This document shows, piece after piece, positions 1 to 64,000 of a stretch of 64,000 nt of DNA. This DNA is from Mesorhizobium ventifaucium. Its GTDB lineage: Bacteria > Pseudomonadota > Alphaproteobacteria > Rhizobiales > Rhizobiaceae. The stretch spans positions 1-64,000 of the forward strand of contig NZ_CAKXZS010000011.1 of assembly GCF_935822925.1 (NCBI RefSeq). Reading direction: 5' to 3'. Numbering within the stretch: position 1 is the stretch's first letter; every line of letters starts with the position of its first letter. The notes beneath the pieces were generated by a model. That model searched no databases. It was not told the DNA's origin and saw nothing but the letters and a program-made list of their open reading frames with translations. Made by a program: the position numbers and the translations under genes.

Positions 1-332
1 ACCCATCTCTCGGGAAGGGCACACCACTCCAGAACAAAACTGGGTACTGGGTCGGCTTTCCGACTCCAAGCAGAAACTCGCCCGTCCTCAGCTGAACTTG
101 CGACAATGACCATTGCTGACGTTTGCGAGCCGCGAATGGATGTCTGCCCCAACAAGCGAAGCGGTAATTCCTAGACTCACTACCTGGTCGCTGCGCATTG
201 TAATTCCGCCCGCGTCCGCCGTGCCGATTCACGAGTGGCTGAGCGAGATCGTCGCCCTTCGCGCATCGCCCCCTGACATTTCATTTTCACGCGACCTGTT
301 CTATGATTTTGGGGGGACAGGGCCAATTACCG

Positions 333-1706
333 ATGGACCGCAAGCTCTCAGCAATCCTCGCTGCCGATGTCGTGGGCTATTCCGCCCTGATGGAACGCGA
401 CGAGGCAGGCACGTTCGAACGGCTTGGTGCCGGACGCAAGGAACTGTTTGAGCCCGAAATTGCTCGCCACCACGGCCATATCTTCAAGCCCGGAGCAAGA
501 CTATTTTAGCGACGGGATTACCGCTGAGCTTGGCAAGTTCAAGGAGTTTCTGGTCATTGCGCGGAACTCCTCCTTCCAGTTCCGCGGCAAGGCGAATGAC
601 CTGGCCGAGGTGGCAAGGAGACTTGGCGCTGCAGGTCCACATTTCGGCGCTCCGAAAGCTGCTGTCTGCCGAGATGATCGTGACCGTGCATGGTCGCGGC
701 TATAAATATGCTGGTCCCAAGCCCTTCGCGTCCAGTACGTCGTCGAAGGCAGCGTGCGGAAGATCGGCAACCGGGTGCGGATCGCCGTGCAGCTAATCGA
801 TGCGTCCTCAATGGCTCATATCTGGGGCGAACACTACGACCGGGAACTCGACGACATTTTCGCGATCCAGGACGAAATCACCCAGATGATTGCGGCGCGT
901 CTGGCCCGGCAGGCCAGAACCGCGATTGCGTCGCGTGCCAGGGCCAGGCCGACCGACAACATGTCGGCCTATGACTTTTACCTGCGGGCGCTGCAACTGG
1001 CAGCCACCTATGACTATGACACGGTGCGCGAAGCTGAACCCTTTCTGCGCCAGGCGGTAAAGCTCGATCCGCGGTTTGCTGCTGCCCACGCCTTGCTCAG
1101 CTTTGTGGAGACCCTCAAATTCTTCTGGGTCTACTACAATACCGACCTTTTGCACTCCGGACTGAAGATCGCAAGAACTGCACTGCAGCTTGACCCCGAC
1201 GAGGCCTATGGGCATCTCGCCACCGGTTTTGCTCACTTGTACCTGCGCCAATTCAGGCAAGCTGAAATCAGCCTTGACCGGGCGGTGCGCTCAATCCGAA
1301 CGATCCGTTCATTCTTAGTATCCGTGCCCTTCATCTGAACTACACGGACAGGCCGTATGAGGCGCTTGTTGAAATAAACGAAGCCCAGCGCCGCGACCCA
1401 TACGCTGTGGGATGGTATGGAGACTTTCGCGGCATCATCCTGACCACGGCTGGACGATCTCGCGAGGCAACGGCCTGCTACGCGAAAATGGTAACTGTAC
1501 CACCGTGGTCGCTCGTTCGTCTTGCCGTCTGCCATTGCGAACTGGGCGAAATCAAGCAAGCGCAAGACGTCCTGGCAAAAGTCAAGGCACATTATGCCGG
1601 ACTACGCCTTGACGAGATCGTTGATACGGAAGTGGACTTCTATGTGGATCCCGCCGTGTGCAGCCGCTATCGCGCGATCCTGCAGCGCGTTGACAGGCAA
1701 GAATAG
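333..1706 (+). pseudogene. Broken adenylate cyclase/TPR signalling gene, chimeric
   Basis: The remains of a class III nucleotide cyclase with TPR repeats. The reading starts at ATG 333 with the family N-terminus (MDRKLSAILAADVVGYSALM), runs to a HIFK motif near 488 and then jumps frame straight to the TolB-like segment EQDYFSDGITAEL, so most of the catalytic domain and the linker are gone. Around 620-720 there is a foreign-looking piece whose translation (HISALRKLL, VTVHGRGYKYAG) matches the end of an OmpR-type winged helix. The TolB-like reading resumes near 730 (YVVEGSVRKIG) in frame with 754-1338 and shifts again near 1290-1400 into a last TPR frame ending at 1706. At least three frame changes rule out a functional product. 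Intact relatives are at 31387-33264 and 34806-36323. Confidence 0.8.
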
Positions 1707-1830
1707 GCTTTTCGCGGGCCACGGTCCGCCGTGAGCTATAGGCATCCATCGACTGTGAGAGCTTAAACGCAGCGACATCCGCTCTTGGCTCAAAGCGGCG
1801 GTGATTCAGAAATCAATAGGCGCAGCAATG

Positions 1831-1868
1831 ACATAGCGGTGCCCAGTTTCATCCTCTCCGGCGCGCCA
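1831..1868 (+). repeat. 38-bp repeat, copy 1 (downstream of broken cyclase gene)
   Basis: Nearly the same sequence as 33290-33326: both begin ACATAGCGGT, share CCAGTTTCAT and end in CCGGCGCGCCA, with one single-base length difference and a few mismatches. Both copies lie just downstream of a cyclase/TPR gene, which suggests that the flanks duplicated with the genes. Confidence 0.7.
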
Positions 1869-1891
1869 TAATTTCAAGGAGGTAGCAGGCA

Positions 1892-1934
1892 CCGCAGACT
1901 AGAGAGAGAAATTAGTCCGCGATTTAGTCTGCGG
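1892..1934. repeat. Inverted repeat with an inner direct repeat
   Basis: CCGCAGACTA (1892-1901) is an exact inverted copy of TAGTCTGCGG (1925-1934). A second near-copy, TTAGTCCGCG, lies in between, so the motif occurs three times in 43 bp. No gene starts next to it; function unknown. Confidence 0.55.
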
Positions 1935-2376
1935 AAGCTCATTGCATCGTGGGGCGTCGCGCCCGAATGCGGAGCAGCAGCTTCCGATGAAAGTGCAACG
2001 ATGGAATCCGCCGCCATCACCAGCAGAAACGACCGTTGCCACCGAGAACCGAAGCTCTGATTTCGGCTGTGGCGGTCAAGCCGACCAATCCGTCGAGGGC
2101 ATTTCTCCTTCACAGCGGATTGCGTTGGCCTGAAGCTGCGTCGGCTGGCTGCACCACCGTCACTTCGATGTTCGACCGCTTCGGTATCGACTACTGCACC
2201 GACATCTTTTAGCCCTTAGCCTACGAAAGACGAGCCGGCCCACTTGTGCCGCGAGGCTAGGGGTCCGATCGCTCAAAATGGGAATCCCGATTCTTACGGC
2301 AGCACCAAACGAGGCGAATCGCACCGTCAGCACCATCGGATTTTCTCCGAATGCGCAAAAAGATGGAACGTTTAAG

Positions 2377-2393
2377 TCTACAAAATAAGTAGA
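2377..2393. promoter_or_regulatory. Putative LysR-type operator upstream of tauA-like gene
   Basis: Palindrome TCTAC-N7-GTAGA with an AT-rich centre, 56 bp before the GTG start of the tauA-like gene. It contains the T-N11-A core of LysR-type binding sites. The same 17-bp layout recurs at 5321-5337 and 7740-7756, each time before a unit of the sulfonate block. Confidence 0.6.
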
Positions 2394-2449
2394 ATTAGAG
2401 GAAGGATGAATACGCAGGAAATTTTCGGTGACCAAGAAGGGAGCACCCC

Positions 2450-3463
2450 GTGCGTACATTTTCCAGACGACTTCTACTCATCTCCTCAACGACGGTCGCC
2501 GGGGCGCTGGCCTTCGGCTCCGCCATCGCAGAGGATCTCAAGCTCACCATCGGCTATCAGACGGTCGTGGAACCTTCCAAGGTGCCACAGGCCGACGGCC
2601 TCTATGAAAAGGCGCTCGGCGCAACCATCGACTGGCGCAAATTCGATTCTGGCGCCGATGTCGTCGCGGCGATCGCGTCGGGCGCTATCGACATCGGCTA
2701 TGTCGGCTCGAGCCCGCTTGCCGCCGCCGCCAGCCGCGAGTTGCCGATCGAGACGATCTTCGTCGTTGGTCTGATCGGCGAATCCGAGGCGCTTGTCGCC
2801 CGCAACGGGTCGGGCATTATCAAGATCGCGGACCTCGCCGGCAAGAAGGTCGCCGTGCCGTTCGTATCCACCACGCACTATTCGCTCCTTGCGGCGCTGA
2901 AGCACGAAGGCGTCGATCCGAAGACTGTCGAGATCCTTAACCTCAGGCCGCCGGAGATCGCCGCCGCCTGGGAACGTGGCGATATCGACGCCGCCTATGT
3001 CTGGGATCCGGCGCTCGGCCAGATCCGCACCTCGGGCGAGATCATCGTCGATTCCGCCAAGGTTGCGGAATGGGGCGCGCCGACCTTCGACGCCTGGATC
3101 GTGCGCACCGATTTCGCTGAGCAGAATCCGGCCACCGTGACCGGCTTCGTCAAGGTAACCGGAGACGCCTATGCCGACTTCCTCAAGGTGCCGGACGCCT
3201 GGTCGACCTCGTCCGAGCAGGCGGCCAAGATCGCGAAGCTGACCGGCGCGAAGGTCGAAGACGTTCCGCTGCTGCTCAAGGGCTACGTGTTCCCGTCGCT
3301 CGCCGACCAGGCGTCCGACAAATTCCTCGGCGGCGCGACGGTCCAGGCCGTGACCGCGACGTCGGAATTCCTCAAGGAGCAGGGCAAGATCGACGCCGTG
3401 CTGCCGGACTACGGCAAATATGTTTCCGCGAAATACGTGTCCGAGGCAGCCGCCTCCAACTGA
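2450..3463 (+). CDS. tauA: Taurine/sulfonate-type ABC transporter, substrate-binding protein
   Basis: A 337-residue periplasmic binding protein that captures a sulfonate (taurine-like) or related anion for the adjacent ATPase and permease. An export signal covers about residues 1-27 (hydrophobic run, then SAIAED). The mature part starts with a beta strand (LKLTIGYQTVVEPSK), followed by GAIDIGYVGSSPLAAA and WERGDIDAAYVWDPALGQI, the layout of TauA/SsuA-family proteins. The GTG start at 2450 is chosen because AAGGGAG lies about 6 bp before it and the signal peptide begins there. First gene of tauABC; a strong stem-loop (3489-3527) separates it from tauB. The real substrate (taurine, another sulfonate or a nitrate-like anion) cannot be fixed from sequence. 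Confidence 0.88.
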   Translation: MRTFSRRLLLISSTTVAGALAFGSAIAEDLKLTIGYQTVVEPSKVPQADGLYEKALGATIDWRKFDSGADVVAAIASGAIDIGYVGSSPLAAAASRELPIETIFVVGLIGESEALVARNGSGIIKIADLAGKKVAVPFVSTTHYSLLAALKHEGVDPKTVEILNLRPPEIAAAWERGDIDAAYVWDPALGQIRTSGEIIVDSAKVAEWGAPTFDAWIVRTDFAEQNPATVTGFVKVTGDAYADFLKVPDAWSTSSEQAAKIAKLTGAKVEDVPLLLKGYVFPSLADQASDKFLGGATVQAVTATSEFLKEQGKIDAVLPDYGKYVSAKYVSEAAASN

Positions 3464-3488
3464 CGCGCATCCTCCCAAGCGCGCTAGC

Positions 3489-3527
3489 GCCCGTCCCGTC
3501 GTTCATTCCTCTGGCGACGGGGCGGGC
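3489..3527 (+). repeat. Intercistronic stem-loop between tauA and tauB
   Basis: A 13-bp stem with one mismatch: GCCCGTCCCGTCG (3489-3501) against CGACGGGGCGGGC (3515-3527). No T-run follows, so it is more likely an mRNA-stabilising hairpin that raises binding-protein expression than a full terminator. Confidence 0.6.
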
Positions 3528-3547
3528 AAACCTTTGAGGGGCCGACC

Positions 3548-4321
3548 ATGCCGACACTTTCGCTGAACCAAGTCACCATACGCTATGACGGCGAGCCGCG
3601 GCCGACAATCGGCAGCACCAGCCTGACGATCGACACGGGCGATTTCGTCGTGCTTACCGGCCGGTCCGGCTGCGGCAAGACCTCGCTACTTAACGTCGCC
3701 GCAGGATTTATCACCCCGTCGTCCGGCACGGCCGGCATCGACGGCCGGTCGATCACGACGCCGGGCGCAGACCGTGCCGTGGTCTTCCAGAACGATGCGC
3801 TGTTCCCCTGGCTGTCGGCCCGCGACAATGTTTCCTTCGCGCTGAGGATGCGCGGTATGCCGAAGGCCGAGCGCAACCGGCGCGCGGACGAACTGCTTGA
3901 GCGCGTTCGGCTCCCGAAAGCCGGTGGCAAGGCGGTATGGGAACTTTCCGGCGGCATGCGTCAGCGCGTGGGACTTGCCCGCGCGCTCGCCGCCGATCCG
4001 GACTTCCTCTTGATGGACGAGCCGCTCGGCGCCCTCGACGCGCTGACGCGCGAGCGCATGCAGACGCTGCTCCTCGACATATGGGCCGGCGCAAACGTCG
4101 GCGTGCTTATGGTGACGCACGGCATCGAGGAGGCGCTGCTGCTCGGCACGCGCGGGGCCGTCATGGCGCCGGATCCGGGCCGCATCGTGCGGGTCATCGA
4201 GACCGGCTTCGGCCGGCGCTATGTCGCTGGCGAGCCGGTCCGGTCGATCAAGGCGGACAAAGACTTTATCGCCGGCCGGGCGGAACTCGCCGACGCCATC
4301 TTCGACGGAGAGCCGGCATGA
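3548..4321 (+). CDS. tauB: Taurine/sulfonate-type ABC transporter, ATP-binding protein
   Basis: A 257-residue ATPase powering uptake through TauC. Walker A is GRSGCGKTS near residue 38, the Q-loop is VVFQNDALFPWL, the signature is LSGGMRQR near residue 135 and Walker B is FLLMDEPLGALD. The LFPWL Q-loop context and the 257-residue length fit the TauB/SsuB/NrtD group. ATG 3548 is preceded by a GAGGGG-like site. It overlaps tauC by ATGA at 4318-4321, which implies translational coupling. Confidence 0.9.
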   Translation: MPTLSLNQVTIRYDGEPRPTIGSTSLTIDTGDFVVLTGRSGCGKTSLLNVAAGFITPSSGTAGIDGRSITTPGADRAVVFQNDALFPWLSARDNVSFALRMRGMPKAERNRRADELLERVRLPKAGGKAVWELSGGMRQRVGLARALAADPDFLLMDEPLGALDALTRERMQTLLLDIWAGANVGVLMVTHGIEEALLLGTRGAVMAPDPGRIVRVIETGFGRRYVAGEPVRSIKADKDFIAGRAELADAIFDGEPA

Positions 4322-5223
4322 GCGCGCTGTTTCGCCCCATGGCGCGGCCAGATCTCGAACGCCTCGCCCCATTCGACACCGAGCTTTCCGACCACGACCG
4401 GCCGGACGCGCTGTCGGTACCATGGTCCAGGCCCGCTCCCGAGCCTACCCGCAGCAAACGCTGGTCGGCCCGCTGGATCAGCGTCGCGACCATCATTGTC
4501 GTGCTCGCAGCTTGGGCACTGACCGCGGCGCTCGGCATCGTCTCACCGGTCTTCCTTCCCTCGCCAGCAGCCGTCGCCGCGCGGTTCGTGTCGGTCACCA
4601 CCGAGGGTTTCGTCGATTCGACGCTGCTCGAACATCTCGGCGTCAGCCTCGCCCGCGTCTTCGCTGCGCTGATAGCCTCCCTCATCGTAGGCGTGCCGGT
4701 CGGCATCGCGATCGGCATGAGCACAGTCGGCCGCGGCATCTTCGATCCGTTGCTCGAATTCCTGCGGCCGATCCCGCCGCTTGCCTATATGCCGCTGATT
4801 ATCATCTGGTTCGGCATCGGCGAACCGTCGAAGGTTCTGGTGATCGCGATCGCTATGCTTGCGCCAATCGCACTCTCGGCTGCGGCCGGCGTCAAGGGCG
4901 TGAACCGCGAGCGTATCAACGCAGCCCGCTCGCTCGGCGCGACCAGGCGGCAAGTGCTCGCCCATGTTGTGCTGCCGAGCGCGCTGCCTTCGATCCTCAC
5001 CGGCCTGCGCATCGCGCTCGGCGCCGGTTGGACGACGCTGGTCGCCGCCGAACTCATCGCCGCCACGCAAGGCCTCGGCTTCATGATCCAGTCGGCCGCC
5101 CAGTTCCTCGTCACCGACGTGGTGATCATGGGCATTTTCGTCATCGCGGGCGTCGCCTTTGTGCTCGAATTCGCCATCCGCAGGATCGAAGCCGTTCTGG
5201 TCCCCTGGGCCGGCAGGGACTGA
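4318..5223 (+). CDS. tauC: Taurine/sulfonate-type ABC transporter, permease
   Basis: A 301-residue inner-membrane permease of the TauC/SsuC family. After a hydrophilic N-terminal tail of about 50 residues come about six membrane segments; the cytoplasmic coupling loop reads AARSLGATRRQVLAHVVLPSALPSILTGLR, here split as AARSLGATRRQVLAHV and LPSALPSILTGLR, the EAA motif that contacts the ATPase. The start at ATG 4318 overlaps the tauB stop codon. The same frame stays open further upstream inside tauB, but that part is a shadow. It completes a three-gene importer with no enzyme gene (such as tauD) attached. Confidence 0.9.
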   Translation: MSALFRPMARPDLERLAPFDTELSDHDRPDALSVPWSRPAPEPTRSKRWSARWISVATIIVVLAAWALTAALGIVSPVFLPSPAAVAARFVSVTTEGFVDSTLLEHLGVSLARVFAALIASLIVGVPVGIAIGMSTVGRGIFDPLLEFLRPIPPLAYMPLIIIWFGIGEPSKVLVIAIAMLAPIALSAAAGVKGVNRERINAARSLGATRRQVLAHVVLPSALPSILTGLRIALGAGWTTLVAAELIAATQGLGFMIQSAAQFLVTDVVIMGIFVIAGVAFVLEFAIRRIEAVLVPWAGRD

Positions 5224-5320
5224 TCCCCAATAGCGTCACCCTGGGAGAACGGAAATCTAATCGCGTCGTTCGCTGCGCAAACCCATTCCGTAAATCGCGC
5301 GATAAAAGCAATCGACAACG

Positions 5321-5337
5321 TCTACTAATTTACTAGA
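5321..5337. promoter_or_regulatory. Putative LysR-type operator, second copy
   Basis: TCTAC-N7-CTAGA, the same 17-bp layout as at 2377 and 7740, ending 38 bp before the ATG of a small ORF at 5376. The spacer is AT-rich (TAATTTA). Confidence 0.55.
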
Positions 5338-5375
5338 CTAATAGAGTCGGAGGAAACCCAGACAGGAAACTCAAG

Positions 5376-5531
5376 ATGCATGACATCGCGCTGACGCTGC
5401 CTGCGGACCATGTCTCGAGCCGTCCGCGCGTGGGTGCAATGCCGCCTCTCGGCGCGGTGCGTTCGGCTTGCATCTATCTCGCGTTCGCGTTCTCCCCGGC
5501 GTTCACCTTCGCCGTCGTCGGCGTTATCTGA
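5376..5531 (+). CDS. Small membrane-like protein, 51 residues
   Basis: A short ORF with a clear ribosome binding site (AGGAAA, 6 bp before ATG 5376) and a LysR-type operator just upstream. The product has a polar N-terminal half rich in Arg and Pro and a C-terminal hydrophobic run (IYLAFAFSPAFTFAVVGVI) that could span the membrane once. I do not recognise a family. It may be a real small protein of the sulfonate regulon or only the leader part of the transcript for 5906-7641. Confidence 0.4.
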   Translation: MHDIALTLPADHVSSRPRVGAMPPLGAVRSACIYLAFAFSPAFTFAVVGVI

Positions 5532-5568
5532 TTTGTATCTGGCAAAGCCCGGGGGGGCGTAGTCGAAC

Positions 5569-5585
5569 GGCTCCATGATGGAGCC
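5569..5585 (+). repeat. Perfect hairpin before the 5607 ORF
   Basis: GGCTCCAT-G-ATGGAGCC is a perfect 8-bp inverted repeat with a single-base centre. It lies between the stop of the 51-residue ORF and the next ribosome binding site. There is no T-run, so termination is not supported. Confidence 0.5.
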
Positions 5586-5606
5586 TGAGGTGATGGAGGA
5601 GATTGC

Positions 5607-5756
5607 ATGTCAGTCGAGTTCACCCACGTCCCGACCACCAGCTGCAGGCATCTGCCGCAATATCTTTCCTCGAATGGCCAAGAGGCTCGCAGCCAGCGCC
5701 TGATGCTCGAAGGCGCTTCAGGACCGTCGTCAAAGACGGCCCCGCCGGCATCCTGA
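5607..5756 (+). CDS. Possible small ORF, 49 residues
   Basis: ATG 5607 follows a GGAGGA site at ideal distance (ATGGAGGAGATTGC before the start). The product (MSVEFTHVPTTSCRHLPQY at its start) has no motif I recognise. The overlapping frame from 5603 stays open to 6241 but has no better start before 5906. This could be a true small gene or a truncated remnant. Confidence 0.3.
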   Translation: MSVEFTHVPTTSCRHLPQYLSSNGQEARSQRLMLEGASGPSSKTAPPAS

Positions 5757-5905
5757 CCAACATGGACGTCGCCGCCGAGACCGCCCGGCATCGCCCCTTA
5801 CCCACTGGTCGGGACTATCGGGGCAGGACTGTCGGGCGCTTCCGTCCGGCGCATGTGAATTTTTCAGTTGGCTTGCGTTCGTTTGGCAAATCACAGGAGG
5901 AGTTG

Positions 5906-6241
5906 ATGACGCGCTTGCTTCCCGCACTGCACGAAGGCCACGCACCAGTCTACTTGCATCAGGCTTTTTCGGACGCCCTCGACGCCTTCGAAGACTGGGA
6001 ACATGGCATGGGCGAGCCGCTGGTCGAATTCGAAGGTCTGTCGATCCCCATCAGCTCGGTGTTCGGGCGTATGCGAAGCTGTTCAGATCTGCTTCCGATT
6101 CGCATTCTGGAGGATGTCGCCGCGATTGTCCCCGAAAGGCTTCTTGCCTCTGGCGAAGAGCAATTGACCTATGCTGACGCCGCGCGCGTGTTGCGGGCAC
6201 TTTGTGTCGAGCGTCTTCGCAATGCTGAGATCCCGCGGTGA
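5906..6241 (+). CDS. Unknown conserved-looking protein, 111 residues
   Basis: Acidic, largely helical small protein with no recognised domain. ATG 5906 is chosen because AGGAGGAG lies 5 bp upstream; the same frame is open back to 5603, but the earlier part reads as Arg/Pro-rich non-coding sequence. Its TGA (6239-6241) overlaps the ATG of the flavoprotein gene, so the two are almost surely translated together, which points to a partner or accessory role for that enzyme. It lies between tau and ssu operons. Confidence 0.6.
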   Translation: MTRLLPALHEGHAPVYLHQAFSDALDAFEDWEHGMGEPLVEFEGLSIPISSVFGRMRSCSDLLPIRILEDVAAIVPERLLASGEEQLTYADAARVLRALCVERLRNAEIPR

Positions 6242-7641
6242 TGACGGTTGCCTATCGCGGAAAATGGAATTTGGCCGCCCCTACAGTACCGACCAGGTCG
6301 ATTGCAATCATCGGCGGCGGTGCAAGCGGGGTGCTGATGGCGGCGCATCTCCTGCGAAGCGGCAACGCCGGCCTCGAGGTCACCATCGTAGAAAAGCGGG
6401 CATCGCTCGGGCGAGGTCTCGCCTATTCGACCGACCTCCCGGAGCACGTTCTCAACGTCCGGGCAGCCAACATGAGCGCCTTTGCCGATGATCCCGACCA
6501 TTTCGCGCGCTGGCTGAAGGCACGCAGCTTCCCCATCGATGATCCGACCACGTATTTTGCTCCCCGTCGGCTCTATGGCGAATATCTTGGAGAGTTGTTG
6601 ACCGAGCCTCGGCAGAAGGGTGGTCCGCGATTGCGGATCGTCGATGAGGAATGCGTCGAGATGTTTCAGCGCAGCGATTATATAGAGCTGCGCCTCGCGA
6701 ACGGATGCAGCATCGTCGCGCAGCAATGCATCCTGGCCACCGGTCACGACCGTACAGCGAACCGCGGCGGGTCGCTCCTTGCACCCTCGAAAGGGCAGCA
6801 AGCCGCCTTGCCCGGACCGGCCGATCGCGTCCTGATCCTTGGTACCGGTCTCAGCATGGTCGATACCTGCCTCTCGCTGCTGCTTCGCGGACATATCGGG
6901 GAGATTGTCGCCATTTCACGCAGAGGCCTGCTCCCGGCGGTGCACAAAAAGACCAGCCCCATCGTAGTTCACGGAGCCGATATACCGCTCAACCAAGGTC
7001 TGCCGGAGTTCGTCCGATGGTTCCGGGACCTCGTTCGCTCGACCGAGGCGCGCGGCGGCGGCTGGCGTGACGTCGTGGACGGCCTGCGCCCATTCAATCA
7101 GGCGATCTGGCGGGCCTGGCCGGATGCTTCGAGACGACAGTTCTTTCGCCATCTAAAGGCGTGGTGGGACGTTCACCGGCATCGAATGGCGCCCGAGGCA
7201 GGCGAGCGGCTCTCCAAGGCGATCGCAAGCAGCCAGCTACGCGTAATTGCGGGACGAGTGCTCGACGTGACACCCGACGACGCCGGTTTCGCGGCAAGGA
7301 TACGCAGTCGAAACAGCCAACTCGTCGAGGAAATTCGAGTTGCACACATCTACGAATGCGCGGGTGTCATTGCTGATCCTGGCAAGAGCGCGAATCCCTT
7401 GATCCGGTCGCTTCTGGCTGCCGGCGTGGCCCGAGCGGATCCGCTTCGAATCGGCCTCGACGTCGCCGCCGATGGCGCCCTGATCAGTCGAGACGGCGCT
7501 TGCAACGATCGTATTTACGCCGTGGGTCCACTCACCCGCGGCACTTTTCTGGAGATCGAGGCGGTCCCCGACATCCGTATCCAGTGCCAGCATCTCGCCA
7601 GTTTGTTGGTCAAACAGCCCGCCTCGATGCGGAGAGCCTGA
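6241..7641 (+). CDS. FAD/NAD(P)-binding oxidoreductase (NAD_binding_9 type)
   Basis: A 466-residue flavoprotein. Near the N-terminus is the dinucleotide motif IAIIGGGASGVLMAAHL; it is followed by ASLGRGLAYSTD, LNVRAANMSAFADDP and HFARWL, which are hallmarks of the PF13454-type FAD-NAD(P) binding family. A second nucleotide-binding stretch (VLILGTGLSMVDTCLSLL) is near residue 200. Family members are poorly characterised, and the substrate here is unknown. ATG 6241 overlaps the upstream stop codon (GTG 6238 is an alternative). The position between two sulfonate systems under a shared operator type suggests a role in organosulfur metabolism, which is inference. Confidence 0.78.
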   Translation: MTVAYRGKWNLAAPTVPTRSIAIIGGGASGVLMAAHLLRSGNAGLEVTIVEKRASLGRGLAYSTDLPEHVLNVRAANMSAFADDPDHFARWLKARSFPIDDPTTYFAPRRLYGEYLGELLTEPRQKGGPRLRIVDEECVEMFQRSDYIELRLANGCSIVAQQCILATGHDRTANRGGSLLAPSKGQQAALPGPADRVLILGTGLSMVDTCLSLLLRGHIGEIVAISRRGLLPAVHKKTSPIVVHGADIPLNQGLPEFVRWFRDLVRSTEARGGGWRDVVDGLRPFNQAIWRAWPDASRRQFFRHLKAWWDVHRHRMAPEAGERLSKAIASSQLRVIAGRVLDVTPDDAGFAARIRSRNSQLVEEIRVAHIYECAGVIADPGKSANPLIRSLLAAGVARADPLRIGLDVAADGALISRDGACNDRIYAVGPLTRGTFLEIEAVPDIRIQCQHLASLLVKQPASMRRA

Positions 7642-7739
7642 GACGCGTCAGATAACACCGTCGAAGGGCGGCGCCGTTGTCTGTAGCAGGTCGGCGTTCG
7701 GCAACTCTCAGTCGTACGGGTAAACTATTCCCGATAACT

Positions 7740-7756
7740 TCTATCAGATTAGTAGA
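7740..7756. promoter_or_regulatory. Putative LysR-type operator upstream of ssuA
   Basis: TCTAT-N7-GTAGA, 147 bp before the ssuA start, extendable to TTCTA-N9-TAGAA. Same architecture as at 2377 and 5321; its right half GTAGAATT is identical to that of the tauA site. Confidence 0.6.
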
Positions 7757-7903
7757 ATTTCCTTTGAGGGCGTTCTCCGGGCCCGATACGCTCACCGAAA
7801 TCGGGCAATCCGAATGCGCCGTTTTGATCGCGCGCAGCGTGAGGCATGCGTCGTGCCCGCCGGTTCAAAGCCCTGGCTGACATTGGAAGAGGAGTCCGAT
7901 TTG

Positions 7904-8854
7904 ATGAATGCCTTCCTACGATATCTCGCGCAGATCACGCTCGCCGGGAGCATCGCGCTGGGCGTCGCGACGATAGCCCATGCAGAGGACAAGATCGTCC
8001 GCATCGGTTTCCAGAAGTACGGCACACTCATTCTGCTGAAGACCAAGGGCCTGCTTGAGGAGAAGCTGAAGCCGCAAGGCTACACGGTCGAGTGGACCGA
8101 GTTTCCGGCGGGACCACAGCTGCTCGAAGCGCTAAACGTCGGCTCCATCGACTTCGGCACGACTGGTGAAGCGCCGCCGATCTTCGCGCAAGCCGCCGGA
8201 GCGCCACTGGTCTATGTCGGCTATGAGCCGCCGGCGCCCGAGGCCGAGGCGATCCTCGTTCCGCAAGACAGCCAGCTCAAGACCGTCGCCGACCTCAAAG
8301 GCAAAAAGGTCGCGCTGAACAAGGGCTCCAATGTGCACTACCTGCTGGTCAAGGCTCTCGAGAAGGCGGGGCTGGCCTATACGGACATCGAGGTCAACTT
8401 CCTGCCGCCGGCCGATGCCCGCGCCGCCTTCGAGAAGCAGGCTGTCGATGCCTGGGTGATATGGGAGCCGTTCCTGGCGGCCGCGGAGGCGGCAACTGGC
8501 GCACGGCAGCTGGCGAACGGCAGTGGCGTCGTGGACAACCACGAATTCTATCTCGCCTCCCGCGACTTCCTCGACGCCCACCCTGATGTGGTCGACACGA
8601 TCGTCGCGTCGCTCGGCGAGGTCGACACGTGGATCAACGCCAACCGCGGCGACGTGGCAGAGCAGTTCTCTTCGGCACTTGGCATTCCGGCCGATGTGCT
8701 CGAAGTCGCCGTCGAACGGCGGAAGTACGGCGTCAAGCCGATCACACCGGAAGTCGTGGCCGCGCAGCAGAAGATCGCCGACGTTTTTCATCAACTTGGC
8801 CTGATCCCGGCCGCGATCCGGATCGCCGACGCAGTGAAGAAACCACAGTCATGA
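7904..8854 (+). CDS. ssuA: Aliphatic sulfonate ABC transporter, substrate-binding protein
   Basis: A 316-residue periplasmic protein that binds alkanesulfonates. The signal peptide spans about residues 1-27 and ends at AHAED; family motifs are [58 protein letters not shown] and [16 protein letters not shown] 7904 is preferred over an in-frame ATG at 7814 because GAGGAG precedes it and the signal sequence begins there. It is the first gene of ssuADCB; its stop overlaps the ssuD start by ATGA. Confidence 0.93.
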
Positions 8855-10029
8855 ATGCGCCCGCCGACATCGCGCCTGACCGAGTGAATGTGCTCTGGTT
8901 CCTGCCGACTCATGGAGACGGCAGGTACCTCGGCACCGCGGTCGGCGGCCGCGCCACCGACCTCCGGTATCTGCGCCAGATCGCGCAGGCGGCGGACCAA
9001 CTCGGCTACTATGGCGTGCTTTTGCCCACGGGAAAGAGCTGCGAGGATTCGTGGATTGTCGCGTCGGCGATGCTCACCTCCACCGAGCGGCTGAGGTTCC
9101 TCGTTGCGGTGAGGCCAGGGCTGCAGCCGCCGACGGTCGCTGCCCGCCTGACCGCGACGCTCGACCGTCTTTCGGCTGGACGCCTGCTGATCAACGTCGT
9201 CACCGGCGGCGACCCGGTCGAGAACAAGGGAGACGGCATCTTCCTCAGCCATGCCGACCGTTACGAGATCACCCGCGAGTTCATGCATGCCTACAAGGCG
9301 CTGCTCGCTGGCGAGACCGTGACGACAGCGGGGAAGCATATCCGTCTCGAGGGCGGACAGTTGCTGTTTCCGCCGGTGCAGGCACCGCACCCGCCGCTCT
9401 ATTTCGGCGGCTCGTCCGACGAGGGAATCGAGGTCGCCGCGCAAACCGTCGACAAATACCTCACCTGGGGCGAGCCCCCCGCTCTGGTCGCCGAGAAGAT
9501 CGCCAAGGTGACGGCCGCCACGCGCAAGCACGGCCGCAGACTCAGCTTCGGCATCCGCCTCCACGTCATCGTTCGCGAGACCTCCGATGAGGCCTGGGCA
9601 GCAGCAGACCGCCTTATCGCCCACCTCGACGATGAGACGATCGCCAAGGCGCAGTCCGTGTTCTCGCGGATGGACTCCGTCGGCCAGAGCCGGATGAGCG
9701 CGCTGCATGGGGGCCGCCGCGACAAGCTCGTCGTCAGCCCGAATCTCTGGGCAGGCGTCGGCCTGGTCAGAGGCGGCGCGGGCACCGCCCTCGTCGGCTC
9801 GCCCGAGGAGGTGGCGGCGCGCATGAACGAGTATCGCTCCATCGGGGTCGACACATTCATCCTGTCCGGCTACCCGCATCTCGAAGAGGCATACCGCTTC
9901 GCCGAGCTCGTCTTCCCACTGCTGCCGCTGGCGCACGCGCCGGAGAGGGCCGAGCTCTCTGTCAACACCGGTCCGTTCGGCGAGACGATCGCCAACGAGA
10001 TCCGTCCGGCCGCAAGAAAGGCGTCCTGA
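8851..10029 (+). CDS. ssuD: FMNH2-dependent alkanesulfonate monooxygenase
   Basis: A 392-residue bacterial-luciferase-like enzyme that uses FMNH2 and O2 to split alkanesulfonates into aldehyde and sulfite. Typical SsuD stretches are [15 protein letters not shown] at the N-terminus, [46 protein letters not shown] and [15 protein letters not shown]. Length matches the family (about 380-390). The reduced flavin is probably supplied by the FMN reductase at the end of the same operon (14412-15047). The start overlaps ssuA. Confidence 0.95.
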
Positions 10030-10031
10030 GC

Positions 10032-10850
10032 ATGGTCGGGCCATCGCACCTTCATGGCACCGGCGCAGCGGCGCTCAGGACGCTGGCGTCGTGGGCACTC
10101 CCGATCGTGCTGCTGATCGCGTGGGAGATCGCCTCGCGAAGCGGCGTACTGTCAACGCGTCTTCTGCCAGCGCCGAGCGCGGTAGCCGCCGCTTTCTGGG
10201 AGAGCCTGCGCAACGGCACGCTCCTCACCCATGCAACAATCTCGACCGAGCGCGCGCTGAAGGGCCTCTTCATCGGCGGTGGCATCGGCTTCGTGCTGGG
10301 AGTCCTCGCCGGGGTATCGCGGCCGGCCGAGATCGTGTTCGACTCGTCGATGCAGATGCTGCGAAATGTGCCGCATCTGGCCATCATCCCGCTTGTCATC
10401 CTCTGGTTCGGGATCGGTGAGGAAGCGAAGATCTTCCTCGTGGCGATCGGGACCGCGTTTCCGCTCTACCTCAACACCTTTCACGGCATACGCACCGTCG
10501 ACCCGAAGCTGATCGAGATGGCGCGGGTCTATGGGCTCGGTCCCGTACCCCTGTTCTGGCGGGTGATCCTGCCGGGCGCCATGCCATCGATTCTTGTCGG
10601 CCTTCGTTTCTCGCTCGGCCTCATGTGGCTCACCCTGATCGTGGCCGAGACGATCTCGGCGTCCTCGGGCATCGGCTACATGACGATGAACGCGCGCGAA
10701 TTCCTGCAGACCGACGTCGTCGTCCTCGGGATCATCGTGTACGCGCTGCTCGGCAAGCTTGCCGATTTCATCACACGGCTGCTCGAGGCGCGTGCTCTTG
10801 CCTGGCACCCCACCTATCGCCGCACCGTCACCAGGGGAGCGACGTCGTGA
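10032..10850 (+). CDS. ssuC: Aliphatic sulfonate ABC transporter, permease
   Basis: A 272-residue inner-membrane permease with about six membrane segments and the EAA-type loop (MARVYGLGPVPLFWRVILPG, then AMPSILVGLRFSLG). The segment IPLVILWFGIGEEAKIFLVA is typical of SsuC. It starts 2 bp after the ssuD stop and overlaps the GTG start of ssuB by 4 bp. Confidence 0.93.
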   Translation: MVGPSHLHGTGAAALRTLASWALPIVLLIAWEIASRSGVLSTRLLPAPSAVAAAFWESLRNGTLLTHATISTERALKGLFIGGGIGFVLGVLAGVSRPAEIVFDSSMQMLRNVPHLAIIPLVILWFGIGEEAKIFLVAIGTAFPLYLNTFHGIRTVDPKLIEMARVYGLGPVPLFWRVILPGAMPSILVGLRFSLGLMWLTLIVAETISASSGIGYMTMNAREFLQTDVVVLGIIVYALLGKLADFITRLLEARALAWHPTYRRTVTRGATS

Positions 10851-11677
10851 GAGAATCTGCGAGCGTGCTGCGGCTGCACAAGGATGCCTCGTTCCACGAA
10901 GCGGATGCGCTGGCCGAGAAAAACCTGCTTCGCGACGTGAGACCGCACGGTAAGGACGCGCCGTCACTGAACGGGCAGGACATACGACTTGATCGCTTGT
11001 CAAAATCCTTCGGAAACCGAAGCGTCCTGTCCGACCTCGATCTGGTCATTCCTGCCGGACAGCTGCTGGCGATTGTCGGCCGCTCCGGCTGTGGCAAGTC
11101 GACGCTCCTTCGCCTGATCGCGGGACTCGATCGTCCGACGAGCGGAACGATTGCTATCGGCGGGGCGGAGGTCCAGTCGCTGCAGCCGAACGTGCGCCTT
11201 CTCTTCCAGGACGCCCGGCTGCTGCCCTGGCATCGCGTACTGAGCAATGTCGGTATCGCGCGCACGAAGGGCTGGCAGGAGACTGCGGCGGCAGCCCTCG
11301 CCGATGTCGGGCTTGACGATCGGTCGAACGACTGGCCTGCCGTCCTGTCCGGCGGCCAAGCGCAACGCGTCGCTCTCGCCAGGGCTCTGGTGAGCCGGCC
11401 GGGCGTCCTGCTGCTCGATGAGCCGTTTGGCGCCCTCGATGCGCTGACGCGTATGGAGATGCACCGGCTCCTGGAGCGCATCTGGCGTGAGCATGGTTTC
11501 ACGACCGTGCTCATCACCCACGACGTCGCCGAAGCGGTCGCACTCGCGGACCGGGTGCTCGTCATCCGCGACGGCGGGATAACGCTCGACTTGCCGGTCG
11601 ATCTCCCTCGGCCACGACGCGAGGGGGCCGACACCGCGGCTGTGGCCCTACAGGCGCGAATTCTCGAAGAGGTATAG
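10847..11677 (+). CDS. ssuB: Aliphatic sulfonate ABC transporter, ATP-binding protein
   Basis: A 276-residue ATPase with Walker A GRSGCGKST, Q-loop LLFQDARLLPWH, signature LSGGQAQR and Walker B VLLLDEPFGALD, followed by the H-loop VLITHD. The GTG start at 10847 overlaps the ssuC stop. An N-terminal extension of about 45 residues precedes the ABC domain, as in several rhizobial SsuB proteins. The operon appears to continue into 11728 with only 50 bp between. Confidence 0.92.
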   Translation: MRESASVLRLHKDASFHEADALAEKNLLRDVRPHGKDAPSLNGQDIRLDRLSKSFGNRSVLSDLDLVIPAGQLLAIVGRSGCGKSTLLRLIAGLDRPTSGTIAIGGAEVQSLQPNVRLLFQDARLLPWHRVLSNVGIARTKGWQETAAAALADVGLDDRSNDWPAVLSGGQAQRVALARALVSRPGVLLLDEPFGALDALTRMEMHRLLERIWREHGFTTVLITHDVAEAVALADRVLVIRDGGITLDLPVDLPRPRREGADTAAVALQARILEEV

Positions 11678-11727
11678 GCGCAGCCGTCGATCCGTGCGGC
11701 GCCTCGGCAGAAGAAGGAGATCGCAAC

Positions 11728-13530
11728 ATGCACAAGGATCGCGGATCAGAAGGCGAAAGTCAGACCGGGCGTGTGCCGCCGGCACAGCAGAGGCCAGACC
11801 TCCCCCACGGTGGGCGCCGCCGCTTTCTTGGCGCAGCCGGAGGCGTCGCGGCCATAGCCGTTGCGGGCTTGCCTCCCCTCGCGGTCGTCGGCGGCTCCAC
11901 CCGGGCACATGCCGGTGAGGAGTCGTCGGGGGATGCCCATCTTGCGTTTCGCAAGCACGCCTATGCTGTGCGAAGCGCCGCAGCGGACGCGGATTTCGCG
12001 GTGGCGATTGCGCCGCATCCGGTCAACGGCGACGAGCAGAAATATGCGAACCTCATCGGCTCCGACACTCGCGGCCTGCCGCATGATGAACGCGGCGAGG
12101 TCGACCGCGCGGCCTTCGACGCAACGTTGAAGGCCTATGCCTCGGGCGATCCCGCCGACTTCGAAGCGATACCGCTGGGCGGCAAGCGCAAGCAGCTCAA
12201 TCCGATCGGTTCCCTCGCCGTGAACCTCACGGGTTGCGTCGGCCCGCAGCTCACGATCCCGCCAGCCCCCACGCTCGATAGCGCGACGCGGGCGAGCGAA
12301 GCCGTCGAGCTCTACTGGCAGTCGCTCCTGCGAGACGTTCCGCTGTCCGAGCTGACGAACGACACCAAGAACAAGGACGTGCTCGCCGCCGTCGACGAAC
12401 TCAACAAGCTCACCGCTTTCAGGGGTCCGCGCAAGGATAGTGGCATCACGCCGGAGACGCTGTTCCGCGGGACGGCGCTCTATGTCGACGCCGCCGATCC
12501 GTCCGGGCAAACCGGGCGCTATGTCACGCCGCCCGGCACGCTCACAGGTCCCTACATTTCGCAGTTCCTGCTCAAGGACGCCCCGTATGGCAGCCAGCTC
12601 ATTCCAGCGCGCATCCGCACCGCCGCAGCCGGGACCGATTTCCACACCGGCTACGACGAGTGGCTCGCCATCCAGAACGGCATTCCGCCTGCGAAGCCGA
12701 CCAGCTTCGACCCGACGGCGCGCTATATCGCGACCGGTCGCGACCTCGCCGAATACGTGCACAACAATCCGGCCGCCTTCTGGTCGGCAGCCCTACTGCT
12801 AGGCGTGGGACCCGACAAGGCCAATGCCGAGTTCGGCGGGTTCGGGATTCCGTTCGCCAAATCCAATCCGTACCTGAACTCTAAGACGCAGACTGGCGGG
12901 TACAGCACTTTCGGCCTGCCCTATGCGCAAAGCCTGCTGCCGGTTACCGCATCGCTCGCCATCCGCGTCGCCTACTGGCAGAAGTTCTATGTCCACCGCG
13001 CCTTGCGGCCGGAAGCCTATGGCGGGCTGATCCACCACCGCATCACCAACAAGGTGGACGCCTATCCCGTCCACGGCGACATCCTCAACTCGGCCGCTCT
13101 TACGCGGAGCGTCGGCAAGTTCGGCACCCACCTCCTGTCGCACGTCTATCCGGAGGGCGCGCCGATCCACTCGAGCTATCCCGGCGGGGCGGCTCAGATT
13201 GCCGCGTCCAACGTGACGATTCTCAAGGCGCTCTTCGATGAGGACGCCACCATTCCCAATCCCGTACAGCCCGACCCGAAGGACCCGACGAAGCTCATCC
13301 CCTACCAGGGCGAGCCGCTCACGGTCGGCGGCGAGCTCAACAAGCTCGCCTGGAACTACGGGATCGGCCGCGATTGGGCCGGCATCCATTGGCGTTCCGA
13401 TTTCTCGGCGTCGCTGGCGCTCGGCGAAGCGCTCGCGATCAATGTTCTCCGCAACGAACGGCAAACCTATCGCGAGCGGTTCGAGAAATTCACATTCACT
13501 CGCTTCGATGGGACCAGGGCCGACGTATGA
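11728..13530 (+). CDS. Tat-exported vanadium-haloperoxidase-like protein lacking the acid-base histidine
   Basis: A 600-residue protein of the bromoperoxidase-type vanadium haloperoxidase/acid phosphatase fold. A twin-arginine signal lies near residues 30-60 (GRRRFLGAAGG, ending in AHAGE). Vanadate-pocket residues are visible: K419 and R427 in KFYVHRALRPEAYGG, R548 and the vanadate-linking H554 in IGRDWAGIHWRSD, with the K-R and R-H spacings of the family. The motif that normally reads PSYP-S/A-GHA is here SSYPGGAAQ (residues 482-490): the acid-base histidine is alanine at 488 and the serine is glycine at 486. So vanadate or phosphate may bind, but normal halide oxidation is doubtful. ATG 11728 has AGAAGGAG upstream. 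It sits in the ssu operon, directly before a rhodanese (ATGA overlap at 13527-13530). Confidence 0.82.
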   Translation: MHKDRGSEGESQTGRVPPAQQRPDLPHGGRRRFLGAAGGVAAIAVAGLPPLAVVGGSTRAHAGEESSGDAHLAFRKHAYAVRSAAADADFAVAIAPHPVNGDEQKYANLIGSDTRGLPHDERGEVDRAAFDATLKAYASGDPADFEAIPLGGKRKQLNPIGSLAVNLTGCVGPQLTIPPAPTLDSATRASEAVELYWQSLLRDVPLSELTNDTKNKDVLAAVDELNKLTAFRGPRKDSGITPETLFRGTALYVDAADPSGQTGRYVTPPGTLTGPYISQFLLKDAPYGSQLIPARIRTAAAGTDFHTGYDEWLAIQNGIPPAKPTSFDPTARYIATGRDLAEYVHNNPAAFWSAALLLGVGPDKANAEFGGFGIPFAKSNPYLNSKTQTGGYSTFGLPYAQSLLPVTASLAIRVAYWQKFYVHRALRPEAYGGLIHHRITNKVDAYPVHGDILNSAALTRSVGKFGTHLLSHVYPEGAPIHSSYPGGAAQIAASNVTILKALFDEDATIPNPVQPDPKDPTKLIPYQGEPLTVGGELNKLAWNYGIGRDWAGIHWRSDFSASLALGEALAINVLRNERQTYRERFEKFTFTRFDGTRADV

Positions 13531-14406
13531 TGTCCCGGCGCACAGCAAGTGCGGGAACGGCGGCAGCTGGGGCCGCCTCCCGCCATGAGTCGGAGACGCT
13601 CGCGCCACGCGATCCAGTGATCGAGCCCGACGAACTTTCGCTGCTCGCCGCCTTTCGCCTGCTTGATGCGCGACGCCGAGGCATTCCAGGCCGACCACGC
13701 GGCGAGCGCCGTCCGCGTGCCCGTCGAACTCTGGGAAAAAGCCGCGAAAGCAGGCGAGACCTCATTCGAGAACGTCCCTTACTGGGAGCGCGCAATTGTC
13801 GATCTCGGCGTCGGCGGAACCGTGCCCGCGGTCGTCTATGACGACGGGCGCATGACGGAAGCCGCGCGCGTGTGGTTCATCCTGCAATATTTCGGAGCCG
13901 AGGCGTTCATCGTGAACGGCGGATGGCCTGCGATCCGCGGACACAGGGAGCTGCTGGTCAAGGCAAGCGAGGCACCGGGATTGACGGCGTTTCGAGTTCG
14001 ACCCGGTGCCGGGTTCGTTGGTCTGGTCGATCGTGACACGCTGAAGGGAGAGCTCGCCGGCATCCAGCTCCTCGACGCCCGCACCGCGGCGGAGTTCGCC
14101 GGTACCGATCTTCGGCGCAACGCTCGCGGCGGCCATCTGCCGGGAGCGAGCCTGCTTCCTCACGCAAGCCTGCTCGAGGACGGCCGCCTGAAGCCGACTG
14201 CCGAGCTTCGAAGCCTGCTATCCGACGCTGGATTTCGCTCCGGGAAACACGTGGTCACGCACTGCGACGGTGGTGGTCGCGCTGCGTTGGCCGCGATCGC
14301 CGCTCTTCGCGCGGGCTATGACGACGTCCGCACCTACTACCTCAGCTTCGCCGACTGGGCGAAGGACGAAAGCTGTCCGATCGTGCAGGACCAGCAGACC
14401 AAGTGA
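13527..14406 (+). pseudogene. Two-domain rhodanese (sulfurtransferase), frameshifted
   Basis: A thiosulfate/3-mercaptopyruvate sulfurtransferase-type protein split by a frameshift. ATG 13527 overlaps the haloperoxidase stop and reads through PVIEPDELSLLAAFRLLDAR, the start of the first rhodanese domain; the continuation DAEAFQADHAASAVRVPVE is in another frame from about 13670 on. Two bases appear missing at GATGCGCGACGCC (13665-13677). The second domain keeps the active-site loop with its cysteine (HVVTHCDGGGRAAL). If the shift is real the protein is lost, or only a TTG/ATG-started fragment from 13663 is made; if it is a sequencing slip the gene is intact. It would carry sulfur released by the operon. 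The stop overlaps the reductase start. Confidence 0.78.
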
Positions 14407-14411
14407 CCGCC

Positions 14412-15047
14412 ATGACAAACGCCACCGTCGTCGGTTTCTCCGGCAACCTTGCGCGGCCGTCGAAGACGCGCGGTTTCGTCGAGCATTTCGTCAACGAGAT
14501 TGCCGGTCGTCACGGCCTCGCGGCGGCCACTTTCGACCTCGATGACGTCGGTCCCACGCTCGGCGCGGCCCGTTGGACGCGTGATCTCGATGACACGGGT
14601 CGCAAGGTGCTCGATGCGGTAGTCGGAGCCGAGGTGCTCGTCGTCGGTTCGCCGACCTACAAGGGCAGCTACACCGGCCTGTTCAAGCACTTCTTCGATC
14701 TGATCGATCCCACCGCGCTGCGTGGCAAGCCCGTGTTGCTGACAGCGACAGGCGGCGGCGAGCGCCATGCTCTGATGGTCGAGCATCAACTGCGGCCTCT
14801 CTTTGCCTTCTTCGAAGCTCTGGTCTTGCCGACCGCCATCTACGCGACGGACAAGGATTTCCTGGACGGCGTCCTTGCGTCCGAAGCCATCCGCAAACGT
14901 GGCGAGCAATCAATCGAGGAGGCCGGGCTGGCGCTCGCCTCGCGTCGGCACGCCGCAGCAGAGGATTTCGCCCCGTCGCCCGAACTGGACGACCAACCAC
15001 GATCGCTGATCGACCGCTACTGGCTCGAGGGGATCCCTCGCCTCTAG
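14412..15047 (+). CDS. NAD(P)H-dependent FMN reductase, SsuE/MsuE family
   Basis: A 211-residue flavodoxin-fold reductase that supplies FMNH2 to SsuD. The phosphate-binding loop is VVGFSGNLARPSKTR, followed by VLVVGSPTYKGSYTGLFKHF and LLTATGGGERHALMVEH, the signature of the SsuE/MsuE group. ATG 14412 is used; an in-frame GTG at 14403 overlapping the rhodanese stop is also possible. As the last gene of the ssuADCB operon it makes the monooxygenase system self-sufficient. Confidence 0.88.
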   Translation: MTNATVVGFSGNLARPSKTRGFVEHFVNEIAGRHGLAAATFDLDDVGPTLGAARWTRDLDDTGRKVLDAVVGAEVLVVGSPTYKGSYTGLFKHFFDLIDPTALRGKPVLLTATGGGERHALMVEHQLRPLFAFFEALVLPTAIYATDKDFLDGVLASEAIRKRGEQSIEEAGLALASRRHAAAEDFAPSPELDDQPRSLIDRYWLEGIPRL

Positions 15048-15242
15048 TGTAGCGGCTCCAGCAGTTTTCAGATCGTCTCTACCCCAACACCAGAAAACTT
15101 TGAGATCATTTTCCAGGCGTCGCGTTGATCGCGCAATACGATGCTTTGTCGGAAAGCGAGCGCCGTAGGCAATATGCGTCCGTGGCAGGGTGAGATTCTT
15201 CTGACAACCCTTCCTCACCTGACCCATTCCAAGGAAATCATC

Positions 15243-16091
15243 ATGACTGAACTTCCAAAGGCTCCCACTCTTCTTTCCAGATTGATCACCCGGCGCACGG
15301 GCCTCGCCGCACTTTTTGCCTCGGCCGTCACGTTCGCTGCCCTCGCCGGACCCCAACCGGCTGTTGCGGAGGACAAGGTCATCAAAGTCGGCATCATCTC
15401 CGGCGAGGACGAGGACGTCTGGCGTGTCGTCACGCAGGAGGCAGACAAGCGCGGCCTGAGGATCGAGACTGTCGTGTTCAACGACTACACACAGCCCAAC
15501 GAGGCGCTGGAACGCGGCGAGATCGACGCAAACGCCTTCCAGCACAAGCCCTATCTCGACAACCAGATCGCCACGCAGGGCTATCACATCGTGCCGGTCG
15601 GCTATACGGGCGTCTGGCCGATTGGCCTCTATTCGAAGAAGCATGCCAAGGTCGCCGACTTGCCGGACGGGGCGATCATCGGCGTGCCGAACGATCCGTC
15701 CAACGAGGGCCGCGCTCTGCGGGTACTTGAGAACGAGAAGTTCATCAAGCTGAAGGAGGGCACCGGCATTCTCGCCACCACGGCAGACATCGTCGAGAAC
15801 CCGAAGAACATCGCGATCAAGGAACTCGATGCCGGAATCGTCGGCCGTTCGATCGACGACCTGGATGCCGCCGTCGTCAACACCGACTGGGCGCTGAAGA
15901 GCGGGCTCACGCCCGAGAACCGCATCGCCCAGGAGCCGATCGTCGACAACCCTTACCGCAACTTCATCGCCGTGAAGGCCGGGACGGAGAACGAGCCCTG
16001 GGTGAAGACACTGGTCGAATCTTACCAGAACCAGACCGTGAAGGCCGAGTTCGATCGCGTCTACAAGGGCACCGGCCTCAGCGCCTATTGA
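15243..16091 (+). CDS. metQ: MetQ/NlpA-family ABC transporter, substrate-binding protein
   Basis: A 282-residue binding protein for methionine or a related compound. After the signal (about residues 1-42, ending AVAED) come VIKVGIISGEDEDVW, FNDYTQPNEALERGEIDANAFQHKPYLDNQ and GYHIVPVGYTGVWPIGLYS, the standard MetQ fingerprint. There is no lipobox cysteine, unlike E. coli MetQ, so it is likely free in the periplasm. ATG 15243 is the best start (AAGGAA upstream, signal peptide begins there). First gene of metQNI; placed next to the sulfonate operon it may import methionine or another organosulfur compound. Confidence 0.9.
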   Translation: MTELPKAPTLLSRLITRRTGLAALFASAVTFAALAGPQPAVAEDKVIKVGIISGEDEDVWRVVTQEADKRGLRIETVVFNDYTQPNEALERGEIDANAFQHKPYLDNQIATQGYHIVPVGYTGVWPIGLYSKKHAKVADLPDGAIIGVPNDPSNEGRALRVLENEKFIKLKEGTGILATTADIVENPKNIAIKELDAGIVGRSIDDLDAAVVNTDWALKSGLTPENRIAQEPIVDNPYRNFIAVKAGTENEPWVKTLVESYQNQTVKAEFDRVYKGTGLSAY

Positions 16092-16113
16092 GCGGACAGA
16101 TTGGCATTCCCGA

Positions 16114-16154
16114 ATGACGGGCGGCCCCGCATCGACGGCGGGCCGCCGCGTCAT
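16114..16154 (+). repeat. Intercistronic stem-loop between metQ and metN
   Basis: Long hairpin: outer ATGACG (16114-16119) pairs with CGTCAT (16149-16154), inner GGCGGCCC pairs with GGGCCGCC. No T-run. Same position and style as the hairpin after tauA, consistent with 3'-end protection of the abundant binding-protein message. Confidence 0.6.
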
Positions 16155-16193
16155 ATCTGAAGGGAGGCGCCGGGAAGATCGGAAGGGAGCATC

Positions 16194-17276
16194 GTGAACC
16201 AGCATTTCTCCGCAACTGTGCAACAGGTCGCCGATGTACGGACGCCGGTGGATGTCGTCAGGCTGACCGACGTCAGGCGCCGGTTCGGCACGACGGCCGC
16301 CCTCGACGGCGTGTCGCTCAGCGTGCGCAAGGGCGAGATCCTCGGCATTATCGGACGCAGCGGCGCTGGAAAATCGACGCTGATCCGCTGCCTCAACGGG
16401 CTGGAGCGACCCGACTCCGGCGAGATCTTCATCGAAGGCCGCGACATTGCGCAGCTCCGCGAACGCGAACTGCAGCCTCTTCGCCGCCGCATCGGCATGA
16501 TCTTCCAGCACTTCAACCTGCTCTCGGCAAAAACCGTCGAGGACAATGTCGCCCTGCCGTTGAAGATCGAGGGGCGGCCGAAGGCGGATCGGCTTAGCCG
16601 CGCCGCCGAGCTTCTCGAGCTGGTCGGACTGTCGGAGAAAGCCAAGGCGTATCCGGCATCGCTTTCGGGAGGGCAGAAGCAGCGCGTCGGCATCGCGAGG
16701 GCGCTCGCGGCGCGTCCAGCGCTGCTGCTTTCGGACGAGGCGACATCGGCGCTCGATCCGGAGACCACCCGCTCGATCCTGGCGCTGCTCAAGGACATCA
16801 ACCGGCGGCTCGGGCTGACGATCCTGCTCATTACCCACGAGATGGAGGTGATCCGTTCGATCGCCGACCGGGTCGCCGTGATCGACGCGGGGCGCATCGT
16901 CGAAGCAGGCCCGGTGTGGTCGGTATTTGCCGATCCGAAATCGCCGATCACGCAGAGCCTTCTCGGCGGCATCCGCCCGCAGCTTCCGGGCGAGATCGCG
17001 GCCAGACTCTCCACCTCGGCCGGGAAGGAGGCAATCCTCCGGATCGACGTTGCGGGAGAGGCTGCGCGCCGCCCCCTTCTTTCCGATCTCGCCGCAAGCA
17101 TCCCTGGCCCGTTCCGCCTCATCCATGGTGGCATCGACCATATCCAGCGGCAGCCGGTGGGAACCCTGTTTCTCGGCGTCCCAACCGGTGCGGACCATGT
17201 GGCGCGCGTGATCGATTTTCTGGCGGGCCGCGGCGCCCGCGTGGAGGTGCTTGGCTATGTCGCCGGTAATGATTGA
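16194..17276 (+). CDS. metN: MetN-type ABC transporter, ATP-binding protein
   Basis: A 360-residue ATPase. Walker A GRSGAGKST near residue 60, Q-loop IGMIFQHFNLLSAKTV, signature LSGGQKQR, Walker B LLLSDEATSALDPET. A C-terminal NIL-type regulatory domain (about residues 270-355, with GGIDHIQRQPVGTLFLGVP) is the part that senses methionine in MetN. GTG start at 16194. The stop lies within the first codons of metI, so the two are coupled. Confidence 0.93.
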   Translation: MNQHFSATVQQVADVRTPVDVVRLTDVRRRFGTTAALDGVSLSVRKGEILGIIGRSGAGKSTLIRCLNGLERPDSGEIFIEGRDIAQLRERELQPLRRRIGMIFQHFNLLSAKTVEDNVALPLKIEGRPKADRLSRAAELLELVGLSEKAKAYPASLSGGQKQRVGIARALAARPALLLSDEATSALDPETTRSILALLKDINRRLGLTILLITHEMEVIRSIADRVAVIDAGRIVEAGPVWSVFADPKSPITQSLLGGIRPQLPGEIAARLSTSAGKEAILRIDVAGEAARRPLLSDLAASIPGPFRLIHGGIDHIQRQPVGTLFLGVPTGADHVARVIDFLAGRGARVEVLGYVAGND

Positions 17277-17913
17277 ACTGCTTTTCCGCTCGCTCTGGGA
17301 AACGGTGCTAATGACGGCCGCCTCCGGCTTCGTCTCGCTGGTGGCCGGCCTGCCGCTCGGCCTGGCGCTCGTCGCCACCGATCGTGGTGGCATCGCTGAA
17401 CAACTTTGGCTGAATCGCGTCTTGGGCGCCGTGATCAACGGTTTCCGGTCAGTTCCCTTCATTATCCTGTTGGTTGCGCTGATCCCGGTGACGCGGCTGA
17501 TCGTCGGCACCTTTATCGGCACATGGGCGGCGATCGTGCCGCTGTCGATTGCCGCAACACCCTACTACGCCCGCATCGCGGAAGTGTCGCTGCGTGAAGT
17601 GGATCACGGGTTGATAGAGGCGGCACGCGCCATGGGCGGCAACCGCTGGACGATCGTCCGTGAAGTCCTCGTGCCCGAGGCGCTGCCCGGCATCGTCGCC
17701 GGCTTCACCGTGACGCTGGTCACGCTGGTGGGTGCTTCGGCGATGGCCGGCGCGATCGGCGCTGGTGGGCTCGGCGATCTCGCCATCCGCTACGGATACC
17801 AGCGCTTCGAGACCACCATCATGGTCGCGGTGGTCATCGTGCTGATCATCCTCGTTAGCGGCATCCAGTGGATTGGCGACCGGCTAGTTGCCCGTCTCGA
17901 TCGCCGGACATGA
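17257..17913 (+). CDS. metI: MetI-type ABC transporter, permease
   Basis: A 218-residue permease with five or so membrane segments and the motif EAARAMGGNRWTIVREVLVP typical of MetI. ATG 17257 is preferred (MSPVMIELLFRS matches the usual MetI start); it overlaps metN by 20 bp. A later ATG at 17269 is an alternative. It completes the importer. Confidence 0.92.
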   Translation: MSPVMIELLFRSLWETVLMTAASGFVSLVAGLPLGLALVATDRGGIAEQLWLNRVLGAVINGFRSVPFIILLVALIPVTRLIVGTFIGTWAAIVPLSIAATPYYARIAEVSLREVDHGLIEAARAMGGNRWTIVREVLVPEALPGIVAGFTVTLVTLVGASAMAGAIGAGGLGDLAIRYGYQRFETTIMVAVVIVLIILVSGIQWIGDRLVARLDRRT

Positions 17914-18079
17914 TCCGGTTCGCTATTCGAACACCGATTCCTGGGGCGCACCCTGCAACGTCCGCCTTTGATGAAAAACGAAGTCAGTTGTTCGACCGAA
18001 ATGAGGTCGTCCGCAGAACGACGGCTTTCCGCTGAGATCGCATAAATTGCGGACTGTCTCCTCACGCCCCGATGCTGGT

Positions 18080-19510
18080 TCATGACGGCTCATTGCCAAA
18101 ACAGGCGCGGAACAAACGCATCCCTTCTTCGATGTGGTCTGTGGGAATGGCGCCATAGCCCAGCATAACCCCGGCTCGTGGGATCTCGCTCACAGCGAAC
18201 CATGACAGGACCTGGACGGCGACGCCACGATCGGCAGCGCGGCGGGCGATCTCGGCAATCTGGTCCACCGACATTGTCCGGGCCAGAGCGGTGATATGGA
18301 GTCCCGATGTCGACGGGATCAACTCGAGGTGCTCGGCAAAGTCACGGGAGATTGTGTCTGCGAGGATCTGGTGTCGTTCCCGGTAGATGGCGCCCACCCG
18401 GCGCAGGTGACGCGCAAACACGCCCTCATCGATGAAACGCGCGAGTGCCGCTTGCCCGATGGTCGATGAATGCCAGTCACTGACGAATTTCGCTTTGTGC
18501 AGGGCCTCCCGCAGCGATGGCGGCGTTACCAGGAAGCCCAGCCGAAGCGTCGGCAGCATCGTCTTCGAAAAGGAGCCGACGTAGATCACCCGGCCTTTTG
18601 TGTCGAGCGTCTGCAACGGCTCGAGAGGCCGGCCACCGAACCGGAATTCGCTGTCATAGTCATCTTCGATGATGGCCGCATTGTTCCGCTCGGCCCAGGC
18701 CAGCAGCGCCTGCCGGCGCGGCAGCGTCATCGTGACGGACAGCGGGAATTGGTGGGAAGGCGTGACATACACTGCTCGGATTCCGCGCGGTAGCGCCGCA
18801 ACAACCAGCCCTTGGCGATCCACCGGCACGCCGATCACGCGAATGCCCAATGCCTTGAACAACCGCCTCGGAGGGCCGTAGCTCGGATCTTCGACGGCAA
18901 TTCCGTCGCCCGATGCCAAAAGGACGCGTGCCAGGACGTCGAGCGCCTGCTGCGTACCGTTGGTGACAATGATGTCGTCCGCTGAAGCCGCGATCCCTCG
19001 CGAGATGCCTATGTGCCGGGCGATTGCGACCTTGAGATCGTGATGCCCGGCAGGGTGTTCATAAACGCCGGCAGTCGTTTCCCCCGAACGCAGCGCCCAG
19101 GTCACCGACCGCCGCCATGACCTGTGCGGAAACAACGAAGCATCGCAAAGCCCAGAGCGAAAGTCGAACCGGGCCGTCTCGAACGTGACCGGCGGTGACA
19201 TCGCCTCCCAGATCGGGAGCGGCTGGAGTGTGCCGGTGGGTCGGCGTCTTTCACGCTCGGCCGGCGTGACCAGCTCGCTGACGAATGTGCCAGACCCCTG
19301 CCGGGACGTCAGGAACCCTTCCGCGGCGAGCCGTTCATAAGCCACCGTCACGGTCGCACGCGACACGGCCAGCGCCCGCGCCAGTTCGCGGCCGGGCGGC
19401 AGAGGGTCGCCGGGCCGCAGCCGTCGATCCAGAACGGCGCGCCGGATCTGACGATAGATCTCGCCGCTGAGGTCTTTGCGCCCGACCAGGCTTACGTGAA
19501 AGGCCGTCAT
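18080..19510 (-). CDS. MocR-type regulator: GntR helix-turn-helix plus aminotransferase domain
   Basis: A 476-residue transcription factor. The N-terminal GntR winged helix is at residues 10-80 (RQIRRAVLDRRLRPGDPLP, LARALAVSRATVTVAYERL). The rest is a class I aminotransferase fold used as a PLP-dependent effector domain: EDDYDSEFRFGG carries the PLP-ring aspartate and K316 in YVGSFSKTMLPTLRLG is the Schiff-base lysine. The start is taken at MTAFHVSL; the frame is open further upstream without protein character. Members of this family include TauR (taurine), PdxR and GabR. Proximity to sulfonate and methionine transporters makes a TauR-like role possible, but no target site is visible. Confidence 0.85.
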   Translation of the reverse strand: MTAFHVSLVGRKDLSGEIYRQIRRAVLDRRLRPGDPLPPGRELARALAVSRATVTVAYERLAAEGFLTSRQGSGTFVSELVTPAERERRRPTGTLQPLPIWEAMSPPVTFETARFDFRSGLCDASLFPHRSWRRSVTWALRSGETTAGVYEHPAGHHDLKVAIARHIGISRGIAASADDIIVTNGTQQALDVLARVLLASGDGIAVEDPSYGPPRRLFKALGIRVIGVPVDRQGLVVAALPRGIRAVYVTPSHQFPLSVTMTLPRRQALLAWAERNNAAIIEDDYDSEFRFGGRPLEPLQTLDTKGRVIYVGSFSKTMLPTLRLGFLVTPPSLREALHKAKFVSDWHSSTIGQAALARFIDEGVFARHLRRVGAIYRERHQILADTISRDFAEHLELIPSTSGLHITALARTMSVDQIAEIARRAADRGVAVQVLSWFAVSEIPRAGVMLGYGAIPTDHIEEGMRLFRACFGNEPS

Positions 19511-19749
19511 TGTCCTGCAATCAGAATTGGTCTGACGGTTGCACCAGAGTTCGGCCCTAGAACCAGTCGCTCGCGCCCTGCGCTGCCTTAGCGGTAGGGC
19601 CTTGAAAGGGTCACCAGCCAATCGGAATTGGACTGGCCAAGAATCGATGAATTGGCACTTCCATCGGTCCTGTAGCCTCCTTACCATTGCCTCGGCAGCA
19701 AGGGAAGGAGCGGATGGCTGGGAGCGGATGGCTGGAAATGGAGGCTGAA

Positions 19750-19991
19750 ATGGCTCACACGAAAACTCGTGTTGATCGTCACTCGTCGAGAGTGCCTCTG
19801 CCTGGGCTTGTGCTGAAAACCACAGCAACTGCAATCGCGGCTCTCGATGCCTGGCAATGGACCGCCTCAAGGCGTCGGGCGATTGCGGATTTGACCCCCG
19901 ATCAGCTGAGGACATCGGCCATGCCGGGGCGCCGGCGCCTGTGCTTGAAGTCAAGGCAGGTTTAGTCACGAACTTGATGTCGATGCGGTAA
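19750..19991 (+). pseudogene. DUF1127 small protein, frameshifted
   Basis: A small rhizobial DUF1127 protein. The frame from ATG 19750 reads MAHTKTRVDRH... to SRRRAIADLTPDQL, and then goes wrong; in a neighbouring frame the expected ending EDIGHAGAPAPVLEVKAG, followed by LVTNLMSMR and stop at 19991, is present. One base appears missing near 19904-19912 (CAGCTGAGGACATC). Either a decayed gene or a sequencing error. Confidence 0.7.
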
Positions 19992-20075
19992 TGCACGACG
20001 CTGTCCCTGCTCGTTCATGCCGCCGTCGAGACGTGCGGCTTAAAGCTGCGAATTAAACGACCTGAGGAGAGCGCC

Positions 20076-21200
20076 ATGGTCAACCATCAGCGCGCTGCTG
20101 CGCGCGCGACAACGCTTACCCGCCAGCCCGGTGCAATCTCGGGCGAGACAAGGCTTAGCGCGGCCGATCAACCGATTGACGCCACGCCGGAGCTTCCTTC
20201 CGCCGTCCCGCTGATGGCGCTTTCGACCGGTTTCTGGGCGTTCAAGACCCTGGCCGCGGCGCATGAGCTTGACCTCTTCAGCCGCCTTGCCGGCGGCGCC
20301 GGCACAACTGTTGCCGAGCTGGCGGAAGCGCTCGGCCTGCATCAACGCCCGGCCGAGATGCTGTTGACCGGCTGCGCTGCACTCGGGCTCCTGGAGAAAA
20401 CCGGCGGCCGTTATCGCAATACGCCGTTGAGCGAAGCCTATCTCGTGCGTGGCAAACCGTATTACTTCGGTGGCTTCGTCGAGATGGCCGACAAGCGGCT
20501 CTACGCGGGCTGGGGCAGGCTTGCCGAGGCGCTGCGCACGAACCGGCCGACCACGTGGGACCCGGCGGTGCAATCCTCGATATTCGATGGCGAGGATCCG
20601 ACGATGCTGGCGCTCTTCTGGGAGGCGATGCATTCGCTTTCCACGATGACCGCGCGCAAGCTCGGCGAAGCGGTGGATTTCGGACATTTCCGCCGCCTCC
20701 TCGACATCGGTGGCGGATCGGGCGCGTACGACATCGAGCTTTGCAAACAGTATGGAGCGCTGCGTGCGACCGTGTTTGATCTGCCGCATGTGGCCGCGAT
20801 CGCCGCGGCAAAGATTGCCCAGGCCAGCTTGACCGACCGGATCGATACCGCAGGCGGCAGCTTCTTCGAGCAGCTTCCGAAAAATCACGACGTGCATCTC
20901 CTGTCGATGATCCTGCACGATTGGGACGAGGCGAAGGACCGCGCCCTGCTGCGCCGGTCGTTCCAGGCTTTGCCGAGCGGCGGCGCCGTCGTCATCAGCG
21001 AGCTTCTCGTCAATGACGAAAAGACCGGACCAGCGCCGGCGGCGCTGATGAGCCTCAACATGCTGATCGAGACGGAAGGGCGAAACTACACGCCGGCCGA
21101 ATATTCGGCGTGGCTCGAGGAAGCCGGATTCCGCCACATCGAGACGGTCTGGTTCGACGCGCCCGGCGCGAATGGCGCCGTGATCGGCCGCAAGCCGTAA
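20076..21200 (+). CDS. SAM-dependent O-methyltransferase (acetylserotonin/hydroxyneurosporene type)
   Basis: A 374-residue enzyme with an N-terminal winged-helix dimerisation domain (about 45-130) and a C-terminal class I methyltransferase domain. SAM motif I is LLDIGGGSGAYDIELCK near residue 210; the catalytic region reads LHDWDEAKDRALLR. Such proteins methylate hydroxyl groups of small aromatic or carotenoid-like substrates; the substrate here is unknown. ATG 20076 is preceded by GAGGAGAG. It stands alone between a MocR gene and a convergent LysR gene. The first 40 residues look disordered. Confidence 0.85.
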   Translation: MVNHQRAAARATTLTRQPGAISGETRLSAADQPIDATPELPSAVPLMALSTGFWAFKTLAAAHELDLFSRLAGGAGTTVAELAEALGLHQRPAEMLLTGCAALGLLEKTGGRYRNTPLSEAYLVRGKPYYFGGFVEMADKRLYAGWGRLAEALRTNRPTTWDPAVQSSIFDGEDPTMLALFWEAMHSLSTMTARKLGEAVDFGHFRRLLDIGGGSGAYDIELCKQYGALRATVFDLPHVAAIAAAKIAQASLTDRIDTAGGSFFEQLPKNHDVHLLSMILHDWDEAKDRALLRRSFQALPSGGAVVISELLVNDEKTGPAPAALMSLNMLIETEGRNYTPAEYSAWLEEAGFRHIETVWFDAPGANGAVIGRKP

Positions 21201-21319
21201 AGGTGCAAAGCGCAGTGGACTAGGCGCACCCCAGCCGGCGCAATCAAATCGCCTGCGCCTGCGGCGGCGCTCATGGGCCCATCGGGGGAAGACCCCTCGC
21301 GCGAACTCTGCGCCTGGCC

Positions 21320-22213
21320 TCAACCCGAGAAGCGAAGCGCATCGACGAGCAGGGCGAAAGCCGGCGACGCTTGACGGCGGCTAGGATAGTAGAGGTGATA
21401 TCCCGGCCAGGGGGGTGACCATTCATCCAGCACCCGCAACAGGCGGCCGCTTTCCAGATGACGCTCCGCGACATCCTCCGGCACATAGGCGAGGCCGAAA
21501 CCAGCCAGCGCCGCCTCGAGAATCTCGAGAGTGCCATTGAGGACAATCTGGCCGTCCACCCGCACCTTCAGTTCGCGACCGTCGCGCTCGAAATCCCAGG
21601 CCCAAAGCCCGCCACTGATGGAAAAGCGCTGGTTGATGCAAACGTGGTCGGTCAGTTCCTGCGGCGTCGTTGGCGGCGGCCGCTTGGCAAAATACGACTT
21701 CGTCCCGACGACGGCGAAGCGGATGTCCGGTCCGACGCGCACCGCGATCATGTCTTTTGCAACACGCTCTCCCATTCGCACGCCCGCGTCGAACCGCTCG
21801 GCAGCAATATCCGTCAGTGCGTTGTCGCGGAAGACCTCGACGGTGACGTCGGGATAGTCGGGCAGGAGCTTCGCCAGCTTCGGCCAGATGACGGCGTTGA
21901 ACGCGTGATCGCTTGCCGTGAGGCGAATGGTGCCGGCGGGCTTTTCCCGCAATTCGCTCAACGCCTCGACCTCGGCCTCGATCTCCTCAAAGCGCGGGCC
22001 GATATTTCGCAGCAGCCGCTCGCCGGCCTCTGTAGGTGAAACGCTGCGGGTGGTTCGGATCAGCAGCCGAATGTCCAGGCGCTCTTCCAGATCGCGGATC
22101 GTATGGCTGAGCGTGGACTGCGAAATTCCGAGCTGCGCAGCGGCGCGTGTGAAGCTGCCCTCCCGCGCAACGGCCACAAAGGCCAGAAGCATATCGAGTC
22201 GTCCACGCTGCAT
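21320..22213 (-). CDS. LysR-family transcriptional regulator (likely pao operon regulator)
   Basis: A 297-residue regulator: winged helix-turn-helix at residues 1-60 (FVAVAREGSFTRAAAQLG, ISQSTLSHTIRDLEERL) and a substrate-binding-like effector domain after about residue 90. It is transcribed away from paoABC, with 315 bp between, and its start codon abuts a palindrome (22214-22232) that also contains its own GGGAGG ribosome binding site, so autoregulation is likely. By position it should control the aldehyde oxidase genes; the effector is unknown. Confidence 0.88.
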   Translation of the reverse strand: MQRGRLDMLLAFVAVAREGSFTRAAAQLGISQSTLSHTIRDLEERLDIRLLIRTTRSVSPTEAGERLLRNIGPRFEEIEAEVEALSELREKPAGTIRLTASDHAFNAVIWPKLAKLLPDYPDVTVEVFRDNALTDIAAERFDAGVRMGERVAKDMIAVRVGPDIRFAVVGTKSYFAKRPPPTTPQELTDHVCINQRFSISGGLWAWDFERDGRELKVRVDGQIVLNGTLEILEAALAGFGLAYVPEDVAERHLESGRLLRVLDEWSPPWPGYHLYYPSRRQASPAFALLVDALRFSG

Positions 22214-22257
22214 TTATGGATCCCTCCCATAAGTCTGTGCGGATTATACGGAATAAT
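22214..22257. promoter_or_regulatory. Two palindromes in the LysR/paoA divergent region
   Basis: TTATGG-N7-CCATAA (22214-22232) is perfect and overlaps the ribosome binding site of the LysR gene. ATTAT-N5-ATAAT (22243-22257) is also perfect and has the T-N11-A spacing of LysR recognition sites. Both lie where LysR proteins usually bind to control themselves and the divergent target. The rest of the gap up to 22528 shows nothing recognisable. Confidence 0.55.
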
Positions 22258-22528
22258 CGAGCGAACGGCACACCCACAATTGATCGCGATTGCCGAGAGC
22301 GCCGCAAAATTCCCGAACGGCGGCGCGCGAACACGGCTGAGCGATGACGATGAAGGGAGTACCGGCGGCAGTTCATTCCCGTCGCCGCCATTCATGGCCC
22401 CGACCGATAGGTCCTATCGGCGAGCGGGCGCTAATCAAGCGGCCTCAGGCGCCCTAAGGTTTAGCGTCGCACACGCACCCAGCGTGTCTTCGGGCCGGGG
22501 GCCATCCATCACGAAAGCGACAATCGAC

Positions 22529-23167
22529 ATGTCTGATAGCCAAAGAACCTCGACAGCCAGTTCAGACATAACGCGCCGGGAGCTTATGCAAGCGGCTGCT
22601 GTGACTGGCGGTGCCCTTTTAGGAGAACAACTCGTGCCCGGAGCTATATCGCCGGCGCTGGCACAGGCTGCCGGCGCCGCGCCGGCGCTGCTCGATGTAT
22701 CGCTGCGCATCAACGGGACGGAGCACCGGCTTTCGCTCGATCCGCGGACGACGCTGCTGGATGCGCTGCGCGAGCATCTGCATCTGACGGGCTCGAAGAA
22801 GGGCTGCGGCCTCGGCCAGTGCGGCGCCTGCACGGTGTTGATGGATGGCATGCGCGTGAAGGCGTGCCTCTCGCTCGCGGCGCTCGCGCAGGGCCGAGAA
22901 ATCAAAACCATCGAAGGATTGGCGCAGGGCGACGAGCTTCATCCGTTGCAGGCGTCCTTCATCGAGCGCGATGCCTTCCAGTGCGGCTATTGCACGTCGG
23001 GGCAGATCATGGCCGGCGTCGCCTGCATCAGCGAAGGCCATGCCGGGTCGCCGCAGGACATCCGCGAATGGATGAGTGGCAATCTCTGCCGCTGCGGCGC
23101 CTACGACCATATCGTCGCGGCCATCCAGGACGCGGCGGCCGTGTCCAGCTCGACGCAGGGGGGCTGA
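22529..23167 (+). CDS. paoA: Periplasmic aldehyde oxidoreductase, 2Fe-2S subunit
   Basis: A 212-residue iron-sulfur subunit of a xanthine-oxidase-family enzyme. A Tat signal is present (ITRRELMQAAAVTGG, cleavage near ALAQA). The plant-ferredoxin-type cluster sits in GSKKGCGLGQCGACTVL plus the later cysteine of VKACLS; the second 2Fe-2S cluster uses QCGYCTSGQ and NLCRCGAYD. ATG 22529 begins the Tat signal; the longer open frame upstream is not coding-like. It is the first gene of paoABC, and the subunit brings the Tat signal for the whole complex. Confidence 0.92.
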   Translation: MSDSQRTSTASSDITRRELMQAAAVTGGALLGEQLVPGAISPALAQAAGAAPALLDVSLRINGTEHRLSLDPRTTLLDALREHLHLTGSKKGCGLGQCGACTVLMDGMRVKACLSLAALAQGREIKTIEGLAQGDELHPLQASFIERDAFQCGYCTSGQIMAGVACISEGHAGSPQDIREWMSGNLCRCGAYDHIVAAIQDAAAVSSSTQGG

Positions 23168-23170
23168 GCC

Positions 23171-24169
23171 ATGCATCCCTTTGTGCTCGAACGGCCGTGT
23201 GACCTTTCCGCTGTCCTCGCCCTCGGCGCCCAGGCTGGCCGCAATGATGCGCCGGTCGAATACATCGCCGGCGGCACCGACATGGTGCAGCTTCTCCAGG
23301 AGCATGTCCGCCGACCGGATCGGCTTGTGAGCCTCGCAGGAGTGCTCGACGATGGCATCGAGATCGGTCCGCAGGGCCTGAGGCTCGGCGCCGCCGCCAC
23401 GATGGCGGAGGTGGCCGCCCATCAAGGTGTGGTCGAGCAGTTCCCTCTGATATCCCAGGCGCTGCTGAATTCGGCGAGCCCGCAGGTCCGTAACCAGGCG
23501 ACCATGGGCGGCAATCTGCTCCAGCGCACACGCTGTCCCTACTTTCGCGATGTCGGCTACCAGGCATGCAACAAGCGCGCGCCCGGCTCCGGCTGCGCCG
23601 CCCTGGACGGCGAGAACCGCTGGCACGCAGTGCTCGGCACGAGCGACGACTGTATCGCCGTTCACCCGTCGGATCTCGCGGTTGCCCTCGTGGCGCTCGA
23701 TGCGACGGTCGAGCTCCGAGGAACTGGCGGTGATCGTTCCGTGCCGCTCTCCGAACTCCATCGCCTTCCCCGTGATACGCCGCACCTCGAAACCGTCCTG
23801 GAACCAGGCGAAGTGATCACCGCGATCACGGTCCCGGCCAATGCGGCAGGACTGCGATCTCACTACCTAAAGCTACGCGATCGCGCCTCCTTCGAGTTCG
23901 CCGCGGTCTCGGCCGCGGTCGCAATCGAGACCGACGGCGCTCGCATCCGGCAGGCCCGCGTAGCGCTCGGTGGCGTTGGAACGAAACCCTGGCGCCTGCC
24001 GAATGTCGAGCAAGCGTTAGCTGACAAAAACCTTGAGCCCGGTGAGTTGCGCTCGGCAGCGGCCCTTGCCGCCGAAGGTGCGCAAGGTCGCGGCCACAAC
24101 GACTTCAAGATCGAGCTCATGCAACGCGCCATCGTGCGTGCGGTCGAAATCGCGGGAGCACGCGCATGA
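23171..24169 (+). CDS. paoB: Periplasmic aldehyde oxidoreductase, FAD subunit with extra Fe-S cluster
   Basis: A 332-residue FAD-binding subunit (CO dehydrogenase flavoprotein fold). FAD motifs are YIAGGTDMVQLL and NQATMGGNLLQRTRC. The stretch RTRCPYFRDVGYQACNK plus GSGCAA keeps the cysteines that in E. coli PaoB hold an additional 4Fe-4S cluster, which separates PaoB from ordinary xanthine dehydrogenase medium subunits. Three bases separate it from paoA, and it overlaps paoC by ATGA at 24166-24169. Confidence 0.91.
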   Translation: MHPFVLERPCDLSAVLALGAQAGRNDAPVEYIAGGTDMVQLLQEHVRRPDRLVSLAGVLDDGIEIGPQGLRLGAAATMAEVAAHQGVVEQFPLISQALLNSASPQVRNQATMGGNLLQRTRCPYFRDVGYQACNKRAPGSGCAALDGENRWHAVLGTSDDCIAVHPSDLAVALVALDATVELRGTGGDRSVPLSELHRLPRDTPHLETVLEPGEVITAITVPANAAGLRSHYLKLRDRASFEFAAVSAAVAIETDGARIRQARVALGGVGTKPWRLPNVEQALADKNLEPGELRSAAALAAEGAQGRGHNDFKIELMQRAIVRAVEIAGARA

Positions 24170-26283
24170 CTGCCGCCTTGATCGGAAAATCCGTCAGCCG
24201 CGTCGATGGCCGCCTGAAAGTTACCGGCGCTGCGACCTATGCCGCCGAGTTCGAGGTGCCGAACCTCGCCCATGCCGCCGTCGTCAGGAGCATTGTCGCG
24301 AACGGCCGCCTTGCATCCATCGACACGGCGGAGGCCGAGCGGGCGCCCGGCGTAATCGCGCTTGTGACACACCGCAACGCGCCCAAGCTCGCCTACCAGC
24401 CGCATAAAGGCCTCCCCGACGCAGCCGTTGGCGAGCGCTTGCATGTGCTGCAGGACGACCGGGTGACTCACCAGGGCCAGCCGATCGCGCTGGTGGTCGC
24501 CGAGACACTTGAACAGGCGGTTTACGCGGCGGAGGTCGTGCGGGTTACCTACCGGAATGAAGCGGCGGCCACCGATGTGGCCGCCGTCGATCCAGTTCTG
24601 CCTACCGGGAAACCGGCGGAGTGGGAGATACGGCGAGGCGAAGCCGACAGCGCATTCGAACAAGCGGAATTCCGGGTCGACCAGACCTATGTGATCCCGC
24701 GCGAGAACCACAACCCGATCGAGATGTTCGCCACCATCGCCTCGTGGGAGGGCGACAGCCTGACCTTGTGGGACAAAACACAGTGGGTGCACAACGTTGC
24801 GGAGGAGATCGCCGCCGTGTTCGGCATTGCTGCCGAGAACGTGCGTGTCATCTCGCCCTTCGTCGGCGGCGCGTTCGGCTCGGGCCTTCGCTGCTGGCCG
24901 CATGTCACGCTGGCGGCACTGGGCGCCCGTGTCGACGGACGGCCAGTCAAGCTGGTGCTGTCGCGGCGGGAAATGTATTATGGCGTCGGCTACCGTCCTC
25001 ACACGGTGCAGCGGGTCGCGCTTGGCGCCTCCCGTGACGGCCAGCTCCAGGCCATCCGGCACGAGGGTCACCAGGAGACCTCGACCTACGAGGAGTTCAC
25101 CGAGGCGCTGCTCAGCGCGACCCGGTTCCTGCACGCCTGCCCGAACGTCCACACGCGCCATCGCATCGCGCCCATGCACGTCCACACGCCGACCTACATG
25201 CGCGCGCCAGGCGAGGCGAGCGGCATATATGCCCTCGAATCGGCCATGGACGAGTTGGCGGTCGCGCTGAGCATGGATCCCGTCGATCTGCGGTTGCGCA
25301 ACGAGCCGGACCGGGACGAATTCAAGGATCTCCCGTTCTCGAGCCGATCCACCAAGGAATGCTACCGGGCCGCCGCCGAGCGTTTCGGGTGGAGCCAAAG
25401 AACGGCTGAGCCACGCTCCATGCGCGACGGGCGCTTGCTGATCGGCTGGGGCATGGCGAGCGCCACCTATCCGATGAACTATGCACCCGCCTCGGCCCTG
25501 GCTCGACTCTTGCCGGACGGCACTGCCGAAGTGATGAGCGCAGCGAGCGACATGGGACCCGGCACATGGACATCGATGACGCAGGTCGCGGCGGACACGC
25601 TGGGCCTGCCGGTCGAGCGGGTCAAGTTCACGCTTGGCGACACCCGCCTGCCGCGCGCCCCTGTCCACGGCGGTTCCATGACCATGGCGAGCGTCGGCAG
25701 TGCGGTGCAGGCGGCTTGCCGCAAGGCGCGCGAGGACGCACTGGCACGCGCCGGCTCCAATGATCTCGAAGAGGCCATGGAGCGTCTCGGCCAAGTCATC
25801 GAGGCAACGGCCGACGTCGCTCCCGGAGATGAGACGAAGCGGTTTTCCATGCACGCCTTTGGCGCCGTGTTCGTGGAGGTTGCCGTCGATCCCGATCTCG
25901 GCGAGACGCGCGTGCGGCGCATCGTCGGCGCCTATGGCGCCGGCCGCGTCGTCAACCCGAAGATCGCGCGCAGCCAGTGCATCGGCGGCATGATCGGCGG
26001 CATCGGCATGGCCCTCATGGAGCACTCGGTTGTCGACCCCCGCAACGGGCGCGTCACCAATGCCAATCTCGCCGAATACGCCGTGCCGGTGCACGCCGAC
26101 GCGCCGCCTGTCATGGACGTGATCTTCGTCGACGAGCACGACCCGCACGTGAACCCGCTCGGCGTGAAAGGCCTTGGCGAGATCGCGCTGGTCGGCGTCG
26201 CGCCAGCGATCGCCAATGCCATTTTCCACGCTACCGGAAAGCGCGTCCGCGAACTGCCCATCACGCCGGACAAGCTGCTCTGA
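24166..26283 (+). CDS. paoC: Periplasmic aldehyde oxidoreductase, molybdenum cofactor subunit
   Basis: A 705-residue catalytic subunit binding the molybdenum cytosine-dinucleotide cofactor; oxidises aldehydes to carboxylic acids. Motifs include [16 protein letters not shown] at the N-terminus, [30 protein letters not shown] and [12 protein letters not shown], where E672 is the family's catalytic base. Length is normal for PaoC (about 730). No gene for the PaoD/XdhC-type cofactor-insertion chaperone is in the window, so it must be elsewhere. Confidence 0.92.
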
Positions 26284-26309
26284 CCGTCGAAAACGAAGGG
26301 GCTCAAGAC

Positions 26310-26810
26310 ATGATCATCACCCGCAGAGACGTCCTTGCCGCGACAAGTGCTTTCGCTGCTGTGGCTGCAGCAGGCCAGGTTGGCGCAGCTTCTGTCCAAG
26401 GAAGGAATGAGACAATGAAGATCACCCGAGTTGGATCGCAGCCGTCCGGCCCCGGGCCGGCCGATTATTTTACCGGAGCCGTGCGCATCGATCCGCTTTT
26501 CCAGGCGCCCGAGCCGGCGCGCGTCGGTGGCGCCAGCGTCACGTTCGAGCCTGGCGCCCGCACCGCCTGGCACACGCACCCACTCGGCCAGACGCTGATC
26601 GTCACGGCCGGCCTCGGCTGGGTCCAGCGCGAATGCGCGCCAGTGGAAGAAATCCGGCCAGGTGACGTCGTCTGGATTCCGCCTGGCGTGAAGCATTGGC
26701 ACGGCGCGTCTGCGACCACGGCGATGACGCATCTCGCTATCCAGGAATCGCTTGTCGGCAAGCCGGTCGAATGGCTGGAGAAAGTCAGCGACGAACAATA
26801 CCGCAGCTGA
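26310..26810 (+). CDS. Tat-exported cupin protein
   Basis: A 166-residue single-domain cupin. N-terminal Tat-like signal [20 protein letters not shown]. Metal-binding motif 1 is [15 protein letters not shown] and motif 2 is [12 protein letters not shown]. Such proteins (carboxymuconolactone decarboxylase-associated cupins) often accompany oxidoreductases. It begins 26 bp after paoC and is probably in the same operon, sharing its export route. Substrate unknown. An internal ATG at 26415 would give a cytoplasmic form without signal. Confidence 0.78.
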
Positions 26811-26980
26811 ACGTCAGCGGCACCCGGCGTCTCGCGTATGGCGGGGTCTCGCTGCTCCGAATTCCGACGGGGCAAGCTGCCAACTCACCCGATGAGGCAA
26901 TCCGGCCTGGCACCGATCGCGGCTGCGCCTGCGCCCGTGCGGGCGTGAATATGGTCGGCATCGATCCGCGCAATGAATGC

Positions 26981-27011
26981 TTGACCTCAAGTTAACTTGA
27001 GGTTCTAGCAT
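26981..27011 (+). promoter_or_regulatory. SoxR box inside a sigma-70 promoter
   Basis: CCTCAAGTTAACTTGAGG (26985-27002) is a perfect 18-bp palindrome identical to the classical SoxR operator. It lies between a -35 TTGACC (26981-26986) and a -10-like TAGCAT (27006-27011) with the 19-bp spacer of MerR-family promoters, 31 bp before the SDR start. So the downstream pair is very likely induced by redox-active compounds through SoxR, whose gene is not in the window. Confidence 0.88.
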
Positions 27012-27041
27012 TGGCGTGCACGGATCGAAGGAGCATCGGCA

Positions 27042-27764
27042 ATGCTGACGAATATGGATTTCCACGGGCTTCGCGTAGTGGTCACGGGTGGCACGTCCGG
27101 CCTCGGACTGGCGCTTGTGCGGCGGCTCGCCGCGCAGGGTGCGAGCGTCGCCTTCATCGCACGCACCGCCGCAAACGTCGAACGCATCGCTGACGAGACC
27201 GGCGCACACGGCATTGTCGGCAACCTCGGCAAAAAGCACGACATCTACCCGATCGCGTTGCAGGTCACCGCCAGCCTCGGCGGGCTCGATGTCCTGATCA
27301 ACAATGCATCGAGCCTCGGGCCGGTGCCGCTTGCGCTGCTTGCCGACACCGAGTGCGAGGATCTGGAAAAAGCGCTTGTGGTCAATCTCGTCGGTGCGTT
27401 TCGGCTGACCAAAGCGCTGTTCGGTGCGCTTGCAACGTCGGCACGCGAGAGCCGTGGCGCGCTGGTGATCAACATCTCCAGCGACGCGGCGGTGAACGCC
27501 TATCCTGGCTGGGGCGCCTATGGTGCGAGCAAGGCCGCGCTTGCCCATCTTACGGCGATCTGGGACGAGGAGGCGAAAGACGATGGCATAAGGTTCCTCG
27601 CGCTCGACCCCGGCGATATGGACACCCCGCTGCACGCGCTGGCGCTTCCTGACGCCGATCCGGCCACCTTGAAGCAACCCGATCTGGCAGCTGCCGAGAT
27701 CATCGAAAAGCTGCTCGACGCCTTGCCGGCCGGCGCAGCACTTGGTGCCGGGGCACGTGGATGA
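27042..27764 (+). CDS. Short-chain dehydrogenase/reductase, SoxR-controlled
   Basis: A 240-residue Rossmann-fold NAD(P)(H) oxidoreductase. Cofactor motif TGGTSGLG near residue 18, NNAS near residue 88, catalytic serine in NISSDAA and YGASK as the YxxxK pair. Ribosome binding site GAAGGAG precedes ATG 27042. It is the first gene after a SoxR box and overlaps the QueA-like gene by ATGA (27761-27764), so both form one oxidative-stress unit. It could reduce a quinone or carbonyl formed by redox-cycling drugs; the substrate is not known. Confidence 0.88.
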   Translation: MLTNMDFHGLRVVVTGGTSGLGLALVRRLAAQGASVAFIARTAANVERIADETGAHGIVGNLGKKHDIYPIALQVTASLGGLDVLINNASSLGPVPLALLADTECEDLEKALVVNLVGAFRLTKALFGALATSARESRGALVINISSDAAVNAYPGWGAYGASKAALAHLTAIWDEEAKDDGIRFLALDPGDMDTPLHALALPDADPATLKQPDLAAAEIIEKLLDALPAGAALGAGARG

Positions 27765-28792
27765 TTGCCGCCGACCATCCGGATCGGCGCTCCGCCAGGC
27801 TGTTGGTCGTCATGGCGGACGGGGCGATGACCGACTTGCCGCGCGCTGAACTCGTGAAGCTATTCGAGCCCGGCGACATGGTCGTCGCCAATGACGCCGC
27901 GACCTTGCCTGCCAGCTTGCACGGCACGCATGTCCCCAGCAGTGAAGCGATCGAGATCCGCCTGGCGGGCTGGCTGTCACTTGCCGATCCAACGCGTTTC
28001 GTGGCGGTTGCCTTCGGTGCAGGCGATCACCGCACGCGCACCGAAGATCGGCTGCCTCCGCCTCCACTGTCACCAGGCAATCGCCTCCGGCTCGGCCCGC
28101 TTGAAGCCGTTGTGGAGCGCCTTCTCGGCCATCCCCGCCTTCTCGAGCTGCGCTTCCCAGGCAACCGCGCAGCTGTGCTTGCAGGACTGGCGCAGCACGG
28201 CCGGCCGATCCAATATGCGCATGTTCCAGAGCCGTTGGCACTTTGGGATGTCTGGACGAAGATTGCCGCCCGGCCGGTCGCGTTCGAGGCGCCATCGGCA
28301 GGCTTTGCGCTCGACTGGCGCACGCTTCAAAGCTGGCGGCGGCACGACGTCGGCTTCGCAACACTCACGCATGCCACGGGCATTTCCTCCACCGGGGATC
28401 GGGCGCTCGACTCGCGCCTTCCCTTCGACGAGCCATACCGCATCCCCGAGCACACCGCGGCGCAGGTCGCGCGGGCGAAGCTGCGCGGCAGCCGCATCAT
28501 CGCGGTCGGCACGAGCGTAGTGCGCGCGCTTGAGGCAGCCGCCAATCCCGACGGCAGCGTGCGTGCCGGAAATGGCATTGCGACGGGCCGCGTCGCGCGG
28601 GACACGCCGCTTCGCGTGGTCGATGCGATTCTCACAGGCGTCCACCAGCCGGGCGAAAGCCATTTCGAGCTCCTGCGCGCCTTTGCCGAAGATGCTCTGC
28701 TCGCCAAGGCCTCCGCAGCCTTCGCCGCGCACCGATACCGGACGCATGAATTCGGCGATTCCATGCTGCTCAATCGGCAACTGCTGGATTGA
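27761..28792 (+). CDS. QueA-like protein (S-adenosylmethionine:tRNA ribosyltransferase-isomerase family), divergent
   Basis: A 343-residue relative of QueA, which makes epoxyqueuosine in tRNA. Family-like stretches are LFEPGDMVVANDAATLPASL near the N-terminus, PSAGFALDW in the middle, SRIIAVGTSVVRALEAAA and HQPGESHFELLRAFAE towards the end. Several motifs conserved in QueA are altered: the APTAGLHF segment is APSAGFAL, and LHVGAGTF is replaced by LTHATGIS. Coupled to an SDR under a SoxR box, it is probably a paralogue with a new role rather than the housekeeping QueA. Name withheld for that reason. Confidence 0.75.
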   Translation: MIAADHPDRRSARLLVVMADGAMTDLPRAELVKLFEPGDMVVANDAATLPASLHGTHVPSSEAIEIRLAGWLSLADPTRFVAVAFGAGDHRTRTEDRLPPPPLSPGNRLRLGPLEAVVERLLGHPRLLELRFPGNRAAVLAGLAQHGRPIQYAHVPEPLALWDVWTKIAARPVAFEAPSAGFALDWRTLQSWRRHDVGFATLTHATGISSTGDRALDSRLPFDEPYRIPEHTAAQVARAKLRGSRIIAVGTSVVRALEAAANPDGSVRAGNGIATGRVARDTPLRVVDAILTGVHQPGESHFELLRAFAEDALLAKASAAFAAHRYRTHEFGDSMLLNRQLLD

Positions 28793-28838
28793 TCCGCCGT
28801 CGCAACGCCTGGTGATGTCTGATGGATCCGTCATTTGC

Positions 28839-29790
28839 TCAGCTCACCCGCAAAGCGAGCTTGCCGACGTAGTGGGTGGCAAGCGCTCGGTGCGCATCAA
28901 CAACCCTGTCGAACGGGAATGTACGGGCGACATGAACGTCGAACGGGCCAGAGTCGATCAGGCGGTTAAGCTTGTCGGTCGCGTCCTGGCTGCGGGCGCC
29001 GTTGTAGCGGATGAGCTCCACGCCGGGCCGGACAGTTGGATCGGGCATCACGCCGTGCGGGCAGGCAACCCGACCGCCGTCGCGCACTGACGTCAGCGCG
29101 CGGTCGGCCGCCTCACCGCTTACGGCAGCGTCGAGGCCGCCGGCGGCGAATTCATGAGCGGCCGCCATTGCGCCCGTTGACGATGGCGTCGGCGCCCAGC
29201 CGCCGCGATAGCGCCACGCCGTCATCGCCCGAAGCCACCGCCAATACGCGGGCGCCCAATCGTTTTGCGAGTTGGATGGCCATGTGCCCGATACCGCCGC
29301 TGGCGCCGAAGATCATTACTGTATCGCCCTGCTTTAGGCCGATCTCTTCCAGGCCGCTGAGCGCGGTCAACGCATCCCAGCCCATGACGCCGGCTTGCTC
29401 GATCGTGAGCTTGGCGGGGATGAGCGACACATTGTCCGCATCCGTTACTGCGTAGGTGGCGTAGGTTCCACCCTTGGGAACTGGCATGGATGCAGCGTAT
29501 ACCCGGTCGCCTTCCTTGAAGCGGCTAACTTGGCCGCCAACGGCGACGACTGCGCCCGCGCAGTCCCAGCCGAGCACGTAGGGGAATGTCGACGGCATGC
29601 CGAAAGCCCCGTCGTAGCGACCCTCACGCTCGAGCGCATCCCACGAGGCCACACCCGCCACTTCGACCCGGATTAGGACATCGCTCGGTCCGACCTCGGG
29701 CACTGGCACGGCTCGCACAGTAACCAGCTCGGCTCCACCGAAGCGGTCGATGGCGGCGGCCTGCATTGTATCCGGTTTTGCATTCGTCAT
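28839..29790 (-). pseudogene. MDR-family zinc-independent oxidoreductase (quinone reductase type), frameshifted
   Basis: A medium-chain dehydrogenase of the quinone oxidoreductase type, about 316 residues if joined. The N-terminal part from ATG 29790 (MTNAKPDTMQAAAIDRFGG, then GWDCAGAVVAVG and the NADPH motif FGASGGIGHMAIQLAKRLGA) ends at a stop at 29152-29154; the C-terminal part (AAHEFAAGGLDAAVSGEAA onward, ending ALRVS at 28839) is in another frame. The shift lies near 29158-29178. Ribosome binding site GGAGAAA precedes the start. Divergent from an HxlR regulator, which commonly controls such reductases. Decay or sequencing error cannot be separated here. Confidence 0.75.
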
Positions 29791-29947
29791 GCTTTTTCTC
29801 CTAGGAATACTGTCGGTCATGAAACGGCCACCGCTTCTAGCGGTCGTGAATCGAGCCTCGCCGACGTGATTTCTTGTTTCGCGCCGGCGAAGCAGGAGTT
29901 CGGTTCTCGTAGGCGTTCCATGATTGGTTGATGATGAAGGCATGGAT

Positions 29948-30068
29948 CGCCTCCTGTCTCTTTTGCTGCCCTGTCCCAGACGGTCGTGCGATATCTCGCT
30001 TCAAGCAGCGCGCGGGCGAGCGCCGATCCCATACGTCCAGTGTCCAGGGCACCGATTGTAGGCATCAT
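29948..30068 (-). pseudogene. N-terminal remnant of a 6-phosphogluconate-dehydrogenase-like oxidoreductase
   Basis: From 30068 the minus strand reads PTIGALDTGRMGSALARALL followed by EARYRTTVWDRAAKET, the dinucleotide-binding start of the NAD-binding-2 family (about 40 residues), and then turns into unrelated sequence. Only the first fold element survives. It lies between the MDR gene and the HxlR regulator, as expected if a former target gene was deleted. Confidence 0.6.
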
Positions 30069-30203
30069 TCCGACACCCCATCTTTTGATTGGCGCAATGT
30101 TCAGCTCGCTTGTCGTCCGGTCCGAGGGAGAGCTATGATTTGGCAAGCGCGACACCAATACGCACGCAGGCGTAAGTGGTTACCTGCCGGTAAGGAGGGC
30201 AAG

Positions 30204-30527
30204 GTGAACAAACCCATCGAGAATGGTCTTGCAACCGCGATAAAGTTGGTCTCCGGCAAGTGGAAGCTGGACATCATCTGCGAACTCGGCGCAACACCAC
30301 GCAGGTTCGGCCGGCTGCGGCAGTCAATTCCGGCGATCAGCGAAAAGATGCTGACGCAGCAGCTGCGAGAACTTGAGGCAGACGGGCTTGTGAACCGAAA
30401 AGTACATCCGGGTTCTCCGGCGAAGGTCGTTTATTCGTTGACGGAAAGCGGATCGACGCTCTGTGCTGGGGCAGAGGGCTTATGCCGCTGGGGTGAACAG
30501 TTCCGTTGCTCGGATCAGCCGGAATGA
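30204..30527 (+). CDS. HxlR-family transcriptional regulator
   Basis: A 107-residue winged-helix regulator: IKLVSGKWKLDIICELG, RRFGRLRQSIPAISEKMLTQ, LRELEADGLVNRKVHPG. GTG 30204 is chosen for the strong AAGGAGG site upstream; an ATG at 30135 would add 23 residues that look non-coding. Members sense quinones, aldehydes or reactive species, usually through a cysteine and usually control an adjacent divergent oxidoreductase gene, here the frameshifted MDR gene. Confidence 0.82.
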   Translation: MNKPIENGLATAIKLVSGKWKLDIICELGATPRRFGRLRQSIPAISEKMLTQQLRELEADGLVNRKVHPGSPAKVVYSLTESGSTLCAGAEGLCRWGEQFRCSDQPE

Positions 30528-30750
30528 TCGCGCGCGCGGGGGCAGTTTATCGAGCGCAAGGCGGACCTTCCGAGCGGTGATCTCGGAAAGGCGCGGCAAC
30601 AATATACGAGATCCCGGTTTGATCCTGTCCGGCGCGAAAGCCACACTTTGGGCTAGACTGCAGTGCATGCTCCACATGCCCAGCCGCTGCTTGTGAGTTC
30701 ACCTCGACTTGGCTTTGAGTTGCGCTATCTAGCCAAAAATGGAGGCAGCC

Positions 30751-31023
30751 ATGCGTATGAAGTTCCTGCTGGCGACATCAGCGACGATGATGGCGACAGT
30801 CGTTGCCCACGCGGACAGTCAGTCCTCGAACACAAGCTCGAATAGCTCGTCGAACAACGGCGTTGTGCGTGAGCGGATTGTCGAGACCTACTGCGAAGAC
30901 GACTATTGTGAGACCTACGTCAAACGCAGGGTTTACCAGGAGGGCCGATCCTCCCGTCGTTACCAGGAATATGATCGCCGCCGCTATCGCGACCGCTACA
31001 TGGATGATGATGACGACGACTAA
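30751..31023 (+). CDS. Small exported protein with acidic tail
   Basis: A 90-residue protein of unknown function. An N-terminal signal peptide (MRMKFLLATSATMMATVVAHA, given here as two parts MRMKFLLATSA and TMMATVVAHA) is followed by a Ser/Asn-rich linker, a segment with two close cysteines (ETYCEDDYCETYVK), an Arg/Tyr-rich stretch and a run of seven aspartates at the end. GGAGGC precedes ATG 30751. The Asp tail could bind cations. No neighbour suggests a function. Confidence 0.6.
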   Translation: MRMKFLLATSATMMATVVAHADSQSSNTSSNSSSNNGVVRERIVETYCEDDYCETYVKRRVYQEGRSSRRYQEYDRRRYRDRYMDDDDDD

Positions 31024-31386
31024 CGAAAAGCCGCCCCGCTGACGCACGCGAAGGTCTGTTTTGGGATCGGATCGGCGGCCCCTCGCACCGTTCCGAGATG
31101 CTTTTGGCGCACCAAGGACGACGATGACGGTATCGGGGCGCAGCGCGTGGTCGGGCAGGCAGGCAAGACCCAGGCAATGCGGTGTCGCCCTCCGCCAGTG
31201 CGGCGACGGACGGCTCTGGACGAAGCAGATGATGGCTGACGAGGGTCAGAACGGCCGGCCCTAATCGTCACGCATTTGTGAGCTGTGTTGATAAGCCTAT
31301 CCGGGATTACCGGTCTAGTTTTGGGCCGTGCGTCGCCTTAAGTTTCAGTAGTTATAGTCCGTGCATGGCCCCGCCGCTCAGGAATA
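31024..31386. other. Non-coding gap
   Basis: 363 bp between the small exported protein and the cyclase. Only short ORFs without recognisable protein character are present. The last 50 bp should hold the cyclase promoter, but I see no clear consensus. Confidence 0.4.
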
Positions 31387-33264
31387 ATGCTGATGGAACG
31401 CAAGCTCGCGGCAATCATGGCCGCCGATATCGTCGGCTACAGCCTGCTGATGGCTGAAAACGAGGCGTCCACCTACGCGAAGCTGCGCGCTGTTTTTGAT
31501 GAGCTCATTGACCCGACCTGCGCCCAGCATGGCGGGCGCATCGTCAAGACGGCGGGAGACGGCTTTCTCGCCATGTTTCCCAGCGTCAACGAAGCGGTTG
31601 ATGCGGCGCTGGCCATACAGGAAGGCTTCGACAAGGGCCCGTTCGAGCTGCGCATCGGCATCAATCTTGGCGATGTCATCGAAGATGACGGCGACGTATA
31701 CGGCGACGGCGTCAATGTGGCCGCCCGTCTTGAGGCCATGTGCGATCCGGGGCAGATATTCGTCAGCGGCGCCGTGGTGATGGCGGCCGACCGCAACAGC
31801 GCGGACAGGTTCGTCCGCATCGGCCGCAGGCGGGCCAAAAACATTCCCGAACTTCTAAACGTCTACCGCGTAAGGCGCGCGGGCTCTCCGTGGTCGTCAT
31901 GGCGGCAAGTGCCGCAGGTGCTGCGCAGCACCGCCGCCCGCTGGTCTTATGGCGCGGCCGCCATAGCCCTCATCCTCATCGGCACCCAAATCCAGCCGCT
32001 CCCGCTGGCAGCCATGATCAGCCGCATCCCGGCGGCCTTGTCGATGGACCAGAGCCGCGCCGATCCCCGGCCGTCAGTGGCGGTCATGCCTTTTGCCGCG
32101 ATGAGCGGCAGCGGCGAGCAATCGTATTTCGCGGACGGACTGACCGAGGATGTGACGACAGCCCTTGCCCGCAATTCAGAGCTGCAGGTAATCGCGCGCG
32201 ATTCCACCTACGCCGTGCACGGGCAGGACATGGACGTGCGCAAGCTCGGGGCGAAACTCGGCGTTGATTATGTGGTTGAAGGCAGCGCCCGCCGTGAAGG
32301 CGACCAGCTTCGGGTGTCGGCGCAGCTGATCGATGTAAAGACAGGCGCGCATCTGTGGTCGCGCAGTTTTGACCGGCAGGTCGCCGACGTGTTCAGCGTC
32401 CAGAGCGAGCTGACCACTGAAATCGTCGCGCAGATCGCGCCCTATATCGGCAGGAGCGAGGCGGCGGCGGCAGCGGAGCGCCCGACCGACAATCTGCAGG
32501 CCTATGACCTCGTGCTGCAGGCCCGCAACCGCTACCGGCACGGCGCCAATGACCGGCAGGACATTCTGGCAGCGCGGAGCCTCTACCAGCGCGCCCTTGA
32601 AATGGACCCATCCTATGCGGCCGCCCGCGCAGGCCTCGCGTTGACCTTTATCGCCAGCGTGGCGCAGAGCGGTGACGGCAGGGCAAACGCCCCGGAGCTC
32701 CATCTTGGGCTTAGCGAAGCCCGGCAGGCGGTCCGTCTCGATCCCAATCTTGGCCTTGGCTATCAGGTCATCAGTTTCGGGCTTGCCTTGCAGGGCGACT
32801 ATTCAGGCGGCCTGCAGGCCGCACGACGCGCTGTGGAGCTCAACCCTAACGATCCCGACAGCATGATGGCGCTTGCAAAGGCGCAGGTTCGCTTCGGGGA
32901 ATATGATGATGCCGTCGCCAACGCAGAGCGAGCCCGCCGCCTTCATCCTATGGCGCCAGAGTACTATGCCTATGTGCACGGGCAGGCGCTCTACGCGGCT
33001 GACCGCCGCGATGAGGCTTCCGCCGTCATAGAGGAATGCCTGATCCGGGCGCCGCGCGATGCAAACTGCCTTCTGATTCAGGCCGCTTTGCAGGCTGGGG
33101 GCGGTGAGGTCGAGGCAGCCCAGCAGACGATGGCAAAGCTGGTCGAGGCGCATCCGGCATTCTCGCTGGAAGCAGAGCGCGCTTACCGCCGGTTCGGTGA
33201 CAGGCCGCTGATGGAAGAGTTCCTGCAGGACCTCGCACGGGCCAAGGCTCCTGAAACCGCCTGA
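31387..33264 (+). CDS. Class III adenylate/guanylate cyclase with TolB-like and TPR domains
   Basis: A 625-residue signalling protein. The N-terminal cyclase domain (about 1-165) has the metal-binding aspartates in AADIVGYS and TAGDGFLAMF, plus the DVYGDGVNVAARLE segment with the transition-state Asn and Arg, so it should be active. One membrane segment follows near residues 190-207. A TolB-like domain (about 225-350; YFADGLTEDVTTALARN, VIARDSTYAVHG, YVVEGSARREGDQ) and TPR-like repeats fill the C-terminus. Rhizobia carry many such cyclases; the signal sensed is unknown. ATG 31387 or 31393 may be used. A 37-bp repeat shared with the broken relative lies just downstream. Confidence 0.9.
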   Translation: MLMERKLAAIMAADIVGYSLLMAENEASTYAKLRAVFDELIDPTCAQHGGRIVKTAGDGFLAMFPSVNEAVDAALAIQEGFDKGPFELRIGINLGDVIEDDGDVYGDGVNVAARLEAMCDPGQIFVSGAVVMAADRNSADRFVRIGRRRAKNIPELLNVYRVRRAGSPWSSWRQVPQVLRSTAARWSYGAAAIALILIGTQIQPLPLAAMISRIPAALSMDQSRADPRPSVAVMPFAAMSGSGEQSYFADGLTEDVTTALARNSELQVIARDSTYAVHGQDMDVRKLGAKLGVDYVVEGSARREGDQLRVSAQLIDVKTGAHLWSRSFDRQVADVFSVQSELTTEIVAQIAPYIGRSEAAAAAERPTDNLQAYDLVLQARNRYRHGANDRQDILAARSLYQRALEMDPSYAAARAGLALTFIASVAQSGDGRANAPELHLGLSEARQAVRLDPNLGLGYQVISFGLALQGDYSGGLQAARRAVELNPNDPDSMMALAKAQVRFGEYDDAVANAERARRLHPMAPEYYAYVHGQALYAADRRDEASAVIEECLIRAPRDANCLLIQAALQAGGGEVEAAQQTMAKLVEAHPAFSLEAERAYRRFGDRPLMEEFLQDLARAKAPETA

Positions 33265-33615
33265 AAGTTTTTACGGAACGACTTCAATCACATAGCGGTC
33301 CCAGTTTCATCTCGTCCGGCGCGCCAATTTTTGCCATTTCCACGACGCCAACACCGAAAATTGCCGCCCATTGCCGCTGGAACTACGTCCGAGCGAGGAG
33401 CGCGAAATAGCCAAGTGGCGAGAAAGCGTAGTAACGGCGGTGATCGGTGGTGAAAATGTTCGAATCGTTTGCGGTCGAATCACGTATTTTGGCCCAAGGC
33501 AAAGCTCGCATATTGATCTTGGACGGACATTGCGAGCCCGGTTGGGGCGCGCTGCGCTGCTTGCATAACGCAATCAGAACCGCGCGGATGTGCCGCGTGA
33601 GGAAAGGAGGTGGGT
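33265..33615. other. Non-coding gap with repeat
   Basis: 351 bp between the cyclase and the dihydrofolate-reductase-like gene. It contains the second copy of the 37-bp repeat (33290-33326). A minus-strand frame at 33307-33573 has no start signal or motif and is not accepted as a gene. Confidence 0.4.
33290..33326 (+). repeat. 37-bp repeat, copy 2 (downstream of intact cyclase)
   Basis: Partner of 1831-1868; see the shared ACATAGCGGT, CCAGTTTCAT and CCGGCGCGCCA blocks. It begins 25 bp after the cyclase stop codon. Confidence 0.7.
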
Positions 33616-34146
<531 letters not shown>

Positions 34147-34424
34147 TCTCCCGACTCGCCGGATGGAATCGCCGCTGAAGTCTGGTTTGGGCCAAAAGCC
34201 ACGGGAATTGCTTGAGTGTCCACGCCGCGTGCGCGAGCGAGCTGGCCGAGATCAGCCCGGACGGGCCAAGCTCTCAAGCGCCGCGTCGAGTCGGCCAGCG
34301 CATTGGCGCCTAGTTTAGGCTTTGACCTGGGCCTGACTCATTTGCGTAGTGCGATTTCGCAATCTGTCGCAACCTCAAGGACGAGGATGACGGTGTCGGC
34401 TTCGCGACCTTGCGGCGACGAGGA

Positions 34425-34670
34425 TTATCGCCGCCAGAAGGGCTTGGCGATCTCTGTCTCGACCTGCCGTCTCGTCAGACCGATGTCGTCGATCAAATGG
34501 GGATTGTCCTTCGACATCTGCTCAAGTTCCCAGCGAAAGCGTTTCCGCTCGTCCCAGGCCGCGATAATGCTTCGCAGGCTCGCCAGGCTGTAGTTCCGAC
34601 GCAAAATTTCCGTCGGCTCCAAGGGCGTTCCCCCTGCCTGATGCGGGGCCGATGCAAGAGTATCGTTCAT
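34425..34670 (-). CDS. DUF1127 small protein
   Basis: An 81-residue protein with the C-terminal DUF1127 segment (WDERKRFRWELEQMSKD, HLIDDIGLTRRQVETEIAK, ending FWRR). ATG 34670 follows GGAGGTTGCT. DUF1127 proteins act in RNA metabolism and phosphate or carbon responses in several alphaproteobacteria; which role applies here is unknown. Intact, in contrast to the frameshifted one at 19750. Confidence 0.8.
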   Translation of the reverse strand: MNDTLASAPHQAGGTPLEPTEILRRNYSLASLRSIIAAWDERKRFRWELEQMSKDNPHLIDDIGLTRRQVETEIAKPFWRR

Positions 34671-34805
34671 AGCAACCTCCATCGGTTTGAAGGTCCGGGG
34701 ACCCTCGGCCTGAAAGAGGTTGAATTCTGCAGGATACGAGCAGCGTCGTAATTAAGCTCTCCCAAATAGTTCTCAAAACTTCCAAACGGGCTATAGATAC
34801 GCCGC

Positions 34806-36323
34806 ATGCAGGGATCGCGCTTTGCCTTTGGTCCGTTTGTGCTTGATTCCGGTGCAGGAACGCTGCTTCGCAACGATGTCCCCGTTGCCGTTGGCTACCG
34901 CGGGATAAAGCTGCTTGCGGCGCTCGTTGGACGACCCGGCGAAATCCTCGAGAAGGCCGAGTTGATGGACGCGGCGTGGCCAGGCACGGCCGTCGAGGAA
35001 GGCAACCTCACCGTGCAGATCGCGCTGCTGCGAAAGCTGCTTGGCCCGGCTGCCGATGCCGGTAATGGGGGCGGCGAATGGATCGCCACGGTTCCGCGCG
35101 TCGGCTACCGATTCACGGGGGCCGTCGAACAGCTCGGCGCGAAGCGAAAACCTTTACCGCTGCCCGGCAAGCCATCGATAGCGGTGCTGCCCTTCGTCAA
35201 TGTCAGCAACGATCCCGAGCAGGAATCCTTCGCGGATGGGTTGACCGAAGACCTGATTACCGACCTGTCCAGGATCTCCGGCCTGTTCGTCATCGCACGC
35301 AACTCGGCCTTTGCCTATAAAGGAAAGGCGATGGACGTCCGCGATATCGCGCAGGACCTCGGCGTGCGCTACCTGCTGGAGGGGAGCGCACGGCGCGCTG
35401 CGGGGCGCGTGCGCATCAACGCCCAGCTGGTCGACGCAGTGAGTGGCGATCATCTATGGGCGGAACGCTTCGATCGCAGCCTGGAAGACATCTTCGCCGT
35501 TCAGGACGAGGTCACCGGCAAGATCATGGAGGCGTTGCTCGGCAGGCTGCGCACGCCGCCGCCGCGCAATCGGCCCAAAAGTCTCGAGGCTTACGATCTC
35601 TGCGTGCGGGCGCGCAAGCTGATGGATGACACGCCGCAGACGGCGCGCGAAGCGCATCTGATGCTCACCCGCGCGGTTTCGCTCGATCCGGAATATGCCG
35701 AGGCCTATCGCTGGCTTGCCATGAACCACTGGATGGGATGGGTGCATTCCGGCGGACCTACCGAAACGGCCCGTAGCGTTGCGTTGGAACTGGCGCGCAA
35801 AGCCGTGGCGATCGATCCGAACGATGCCGGCTGCCGCTGGGTTTTGGCTTACCTCCTTTCCTATGAGCGCAGCTTCGGCGAGGCGGATGCGGAATTCGCC
35901 AAGGCGATCAAGCTCGATCCGAACGAGGCTGATGCCTGGGCGGCATTATCCGACATCGCGGTCCTGGCCGGACGGGTCGAGGACGGCCTTGAGCACATTC
36001 GCAAGGCGTTCCGGCTGAACCCGTTTCCGGCAAGCTGGTACTATCTGACGCTTGGCCAGGCGCAATATGCGGCCGGCGAATACCAAGCCGCTGTCGAGAC
36101 ACTGCGCAGGGACGAGACGTATCGCACAAGCTCACGCCGTTTCTTGGCGGCAAGCCTTGCCCAATTGGGCCGGTTCGACGAGGCGCGCGCAGAGGCCGAG
36201 CTGTTCCTCGTCGGCAATCCGCATTTCACAACCCGCCACTGGGCCGCGACAGAACCATTCCGCGACGCTGCGACGCTTGAGCATTTCGTTGACGGCTTCC
36301 GCAAGGCTGGTCTTCCAGAGTGA
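34806..36323 (+). CDS. Winged-helix DNA-binding protein with TolB-like and TPR domains
   Basis: A 505-residue CadC-like regulator. The OmpR-type winged helix spans about residues 5-103 (FAFGPFVLDSGAGTLLRN, GRPGEILEKAELMDAAWPG, TVPRVGYRFTG). A TolB-like domain (about 120-245: PSIAVLPFVNVSNDPEQESF, DGLTEDLITDLSRI, YLLEGSARRAAGRVRI) and TPR repeats follow. There is no clear membrane segment, so unlike CadC it is probably cytoplasmic. It shares its C-terminal two-thirds with the cyclases of this window, only the output domain being exchanged. Confidence 0.87.
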   Translation: MQGSRFAFGPFVLDSGAGTLLRNDVPVAVGYRGIKLLAALVGRPGEILEKAELMDAAWPGTAVEEGNLTVQIALLRKLLGPAADAGNGGGEWIATVPRVGYRFTGAVEQLGAKRKPLPLPGKPSIAVLPFVNVSNDPEQESFADGLTEDLITDLSRISGLFVIARNSAFAYKGKAMDVRDIAQDLGVRYLLEGSARRAAGRVRINAQLVDAVSGDHLWAERFDRSLEDIFAVQDEVTGKIMEALLGRLRTPPPRNRPKSLEAYDLCVRARKLMDDTPQTAREAHLMLTRAVSLDPEYAEAYRWLAMNHWMGWVHSGGPTETARSVALELARKAVAIDPNDAGCRWVLAYLLSYERSFGEADAEFAKAIKLDPNEADAWAALSDIAVLAGRVEDGLEHIRKAFRLNPFPASWYYLTLGQAQYAAGEYQAAVETLRRDETYRTSSRRFLAASLAQLGRFDEARAEAELFLVGNPHFTTRHWAATEPFRDAATLEHFVDGFRKAGLPE

Positions 36324-36368
36324 CGTGCCGGGGTGACCTCCCAAACGCCTTCGCACCGTTCGTGGGAT

Positions 36369-36761
36369 CTACCCCTCAAAGCGACTCGTGGCGTGACGAT
36401 CGCGCTCGTACCGTCTCATGAGCGGAAACGGCGGCAACCAGGACTCGCGACGGATGATCCAGCTTTCGTAGGTTGGCATCAGTTGGTCAGGGGCGTCCAG
36501 GCATCCCAGGTTCACTTCGATCTCGTCTGCGGTGCGTCCGAAAATTGTCGAGCCGCAACGGGGACAGAAAAACCGCCCGGCGTAGTCGCGCGTCTCGCCT
36601 TCAATCGTCACCGCATCCTGGGGGAACACCGCCGAAGCGTGAAAAAGCGCCCCATGATGCTTGCGGCAGTCGAGACAATGACAAATGCCGACCCGGTATG
36701 GGAGCCCCGACGCCACTATCCGGACGTTGCCGCACAGGCAACCGCCAGTGAATCGGTCCAT
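36369..36761 (-). CDS. GFA-family zinc protein (glutathione-dependent formaldehyde-activating type)
   Basis: A 130-residue zinc-binding protein. All ligand cysteines are visible: C8 and C10 (GGCLCGNV), C27, C29 and C32 (ICHCLDCRK) and FFCPRCGST. The family is named after an enzyme proposed to join formaldehyde with glutathione, but most members have no proven activity. GGAGAC precedes the ATG. Alone between convergent and divergent neighbours. Confidence 0.87.
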   Translation of the reverse strand: MDRFTGGCLCGNVRIVASGLPYRVGICHCLDCRKHHGALFHASAVFPQDAVTIEGETRDYAGRFFCPRCGSTIFGRTADEIEVNLGCLDAPDQLMPTYESWIIRRESWLPPFPLMRRYERDRHATSRFEG

Positions 36762-36942
36762 GCTGCGTCTCCTCCAAAATCAAGCGGTCGCAATGGCTAC
36801 AACGAACGGCACCGTCATTGCAATTGCCCGCTGCGGGCGGGGGCGCGTCGTATTCGGTAGCGGGCGGACAGATTGGTCGCTCGCTGCAGTCGCATGCCGT
36901 TTGGGAGCGTCGGCTTATTGGGACGAACCGGTCCTTTGGCTC

Positions 36943-36988
36943 TTGACAATTACACTCGTCAACGGCATTTGACAGGAAATCTTGTCAA
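36943..36988. promoter_or_regulatory. Tandem palindromic operator before the ArsR-type regulator
   Basis: Two 20-bp sites of the same form TTGAC-N10-GTCAA: 36943-36962, and 36969-36988 where the arms extend to TTGACA-N8-TGTCAA. Their centres are 26 bp apart. The first half-site doubles as a perfect -35 box (TTGACA). They end 11 bp before the regulator start, as for autoregulated ArsR-type repressors. Confidence 0.7.
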
Positions 36989-36999
36989 TGTGAGGCTGC

Positions 37000-37608
37000 A
37001 TGCTCGATATCGAAGTCATAGATCGGCCGAGCGCGGCCGCCGCCGCGTTGGAGCCCGTTCGGAGTCAACTCCTCTCAGAGCTGCGGGAGCCGGCCTCGGC
37101 CGCTACCCTCGCCACACGCCTCGGCCTCAAGCGGCAGAAGATCAATTACCACCTGCATGCTCTGGAGGAGCACGGGCTCGTCCAAGTTGCAGACACGCGC
37201 AAGTGGGGTGGCCTGACGGAGCGGCTCATGGTGGCGAGCGCCACAAGCTATGTCGTCTCGACGAGCGCGCTGGGTCCGGTCGGCGCCGATCCGGACCGCA
37301 CCGCCGACCGCCTGTCGGCAAGCTACCTCATCGCGCTCGGCGCTCGGCTGGTGCGGGAGATCGGAACTCTCCAGCGCGCCGCCACCGATGCCGGCAAGCG
37401 CCTGGCGACCTTGGCGATCGACACCGAAATTCGCTTCCGCTCCGCCGCCGACCGCGCCTCGTTCACGCGTGAACTGACTGAGGCCATCACCACGCTGGCG
37501 GCACGCTATCACGACGAAACCGCGCCGCAGGGACGGTCGCATCGCCTTGTCGTGACGGCGCATCCTTCACCAGCCAATCCGCAAGCAAAGGACGTTCAAT
37601 GCCAGTAA
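37000..37608 (+). CDS. ArsR-like winged-helix regulator
   Basis: A 202-residue protein with an N-terminal winged helix (RSQLLSELREPASAATLATR, LGLKRQKINYHLHALEEHGL) and a C-terminal helical domain of about 100 residues. Such ArsR-like regulators are commonly paired with an SRPBCC/AHSA1 protein, as here: the next gene starts within its last codons (37599). The tandem palindrome upstream suggests that it represses this operon. Confidence 0.85.
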   Translation: MLDIEVIDRPSAAAAALEPVRSQLLSELREPASAATLATRLGLKRQKINYHLHALEEHGLVQVADTRKWGGLTERLMVASATSYVVSTSALGPVGADPDRTADRLSASYLIALGARLVREIGTLQRAATDAGKRLATLAIDTEIRFRSAADRASFTRELTEAITTLAARYHDETAPQGRSHRLVVTAHPSPANPQAKDVQCQ

Positions 37609-38396
37609 AAAAAGATGCGGCCGGCAATCGCTCGGTCGAGGCGCAAGTGGATGTCCCCGGTACACCGGAGGACGTCTGGAACGCGATCGCAACGGGACCT
37701 GGAATATCTCAATGGTTCGTGCCAAGCGAACTCGAAGGTCGTATCGGAGGAACCGCCGTTTCGCATTTCGCTGCCGACGGAAGCATGGATTCGGTCGCCA
37801 TCATTACAGCTTGGGAGCCGCCCAAGCGGTTCGTCGCAGAAGCACCGGGCGAGCCGGGAACGGTAGCGACGGAATGGACCGTCGAGGCAAAGTCCGGCGG
37901 GCTTTGCACCGTTCGCGTTGTCCATCGCTGGTTCGCGACTTCCGATGATTGGGATGATCAGTTCGAGGGCCACAGCTACGGGTGGATCTCCTTCTTCCGC
38001 TTGCTCCGCCTCTACCTCACGCATTTTTCCGGGCAGCACGGCTCGGCTTTTCAGCTCTTGGTGCCGTCTTCCGAACCTTTAGCTGATGCGTGGCGAAAAC
38101 TGGTTGTACCCTTGGGCCTGGCGAATGCGACTGAACAACGGCGCGTGGTTTCGGACGCGCAGGCATTCGAGGGCGTTGTCGAACGAACAGGGCCGCAAGA
38201 CCATCCCGAGGTGGTGGTCCGGCTGGACCAGCCAGCGCTGGGCTACGCGCATCTCTTCGCCTTGCCGATGGGCGGGATGACATACCTATCCGTGCGGTTT
38301 TTCCTTTTTGGGGACGATGCAGCGAGCATTGCAAAACGGGAGGAGCCAAAGTGGCGAACCTGGCTTGAAAAGCATTTCCCAACTCCCGGGGAGTAG
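37599..38396 (+). CDS. SRPBCC (AHSA1-like) domain protein
   Basis: A 265-residue protein whose first 150 residues form an AHSA1-type START fold (VEAQVDVPGTPEDVWNAIAT, GPGISQWFVPSELEG, ITAWEPPKRFVAE). The C-terminal third repeats the theme less clearly. The fold binds hydrophobic ligands, and the pair ArsR plus AHSA1 is widespread, but the ligand is rarely known. It overlaps the regulator by 10 bp and is therefore coupled to it. Confidence 0.83.
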   Translation: MPVKKDAAGNRSVEAQVDVPGTPEDVWNAIATGPGISQWFVPSELEGRIGGTAVSHFAADGSMDSVAIITAWEPPKRFVAEAPGEPGTVATEWTVEAKSGGLCTVRVVHRWFATSDDWDDQFEGHSYGWISFFRLLRLYLTHFSGQHGSAFQLLVPSSEPLADAWRKLVVPLGLANATEQRRVVSDAQAFEGVVERTGPQDHPEVVVRLDQPALGYAHLFALPMGGMTYLSVRFFLFGDDAASIAKREEPKWRTWLEKHFPTPGE

Positions 38397-38459
38397 CGCT
38401 CCAGCGGAAACGCAATTTGTCAATTTCATCCACGCTGGGCGCCGACTAAGCTTTCCGAG

Positions 38460-39434
38460 CTATGATTGCCGTCTTCGTGCGGGCGGGCCGCTGTGGTGCT
38501 TCTGCGCAGTCTGCTCCACGCCTGCAAGCAGATCGAAGAGCCATGCCACACCCGCATCCATCATCGCGACCTTGGGAGCGACGGCGTTGAGCCGGAAGCC
38601 GGGCAACGGCAACGGGGCATCGAGGCTCAGGACGCCGAAACGCGCCGCATGCATGGCAACGAACCGCCGCGGCAGGGCCGAGATGAGGTCGGTCTCGGCG
38701 ATCACCGCCAGCGCGAATATGAAGTTCGGAACCGTCAACGCAATCCGTCGAGCCCGGCCTTGCTTGGCCAGTTCTTCATCCACGAAGCCATAAGGATCGC
38801 CACTGTGCGAGACGACCAGATGCTGCATGTCGCAGTATCGCTCCAGGATCGGATCACGCGCGAACGGATGTCCAAGGCGCATGGCAATTACAAAGTCTTC
38901 TTCGTAGATGCAGCGCCTTTCGAAGCGAGGCGGGATGTCATCGGACGGAATGATCGCGATGTCGATGGCGTGCGTCTCGAGATCGACAATCGCGCTTTGC
39001 CAGACGCGGGCCGGAGAGGGCAAGATCTGACGCACCCCGAGGTCGATGCGTGGCGCAATCCGGCTTAGTTCGGCGAGGAGGGGGCGCAGGATCACGGCTG
39101 AGACACCGTCCGGGGCGCCGATTGCGAACCGGCGCACGGCCGTGGCGGGGTCGAAGGGTGCGGCAGTCGCCATGACGCTGCGCACGCGCGCCAGAACCTC
39201 GGCGATCGGCGCGGCCAGTTCCGTTGCACGCGCCGTCGGCACCACGCCCTTGGGCGTTCTGAGGAACAGCGGATCGTTGAGGAGCCGGCGCAACCGGCCG
39301 AGCCCGTGACTGACGGCCGATGGCGTCAGATTAAGCCGGTCCGCCGCCCGGCCCACGTGGCCCTCTCCGAGCACGGCCTCGAAGAGGACGAGGAGATTGA
39401 GATCGGTGCGCGAAAGATCAATGTCGTTCAGCAT
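38460..39434 (-). CDS. LysR-family transcriptional regulator
   Basis: A 324-residue NodD/SyrM-like LysR protein: helix-turn-helix in DLNLLVLFEAVLGEGHVGRA and ADRLNLTPSAVSHGLGRLRR, effector domain from about residue 95. It is divergent from the monooxygenase-like gene at 39539 with about 100 bp between, so that gene is its likely target. Its stop lies 63 bp from the end of the convergent SRPBCC gene. Confidence 0.87.
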   Translation of the reverse strand: MLNDIDLSRTDLNLLVLFEAVLGEGHVGRAADRLNLTPSAVSHGLGRLRRLLNDPLFLRTPKGVVPTARATELAAPIAEVLARVRSVMATAAPFDPATAVRRFAIGAPDGVSAVILRPLLAELSRIAPRIDLGVRQILPSPARVWQSAIVDLETHAIDIAIIPSDDIPPRFERRCIYEEDFVIAMRLGHPFARDPILERYCDMQHLVVSHSGDPYGFVDEELAKQGRARRIALTVPNFIFALAVIAETDLISALPRRFVAMHAARFGVLSLDAPLPLPGFRLNAVAPKVAMMDAGVAWLFDLLAGVEQTAQKHHSGPPARRRQS

Positions 39435-39538
39435 ATTCCTGAAATCATATCATTGGCTTCATCAACATCAACATGCAATTTTACCGGCTGAACGGTGTAT
39501 CGCTCTCGCACGAACGGAGCCTTGGGCGGGAAACAGCC

Positions 39539-39808
39539 ATGTCGGTGATGATGATTTCCGAGGTCGGCGGACAGTCGCCGCAAGGGTATGACGGCATGCT
39601 CGCCCTCGTGGGTGATGCTTTGAGGCAGGCGCCGGGCTTCATCATGCACGTGTCGCACCCGGTGGCGGCCGGCTGGCGGATCGTCGAGGTGTGGAATTCC
39701 CGGGAAGACGCGACGCGCTTCTTCGCTGCTCATATCGCGCCGGATCTGCCGGATGGCATCCGGCCGAAGCTGTCCTTCCAGCCGCTGCACAGTCTGTTGA
39801 AGGCCTGA
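39539..39808 (+). CDS. Antibiotic-biosynthesis-monooxygenase-like small protein
   Basis: An 89-residue ferredoxin-fold-like protein (YDGMLALVGDALRQAPGF, IMHVSHPVAAGWRIVEVWNS, REDATRFFAAHIAPDLP) resembling ABM-domain proteins. ATG 39539 leaves room for a LysR-controlled promoter; the in-frame ATG 39473 lies only 38 bp from the divergent gene. Neither has a strong ribosome binding site. Function unknown; possibly a quinol or small-molecule monooxygenase. Confidence 0.6.
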   Translation: MSVMMISEVGGQSPQGYDGMLALVGDALRQAPGFIMHVSHPVAAGWRIVEVWNSREDATRFFAAHIAPDLPDGIRPKLSFQPLHSLLKA

Positions 39809-39902
39809 CGGAAAGGCCGGCCGGTTGAAGGATGTGAGATCGCCTCGGCTCGACGGGCGGGCTGCGCCTGCGAATCGGTTACAAACATAGGAGAAATTTC
39901 TC

Positions 39903-40445
39903 ATGCCAGTTTCACGACGTTCAGCACTCGCTGCAGCGGGCGCCGGTCTCGCGTCGCTTGGGATCACGAAAGCTGCAAGCGACCCGGCCCTTGCCCGTCA
40001 GGTCTCCATCGCCGACGACGAGGTTGCCACGCTCGCCAGGCAGGCCGCCGAAGCCAACGCGGCGCTGATGCGCGGCGACATCGCCCGATACCGTGCGTTG
40101 ATCACGCTCACCGATGACTTCACGCTGATGTCGCCTTTCGGCGGAACGCCGACGCGCGGCGTGGACATGACGAGCGAACGCTGGGAGGCCATGGGGCGGT
40201 TCTTCAGGAACGGCACGCTGGAGCAAGAGCTCGTCCAAGCCTATGCCGCGGCCGACATGGTGGTTCTCGTGGTCATCGAGCGCGGCCGCGGCGAAGTCGG
40301 CGGTCTGCCGGCCCAGGACTGGCCGCTGCGCGTCACTTTGGTCTATCGCCGCGAAGGATCCGAATGGCGGCTCGCGCACCGTCACGCAGACCCGCTCGTC
40401 CGGGGTGTCAGCCTGGAGCAGGCGGCCGCACTGGCCCGCCGCTGA
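39903..40445 (+). CDS. Exported SnoaL/DUF4440-like protein
   Basis: A 180-residue NTF2-like protein with a Tat-type signal (SRRSALAAAGAGLASLG, then ALA). The core has AEANAALMRGDIARYRALI, DDFTLMSPFGGTPTRG and WRLAHRHADPLVRG, typical of SnoaL/DUF4440 domains. AGGAGA precedes ATG 39903. Its last 38 bp overlap the end of secDF on the other strand. Likely co-transcribed with 39539. Ligand unknown. Confidence 0.78.
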   Translation: MPVSRRSALAAAGAGLASLGITKAASDPALARQVSIADDEVATLARQAAEANAALMRGDIARYRALITLTDDFTLMSPFGGTPTRGVDMTSERWEAMGRFFRNGTLEQELVQAYAAADMVVLVVIERGRGEVGGLPAQDWPLRVTLVYRREGSEWRLAHRHADPLVRGVSLEQAAALARR

Positions 40446-42993
40446 CGCTTGTGCCGAGCGGCTCTTTCGCCACTGTGGCTTCCTCTTGGCTGAGGGCGCC
40501 CGGCCGGAGCTTGAACAGGATCAGCAGCGGCCCGGCGACGAAGATCGAGGAATAGGTCCCGGCGAGGATGCCGAAGATCATTGCCATCGTGAAGGACTGG
40601 ATCACCTCGCCGCCCCAGATCGAAAGCGCCGCCAGCGCAAACAGCGTGGTCACGCCGGTCAGGACCGTTCGCGCCAGTGTCTGGTTCATCGACAGGTCGA
40701 GCAACTCGGCAATCGACATCCTTTTATAGCGGCGCAGATTCTCGCGGACCCGGTCATAGACGACAACCGTATCGTTGATGGAATAGCCGACAATGGTCAG
40801 GATCGCGGCAATCGAGGTCAGATTGAACTCTATGCCGGCGACGACGTAGAAGCCGACCATCAGGATCACGTCGTGGAATGTCGAAATGATGGCGCCGAGC
40901 CCGAACTGCCACTCGAACCTGATCCAGATGTAGACGAGCATCGCCAGCAGCGAGGCGAGCACGCCCATTGTGCCGTTGAACGCGAGTTCGGAAGACACTG
41001 TCGGACCGACAACCTCGATACGGCGGAACTCGTAGTCGGTTTCGAGCGCGCTTCTTACCTTCTCAACGGCGGACTGTTCGGCAACGTCCCCGCCCCCCTG
41101 GGTGCCGATGCGGATCAGCACATCCCTGGTCGAGCCGAACTCCTGCACCTGCACCTCACCCAGTTCGAGACCCGTCAGCCGCTCACGGATGGTGCCGATG
41201 TCGGCCTGCTGGCCCTTCGCCTGCACCTCGATGCTCGAGCCGCCGCGGAAGTCGATGCCGTAGTTCATGCCGACAGTGAAGAACAGCACGGCCGAAGCGA
41301 TCGACAACAGCACGGACAGCGTGAAGGCGTATTTTCGGAATGCCATGAACGGCACGCGCGTGTCGTCGGGCACCAGCCGCATGACACCGCTGGGCATGGT
41401 TTTCGGCCGCTGCCGGCGGAGCCAGAACGCGACCAGCCAGCGCGTCAGCGTGAACGCCGTGAATACGGTGGTGACGATGCCGATCGCGAGGGTGACGGCA
41501 AACCCCTTGATTGGCCCCGAGCCGAGGAAGAACAGGATGACGGCGGCAATCAGCGTCGTCACATTGGCGTCGACGACAGTCGCCAGCGCCTGTCTGAACC
41601 CGGAATCCATCGACTGCACGATCGAGCGCCCTTGGCGGTTCTCTTCGCGGACGCGCTCGAAGATGATGACGTTGGAATCGACCGCCATGCCCATCGTCAG
41701 CACGATGCCGGCGATACCAGGCAGCGTCAGCGTCGCCCCGAGCACGGACAGGATGGCGATGATCAGTGCGACGTTGGCCAGCAGCGCGATATTCGCGATC
41801 AACCCCAGCCGCCCATAGGCGAACAGCATGAAGCCGACGACGAGGATCCCGGCGATGATCGCCGCGAACTGGCCCGCCTCGATCGAATCGCTGCCCAGGC
41901 TCGGACCGACGGTGCGCTCCTCGACGATGGTGAGGTCGGCAGGCAGTGCGCCGGCGCGCAGCAGGACCGCAAGGTCGTTCGCGCTCTCAACCGTGAAACT
42001 TCCGGATATCTGCCCGGTGCCGCCCAGGATCGGTTCGCGGATCTGAGGCGCGGAGATCACCTCGTTGTCGAGGATGATCGCAAACAAGCGCCCGACATTG
42101 GCCTGAGTAGCCTGACCGAAGCGGGTGGCGCCGCGGCTGTCGAAGCGAAACGAGACCACCGGCTCGTTGGTGCGCTGGTCGAATGTTGCCTGCGCATCGA
42201 CAAGGTTTTCGCCGGAAACGATGATCCGGTTCTCGATCAGATGCGGAACCCGCGGCTCGTCCGTCGAATACAACACCGTCGAGCCCGCCGGCGGGCGGCC
42301 GGAGATCGCCTCCTCGACCGGAATCGACTGGTCGACCATCTGGAAGGTCAGCTTCGCGGTCTGTCCGAGGATATCCTTCAGCCGCTGCGGATCCTGCAGG
42401 CCCGGCACCTGGACCATGATGCGGTCCGATCCCTGGCGCTGGATGATCGGCTCGGTCGTGCCGAGTTCGTTGACTCGCCGGCTGACCACCTCGATCGATT
42501 GAGTCAGCGCCGCGGCGATCCGGTAGTCGATCCCGGCTTCGGTCAGCGTAAAGCGCAGCAGGCCCGGTTCCGGCTCGGCCATCTCCATCTCGGTTACCGA
42601 GCCGCTCATGAACATGCCGGTCGAGATCGGCTGCGTCAATCTTTCGAGCGCGCTCTTCGCAGCTTCGATCTGGCCTTGGTCGCGAATGCGGACCTGGATG
42701 GACTTGGCGGTGCCGGCAAGCCCGGTATAGCCGATCTGGGCATCGCGCAGTGATGTGCGGACCTCGTCTCGTGCCGATTCGAGGCGTTCGTTGGCAAGGT
42801 CCTGCCGATCGATCTGGAGCAGGATGTGCGAGCCGCCCTGCAGGTCGAGCCCCAGCGTCAGCTGCTGCTTTGGCAGCCAATTCGGCAGCGAGGCCAGAGT
42901 GGAGGCGGGAACCAAATTGGGAGCTGCGTAGAGGATGCCGGCCAGGACCGTCAGCCAGATGAGAATGGTCTTCCAGCGCGAAAAATGCAGCAT
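40408..42993 (-). CDS. secDF: Fused protein-export translocase subunit SecDF
   Basis: An 861-residue inner-membrane protein that uses the proton gradient to assist SecYEG export. Residues 1-530 are the SecD half (LTLGLDLQGGSHILLQID, the P1 periplasmic domain, then MGMAVDSNVIIFERVREE in the membrane part); residues 560-835 are the SecF half (GIDFRGGSSIEV, GYSINDTVVVYDRVREN). Twelve membrane segments are expected. SecD and SecF are fused as in many rhizobia. A housekeeping gene amid accessory genes; the long frame opposite it (40243-42753) is a composition shadow. Confidence 0.95.
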   Translation of the reverse strand: MLHFSRWKTILIWLTVLAGILYAAPNLVPASTLASLPNWLPKQQLTLGLDLQGGSHILLQIDRQDLANERLESARDEVRTSLRDAQIGYTGLAGTAKSIQVRIRDQGQIEAAKSALERLTQPISTGMFMSGSVTEMEMAEPEPGLLRFTLTEAGIDYRIAAALTQSIEVVSRRVNELGTTEPIIQRQGSDRIMVQVPGLQDPQRLKDILGQTAKLTFQMVDQSIPVEEAISGRPPAGSTVLYSTDEPRVPHLIENRIIVSGENLVDAQATFDQRTNEPVVSFRFDSRGATRFGQATQANVGRLFAIILDNEVISAPQIREPILGGTGQISGSFTVESANDLAVLLRAGALPADLTIVEERTVGPSLGSDSIEAGQFAAIIAGILVVGFMLFAYGRLGLIANIALLANVALIIAILSVLGATLTLPGIAGIVLTMGMAVDSNVIIFERVREENRQGRSIVQSMDSGFRQALATVVDANVTTLIAAVILFFLGSGPIKGFAVTLAIGIVTTVFTAFTLTRWLVAFWLRRQRPKTMPSGVMRLVPDDTRVPFMAFRKYAFTLSVLLSIASAVLFFTVGMNYGIDFRGGSSIEVQAKGQQADIGTIRERLTGLELGEVQVQEFGSTRDVLIRIGTQGGGDVAEQSAVEKVRSALETDYEFRRIEVVGPTVSSELAFNGTMGVLASLLAMLVYIWIRFEWQFGLGAIISTFHDVILMVGFYVVAGIEFNLTSIAAILTIVGYSINDTVVVYDRVRENLRRYKRMSIAELLDLSMNQTLARTVLTGVTTLFALAALSIWGGEVIQSFTMAMIFGILAGTYSSIFVAGPLLILFKLRPGALSQEEATVAKEPLGTSVSGGPVRPPAPG

Positions 42994-43130
42994 GTTCTTG
43001 TCCGTTCAGCCCATATCGGGCGCAAACTGCCTCCGACAAGAGCTTTGGCGTTCCGATCGGCGAGCAACTCGTCGAACGGAACGCGATGTGAAAGTTTGGG
43101 GTTCGAGGGCCCGCGGTCGCGCGACCAGGT

Positions 43131-43580
43131 TCACGCCGTGAGAAGCGGAGGCGCGCGCGCATCAAAGGTGCGGATCGGCGACAGTTTTGGCTGGTTTTCA
43201 GAACCTACACCAAACGGTGCGGCTGACGCGGATTCGGGCGGCAGGCACCAATCCGGGATGATACAAAATGGCTTGCCATTTCCCGCAGTGACAGGCGTTC
43301 CCGTCTTGAAACGGGAAGTCTCAGCAGCAACACGGCGCGCAATGTCGCGTACGAGGAAAGTCGGGTGTGTGACTGGCTCGGCTGCGCCGAGCCGCATTTG
43401 CTCCCTGGCCAGGTCGTGCGCGACCTGGTCGGCTGTTGCCGCAGGAATGGTCCAGATCAGAAAGAGCAATGAAGCCAGCAGCCGCAGACCAGCACCCAGG
43501 TTGAGCAGGACGCCGGCCCCAGCCCGTCCTCGGCCGCCTCGTCTCATCCCATCGCTACGGCTTTCATACACTGCGACCAA
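43131..43580 (-). CDS. Hypothetical exported protein
   Basis: A possible 149-residue protein with an Arg-rich start and a hydrophobic stretch (LGAGLRLLASLLFLIWTIPA, cleavage near ATADQ). The rest is polar, with a pair of cysteines near PFCIIPDWCLPPE. No family is recognised. It is upstream of secDF on the same strand. The start is uncertain (ATG near 43547 also possible). Confidence 0.35.
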   Translation of the reverse strand: MVAVYESRSDGMRRGGRGRAGAGVLLNLGAGLRLLASLLFLIWTIPAATADQVAHDLAREQMRLGAAEPVTHPTFLVRDIARRVAAETSRFKTGTPVTAGNGKPFCIIPDWCLPPESASAAPFGVGSENQPKLSPIRTFDARAPPLLTA

Positions 43581-44015
43581 TACGCTTTCGCCTTCGTTGC
43601 CTCAGTAAGCGGCGAGCCGCATTCTTGGTCTAACTATAGCACTCGCGTTGCAAATTGAAGCGCAGCTTTCACGGGACCAGAAGGGTTGGCTCCAGAACCT
43701 GTTCTCAGCTATCCGAACTGGATATTCGTATACTCGATACCAGTATCCGCGAGGCTGCCTCCACAAGGAGCCTCATCTGCATGGCTTTGGCCACCTTCGT
43801 CCGGGACGTTTGCGCTGCAGGGCAAACGCTCCACAATCACGAAATATCAGACAAATCGGACTATTTACGAGCAGCCAATGAGTCTCTAGAGTTCGGATCG
43901 CGGCTGGGATGGCGCCGTTCTTTCGCTGCCAGCACCCTTGAGGAGGAGGGCGTCCAAGCCGCATTCGACAAAGTTCAGATCAGCGAAAATACTGAATCAA
44001 AATGGGAGGTTGAAC
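43581..44015. other. Upstream region of the CUT2 transporter operon
   Basis: 435 bp without a supported gene. It holds a palindrome CGTTTGC-N8-GCAAACG (43807-43828), a possible LacI-type operator 187 bp before the binding-protein gene, and the GGGAGG ribosome binding site at the end. Confidence 0.45.
43807..43828. promoter_or_regulatory. Possible LacI-family-type operator
   Basis: Perfect 7-bp arms CGTTTGC and GCAAACG separated by 8 bp. Sugar operons are often controlled through such sites, but the spacing is wider than in classical LacI operators and no LacI gene is nearby. Confidence 0.35.
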
Positions 44016-44978
44016 ATGAAATCTGCGATACGAAATGCGTCCGTCGCCGCAGCGGCCTTGGCTCTCGGTCTGTCCTTCACGGCGATTGCCCGTGCCCAGG
44101 ACAAACCGACGCTGGCCTTCGTCGTCAACGGCGCTTCCGATTTCTGGAAGGCGGCCGAAGCCGGCGTCAAGAAGGCCCAGGCCGAATTGCCCAACTACAA
44201 TCTCGAGCTCAAATATCCGGAACAGTCGTCGGTCGCCATCCAGCAGCGGCTGATGGACGATCTGGTGACGGCCGGCGTCAAGGCGATCATGGTTTCGGCC
44301 GTCGATCCCAAGACCTCGACCGACGGACTCAACAAGATCGCCTCGGAGACGGCGCTGTTCACAACCGACAGCGACGCGCCGCAGACCAAGCGTATCGCCT
44401 ATATCGGCTCGTCCAACATCGATGCCGGCAAGCAGGCGGCCGAGATCGCCAAGAAGGCGATGCCCGACGGCGGCAAATGCCTCGGCTTCGTCGGCCTGCT
44501 CGGCGCCGACAATGCCAAGGAGCGCATCGAAGGCATGAAGGAAGGCCTCGCCGGCACCAAGATCGAGCTGATCGACGTGCGTGGTGACGACATCGACCAG
44601 GCCCGCGCCAAGAAGAATGTCGAGGACGCGCTGGTCGCCAGCCCCGACGTCACCTGCATGGTCGGCTTCTATTCCTACAACACGCCGCGCATCTATGAAG
44701 CGCTGCGCGACGCCGGCAAGCTCGGCCAGATCACGGTCGTCGGCTTCGACGACGATCCGATCACGCTCGGCGGCGTCAAGGAAGGCACCGTTGCCGCCAC
44801 CGTCGTGCAGCAGCCCTTCGAATGGGCCTACCAGGGCATGAAGCTGATGGCCGCCTATCTCGAGGGCGACAAATCGGGCATTCCGGAGAACGGCCTGATC
44901 ATCATCCCGACCAAGATCATCGGCAAGGACGACGTCGACTCCTATGCCGCCAATCTGAAGGCGATGTCCGGCAATTAG
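44016..44978 (+). CDS. CUT2 sugar ABC transporter, substrate-binding protein
   Basis: A 320-residue periplasmic ribose/inositol-type binding protein. Signal peptide about 1-27 (ending AIARAQ), then LAFVVNGASDFWKAAEAGVK, VKAIMVSAVDPKTSTDGLNK, FTTDSDAPQTKRIAYIGSSN and VVGFDDDPITLGGVKEGT. GGGAGG precedes ATG 44016. The genes after it encode the matching ATPase and permease. Given the iol genes nearby a polyol or inositol-like substrate is plausible, but the sequence does not decide it. Confidence 0.9.
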   Translation: MKSAIRNASVAAAALALGLSFTAIARAQDKPTLAFVVNGASDFWKAAEAGVKKAQAELPNYNLELKYPEQSSVAIQQRLMDDLVTAGVKAIMVSAVDPKTSTDGLNKIASETALFTTDSDAPQTKRIAYIGSSNIDAGKQAAEIAKKAMPDGGKCLGFVGLLGADNAKERIEGMKEGLAGTKIELIDVRGDDIDQARAKKNVEDALVASPDVTCMVGFYSYNTPRIYEALRDAGKLGQITVVGFDDDPITLGGVKEGTVAATVVQQPFEWAYQGMKLMAAYLEGDKSGIPENGLIIIPTKIIGKDDVDSYAANLKAMSGN

Positions 44979-44994
44979 CACGAAAGCAGTTGTG

Positions 44995-45022
44995 CCGGCT
45001 CGAGGTTCGCTTCGGGCCGGCG
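44995..45022 (+). repeat. Stem-loop after the binding-protein gene
   Basis: GCCGGC (44995-45000) pairs with GCCGGC (45017-45022), and inner bases TCGAG/CTTCGG partly extend the stem. As with the hairpins after tauA and metQ it separates a binding-protein gene from its ATPase gene. Confidence 0.5.
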
Positions 45023-45097
45023 GCTCGCATTGACGAACCCTGCAAGGGTCGTCAGTCTGCAGATGTGGCTAGAACGGCCCACCGGCTGCTGTCAGGC

Positions 45098-46645
<1,548 letters not shown>

Positions 46646-46668
46646 TTTGCGGGCATTGGGAGAAGACG

Positions 46669-47664
46669 ATGAGCAAGAAAGATCTCGGCCTGCTGATCCT
46701 GATCCTTGTGGTGGGAGCGGTGGTGGCGATCATCAACCCGCGCTTCCTGCTGCCGATCAACCTCGCCAACACCTCGAACCTGATCGGGCTGTTCGGCATC
46801 CTGGCGATCGGCCAGGCCTTCGTCATCATCACCGGCGGCATCGAATTGTCGGTCGGCTCGGTGGTCGCGCTGCTCGGCGTCCTGTTCGTCGATTTCATCG
46901 CCACGCGCGGCATGGCATGGCCGGTCGCGCTGCCGCTGATCCTCGTGCTCGGCGGCATCATCGGGCTGGCACATGGCTGGCTGATCACGCGGCTCAAATT
47001 GCAGCCTTTCGTGGTGACGCTGTGCGGCCTGTTGATCTATCGCGGCGTGGCGCGGTTCTACACAGCCGACGGCACGGCGGGCTTCGCCTTCGGGCAGAAT
47101 TTCCCGGAGCTCGAGTTCCTGACCGCGGGGCGATCCTATGGCGTGCCGAACAGCTTTATCGCGCTGATCGTCATCGCCATCGTGATGTGGGTGGTGCTGC
47201 ACCGTTCGGTGTTCGGCCGCTACCTCTACGCGATCGGCAAGAATGAGGAGGCGGCGAAATATTCGGGCATCCGCACCGGCCGCGTCGTCATGGCCGCCTA
47301 TGTCATCTGCGGTGTGCTGACGGCGCTGTCGGCGATCTACTTCGCCATGTACACGCGCTCGATCTCGCCGGCCAGCCACGGCCAGTTCTACGAACTTTAC
47401 GCCATTGCCGCGGCAGTGCTCGGCGGCTTCTCGCTGCGCGGCGGCGAGGGCTCGCTGATCGGCGTCATCCTCGGAACGGTCCTGCTGCAGGAACTGCAGA
47501 ACCTCGTCAACCTGCTTGGCATCCCGTCCTCGCTGAATTTCGCGGTGATGGGCGGCGTGATCTTGATCGGCGTGCTGGTCGACCAGCAATGGGGCGTGTA
47601 CCGGGAGCGGCGGCTGATGCTGGAGGCCACCCGCAGGGGCACGGCTGGTGCGGCCGCGGAGTAG
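46669..47664 (+). CDS. CUT2 sugar ABC transporter, permease
   Basis: A 331-residue RbsC-type permease with about ten hydrophobic segments. Typical stretches are GQAFVIITGGIELSVGSVVAL and YAIGKNEEAAKYSGI, followed by the AAAVLGGFSLRGGEGSLIG motif near the C-terminus. It starts 23 bp after the ATPase gene. Last gene of the operon; a hairpin-rich repeat follows. Confidence 0.92.
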   Translation: MSKKDLGLLILILVVGAVVAIINPRFLLPINLANTSNLIGLFGILAIGQAFVIITGGIELSVGSVVALLGVLFVDFIATRGMAWPVALPLILVLGGIIGLAHGWLITRLKLQPFVVTLCGLLIYRGVARFYTADGTAGFAFGQNFPELEFLTAGRSYGVPNSFIALIVIAIVMWVVLHRSVFGRYLYAIGKNEEAAKYSGIRTGRVVMAAYVICGVLTALSAIYFAMYTRSISPASHGQFYELYAIAAAVLGGFSLRGGEGSLIGVILGTVLLQELQNLVNLLGIPSSLNFAVMGGVILIGVLVDQQWGVYRERRLMLEATRRGTAGAAAE

Positions 47665-47702
47665 TGCTTCACGAAGCTTGAGTCGGCGGGACAGCGCGGA
47701 CA

Positions 47703-47876
47703 GCGCCCCCCTCTGTCCTGCCCTCTTTGCCAAGACTTGTCATCTCCCCCACAAGGGGGGAGATTGGCAGCTCTGCCGACGGCGCCTTTTCTTCAGCGTT
47801 GGAGTTTGGCGAAAGCCGATGCGACATCCAATCTCCCCCCAAGTGGGGGAGATGTCCGGCAGGACAGAGGGGGCGC
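47703..47876. repeat. Rhizobial palindromic intergenic element
   Basis: 174-bp element with terminal inverted repeats (about 19 bp: GCGCCCCCCTCTGTCCTGCC at 47703-47722 against 47858-47876) and two inner hairpins of the ATCTCCCCC/GGGGGAGAT type. This is the build of RIME-like repeats. It lies between two convergent units and may end transcription from both sides. Confidence 0.7.
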
Positions 47877-47925
47877 GAAGGATCGCTACAGATGAGTTCT
47901 GCCCCGCTCCATTCTTTGATCGATG

Positions 47926-48543
47926 TCAGGGTCGGTCCGAAAACGCCATCGCCTTGCGCAGCACTTCGATAAAGCGCTCGCCAGCCGCCTCGCGCGGGCC
48001 GCTATTGTCGATCGAGGTGACGCCTGGCCCCGACAACGCCACATTGGTGCTGCGCGCCAGCCGCGCCAGCACTTCGCCACGCGACTCGCGGCCGCGCATC
48101 GCCAGCCGTTGCGCCAGAATCTGCGGCGATGCGGTGATCTCGACGACAGCCAGGTTGGCATAGCGATCACGCAGCGCCGGGATGATGGCGCGGGAGACAT
48201 TGGCGATGGCGACGCGGCCATTGGCCACCGACCGGTCGACTTCAGCCGGGATGCCGTAGCGCAAGCCATGCGCCTCCCAGGAGATGGCGAAGGCGCCGTC
48301 CGCCTCGGCCTCGACGAAGGCCGCATCGGCCAGCGTGTCGTGATCCTCGCTCGTCGTGTCGCTCGGCCGGGTGATGACCCGGCGCACGAACTCCAGCCGG
48401 GTCTCGTCGGCAAACAGCGACCGGGCATAGCCGATCACCGTGTCCTTGCCGGCGCCGCTCGGCCCGACGACGGCGACGAAGACGCCGTCGCGGATCGGAA
48501 ACGCCGCGGCGGAAAATTCACGCTCGATCGACGCCGACACCAT
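47926..48543 (-). CDS. phnN: Ribose 1,5-bisphosphate phosphokinase
   Basis: A 205-residue P-loop kinase that turns ribose 1,5-bisphosphate into PRPP at the end of C-P lyase phosphonate breakdown. Walker A GPSGAGKDT near residue 28, then FVRRVITRPSD and HGLRYGIP as in PhnN. ATG 48543 overlaps the phnM stop (TGATG); a GTG at 48546 is possible. The core C-P lyase genes phnGHIJKL are not in the window. Confidence 0.9.
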   Translation of the reverse strand: MVSASIEREFSAAAFPIRDGVFVAVVGPSGAGKDTVIGYARSLFADETRLEFVRRVITRPSDTTSEDHDTLADAAFVEAEADGAFAISWEAHGLRYGIPAEVDRSVANGRVAIANVSRAIIPALRDRYANLAVVEITASPQILAQRLAMRGRESRGEVLARLARSTNVALSGPGVTSIDNSGPREAAGERFIEVLRKAMAFSDRP

Positions 48544-49682
48544 CACGCGACCCGACGCCCCTGCCGCCAGACCGTGCGGACAACCGGGACATGATCGTCA
48601 AGACGGACGCGAACCAGATCGGCGCGCCGGCCCTGCTCGATGACGCCACGGTCGGCGAGGCCGACCGCCTCGGCCGGGTTCTTCGAAACCATCGCCACCG
48701 CCTGCGGCAGGGAGATGCCGTCGACCACGTCGCCGAGGAAAAACGCCGACTGGATCAGGCTGAAGGGGATGTAGTCGGACGACAATATGTCGAGCAAGCC
48801 TTCGCCGGCGAGCGTCCGAGCCGAAACATTACCCGAATGCGACGCGCCTCGCATCACGTTCGGGGCGCCCATCAGCACCCCGAGCCCTGCCGTCTTCGAA
48901 GCTTTGGCGGCCTCCTTGGTGGTCGGGAACTCGGCGACACGGACGCCTTGTTCGATCGCCTCGTCGACATGGCCGGTCGTGGCGTCGTCATGGCTGGCCA
49001 GCACGATGCCGCGCTGATGGCAGGCAGCAGCGATGAAGGCGCGGTTCGCCCCCGAATTCGTCGCCGACTCCGCCATCCGCTTCTCGCAGAATTGCTGGAA
49101 TTCGCGGTCCGTCAGCTTCAGCTTGCGCTGGTAGTAATAGGCATAGGTTTCGAGATCGACGAACTGGCGCTGCCCAGGCGCATGGTCCATCAGCGACGCC
49201 AGCTTGATCCTGTCATCGCCGTCAAAATGCGCGAAGGCGGCGAGGCAATCCGGCGCCGAAACCTCGCAGCGCAGATGGATGAAATGGTCGGCCCGCAGCC
49301 GGTCCTGATGGACGCTGTCCTCGATCGCATCGGCCAGCTTGCGCATGTCGGCCGAATTCATGTCGGCATCGTCGTCCATGCCGACGCGCAAGGCGTCGAG
49401 CACGGTGGTGATGCCGGCCGTCGCCACCTGCGCGTCATGGGCGAGAACGGCGGCGATCGGGTTCCAGCGCACCTTCGGTCGCGGTGCGTAGTGAGCCTCC
49501 AGGTGGTCGGTGTGAAGCTCGACCAGCCCGGGAATGATGAAATCGCCGCCCATGTCCTCGCCGCTCCGGGCGGCGCCGGCGTCGATCCCGGCGATCAAGC
49601 CGTCGCGCAGCACGATCGACCCTTCGACGATCTCGTCGGCAAGCACGATGCGGGCATTGTTGAGAACGGTCTCGACGGTCAT
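48543..49682 (-). CDS. phnM: Alpha-D-ribose 1-methylphosphonate 5-triphosphate diphosphatase
   Basis: A 379-residue metal-dependent amidohydrolase that removes pyrophosphate from the phosphonate intermediate. Metal ligands are in PGLVELHTDHLEAH, LASHDDATTGHVDEA and the later aspartate region SSDYIPFSL. Length is standard (about 380). ATG 49682 begins the usual TVETVLNNARIVL start. It is transcribed into phnN with overlapping codons. Confidence 0.92.
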   Translation of the reverse strand: MTVETVLNNARIVLADEIVEGSIVLRDGLIAGIDAGAARSGEDMGGDFIIPGLVELHTDHLEAHYAPRPKVRWNPIAAVLAHDAQVATAGITTVLDALRVGMDDDADMNSADMRKLADAIEDSVHQDRLRADHFIHLRCEVSAPDCLAAFAHFDGDDRIKLASLMDHAPGQRQFVDLETYAYYYQRKLKLTDREFQQFCEKRMAESATNSGANRAFIAAACHQRGIVLASHDDATTGHVDEAIEQGVRVAEFPTTKEAAKASKTAGLGVLMGAPNVMRGASHSGNVSARTLAGEGLLDILSSDYIPFSLIQSAFFLGDVVDGISLPQAVAMVSKNPAEAVGLADRGVIEQGRRADLVRVRLDDHVPVVRTVWRQGRRVA

Positions 49683-49774
49683 TTCAGGCAGTCCTTGGAG
49701 CATTTTGCAGCCAATTGGAATCACCGATTGGGTGAATTGGCGTCGCACAAATACGGTTAAAACAAATAGCCATT

Positions 49775-50482
49775 TCAGGCAGTTTTTCTCGCCGGGCGGC
49801 GCCCGAGCGCGTGATGGGAAAGCACCATGAACGGGGCGCCCGGTTCGGTTTCGACAAACAGGGTCAGTGCGTCCACCGTCACCGGCCGTTGCAAGACCTG
49901 CGCAAATAGGCTGTCGATTGCTGCGCGAAGACGAGGGCTTTCCTGTGACGAGACACGGCCGGACAGCGTCATATGGAATCGAAAGGTCTCGAAGACATAG
50001 GGGTAGCCCCACTGGCAGAGATTGCGGAATTCATCCGGCTTCAGCGAATCGGGGCTGCGCCGCTCGATTTCCGCCTCGCTCAGCGGCGCGCGAAAACGGT
50101 CGAAGTCGCGCACAACGTCGTCGGCGAAGCGGTTGAGCGCCGGCAGCAGTCCTTCCGGCACTAGCGCGAAGAAGCCGTCGATCTGGCTGACGACCAGCCG
50201 TGGGATCGTCACCACCGGCGTCGCCTCGGCAAAATCGTCCAGTGCTGCGCGAAGCGCGCCTTCCGTCTCGTTCGAAGCCAGCCGGAAGGGCGCCTTCAGT
50301 GTCGCATGAAAGCCGTAGCGGCGTGCCGAAGCGGTATGAAAGGCGACTTCCGCCGCCGACAGCTCGCCCACGGCCTCGACCGGCCTCGTGGCGGCGCCGA
50401 ACGGGTCGCGGCCGAGCCAATTTGCGGCGATCCGCGCCAACGGTTCGTCCTGCCGGGGGGTGAAATAGATAGCGTAGCGCAT
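49775..50482 (-). CDS. DUF1045 phosphonate-associated protein with 2H phosphoesterase motifs
   Basis: A 235-residue protein commonly found in phn clusters of alphaproteobacteria. It has two HxT motifs, YGFHATLKAP near residue 58 and RFHMTLSG near residue 172, the hallmark of 2H phosphoesterases that act on cyclic phosphates. PhnP opens a cyclic ribose phosphate in E. coli; no phnP is visible here, so this protein could do that step. GAGGAC precedes the ATG. It starts the DUF1045-phnM-phnN unit. Confidence 0.82.
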   Translation of the reverse strand: MRYAIYFTPRQDEPLARIAANWLGRDPFGAATRPVEAVGELSAAEVAFHTASARRYGFHATLKAPFRLASNETEGALRAALDDFAEATPVVTIPRLVVSQIDGFFALVPEGLLPALNRFADDVVRDFDRFRAPLSEAEIERRSPDSLKPDEFRNLCQWGYPYVFETFRFHMTLSGRVSSQESPRLRAAIDSLFAQVLQRPVTVDALTLFVETEPGAPFMVLSHHALGRRPARKTA

Positions 50483-50634
50483 CGAAAGTCCTCGTCAACT
50501 CCCGCTGCCATAGGCGATTTGCATGACGAAATGACGAAGCTGATGGTCGTTCCTGATAACAAACCTGTTCAGGCGGGTCATTAGCCGACGATTTTTTCGC
50601 CTTGGGCCAGTTTGCCGACCCGGACGGCAGTGCC

Positions 50635-51447
50635 TCAGGCCTTCATCAGCCATTCGTGCTCGGGAGCGTTGTGGAACTTCCACGTCCGCTTCGGCCCGGC
50701 CATGACATTGAGGTAGTAGAGGTCGTAACCGTGGCAGGCGGCGCAAGGGTGATAACCTTTGGGCACCAGCACGACATCGCCGTCCTCGATCGCCATCGCC
50801 TCGTCGAGCGAACGAGCGCCGTTTCGATCGGCATCGGTGTAGACGCGCTGGAAGGCAAAGCCCTGCGGCGGATTGAGGCGGTGGTAATAGGTCTCCTCGA
50901 GATAGGACTCGGCCGGCAGATTGTCCTGGTCATGCTTGTGCGGCGGATAGCTCGATGTATGGCCGCCAGGCGTGATGACCTCGACCACCAGCAATGAATC
51001 GGCCGGCTTGCCTTCCGGCAGGATGTTGGTGACGTAGCGCGTGTTGGTGCCCTTGCCGCGAACCTCCTGGCCGAGATCTTTCGGCGCAATAATGCGGACC
51101 GGCAGCCCGCCGCCAAGGCCCGGTGCCGAGCAAAGCGCGACTTCGAGACCGGTGTCGGCGGTCACCGACCAGTCAGAGCCCTGCGGCACGTAGACCGACC
51201 ACGGCTTGCCTTCGAAGGGCGACATGCGTTCGCCGAGCACGCCGAGATCCTTGCCGCCGGCCTTGGCCTTGCCCTTGCCGGTGACGAACACCAGGCAGAC
51301 TTCACGGCTTGCGGTTTGTCCGGAGACGGTCTCGCCGGGCCGCAGCCGATGCAGATCGAAGCCGACATAGGTCCAGCCGGCGTTCTGCGGCGTCACATGG
51401 GCGACGCGGCCATGGCCCTTATCGGCTTTAACGAGCAGTTTCGACAT
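50635..51447 (-). CDS. iolB: 5-deoxy-glucuronate isomerase
   Basis: A 270-residue bicupin that isomerises 5-deoxy-D-glucuronate to 2-deoxy-5-keto-D-gluconate in myo-inositol breakdown. The metal site is in SSYPPHKHDQD followed by YLEETYYHRL and the later histidine of KGYHPCAA. Length agrees with the family. Last gene of the minus-strand iol operon, 6 bp after the small membrane protein gene. GGAGTGAG precedes the ATG. Confidence 0.94.
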   Translation of the reverse strand: MSKLLVKADKGHGRVAHVTPQNAGWTYVGFDLHRLRPGETVSGQTASREVCLVFVTGKGKAKAGGKDLGVLGERMSPFEGKPWSVYVPQGSDWSVTADTGLEVALCSAPGLGGGLPVRIIAPKDLGQEVRGKGTNTRYVTNILPEGKPADSLLVVEVITPGGHTSSYPPHKHDQDNLPAESYLEETYYHRLNPPQGFAFQRVYTDADRNGARSLDEAMAIEDGDVVLVPKGYHPCAACHGYDLYYLNVMAGPKRTWKFHNAPEHEWLMKA

Positions 51448-51453
51448 TGAGGC

Positions 51454-51672
51454 TCACTCCTTTGGTTCGGTGTCGGCCGAAGCCTTGCCGCCGTCGGCCG
51501 GCTTGTAGAGATAGAAGAACTGCCAGACCGCATAGCCGGCGAAGCCGAGCGCGATCGTGCCCCAGAACGGCGCGCCGGTGGCAAACTCGACCACGGACCA
51601 GACCAGGCAGACCGCGACGATGGCAACGCGCCGCCACAGTGGCCGAAAGAACGGATGCTCGGAGTCCTTCAT
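51454..51672 (-). CDS. Small two-helix membrane protein of the iol operon (DUF3329-like)
   Basis: A 72-residue protein with two hydrophobic helices (VAIVAVCLVWSVVEF and WGTIALGFAGYAVWQFF) and charged ends. It resembles DUF3329-type small proteins. It lies between iolE and iolB in the same direction with short gaps, so it is co-expressed with inositol catabolism, but its role is unknown. Confidence 0.72.
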   Translation of the reverse strand: MKDSEHPFFRPLWRRVAIVAVCLVWSVVEFATGAPFWGTIALGFAGYAVWQFFYLYKPADGGKASADTEPKE

Positions 51673-51719
51673 CGAATCAGCCCCCGCATCGGATCAGCCC
51701 GTCGCCGGGAAGAGGTTGC

Positions 51720-52637
51720 TCAAGCATTGGGGAAGCCCTGCGTTTCAACCGTGTAGCCGGCGGCCGTCATTACCCGCATCAACTCCTTGTAGCCGACTTG
51801 CGCCATCCTGAGCGGCGGATTTTTCTTGGGATCCTGCTCGGCCTCAACCACGAACCAGCCTTCATAGCCATAGTGCGCCAGCCTTTCCACAATGGCGCCA
51901 AAATCCAGCGAGCCATCTCCCGGCACCGTGAAGGCGCCGAGCGCCACGGCATCGAGGAAGGATTGCCTCTGGCGATCGAGTTTTTCGATCACCTCCATCC
52001 GCACGTCCTTCACATGGACATGGTTGATGCGCCGGTGATGATTGTCGATGGCGCGCAGCACGTCCCCGCCGGCAAAAGCCAGATGGCCGGCATCGAGCAG
52101 CAGTGGAATGCCTTCTCCCGAGTAGCGCATGAACGCGTCGAGCTCGGGCTCGGTCTCGACGACCGCCGCCATATGATGGTGGTAGGAGAGCGGCATGCCT
52201 TGCTCGGCGCACCATTCGCCGAACTGCGTCAGGCGCCTCGCATAGGCCTTCATCTCGTCGTCCGAAAGCCTGGGTTTGGTGGCGAGCGGCTTTGAGCGGT
52301 CACCCTGGATGGAGCGGCCGACCTCGCCATAGACGATGCAGGGCGCGTTCACCGCCTTGAACAGATCGATCATCGGCTGGATGCGATCCTTATTCCTGGC
52401 CATGTCTTCGTCGACCAGCGTACCGGAGAACCAGCCGCCGCAAAGCGTGACGTCGGCCTCTTGCAGGATCGGCAGCATGATTTTCGGGTCATTGGGAAAA
52501 CGGCGGCCCATTTCCATGCCGGTGAAGCCCGCCGAACGCGATTGCGCCAAGCACTCCTCCAGCGAGACATCATCGCTGAGTTCCGCAAGATCGTCGTTCC
52601 ACCATGCAATGGGGGACATGCCCAGTTTGGCTTTCAA
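51720..52637 (-). CDS. iolE: Inosose dehydratase
   Basis: A 305-residue xylose-isomerase-like TIM barrel that dehydrates scyllo-inosose. Typical stretches: LGMSPIAWWNDDLAELSDD at the start, GFTGMEMGRRFP, LSYHHHMAAVVE, LLLDAGHLAFAGGD and INHVHVKDVR with the metal-binding residues. The start is TTG at 52637, supported by the conserved N-terminus and a GGAG site; this rare start may lower expression. Between iolD and iolE lies a gap with three hairpins. Confidence 0.93.
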   Translation of the reverse strand: MKAKLGMSPIAWWNDDLAELSDDVSLEECLAQSRSAGFTGMEMGRRFPNDPKIMLPILQEADVTLCGGWFSGTLVDEDMARNKDRIQPMIDLFKAVNAPCIVYGEVGRSIQGDRSKPLATKPRLSDDEMKAYARRLTQFGEWCAEQGMPLSYHHHMAAVVETEPELDAFMRYSGEGIPLLLDAGHLAFAGGDVLRAIDNHHRRINHVHVKDVRMEVIEKLDRQRQSFLDAVALGAFTVPGDGSLDFGAIVERLAHYGYEGWFVVEAEQDPKKNPPLRMAQVGYKELMRVMTAAGYTVETQGFPNA

Positions 52638-52663
52638 GTCGTCACTCCGATTTCAGTTCGTGT

Positions 52664-52767
52664 CCACCCTCCCTCCAAGAGGGAGGGTGGCTGCATAGCA
52701 GCGGGGTGGGGGTGCGGCGCCGGACCCCCACCCGAACCTTCGGTCCGACCTCCCCACAAGGGGAGGT
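52664..52767. repeat. Three consecutive hairpins in the iolD-iolE gap
   Basis: CCACCCTCCCTC/GAGGGAGGGTGG (52664-52690, perfect 12-bp stem, loop CAA), GGGTGGGGGT/ACCCCCACCC (52704-52733) and ACCTCCCC/GGGGAGGT with loop ACAA (52748-52767). The third is the same hairpin type as in the 47703 element. In an operon gap they may tune message stability. Confidence 0.65.
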
Positions 52768-52788
52768 AGGGGCTTGGCAGCGCCGACA

Positions 52789-54639
52789 TCAATCACCAAC
52801 ACTCTGCATCTGCCGCTTTTCATCATAGGCCCTGCGCGCGGCATTCACTTGCGGCCGGGTCGAGACTTCCGGCACCGCGACGTCCCACCAGCTTCCACCG
52901 GCTTCGGTCGAAACCAGCGGATCGGTGTCGATGACCAGCACTGTGGTCCTTGTATTCTTCTTGGCTTGCGCCAGCGCCGTTTCCAGCCCGGCGATCGACG
53001 AAACCTTCTCGGCGATCGCACCAAGGCTTGCCGCATGCGCGGCGAAGTCGATGTCGGGCAAAATCTCGTGGCGTGCGTCCTTCAGCAGATTGTTGAAGTT
53101 GGCGCCGCCGGTTGCCATCTGCAGCCGGTTGATGCAGCCATAGCCTCGGTTGTCGAGGAGCACGATGGTCAGCTTGAGGCCGAGCATGACCGACGTTGCG
53201 ATCTCGGAATTGAGCATCAGATAGGAGCCGTCGCCGATCATCACGACGACCTCCTCGTCGGGCTTGGCCATCTTGACGCCGAGCCCGCCTGCGATCTCGT
53301 AGCCCATAGTCGAGAAGCCGTATTCGGCGTGGTAGGAGCCGGGTGCGCCCGCCTGCCAGAGCTTGTGCAACTCGCCGGGCAGGCCGCCGGCAGCATGAAG
53401 CAATATCACGTCGGAGCCCATGGCGCGCTGCACGGCGCCGATCACTTGCGCGTCGGACGGGTAGGCGGCATTGGTCGAGGCCGTCACCTTGCCGGCTTCG
53501 GCCTGCCAGTCCTTTTTGCCCTTGGTAGCATTGTCGGTCCAGGCGGCCGGCGCCTGCCAGCCGTTCAGCGCCGCGCCGAGCTCGGCGAGCCCTTCCGCCG
53601 CATCAGTGACCAGCGGCAGCGCCTGGTGTTTGCCCGCATCGAAAGGCTGGACGTTCAGCCCGATGATGGTCTTGCCGGAATTCTTGAACAGCGCCCACGA
53701 GCCGGTGGTGAAATCCTGCAGCCTGGTGCCGACGGCAAGCACGACGTCGGCTTCCTCGGCCAAGCGGTTGGCGGCCGAAGTGCCGGTGACGCCGACTGCC
53801 GCCATGTTGAGCGGATGATCGTCCGGCAGCGAGGATTTGCCGCCCTGCGTCTCGCAGACCGGGATGCCGGCGCCTTGCGCCAGCTTCGCCAGTTCGCCGG
53901 AAGCCTGCGAATAAAGCACGCCGCCGCCGGCAATCACCAATGGCTTTGTTGCCGCCTTCAGCGCCACCACCGCGGCCGCCAACTCCCCACGGTCCGGACG
54001 CGGCCGACGCTGATGCCAGACCCGTTCGGCAAAGAAGCTCTCGGGGTAATCAAAGGCCTCTGCCTGCACGTCCTGGCAGAGCGCCAAGGTCACCGGTCCG
54101 CATTCGGCCGGATCGGTCAGCACTTGCATCGCACGGTTGAGCGCCGGGATGATCTGCTCGGGCCGGGTAATGCGGTCGAAATAGCGCGACACCGGCCGGA
54201 AGCAATCGTTGATTGTCGTCGTGCCGTCGGAGAAATCTTCGACCTGCTGCAGCACTGGGTCGGGGACACGATTGGCGAAGACGTCGCCGGGGAGAAACAG
54301 GACGGGCAACCTGTTTACATGCGCAAGTGCCGCTGCCGTCACCATGTTGAGCGCGCCGGGGCCGATCGAACTGGTCGCCGCCATGAACCGGCGGCGGAAA
54401 TTGGCCTTGGCATAGGCGATCGCCGCATGCGCCATCGCCTGTTCGTTGTGAGCGCGGAAGGTCGGCAATTCGTCGCGCACCTGATAGAGCGCCTCGCCGA
54501 CGCCGGCGACGTTGCCGTGGCCGAAAATCGCCCAGACGCCGCCGAAGATCGGCAGTTTCCTGCCGTCGATCTCGGTCATCTGGCGAGCAAGAAACCGGGT
54601 CAGCGCCTGCGCCATCGTCAGGCGGATTGTCTTGGTCAT
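52789..54639 (-). CDS. iolD: 3D-(3,5/4)-trihydroxycyclohexane-1,2-dione acylhydrolase
   Basis: A 616-residue thiamine-diphosphate enzyme that opens the inositol ring. The N-terminal region has FGHGNVAGVGEALYQ and the catalytic-type segment NEQAMAHAAIAYAKA; the ThDP-binding motif VVVMIGDGSYLMLNSEIATS, with NRGYGCINR after it, is in the C-terminal third. ATG 54639 with GAGGAAA upstream starts the usual MTKTIRLTMAQAL; the frame continues upstream without coding character. It follows iolC by 35 bp. Confidence 0.95.
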   Translation of the reverse strand: MTKTIRLTMAQALTRFLARQMTEIDGRKLPIFGGVWAIFGHGNVAGVGEALYQVRDELPTFRAHNEQAMAHAAIAYAKANFRRRFMAATSSIGPGALNMVTAAALAHVNRLPVLFLPGDVFANRVPDPVLQQVEDFSDGTTTINDCFRPVSRYFDRITRPEQIIPALNRAMQVLTDPAECGPVTLALCQDVQAEAFDYPESFFAERVWHQRRPRPDRGELAAAVVALKAATKPLVIAGGGVLYSQASGELAKLAQGAGIPVCETQGGKSSLPDDHPLNMAAVGVTGTSAANRLAEEADVVLAVGTRLQDFTTGSWALFKNSGKTIIGLNVQPFDAGKHQALPLVTDAAEGLAELGAALNGWQAPAAWTDNATKGKKDWQAEAGKVTASTNAAYPSDAQVIGAVQRAMGSDVILLHAAGGLPGELHKLWQAGAPGSYHAEYGFSTMGYEIAGGLGVKMAKPDEEVVVMIGDGSYLMLNSEIATSVMLGLKLTIVLLDNRGYGCINRLQMATGGANFNNLLKDARHEILPDIDFAAHAASLGAIAEKVSSIAGLETALAQAKKNTRTTVLVIDTDPLVSTEAGGSWWDVAVPEVSTRPQVNAARRAYDEKRQMQSVGD

Positions 54640-54674
54640 GGTGTTTTCCTCCGCAGTCCTTAAGCCGCGCCTTC

Positions 54675-56609
54675 TTATGCTGCTTTGCGGCCGCGCGCGG
54701 CAAGCCATGCCTCGGTCAGTCGCTCGAAGCGCGACGCCATGTCGGCCACCGCCTCCTCATCCGACATCTTGCCGGCAAGCCATTGTTCGGCCGCGTTGAT
54801 GAAGATGGTGCGGCCGACGGCGAAGCCCTTGACGATCGGTACCTTGGCGGTGGCGGCGAAGGCCGCTTCCAGCTCGTCCTGTGGCGCTTCCAGGCCGAGC
54901 AGCACAACCCCGCGGCACCACGGATCGTTCTTCAGGATCACCGCTTCGATCTCTGCCCAGGCCCCTGCCGAGGCTTGCGGCTCAAGTTTCCACCAGTCGG
55001 GCTTGATATCAAGCGCATAGAGTTCATCCAGCGCGCGCGGGATCGTCGTGTCGTTGAGCTCGCCGTGCTTGCCGGCGATGATCTCGATGAGAAGTTCTCT
55101 CCCCACTTTCCGCGCGGCCTCGAACAAGCTTTTGAGCTTCTGCTGCTGCTCGGTCTTCAGCGCCTCCGGGTCGTCGGGGTGATAGAAACACAGGCACTTG
55201 ATGCAATGGTCGACCGGCCACTCAATCAATTGCGAACCGATGTCCTGCGAGAATTCGAAACGCAGCGGCCGCGATCCCGGCAGCTCGACCGGCCGGCCAA
55301 GCCAGGCGAAGGAATGGCGGGCAAATTCGAACATCGCCTCGCGGCCGTATTTCTCGTCGAGCAGCATGCCGTAACCGGGACGGCCGGCGGCAACCTTCGC
55401 CGCCGCCTTGACCGTCAGCACCTTAAAATCATGGATGCGCGACGGGTCGGCGCCGGCTTTCGCCGCGACATCGTCAAGCTGGATGCGGTGGTCGCAGGCC
55501 AGCGCCATCAGCGAGGGAATATCGCGCCGGCGCGTCGTCGCCCAATGGATATGGTTGATCGCCTCGTCCTTGCGCAGCGCCAGATGCTGGCTGCCGTTCT
55601 TCAGGAAGAACTGCAATTCCTCGAAGGTCGGGTATTCCGGCGCACAGAGCAGCCGCGATACGGCGAAGGCGCCGCAGGCATTGGCCCAGGTCGCTGCCGT
55701 CTCGAGGCTTTCGCCGCCGAGCCAGCCGCGCAGGAAGCCCGACATGAAGGCATCGCCGGCACCGAGCACATTGTAGACTTCGATCGGAAAACCCTTGCCG
55801 ACGATGCCGCCTTCGAGATCGTCGCTGATCGGCCCGTCATAGACGATGCAGCCCATGGCGCCGCGCTTCAAGACGATGGTGGCCTTGGACAGCAAGCGGA
55901 TCGTCTGCAACGCGCTCAGGCAATCGTCAGTGCCGGAGGCGATCATTATCTCTTCTTCGGTACCGACGATCAGGTCGCAGTCGGGCAGCACCGACTTCAG
56001 CTGGGCGGAGACCCGGTCGGATTTCACATAGCGCTCGAACCCTTCGGCATGGCCGGCAAGGCCCCAGAGATTGGGGCGGTAGTCGATGTCGAACACCACC
56101 TTGCCGCCCTTGGCCTTGATAGCGCGGATCGCCTTGCGCTGTGCGGCATCGCTGTTGGGCCGCGAAAAATGCGTGCCGGTGACGACGATCGCGCGTGCCG
56201 AGGTGATGAACGCCTCGTCGATATCGTTTTCCGAAAGCGCCATGTCGGCGCAGTCGGTGCGATAGAAGATCATCGGAGAGACGCCCTCGTCCTCGACCGA
56301 CAGCAGCACCAGCGCGGTCAGCCGGTCCGGGTCGGTCCTGAGGCCGTCAACCGAAACCCCCTCGCGTGTCAGCTGCTCGCGGATAAAGCGGCCCATCTGC
56401 TCGTCGCCGACCCGGGTGAGCAGCGCCGAGCGCAGGCCGAGCCTCGCCGTGCCGACCGAAATGTTGGCCGGACAGCCGCCGACCGACTTGGCAAAGGAGG
56501 TGATGTCCTCCAGGCGCGAGCCGATCTGCTGGCCATAGAGATCGACGGAGGCGCGGCCAATGGTGATGACGTCGAGCGGGGCATGTTTCGCGTCCACGGC
56601 TTCGCTCAT
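54675..56609 (-). CDS. iolC: 5-dehydro-2-deoxygluconokinase fused to a DUF2090 aldolase-like domain
   Basis: A 644-residue two-domain protein. Residues 1-330 are a PfkB sugar kinase (ITIGRASVDLYGQQIG, SVGGCPANISVGTARLG, and the ATP/anion-hole motif NVLGAGDAFMSGFLRG). Residues 340-640 are DUF2090, related to class I aldolases (MALACDHRIQLDD, LLDEKYGREAMF, VLLGLEAPQ), which may do the IolJ step. The fusion is usual in proteobacterial iol operons. First gene of iolC-D-E-x-B; GGGAGG precedes ATG 56609, and the IolR-type sites lie just upstream. Confidence 0.93.
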   Translation of the reverse strand: MSEAVDAKHAPLDVITIGRASVDLYGQQIGSRLEDITSFAKSVGGCPANISVGTARLGLRSALLTRVGDEQMGRFIREQLTREGVSVDGLRTDPDRLTALVLLSVEDEGVSPMIFYRTDCADMALSENDIDEAFITSARAIVVTGTHFSRPNSDAAQRKAIRAIKAKGGKVVFDIDYRPNLWGLAGHAEGFERYVKSDRVSAQLKSVLPDCDLIVGTEEEIMIASGTDDCLSALQTIRLLSKATIVLKRGAMGCIVYDGPISDDLEGGIVGKGFPIEVYNVLGAGDAFMSGFLRGWLGGESLETAATWANACGAFAVSRLLCAPEYPTFEELQFFLKNGSQHLALRKDEAINHIHWATTRRRDIPSLMALACDHRIQLDDVAAKAGADPSRIHDFKVLTVKAAAKVAAGRPGYGMLLDEKYGREAMFEFARHSFAWLGRPVELPGSRPLRFEFSQDIGSQLIEWPVDHCIKCLCFYHPDDPEALKTEQQQKLKSLFEAARKVGRELLIEIIAGKHGELNDTTIPRALDELYALDIKPDWWKLEPQASAGAWAEIEAVILKNDPWCRGVVLLGLEAPQDELEAAFAATAKVPIVKGFAVGRTIFINAAEQWLAGKMSDEEAVADMASRFERLTEAWLAARGRKAA

Positions 56610-56690
56610 TCGAACCTCCCATCAGCCTTGTTGTCTTGTAACACATTGTTTGGGTAACACGCGCGAGCGGCAGCGTGGCGTCGGCAATAT

Positions 56691-56734
56691 GAAATAATAA
56701 TTCCAATCGATAGTCAATATGGAACGCGCGTTCC
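56691..56734. promoter_or_regulatory. Two IolR-type operator sites upstream of iolC
   Basis: GGAACGCGCGTTCC (56721-56734) is a perfect GGAA-N6-TTCC palindrome, the form reported for IolR of Sinorhizobium. GAAATAATAATTCC (56691-56704) is a near match, centred exactly 30 bp away, i.e. on the same face of the helix. They lie between iolC and the end of the RpiR gene. Confidence 0.7.
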
Positions 56735-56753
56735 TTTGCCGAAAAGTAGCCTG

Positions 56754-57599
56754 TCAGGCCTTGCCCTTGCCGCCGGTGTCGCGCCGCTTTTCGCCAACCG
56801 CAACAGTCAGCGCCATGGCCAGCGCCATCGTCGCCGACAGCGAGCGGAAGCCGGCGAAATCGGCTTCAGCGACCTCGAACCAGACTTTGGCGAACTGGGC
56901 CAGCGGGGAAAAGGAACTGTCGGTGATCGCTACAATCGGAACGCGTTGCTCCGAGATGACGCGCGCCTCCTCGATGGTCGCCGGCGCATAAGGCGAAAAA
57001 CTGATGGCGATGACGGCATCCCTGGACGAGGCGAAGCTGATCATCTCGGCGTTGAGGCCGGCGGCTGATTCGATCAGCTGGTTGCGGATCTTGAGCTTGC
57101 CCAGCGCATAGGCGATGTAGGAGGCGACCGGATAGGAGCGGCGCTTGGCCAGCACATAGATGGTCTCCGCTTTCGCCAGCAAGGTGATCGCAGCCTCGAA
57201 ATGGTCTTCGTTCAACCTGCCTGAAATATCGTTGAGCGAGGTGCTCGCCGCGGCGACGAAGCCGTCGAAAATCGCCCGGTGACCGGCGCCTTCCTCGGCC
57301 TTGGCGCGCAATGCCGCCAGCCTTTCATCATACGACGAATTGCGCTCGCGCAGGCGCTCGCGAAACACCAGCTGCAGGCTGGTGAAGCCGTCGAAGCCGA
57401 ACTGCTGTGCGAAGCGTATCAAGGTCGAAGGCTGGACGCCGGCGGAGGCGGCGATGCTGGCCGCGGTGCCGAAGGCAATATCGTCGGGATTGTCGAGCGC
57501 ATAGGCGGCGATCTGCGCGATGCGCTTGGGCAGGCTCTGGCGCCGTTCCAGGATCGTTGTACGCAGCGTCTCGAAATTGCGGGGCACCCGTTCGTCCAT
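56754..57599 (-). CDS. iolR: RpiR-family regulator of the inositol genes
   Basis: A 281-residue regulator: N-terminal helix-turn-helix (PKRIAQIAAYALDNPDDIAF, ASIAASAGVQPSTLIRFAQQ) and C-terminal sugar-isomerase (SIS) domain (about 125-265; IYVLAKRRSYPVASYIAYAL, VIAISFSPYAPATIEEAR) that binds a phosphorylated effector. Position directly before iolC and the GGAA-N6-TTCC sites fit IolR, so the symbol is given by context. ATG 57599 is preferred over 57620 (GGCGGAG upstream). It is divergent from the Gfo/Idh gene. Confidence 0.85.
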   Translation of the reverse strand: MDERVPRNFETLRTTILERRQSLPKRIAQIAAYALDNPDDIAFGTAASIAASAGVQPSTLIRFAQQFGFDGFTSLQLVFRERLRERNSSYDERLAALRAKAEEGAGHRAIFDGFVAAASTSLNDISGRLNEDHFEAAITLLAKAETIYVLAKRRSYPVASYIAYALGKLKIRNQLIESAAGLNAEMISFASSRDAVIAISFSPYAPATIEEARVISEQRVPIVAITDSSFSPLAQFAKVWFEVAEADFAGFRSLSATMALAMALTVAVGEKRRDTGGKGKA

Positions 57600-57690
57600 C
57601 GTCGCTCCGCCTAGGTCCATCAGTCGATGCCGTGCGATGCCCCATCATAGCGAGCCTGTGCAAGAAGACCATAAAAAATGAGCCATGCGT

Positions 57691-57711
57691 TCCATTTCTG
57701 GATAAAATGGA
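57691..57711. promoter_or_regulatory. Palindrome in the iolR/dehydrogenase divergent region
   Basis: TCCATTT-N7-AAATGGA, perfect 7-bp arms, between the start of the RpiR gene and the divergent Gfo/Idh gene. It differs from the GGAA-N6-TTCC sites, so it may serve another regulator or be a weaker IolR variant. Confidence 0.5.
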
Positions 57712-57753
57712 CTAATTCATCCACACAACCTTCCTGGCAGCGGAGACAAGGAA

Positions 57754-58863
57754 ATGGTCGGAGTCGGTCTTATCGGCACGGGGTTCATGGGCAAGTGCCA
57801 CGCCATCGCCTGGAACGCGGTCGGCACCGTCTTTCCGGATGTGGCCAAGCCTAGGCTGGTCCATCTCGGCGAGGTCAGTGACGACCTTGCCAAGCGCCGG
57901 GCGACCGAGTTCGGCTTCGCCAAGGGCTCCGGCGACTGGCGCGCCGTTGTCGACGACCCGGACGTCGATATCGTCTCGCTGACCACGCCGAACCAGCTCC
58001 ACCCGGAGATGGCCATCGCCATCCTCGAAGCCGGCAAGCATCTGTGGTGCGAAAAACCGATGGCGCCGAGCTTTGCCGAGGCGCAAGCCATGGCGGCCGC
58101 GGCGCAAAAATCCGGCAAGGTGGCCGCGCTCGGCTACAACTACATCCAGAATCCGGCGATCCGCCATATCGGCGCGCTGCTCGACGAGAAGATCATCGGT
58201 GAAGTCAACCATCTGCGCATCGAGATGGACGAGGATTTCATGGCCGACCCGGAGGCGCTGTTCTTCTGGAAACACGAGGCGGCGTCCGGTTACGGCGCGC
58301 TCGACGATTTCGCCGTGCATCCGCTGTCGCTGGTCTCGGTGCTGTTCGGCCGCGTCGCCCGCGTCATGTGCGACATGGCAAAACCCTATGCCGATCGCCG
58401 CGTCGCATCAGGCGGGCGTCGCGCGGTCGAGACCTACGACATCGCCAGCGTGCTGATGCATCTCGAAAACGGCATTGCCGGCACACTGCTGGTCAACCGT
58501 TCGGCTTGGGGCCGCAAGGGCCGGATCGCCATTCAGATCTTCGGCTCGAAGGGCTCGATCCTGTACGACCAGGAGCGGATGAACGAGTTCCAGCTTTACC
58601 TGACAACCGACCGCCCGACCGAGCAAGGCTATCGCTCCATCCTCGTGGCGCCGCACCACAAGCCCTACGACGCCTTCCTGCCGGCACCCGGCCACGGTCT
58701 CGGCTTCAACGACCTCAAGATCATCGAATGCCGTGAGCTTTTGACGCGGTTGGCCGGCAAGCCGGCGCGGATCATCGATTTCGACGAAGGCCTCGAAATC
58801 GAGCGCACCGTGCATGCCATGGCGCGCTCGTTCGACGAACAGCGCTGGGTGGCGGTGCGATAA
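57754..58863 (+). CDS. Gfo/Idh/MocA-family dehydrogenase
   Basis: A 369-residue NAD(P)-dependent sugar or polyol dehydrogenase. NAD motif GVGLIGTGFMGKCHA at the N-terminus, then LTTPNQLHPEMAIAILEAGK and the EKP motif in LWCEKPMAPS; the C-terminal domain carries DDFAVHPLSLVSVLFG. It is divergent from iolR, which suggests control by the same inositol signal. It is more distant from IolG than the gene at 61434, so it may act on another inositol isomer or on a sugar acid; substrate unknown. Confidence 0.86.
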   Translation: MVGVGLIGTGFMGKCHAIAWNAVGTVFPDVAKPRLVHLGEVSDDLAKRRATEFGFAKGSGDWRAVVDDPDVDIVSLTTPNQLHPEMAIAILEAGKHLWCEKPMAPSFAEAQAMAAAAQKSGKVAALGYNYIQNPAIRHIGALLDEKIIGEVNHLRIEMDEDFMADPEALFFWKHEAASGYGALDDFAVHPLSLVSVLFGRVARVMCDMAKPYADRRVASGGRRAVETYDIASVLMHLENGIAGTLLVNRSAWGRKGRIAIQIFGSKGSILYDQERMNEFQLYLTTDRPTEQGYRSILVAPHHKPYDAFLPAPGHGLGFNDLKIIECRELLTRLAGKPARIIDFDEGLEIERTVHAMARSFDEQRWVAVR

Positions 58864-59044
58864 CGACGTACCCTCCGCAGTTCGAGCTTCCACACGTCAT
58901 CCCTGCAAGGGCAGGGGGAGAACTTGTGTTGACGAGCCAGTTGTCGATATTGACGCTGAGGGGGCGGCGCCGGCCTTTCAAAGCCAAAAGCAATGTAGCA
59001 ACCGCCGCAAAATTCCTGACTTCCAGCCAACGGCGCCAACCGCA

Positions 59045-60136
59045 TCAGGCGGCTCCCGGACGGCTGGCCATCAGGGCGCGTCGCGCCGACCGGCGCCGCT
59101 CGACGGCGTCGGCAAGGCCGTGCAGCACCGTCTCGGTGGTTGTCCAGTCGATGCAGCCATCGGTGATGCTCTGGCCATAGACGAGCGGCTTGCCAGGCAT
59201 GACCTCCTGCCGGCCGGCGACGAGGTTGCTCTCGATCATGACGCCGATGATGCGTTCGTCGCCTGCCGCGACCTGGCCCGCGACGTCGGCCGCCACCATC
59301 GGCTGGTTCTCCGGCTTCTTGTTGCTGTTGGCGTGGCTGACGTCGATCATCAGCCGTGGTGCTACGCTGATCCGGCCGAGTTCCGCGCAGGCGGCAGCTA
59401 TGCTCGTTGCGTCATAGTTCGGCACGATGCCGCCGCGCAGGATGACGTGGCAGTCCTCGTTACCGGTGGTCGTCGCGATAGCGCTGCGCCCGCCCTTCGT
59501 CACCGCCATGAAATGATGTGGCTGGGCGGCGGATTTCACCGCTTCGGCGGCGATCCGCAAATTGCCGTCGGTGCCGTTCTTGAAGCCGACCGGGCAGGAC
59601 AAGCCGGATGCGAGTTCGCGATGGATCTGGCTCTCTGTCGTGCGCGCGCCGATCGCGCCCCAGGCGACGAGGTCGGCAATGTATTGCGGGGTGGCCATGT
59701 CGAGGAATTCCGTCGCTGCCGGAAGGCCAAGATTGTTGACTGCGGAGAGCACGTTGCGGGCCATCCGCAAGCCCTTGTCGATGTTGAAGCTGCCGTCCAG
59801 GTCGGGATCGTTGATCAGGCCCTTCCATCCAACCGTCGTGCGCGGTTTCTCGAAATACACGCGCATCACGATCTCCAGCCGGTCCGACAGGCTCTCGCGC
59901 AACGCGACTAGCCGGCTGGCATAGTCGACGGCAGCGATCGGGTCGTGGATCGAACAGGGGCCGACGACGACGACCAGCCGATCGTCGGCGCCGGTCAGCA
60001 CGGCGTGGATAGCGTTGCGTGACGCGGCAACGGCGCGCGTCGCCGTCAGCGTGCGCGGTATCTCCCGCATCACGTCGTCCGGCGCACTCAGCTCTCGGAT
60101 TTCCTTGACCCGAAGATCATCTGTGGTGGTCAACAC
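59045..60136 (-). CDS. 3-deoxy-7-phosphoheptulonate synthase, class I
   Basis: A 363-residue DAHP synthase (AroF/G/H type) catalysing the first step of the shikimate pathway. Motifs: VVVGPCSIHDP, EKPRTTVGWKGLINDPD, IGARTTESQIHRE, FKNGTDG and DVSHANSNKKPE with the metal ligands. Rhizobia normally rely on a class II enzyme, so this E. coli-like class I form is probably an extra, feedback-regulated copy. The GTG start at 60136 follows AGGAGCAG. An aromatic leader peptide and terminator precede it, so attenuation is predicted. Confidence 0.92.
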   Translation of the reverse strand: MLTTTDDLRVKEIRELSAPDDVMREIPRTLTATRAVAASRNAIHAVLTGADDRLVVVVGPCSIHDPIAAVDYASRLVALRESLSDRLEIVMRVYFEKPRTTVGWKGLINDPDLDGSFNIDKGLRMARNVLSAVNNLGLPAATEFLDMATPQYIADLVAWGAIGARTTESQIHRELASGLSCPVGFKNGTDGNLRIAAEAVKSAAQPHHFMAVTKGGRSAIATTTGNEDCHVILRGGIVPNYDATSIAAACAELGRISVAPRLMIDVSHANSNKKPENQPMVAADVAGQVAAGDERIIGVMIESNLVAGRQEVMPGKPLVYGQSITDGCIDWTTTETVLHGLADAVERRRSARRALMASRPGAA

Positions 60137-60170
60137 GGCTTTCTGCTCCTGATTGGGAGATCTGCCGGCT

Positions 60171-60201
60171 AAAACAAAAAAAGCCGCCAGATCTGGCGGC
60201 T
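60171..60201 (-). terminator. Attenuator terminator before the DAHP synthase gene
   Basis: On the minus strand AGCCGCCAGA (60201-60192) is followed directly by its complement TCTGGCGGCT (60191-60182) and then a T-rich tract TTTTTTGTTTT: an intrinsic terminator in the leader. Its 5' arm can instead pair with CTGGCGGC inside the leader ORF (60255-60248), which gives the alternative antiterminator fold. Confidence 0.85.
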
Positions 60202-60225
60202 GTTCGGATGTTGTTGCTGCAATCT

Positions 60226-60303
60226 TCAGATCGAGCGCAATCCTCCCGCCGCCAGCGAGCTGCCGTAGCTAAAGTACCAGAACGAGGCGGTCAGGTGGAT
60301 CAT
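60226..60303 (-). CDS. Aromatic leader peptide of the DAHP synthase attenuator
   Basis: A 25-residue ORF starting ATG 60303. Residues 8-13 read FWYFSY: five of six are aromatic and all three aromatic amino acids occur. Codons 17-19 contain the CTGGCGGC that can pair with the terminator arm, so a ribosome stalled at the aromatic codons would expose it and prevent termination. The predicted transcription start falls on the A of the ATG, i.e. a leaderless message as known for rhizobial trpL. Confidence 0.82.
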   Translation of the reverse strand: MIHLTASFWYFSYGSSLAAGGLRSI

Positions 60304-60338
60304 GCCAGCCCTATAGCCGAAGCCACGGCGCTTGTCAC
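60304..60338 (-). promoter_or_regulatory. Promoter of the leader/DAHP synthase transcript
   Basis: On the minus strand GTGACA (60338-60333) and TATAGG (60315-60310) are separated by 17 bp, a good sigma-70-type promoter. The expected start is about 60303, the first base of the leader ORF. Confidence 0.65.
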
Positions 60339-60397
60339 GCGTCCGATGAGGAGGAGGTCTACTCGAGCCCATTCGCGATTGGCTGAAGCCTCTCGAA

Positions 60398-60584
60398 CTT
60401 CGTCATCCTAGTGCGAAGGAAGAGCGAAGCTCCGTCGCGAAGACCCTGGGATCCATTCCGTGATCCTAGCCGAAGAGCGCAGCGGAGCAGAATTCTTCAC
60501 CGCGGCAACGCCTAGAAGTCGCGGCATGGATCTCGGGTCTGCGCCGCGTCGCTACGCTCCTTGCTCTGCCCGTGGATGACGAAG
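60398..60584. repeat. 187-bp element with 11-bp terminal inverted repeats
   Basis: CTTCGTCATCC (60398-60408) and GGATGACGAAG (60574-60584) are exact inverted copies bounding a GC-rich, partly self-complementary stretch without a gene. It looks like a small mobile or palindromic intergenic element of rhizobia, inserted between the SDR gene and the attenuator. Confidence 0.6.
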
Positions 60585-60615
60585 CGATGGGGCGGTTCCG
60601 CTAGACTCGCCGGCG

Positions 60616-61410
60616 TTACTCCGGCGACGCTCCGGCAACGTTCTGGTCGTAATCGACCAGTGACCCGGTCATGACGCCCGACTGTGGGCTCAGCATATAG
60701 CTGATCAGTCGGGCAAGCTGGTCCGGCTTCACCAATTGGCCCATCGGCTGCGCGGCCTCGGCCTTTTCCAGCCAGTCGTCCGGCGCGTCGTGCCATTTCT
60801 TCTGCACGATCTCCTCGCCCTCGGTGTCCATCCAGCCGGGCAGCACCGCGTTGCAGCGGATGCGATTGCTGCGGTAGGCATTGGCGACATTCTTGGTCAG
60901 CGTCGCCAGTGCGCCCTTGCTCGACGAATAGGGCGCCAGGAACGACTGGCCGCAATGCGCCGACATCGACAGCACATTGACGATCGAGCCGGGCGCCTTG
61001 CGGTCGAGCAGGTGTGCCACCACACCCTGCATCAGGAAAAAGGGGCCGCGCACATTGGTCTGGAAGATCTGGTCGAATGTTTCCTCGGAGGTCTCGACCA
61101 GTGAGCCGCGGGCCGAGGTGGCGGCGGCGTTGACCAGCGCGTTGATCGAGCCGAAACGAGCGATCGCCGTTTCGACGACCCGCTTGCAGTCGGCCACCAC
61201 TGAGACGTCGGCGCTGATGAACATGGCGTCGACGCCGTCTTTCGCAAGTGCGGCGACCGCCTTGTCGCCCTTCTCCCTGGAGCGGCCGACCAGCGCCAGT
61301 GCGCGGCAGCCCTCGTCGGCGAGCGCTTCGGCGACGGCGAAGCCGATGCCTTGCGCGCCGCCGGTGACGATGGCGCGTGTTTCTGAATTGCGACCGGCGG
61401 AACCGTTCAT
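60616..61410 (-). CDS. Short-chain dehydrogenase/reductase of the polyol operon
   Basis: A 264-residue SDR. TGGAQGIG cofactor motif near residue 16, VNAAATSARG in place of NNAG, serine in VLSMSAHCG and catalytic YSSSK. It probably oxidises a polyol or sugar; it is transcribed with iolG (24 bp apart) and the second CUT2 transporter. AGGAG precedes ATG 61410. Confidence 0.87.
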   Translation of the reverse strand: MNGSAGRNSETRAIVTGGAQGIGFAVAEALADEGCRALALVGRSREKGDKAVAALAKDGVDAMFISADVSVVADCKRVVETAIARFGSINALVNAAATSARGSLVETSEETFDQIFQTNVRGPFFLMQGVVAHLLDRKAPGSIVNVLSMSAHCGQSFLAPYSSSKGALATLTKNVANAYRSNRIRCNAVLPGWMDTEGEEIVQKKWHDAPDDWLEKAEAAQPMGQLVKPDQLARLISYMLSPQSGVMTGSLVDYDQNVAGASPE

Positions 61411-61433
61411 CCCCTTGCTCCTGTGCTTGATGG

Positions 61434-62435
61434 TCAGACTGTCTTGTCGAGGCGGACGGTCTTGCCTTCCCTGGCCGATTTCAGCGCCGCGTCCGCCAGC
61501 CTCAGCGCGACGAGCCCGTCCTTGCCGCTCGGCGCCGCCTTCTTGCCTGACGTCGCCGCCGCGATGAAGGCGGCGATCTCGTTGGCGTAGGCGTCGAGAT
61601 AGCGGGTCATGAAGAAGTCGTGCAGCGGCGGGCGCGTATAGCCCTTCTCATTGGCCAGTTCGATCGACACCGGCCGCTGGTTCTCGGCCGCAACCATGCC
61701 TTTCGAGCCATGCACCTCAATCCGCTGGTCATAGCCATAAGTGGCGCGCCGCGAATTGGAGATGATGCACTGCTTGCCGGAGGCGGTTTCGAGGATGACG
61801 CTGACGCTGTCGAAATCGCCGGCCTCGCCGATTTGTCTGTCGACCAGCACCGAGGCATGGGCGCTGACCGCCACCGGCTCCTCGCCGAGCAGAAAGCGCG
61901 CCATGTCGAAATCATGGATGGTCATGTCGCGGAAGATACCGCCCGAGCGGCCGATATAGTCGAGCGGCGGCGGGCCGGGATCGCGCGACGTGATGGTCAC
62001 CATCTCGACGGTGCCGATGGCGCCGTCGTCGATCGCCTTGCGCACGGCGGCGAAATGCGGATCGAAGCGGCGGTTGAAGCCGACCATCAAAGTGGCGCCG
62101 GCCTTATCGACCACGGCCAGGCATTCTTCCACTCTGCCGGCGTCGAGGTCGATCGGCTTCTCGCAGAAGATCGCCTTGCCGGCCTTGGCGAACCGCTCGA
62201 TCAGATCGGCATGGGTGTCGGTCGGCGTGCAGATGATGACCGCATCAATATCCCCGGCTTTTTCGATGGCCTCTATAGTGCGTACTTCCGCGCCATAGGC
62301 CGACGCCAGCTCCGTCGCCGCCTTCTCGAAGGCATCGGCAACTGCGACCAGCCTGGCCTGCGGATTGGAACCGACGGCACGGGCGTGGACCTTGCCGATG
62401 CGGCCGGCACCGAGAAGAGCGAAGCGGAGAGACAT
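61434..62435 (-). CDS. iolG: Inositol 2-dehydrogenase
   Basis: A 333-residue Gfo/Idh/MocA enzyme oxidising myo-inositol to scyllo-inosose with NAD. N-terminal LLGAGRIGKVHARAV, the EKP motif in IFCEKPIDLD, and the active-site stretch GIFRDMTIHDFDMARFLL with Asp/His as in IolG. Length matches. AAGGAAAT precedes ATG 62435. It begins 120 bp after the transporter ATPase gene and supplies the first step for IolE/IolD/IolB/IolC. Confidence 0.9.
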   Translation of the reverse strand: MSLRFALLGAGRIGKVHARAVGSNPQARLVAVADAFEKAATELASAYGAEVRTIEAIEKAGDIDAVIICTPTDTHADLIERFAKAGKAIFCEKPIDLDAGRVEECLAVVDKAGATLMVGFNRRFDPHFAAVRKAIDDGAIGTVEMVTITSRDPGPPPLDYIGRSGGIFRDMTIHDFDMARFLLGEEPVAVSAHASVLVDRQIGEAGDFDSVSVILETASGKQCIISNSRRATYGYDQRIEVHGSKGMVAAENQRPVSIELANEKGYTRPPLHDFFMTRYLDAYANEIAAFIAAATSGKKAAPSGKDGLVALRLADAALKSAREGKTVRLDKTV

Positions 62436-62555
62436 GGGATTTCCTTTGAGGATTGTTCGAAATGGAAGTGCGTCTTTACTGCACCGTTCAGGGCAAGGCG
62501 CAGTGGATTTTCCTGCTCGGCGACGGGCCGATGACCCGCCGCGCCGGCATTCGCC

Positions 62556-63323
62556 TTAGGCCGCGAGTTCTGCCTCCCCGGTCTTGGCGCCGGTGATGTA
62601 TGAGACGACGTCGTTGCCGTCGGTGTCCTGCTTGCGCAGATTGGCAACGATTTTGCCGCGGCGGAAGACGACGATGCGATCGCAAAGGTCGAACACCTGG
62701 CGCATGTTGTGACTGATCAGGATCAGCGGCTCGCCATTGGCCTTCAGCGTGCGGATGATGTTTTCAACCTGCATCGTCTCCTGCACACCAAGTGCTGCCG
62801 TCGGCTCGTCCATGATGATGAGCTTGGACGCGAAGGTCGCGGTTCTGGCGATTGCCACGCACTGGCGCTGGCCGCCAGACATGTGGCGGATGGTGTTGGA
62901 AAGGTTGGGAATCTTGACCGCCGTGCGGATCAGCGCTGCCTCGGTTGCCTTGCGCATGAACTTGCGATCGAGGATCGAGAAAGGTCCGAGATTGAAAAGC
63001 ACCTTTTCGCGGCCGAGAAACAGGTTCGACGGTACGTCGAGATCGTCGGCGAGCGCCAGGTTCTGGAACACCGTTTCGATGCCCGCCTCGCGCGCCGCGA
63101 TCGGGCCGGCGAAGTTCACTTCCTTGCCATCGAACCAGACCTTGCCGCTGGTCCGCTGCTCGACGGCCGTGATCTGGCGCACGAAGGTCGATTTGCCGGC
63201 GCCGTTGTCACCCATGATGGCGACATGCTCGCCCTTGCGCAGTTCGAAGTTCGCGCCTTCGAGCGCATGCACGCCGCCATAGTATTTGGTCAGGTTTTCG
63301 GTCTTCAGGACGATGTCTGACAT
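62556..63323 (-). CDS. Second CUT2 sugar ABC transporter, single-domain ATP-binding protein
   Basis: A 255-residue ATPase with one ABC domain: Walker A GDNGAGKST, Q-loop VFQNLALADDL, signature MSGGQRQ, Walker B LIIMDEPTAALG. Only one domain is present, as in FrcA of Sinorhizobium, whereas the transporter at 44016 has the usual double ATPase. ATG 63323 lies 2 bp after the permease stop; the long frame upstream is a shadow. Confidence 0.9.
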   Translation of the reverse strand: MSDIVLKTENLTKYYGGVHALEGANFELRKGEHVAIMGDNGAGKSTFVRQITAVEQRTSGKVWFDGKEVNFAGPIAAREAGIETVFQNLALADDLDVPSNLFLGREKVLFNLGPFSILDRKFMRKATEAALIRTAVKIPNLSNTIRHMSGGQRQCVAIARTATFASKLIIMDEPTAALGVQETMQVENIIRTLKANGEPLILISHNMRQVFDLCDRIVVFRRGKIVANLRKQDTDGNDVVSYITGAKTGEAELAA

Positions 63324-63325
63324 GA

Positions 63326-64000
63326 TCAAGCCCTCATTGCCCGCAGGCGCTGGCGCCACTGGTCGAGAACGACTGCGCCTATGATGATCACGCCCTTGAC
63401 CATCTCCTGGTAGTAGGCGTCGAGGCGCAGGAAGGTGAAGCCGGAGATGATGACGCCGAAGATCAGCGCACCGATCACCGTTCCGATGATCGAGCCGCGG
63501 CCGCCCGACAGCGAGACGCCGCCGATGACCGCCATGGCGATCGCGTCCAATTCGTACATCACGCCCATGCCGGCCTGAGCGGTGAGGTTCTTGGAGCTCA
63601 GCACCACGGCGGCGAGCGAGGCGAGGATGCCGGCAATGACGAAGACGAGGATCTTGTGGTTCTGGACATTTATGCCGGACATGCGGGCGGCGTCCTCGTT
63701 GGAGCCGATGGCATAACAGTGCTTCCCGTACCTGGTGTATGACAGGATCAGCTGGAACAGAATCGCCAGCGATATGAAGATGATGACAGGCATCAGCCCC
63801 TTGCCGATGGCGGCGAAACTTTCGGTGGGAAACGAGATCGGCTGCCCCTTGGACCACCATTTGGCGACGCCGCGCGCGGTGACCATCATGCCGAGCGTGG
63901 CGATGAACGGCGGAATGCGGGAGTAGGCGACCAGCGTGCCGTTGATCAGGCCCGCCAGCAGGCCGCAGCCGATCGCGACGATCACCGGCACGATCACCGG
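63326..64000 (-). CDS. Second CUT2 sugar ABC transporter, permease (partial)
   Basis: The C-terminal 224 residues of an RbsC/FrcC-type permease; the N-terminus lies beyond the window end. Visible: GCGLLAGLINGTLVAYSRIP, YAIGSNEDAARMSGI and MAVIGGVSLSGGRGSIIG, the usual CUT2 permease motifs. A binding-protein gene is expected further upstream. Co-transcribed with the ATPase, iolG and the SDR. Confidence 0.9.
   Translation of the reverse strand, partial: PVIVPVIVAIGCGLLAGLINGTLVAYSRIPPFIATLGMMVTARGVAKWWSKGQPISFPTESFAAIGKGLMPVIIFISLAILFQLILSYTRYGKHCYAIGSNEDAARMSGINVQNHKILVFVIAGILASLAAVVLSSKNLTAQAGMGVMYELDAIAMAVIGGVSLSGGRGSIIGTVIGALIFGVIISGFTFLRLDAYYQEMVKGVIIIGAVVLDQWRQRLRAMRA

Follow-up and report, generated by a model that had tools for sequence, protein, structure and literature searches.

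What controls the class I DAHP synthase gene on the minus strand of the window (the whole stretch of Mesorhizobium ventifaucium DNA that was analysed, 64,000 nucleotides), and does the short open reading frame in front of it, rich in aromatic codons, take part in that control? The shikimate pathway is entered through DAHP synthase. From sequence comparison and RNA folding models we read the element, with a probability of about 0.85, as a leaderless, ribosome-mediated transcription attenuator of the trp/phe type that would control the class I DAHP synthase.

Leader region and DAHP synthase gene of the window

The class I assignment made in the original prediction is borne out by a TIGR00034 score of 523 bits (cut-off 173) together with a match to PF00793, and the closest named relatives of the enzyme are those of Mesorhizobium, with a top identity of 91% (M. 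ciceri). Also present in the sequence as proposed are the 25-codon ORF with its aromatic run at codons 8-13, the terminator after it, a palindrome running into a T-run, and the segment in codons 17-19 that could pair with it, the pairing core of which is conserved in relatives (Table 1). The terminator lies ∼40 nt from the DAHP synthase gene.

Table 1. Positions in the window of the leader elements and of the gene behind them
Feature	Position	Strand	Remarks
-35 hexamer GTGACA	60333..60338	-	from the sequence; TGACA kept in the 29-relative alignment
-10 hexamer TATAGG	60310..60315	-	spacer 17 nt; 6 nt to ATG; TATATG in many relatives
Leader ORF MIHLTASFWYFSYGSSLAAGGLRSI	60226..60303	-	25 codons + stop; probably leaderless; ATG at 60303-60301
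Candidate segment 1, CCGCC	60286..60290	-	codons 5-6; possible, weakly supported pairing with segment 2
Aromatic control codons TTC TGG TAC TTT AGC TAC	60265..60282	-	F8-W9-Y10-F11-S12-Y13
Segment 2, CTGGCGGC	60248..60255	-	codons 17-19; 5' arm of the putative antiterminator
Segment 3, AGCCGCCAG	60193..60201	-	forms the putative antiterminator with segment 2 or the terminator with segment 4
Segment 4, CTGGCGGC + T-run	60176..60190	-	3' arm of the terminator
Intrinsic terminator AGCCGCCAGATCTGGCGGCT + T-run	stem 60201-60182	-	perfect 20-base palindrome
Shine-Dalgarno sequence AGGAG	60146..60150	-	of the DAHP synthase gene
Class I (AroFGH-type) DAHP synthase	59045..60136	-	GTG start at 60136; TIGR00034, PF00793

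A promoter with a 17-nt spacer, starting the message on the leader ATG itself, had been proposed as well. No promoter was listed by a strict consensus scan, and the hexamer pair of Table 1 came only from a looser search; the spacer is as claimed, and with the -10 hexamer only 6 nt from the ATG, a transcription start on the ATG is plausible. We rejected as the real leader a 48-residue in-frame ORF beginning at the ATG at 60372, because conservation among relatives does not extend above the promoter. A plasmid-borne element was likewise rejected, there being no match in the plasmid collection. No Rfam family reached its gathering score in a scan of the window, Phe_leader (RF01859) scoring 20.2 bits, below its gathering score of 55.

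The surroundings of the gene in the window (56754-63997) are of the sugar and inositol type: IolG (scoring over its cut-off), a further dehydrogenase and an oxidoreductase of the SDR type were matched, RpiR was matched weakly, and an ABC transporter was recognized by eye; no other aromatic genes were noticed there. A class II DAHP synthase is encoded elsewhere in the genome, on a different contig, with no comparable leader seen upstream of it. At L037 (contig C23, 1418-1495), 5' of class II DAHP synthase, stands a 25-codon ORF, MEPRSPYWGEMAGDSTRWKEFWVQR, whose TGA overlaps the ATG in frame with that synthase, and which may be a coupled leader containing three Trp or may be due to chance.

Conservation in the class and spread beyond it

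In a first survey, 36 of 61 genomes had the class I gene and all 36 had the leader (29 in the alignment, one, L030, with one residue changed, and six further), two other families contributing the leaders MITTATFFWYFSYPLPAEAIARV and MNHAAATYYFWFSYPQPQAEAGVRSI. An order sample gave the gene in 59 of 397 genomes, each with an aromatic leader and T-run, those of genus g26 having a short aromatic run, as in RFYSY; a class sample gave it in 14 of 385, again with the leader in 14/14, although the run of one of these (L096) is down to two aromatic codons. For another (G614) the gene is at a contig end and the leader, MNLAAATYYFDFFGYPMPLAEVGVWLI, at the end of a separate contig, and we infer that the two adjoin. 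The three surveys combined cover 100 different genomes of the window's class with the gene, and the leader is present in all 100. Leader ORF, terminator, promoter position and alternative-pairing core are all kept in these relatives, which is the pattern of conservation that the original prediction had called for.

We compared 100 upstream stretches (from 98 genomes, two of them entered twice) with randomized sequence under one criterion, namely an ATG ORF of 8-45 codons with at least 3 (or 4) aromatics in 7 and a perfect 6-base stem at a T-run. It was passed by 95 of the 100 stretches, by no dinucleotide shuffle in any of five sets of 100 and by none on the reverse strand; the leader arrangement is therefore not chance. 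The five misses, four g26 leaders (L088-L091) and L096, all carry leaders that fall outside the criterion. Those four and L254, from a Rhizobium tropici record, have a diverged leader such as MSTTSIYASRFYSYRCSQRMRARA, three of the five without Trp, and the enzyme behind it is ∼64% identical; the L254 enzyme copy groups with one from Acetobacteraceae, and leader and enzyme in this set are probably a separate acquisition.

A covariance model, R1, was built from 38 leaders (alignment A2), all of the window's class, and may miss diverged leaders. In the window's own genome it gave one significant full-length match (E 2.6e-26) and no further copy significant at full length, the next best match being to the terminator part only (8.1e-4) and one other full-length match having an E of 0.88. 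Full-length matches at E <= 1e-12 occurred in the class sample in exactly the 14 of 385 genomes that have the gene; since 12 of these sequences belong to the training set, in which the remaining two (G071 and G614) have close kin, this result speaks chiefly for the absence of strong matches elsewhere. At E <= 0.01 some match was found in 91 of the 385 genomes, mostly to the terminator only among those listed. A few of the weaker matches were full-length, at E 2e-5 or weaker, and by eye no DAHP synthase was recognized among the open frames listed for the weaker matches L124-L127 and L105.

In a phylum sample searched at 1e-5, 42 of 349 genomes matched R1, 18 of them already known from the earlier surveys. 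Of the other 24 matches, one is chance and one precedes a pheS-like gene; the gene behind each of the remaining 22 is a class I DAHP synthase (58-69% identical). The enzyme itself is present in 199 of the 349 genomes, and the leader was found at this threshold in all 20 of those belonging to the window's class and in 20 of the 179 others; outside the class the leader is thus far from universal. The R1 match before the pheS-like gene (L170, 196-321; the gene named by eye) is a known Phe_leader, scoring 73.9 bits with RF01859. An Rfam scan of six relatives before DAHP synthase brought no family to its gathering score.

Named DAHP synthase loci number at least 590, and we examined the 80 best of them. 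In 71 there is a full-length R1 match at E < 1e-6, and two match weakly (L224, 1.7e-5; L246, 8.6e-4); the R1 leader is absent from five (L203, L228, L232, L244 and L253), and two are cut off (L239 and L241). Alphaproteobacterial carriers include Mesorhizobium, Bradyrhizobium, Devosia, Kaistia and Methylosinus; Bordetella, Achromobacter, Burkholderia, Massilia, Xanthomonas, Stenotrophomonas and Dyella are among the others. A rhizobial element had been expected; the leader extends well past the rhizobia, into beta- and gammaproteobacteria. In a midpoint-rooted enzyme tree Xanthomonadales and Alcaligenaceae group with the alphaproteobacteria (fork 93/94, not strong), so transfer or old paralogy is possible, and the five rows without a leader require 4 changes. 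Two named loci stand apart: in L233 (Candidatus Burkholderia humilis; R1 match 2.9e-12) the ORF is without its usual stop and extends to 48 codons, perhaps as a decaying leader, and L192, a record titled Mycobacterium sp. KBS0706, has an alphaproteobacterial-type DAHP synthase with a full leader and is perhaps a mislabelled or mixed assembly.

Control codons, alternative pairing and the proposed switch

The geometry of the leader was compared across the first three surveys, which gave 94 distinct leaders. In 87 of them 17 nt separate the two hexamers of the promoter-like pair, in the other 7 the spacer is 18, and the end of the -10 hexamer is 6-7 nt from the ATG in 87 of the 94; as the pairs come from a best-pair search with no null model, it is this tight distance to the ATG that is the evidence. 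A Shine-Dalgarno-like word before the leader ATG was found in none of the 94 and in 1 of 73 named leaders; the named leaders from outside the alphaproteobacteria have a poorer -10 match. From the last aromatic codon to the GGCGG of segment 2 there are 14 nt in 69 of the 94 leaders and 11 nt in 17, and from the end of segment 2 to the stop codon 20 nt in 78. Given the ribosome footprint, a ribosome whose A site is on the last aromatic codon would reach to about segment 2. The GGCGG/AGCGG core falls into the three reading frames 87, 4 and 3 times, and because it is in another frame in 7 of the 94 leaders, the sequences suggest that the RNA, not the peptide, is conserved at this core.

By its sequence, then, the leader is a short ORF with codons for products of the pathway. 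Phe and Tyr are in the aromatic run of all 94 leaders and Trp in 85, leaving 9 without it. Phe is in every run of the 73 named leaders, Tyr is absent from two (L222 and L243), and Trp is found in 25 of the 27 of alphaproteobacterial type and in 25 of the 46 others. Our best reading of this codon content is of an attenuator that would respond to Phe, nearly always to Tyr and often to Trp; the proposed sensing of total aromatic supply has accordingly to be qualified for Trp and, in two named leaders, for Tyr. The Phe codons of the run are TTT in 149 of 185 cases, whereas the genes used for comparison (six window genes and the relatives' DAHP synthase genes) prefer TTC and have TTT in 11 of 126; TTT likewise makes up 183 of the 228 Phe codons in the runs of the named set.

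We assessed the two alternative helices by covariation. For the terminator (3:4) 95.3% of cells are paired, with 11 double-change cells compared with 2.1 in shuffles (0/500), and for the antiterminator (2:3) 83.6%, with 7 compared with 2.4 (3/500). In genus g26 the segment 2 core AGCGG pairs with CCGCT of segment 3, a change from GC to AU, and 3:4 is retained through G-U. Counted as pairs with a double change, of which each helix has 3, neither 3:4 nor 2:3 is above shuffles (60/500 for 3:4 and 103/500 for 2:3). When each group was represented by a single leader, a permutation test yielded p values of 0.11 (2:3) and 0.015 (3:4); the 2:3 core is almost invariant across leaders. Judged from these alignments, a terminator lies between leader and gene and its pairs are kept by compensating change. 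Set against synonymous recodings, 2:3 is stronger than expected in 27 leaders taken together (Fisher 2e-4, kinship ignored), with 5 of the 27 individually <0.05; for 1:2 the Fisher p was 0.008 over the 27 leaders, which are not independent, with 0/27 individually <0.05, and a 1:2 hairpin is a weakly supported candidate.

Folding was modelled at 30 °C with a ribosome placed on each aromatic codon of the 94 distinct leaders, with no shuffled control. Before segment 4 is made, and so with no competitor in the fold, 2:3 has a predicted probability of at least 0.5 at one or more aromatic stalls in 94/94 leaders; in 83 this holds for every uncovered stall, and in the other 11 some stall falls below 0.5. 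With segment 4 included, 2:3 forms at one or more stalls in 49 leaders and at none in 45, and in the free full-length RNA 3:4 forms in 93, the exception being L047 (0.17). For the leader of the window 2:3 reaches 1.0 at each stall before segment 4, as does 3:4 in the free RNA, and with segment 4 present 2:3 is 0.98 at F8, 0.98 at W9, 0.41 at Y10, 0.00 at F11 and 0.02 at Y13. On these values the switch would have to rely on co-transcriptional kinetics and to work largely by order of synthesis. Folding, covariation and the nearly constant distance of segment 2 from the aromatic codons together give moderate support for an antiterminator that would exclude the terminator and whose arm would be free under a stalled ribosome.

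In the mechanism that we propose, transcription would begin at the leader ATG or next to it, and the leader would therefore be translated as a leaderless mRNA. When Phe-, Tyr- or, in this leader, Trp-tRNA is scarce, the first ribosome would stall within codons 8-13 with its front edge about at segment 2, which could then capture segment 3 as it emerges; with 2:3 formed, the 3:4 terminator would be blocked and the DAHP synthase gene transcribed. With plentiful charged tRNA the ribosome would move on and segment 2 would be masked or, less certainly, paired with segment 1. A point against this mechanism is that segment 2 would be left uncovered by a ribosome resting on the stop codon. With segment 2 unavailable, 3:4 would form and transcription would end ∼40 nt before the gene, leaving a terminated leader RNA of ∼128 nt.

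Alternative readings and relation to known systems

Three other explanations of the element were weighed. The nucleotides are highly conserved across the ORF within the genus, as they might be in a ligand-binding riboswitch or a protein-binding leader in which the ORF is incidental; in distant groups, however, it is the ORF, the aromatic run and the distance to segment 2 that persist while many other nucleotides differ, an unsystematic look noticed no further conserved helix, and neither the window nor the six relatives before DAHP synthase gave an Rfam family at gathering score, on which ground a riboswitch was rejected. We regard this explanation as extremely improbable. The terminator might instead be the mere end of an upstream or free-standing sRNA or small-protein gene, leaving the synthase uncontrolled, and trans-acting terminated leader RNAs are indeed known elsewhere, as described for S. 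meliloti rnTrpL and peTrpL in the available part of PMC7298713. That the strong full-length R1 matches of the class sample are confined to genomes with the gene, and that all but two of the 24 opened phylum matches precede a class I DAHP synthase, makes such an arrangement very unlikely.

Within the attenuator reading, the sensing might be limited to one or two of the aromatics (Phe, or Phe and Tyr), with the Trp codon and the rest as passengers. Phe is the constant member of the run (94/94 leaders and all 73 named ones), Trp is missing from 9 of the 94 and from 21 of the 46 named leaders of other than alphaproteobacterial type, and AroR of Corynebacterium glutamicum, with Phe-Tyr-Phe, is described in the excerpts available as responding to Phe and not to Tyr (PMC11802643). 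Set against this, Trp is retained in 25 of the 27 named alphaproteobacterial-type leaders despite varying neighbors, DAHP synthase feeds all three amino acids, and in the window it is the stall at W9, along with that at F8, that yields the strongest predicted antiterminator. A restricted sensor is therefore to be taken seriously but seems to us on the unlikely side. The broadest form of the attenuator reading is an either-or sensor of all three aromatics, old in Proteobacteria and travelling with the class I DAHP synthase, whose terminated, leaderless RNA and whose peptide would have further roles in trans, like rnTrpL and peTrpL; this we offer as speculation, rather doubtful as it stands.

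The nearest relative in kind is trpL of S. meliloti, which is leaderless and yields rnTrpL and peTrpL (PMC7298713, PMC10117765). As far as the excerpts available describe it, trpL shares with the present element a leaderless leader ORF, control codons, a mutually exclusive antiterminator and terminator and no repression of transcription, and differs in having Trp codons, 14 codons in all and a position before trpE(G), whereas the leader of the window has Phe, Trp and Tyr codons and precedes a DAHP synthase. Phe_leader (RF01859) likewise combines an aromatic leader with a terminator; the leader of the window precedes another gene and scores only 20.2 bits with it.

Attenuators of DAHP synthase are as a kind already known, and it is the family of the window's leader that has no Rfam match at gathering score. 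In the accessible parts of the sources, the C. glutamicum AroR leader attenuates aroF, a DAHP synthase (PMC11802643, PMC4046766), and is in that respect alike, compared by description and not by sequence; it differs in coming from an actinobacterium, in a Phe-Tyr-Phe run with no mention of Trp there and in its response to Phe alone of Phe and Tyr. The uORFC-13-1 motif, a predicted uORF attenuator before aroF with Phe codons and a terminator (PMC8632094, in the excerpt available), again resembles the present element by description, as a uORF attenuator before a DAHP synthase, and differs in being described only from Acholeplasma and environmental sequences (24 representatives) and in having a ribosome binding site. 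Closer to home, two Vibrio species have a predicted attenuator in front of aroAI-alpha_Y > tyrA, an operon with a class I DAHP synthase (Merino database; 2005 survey, Table 7, PMC1173090), and attenuation of E. coli aroF was hypothesized (cited in PMC8632094). In the parts of these sources available, the one a prediction and the other a hypothesis, attenuation is proposed to act on a class I DAHP synthase of proteobacteria, with no leader sequence given, and the comparison made here is by description. Among the open-literature matches listed, none describes a DAHP synthase attenuator from an alphaproteobacterium; this covers open papers, and an earlier prediction in the subscription literature, such as Vitreschak 2004, is therefore possible. 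The accessible text of Naville and Gautheret 2010 names no aro gene, and a term look-up in the available parts of other TSS, sRNA and regulon papers showed no DAHP synthase leader.

The element stands in cis before every class I copy found in the window's class and before many in Burkholderiales and Xanthomonadales. If our reading is true, a single cis element would fit DAHP synthase to demand at the RNA level, and it presents itself as a testable sensor of three amino acids. It would add to the known leaders a leaderless leader-peptide family with no Rfam match, and would make concrete a control that has been predicted or hypothesized for other proteobacterial DAHP synthases.
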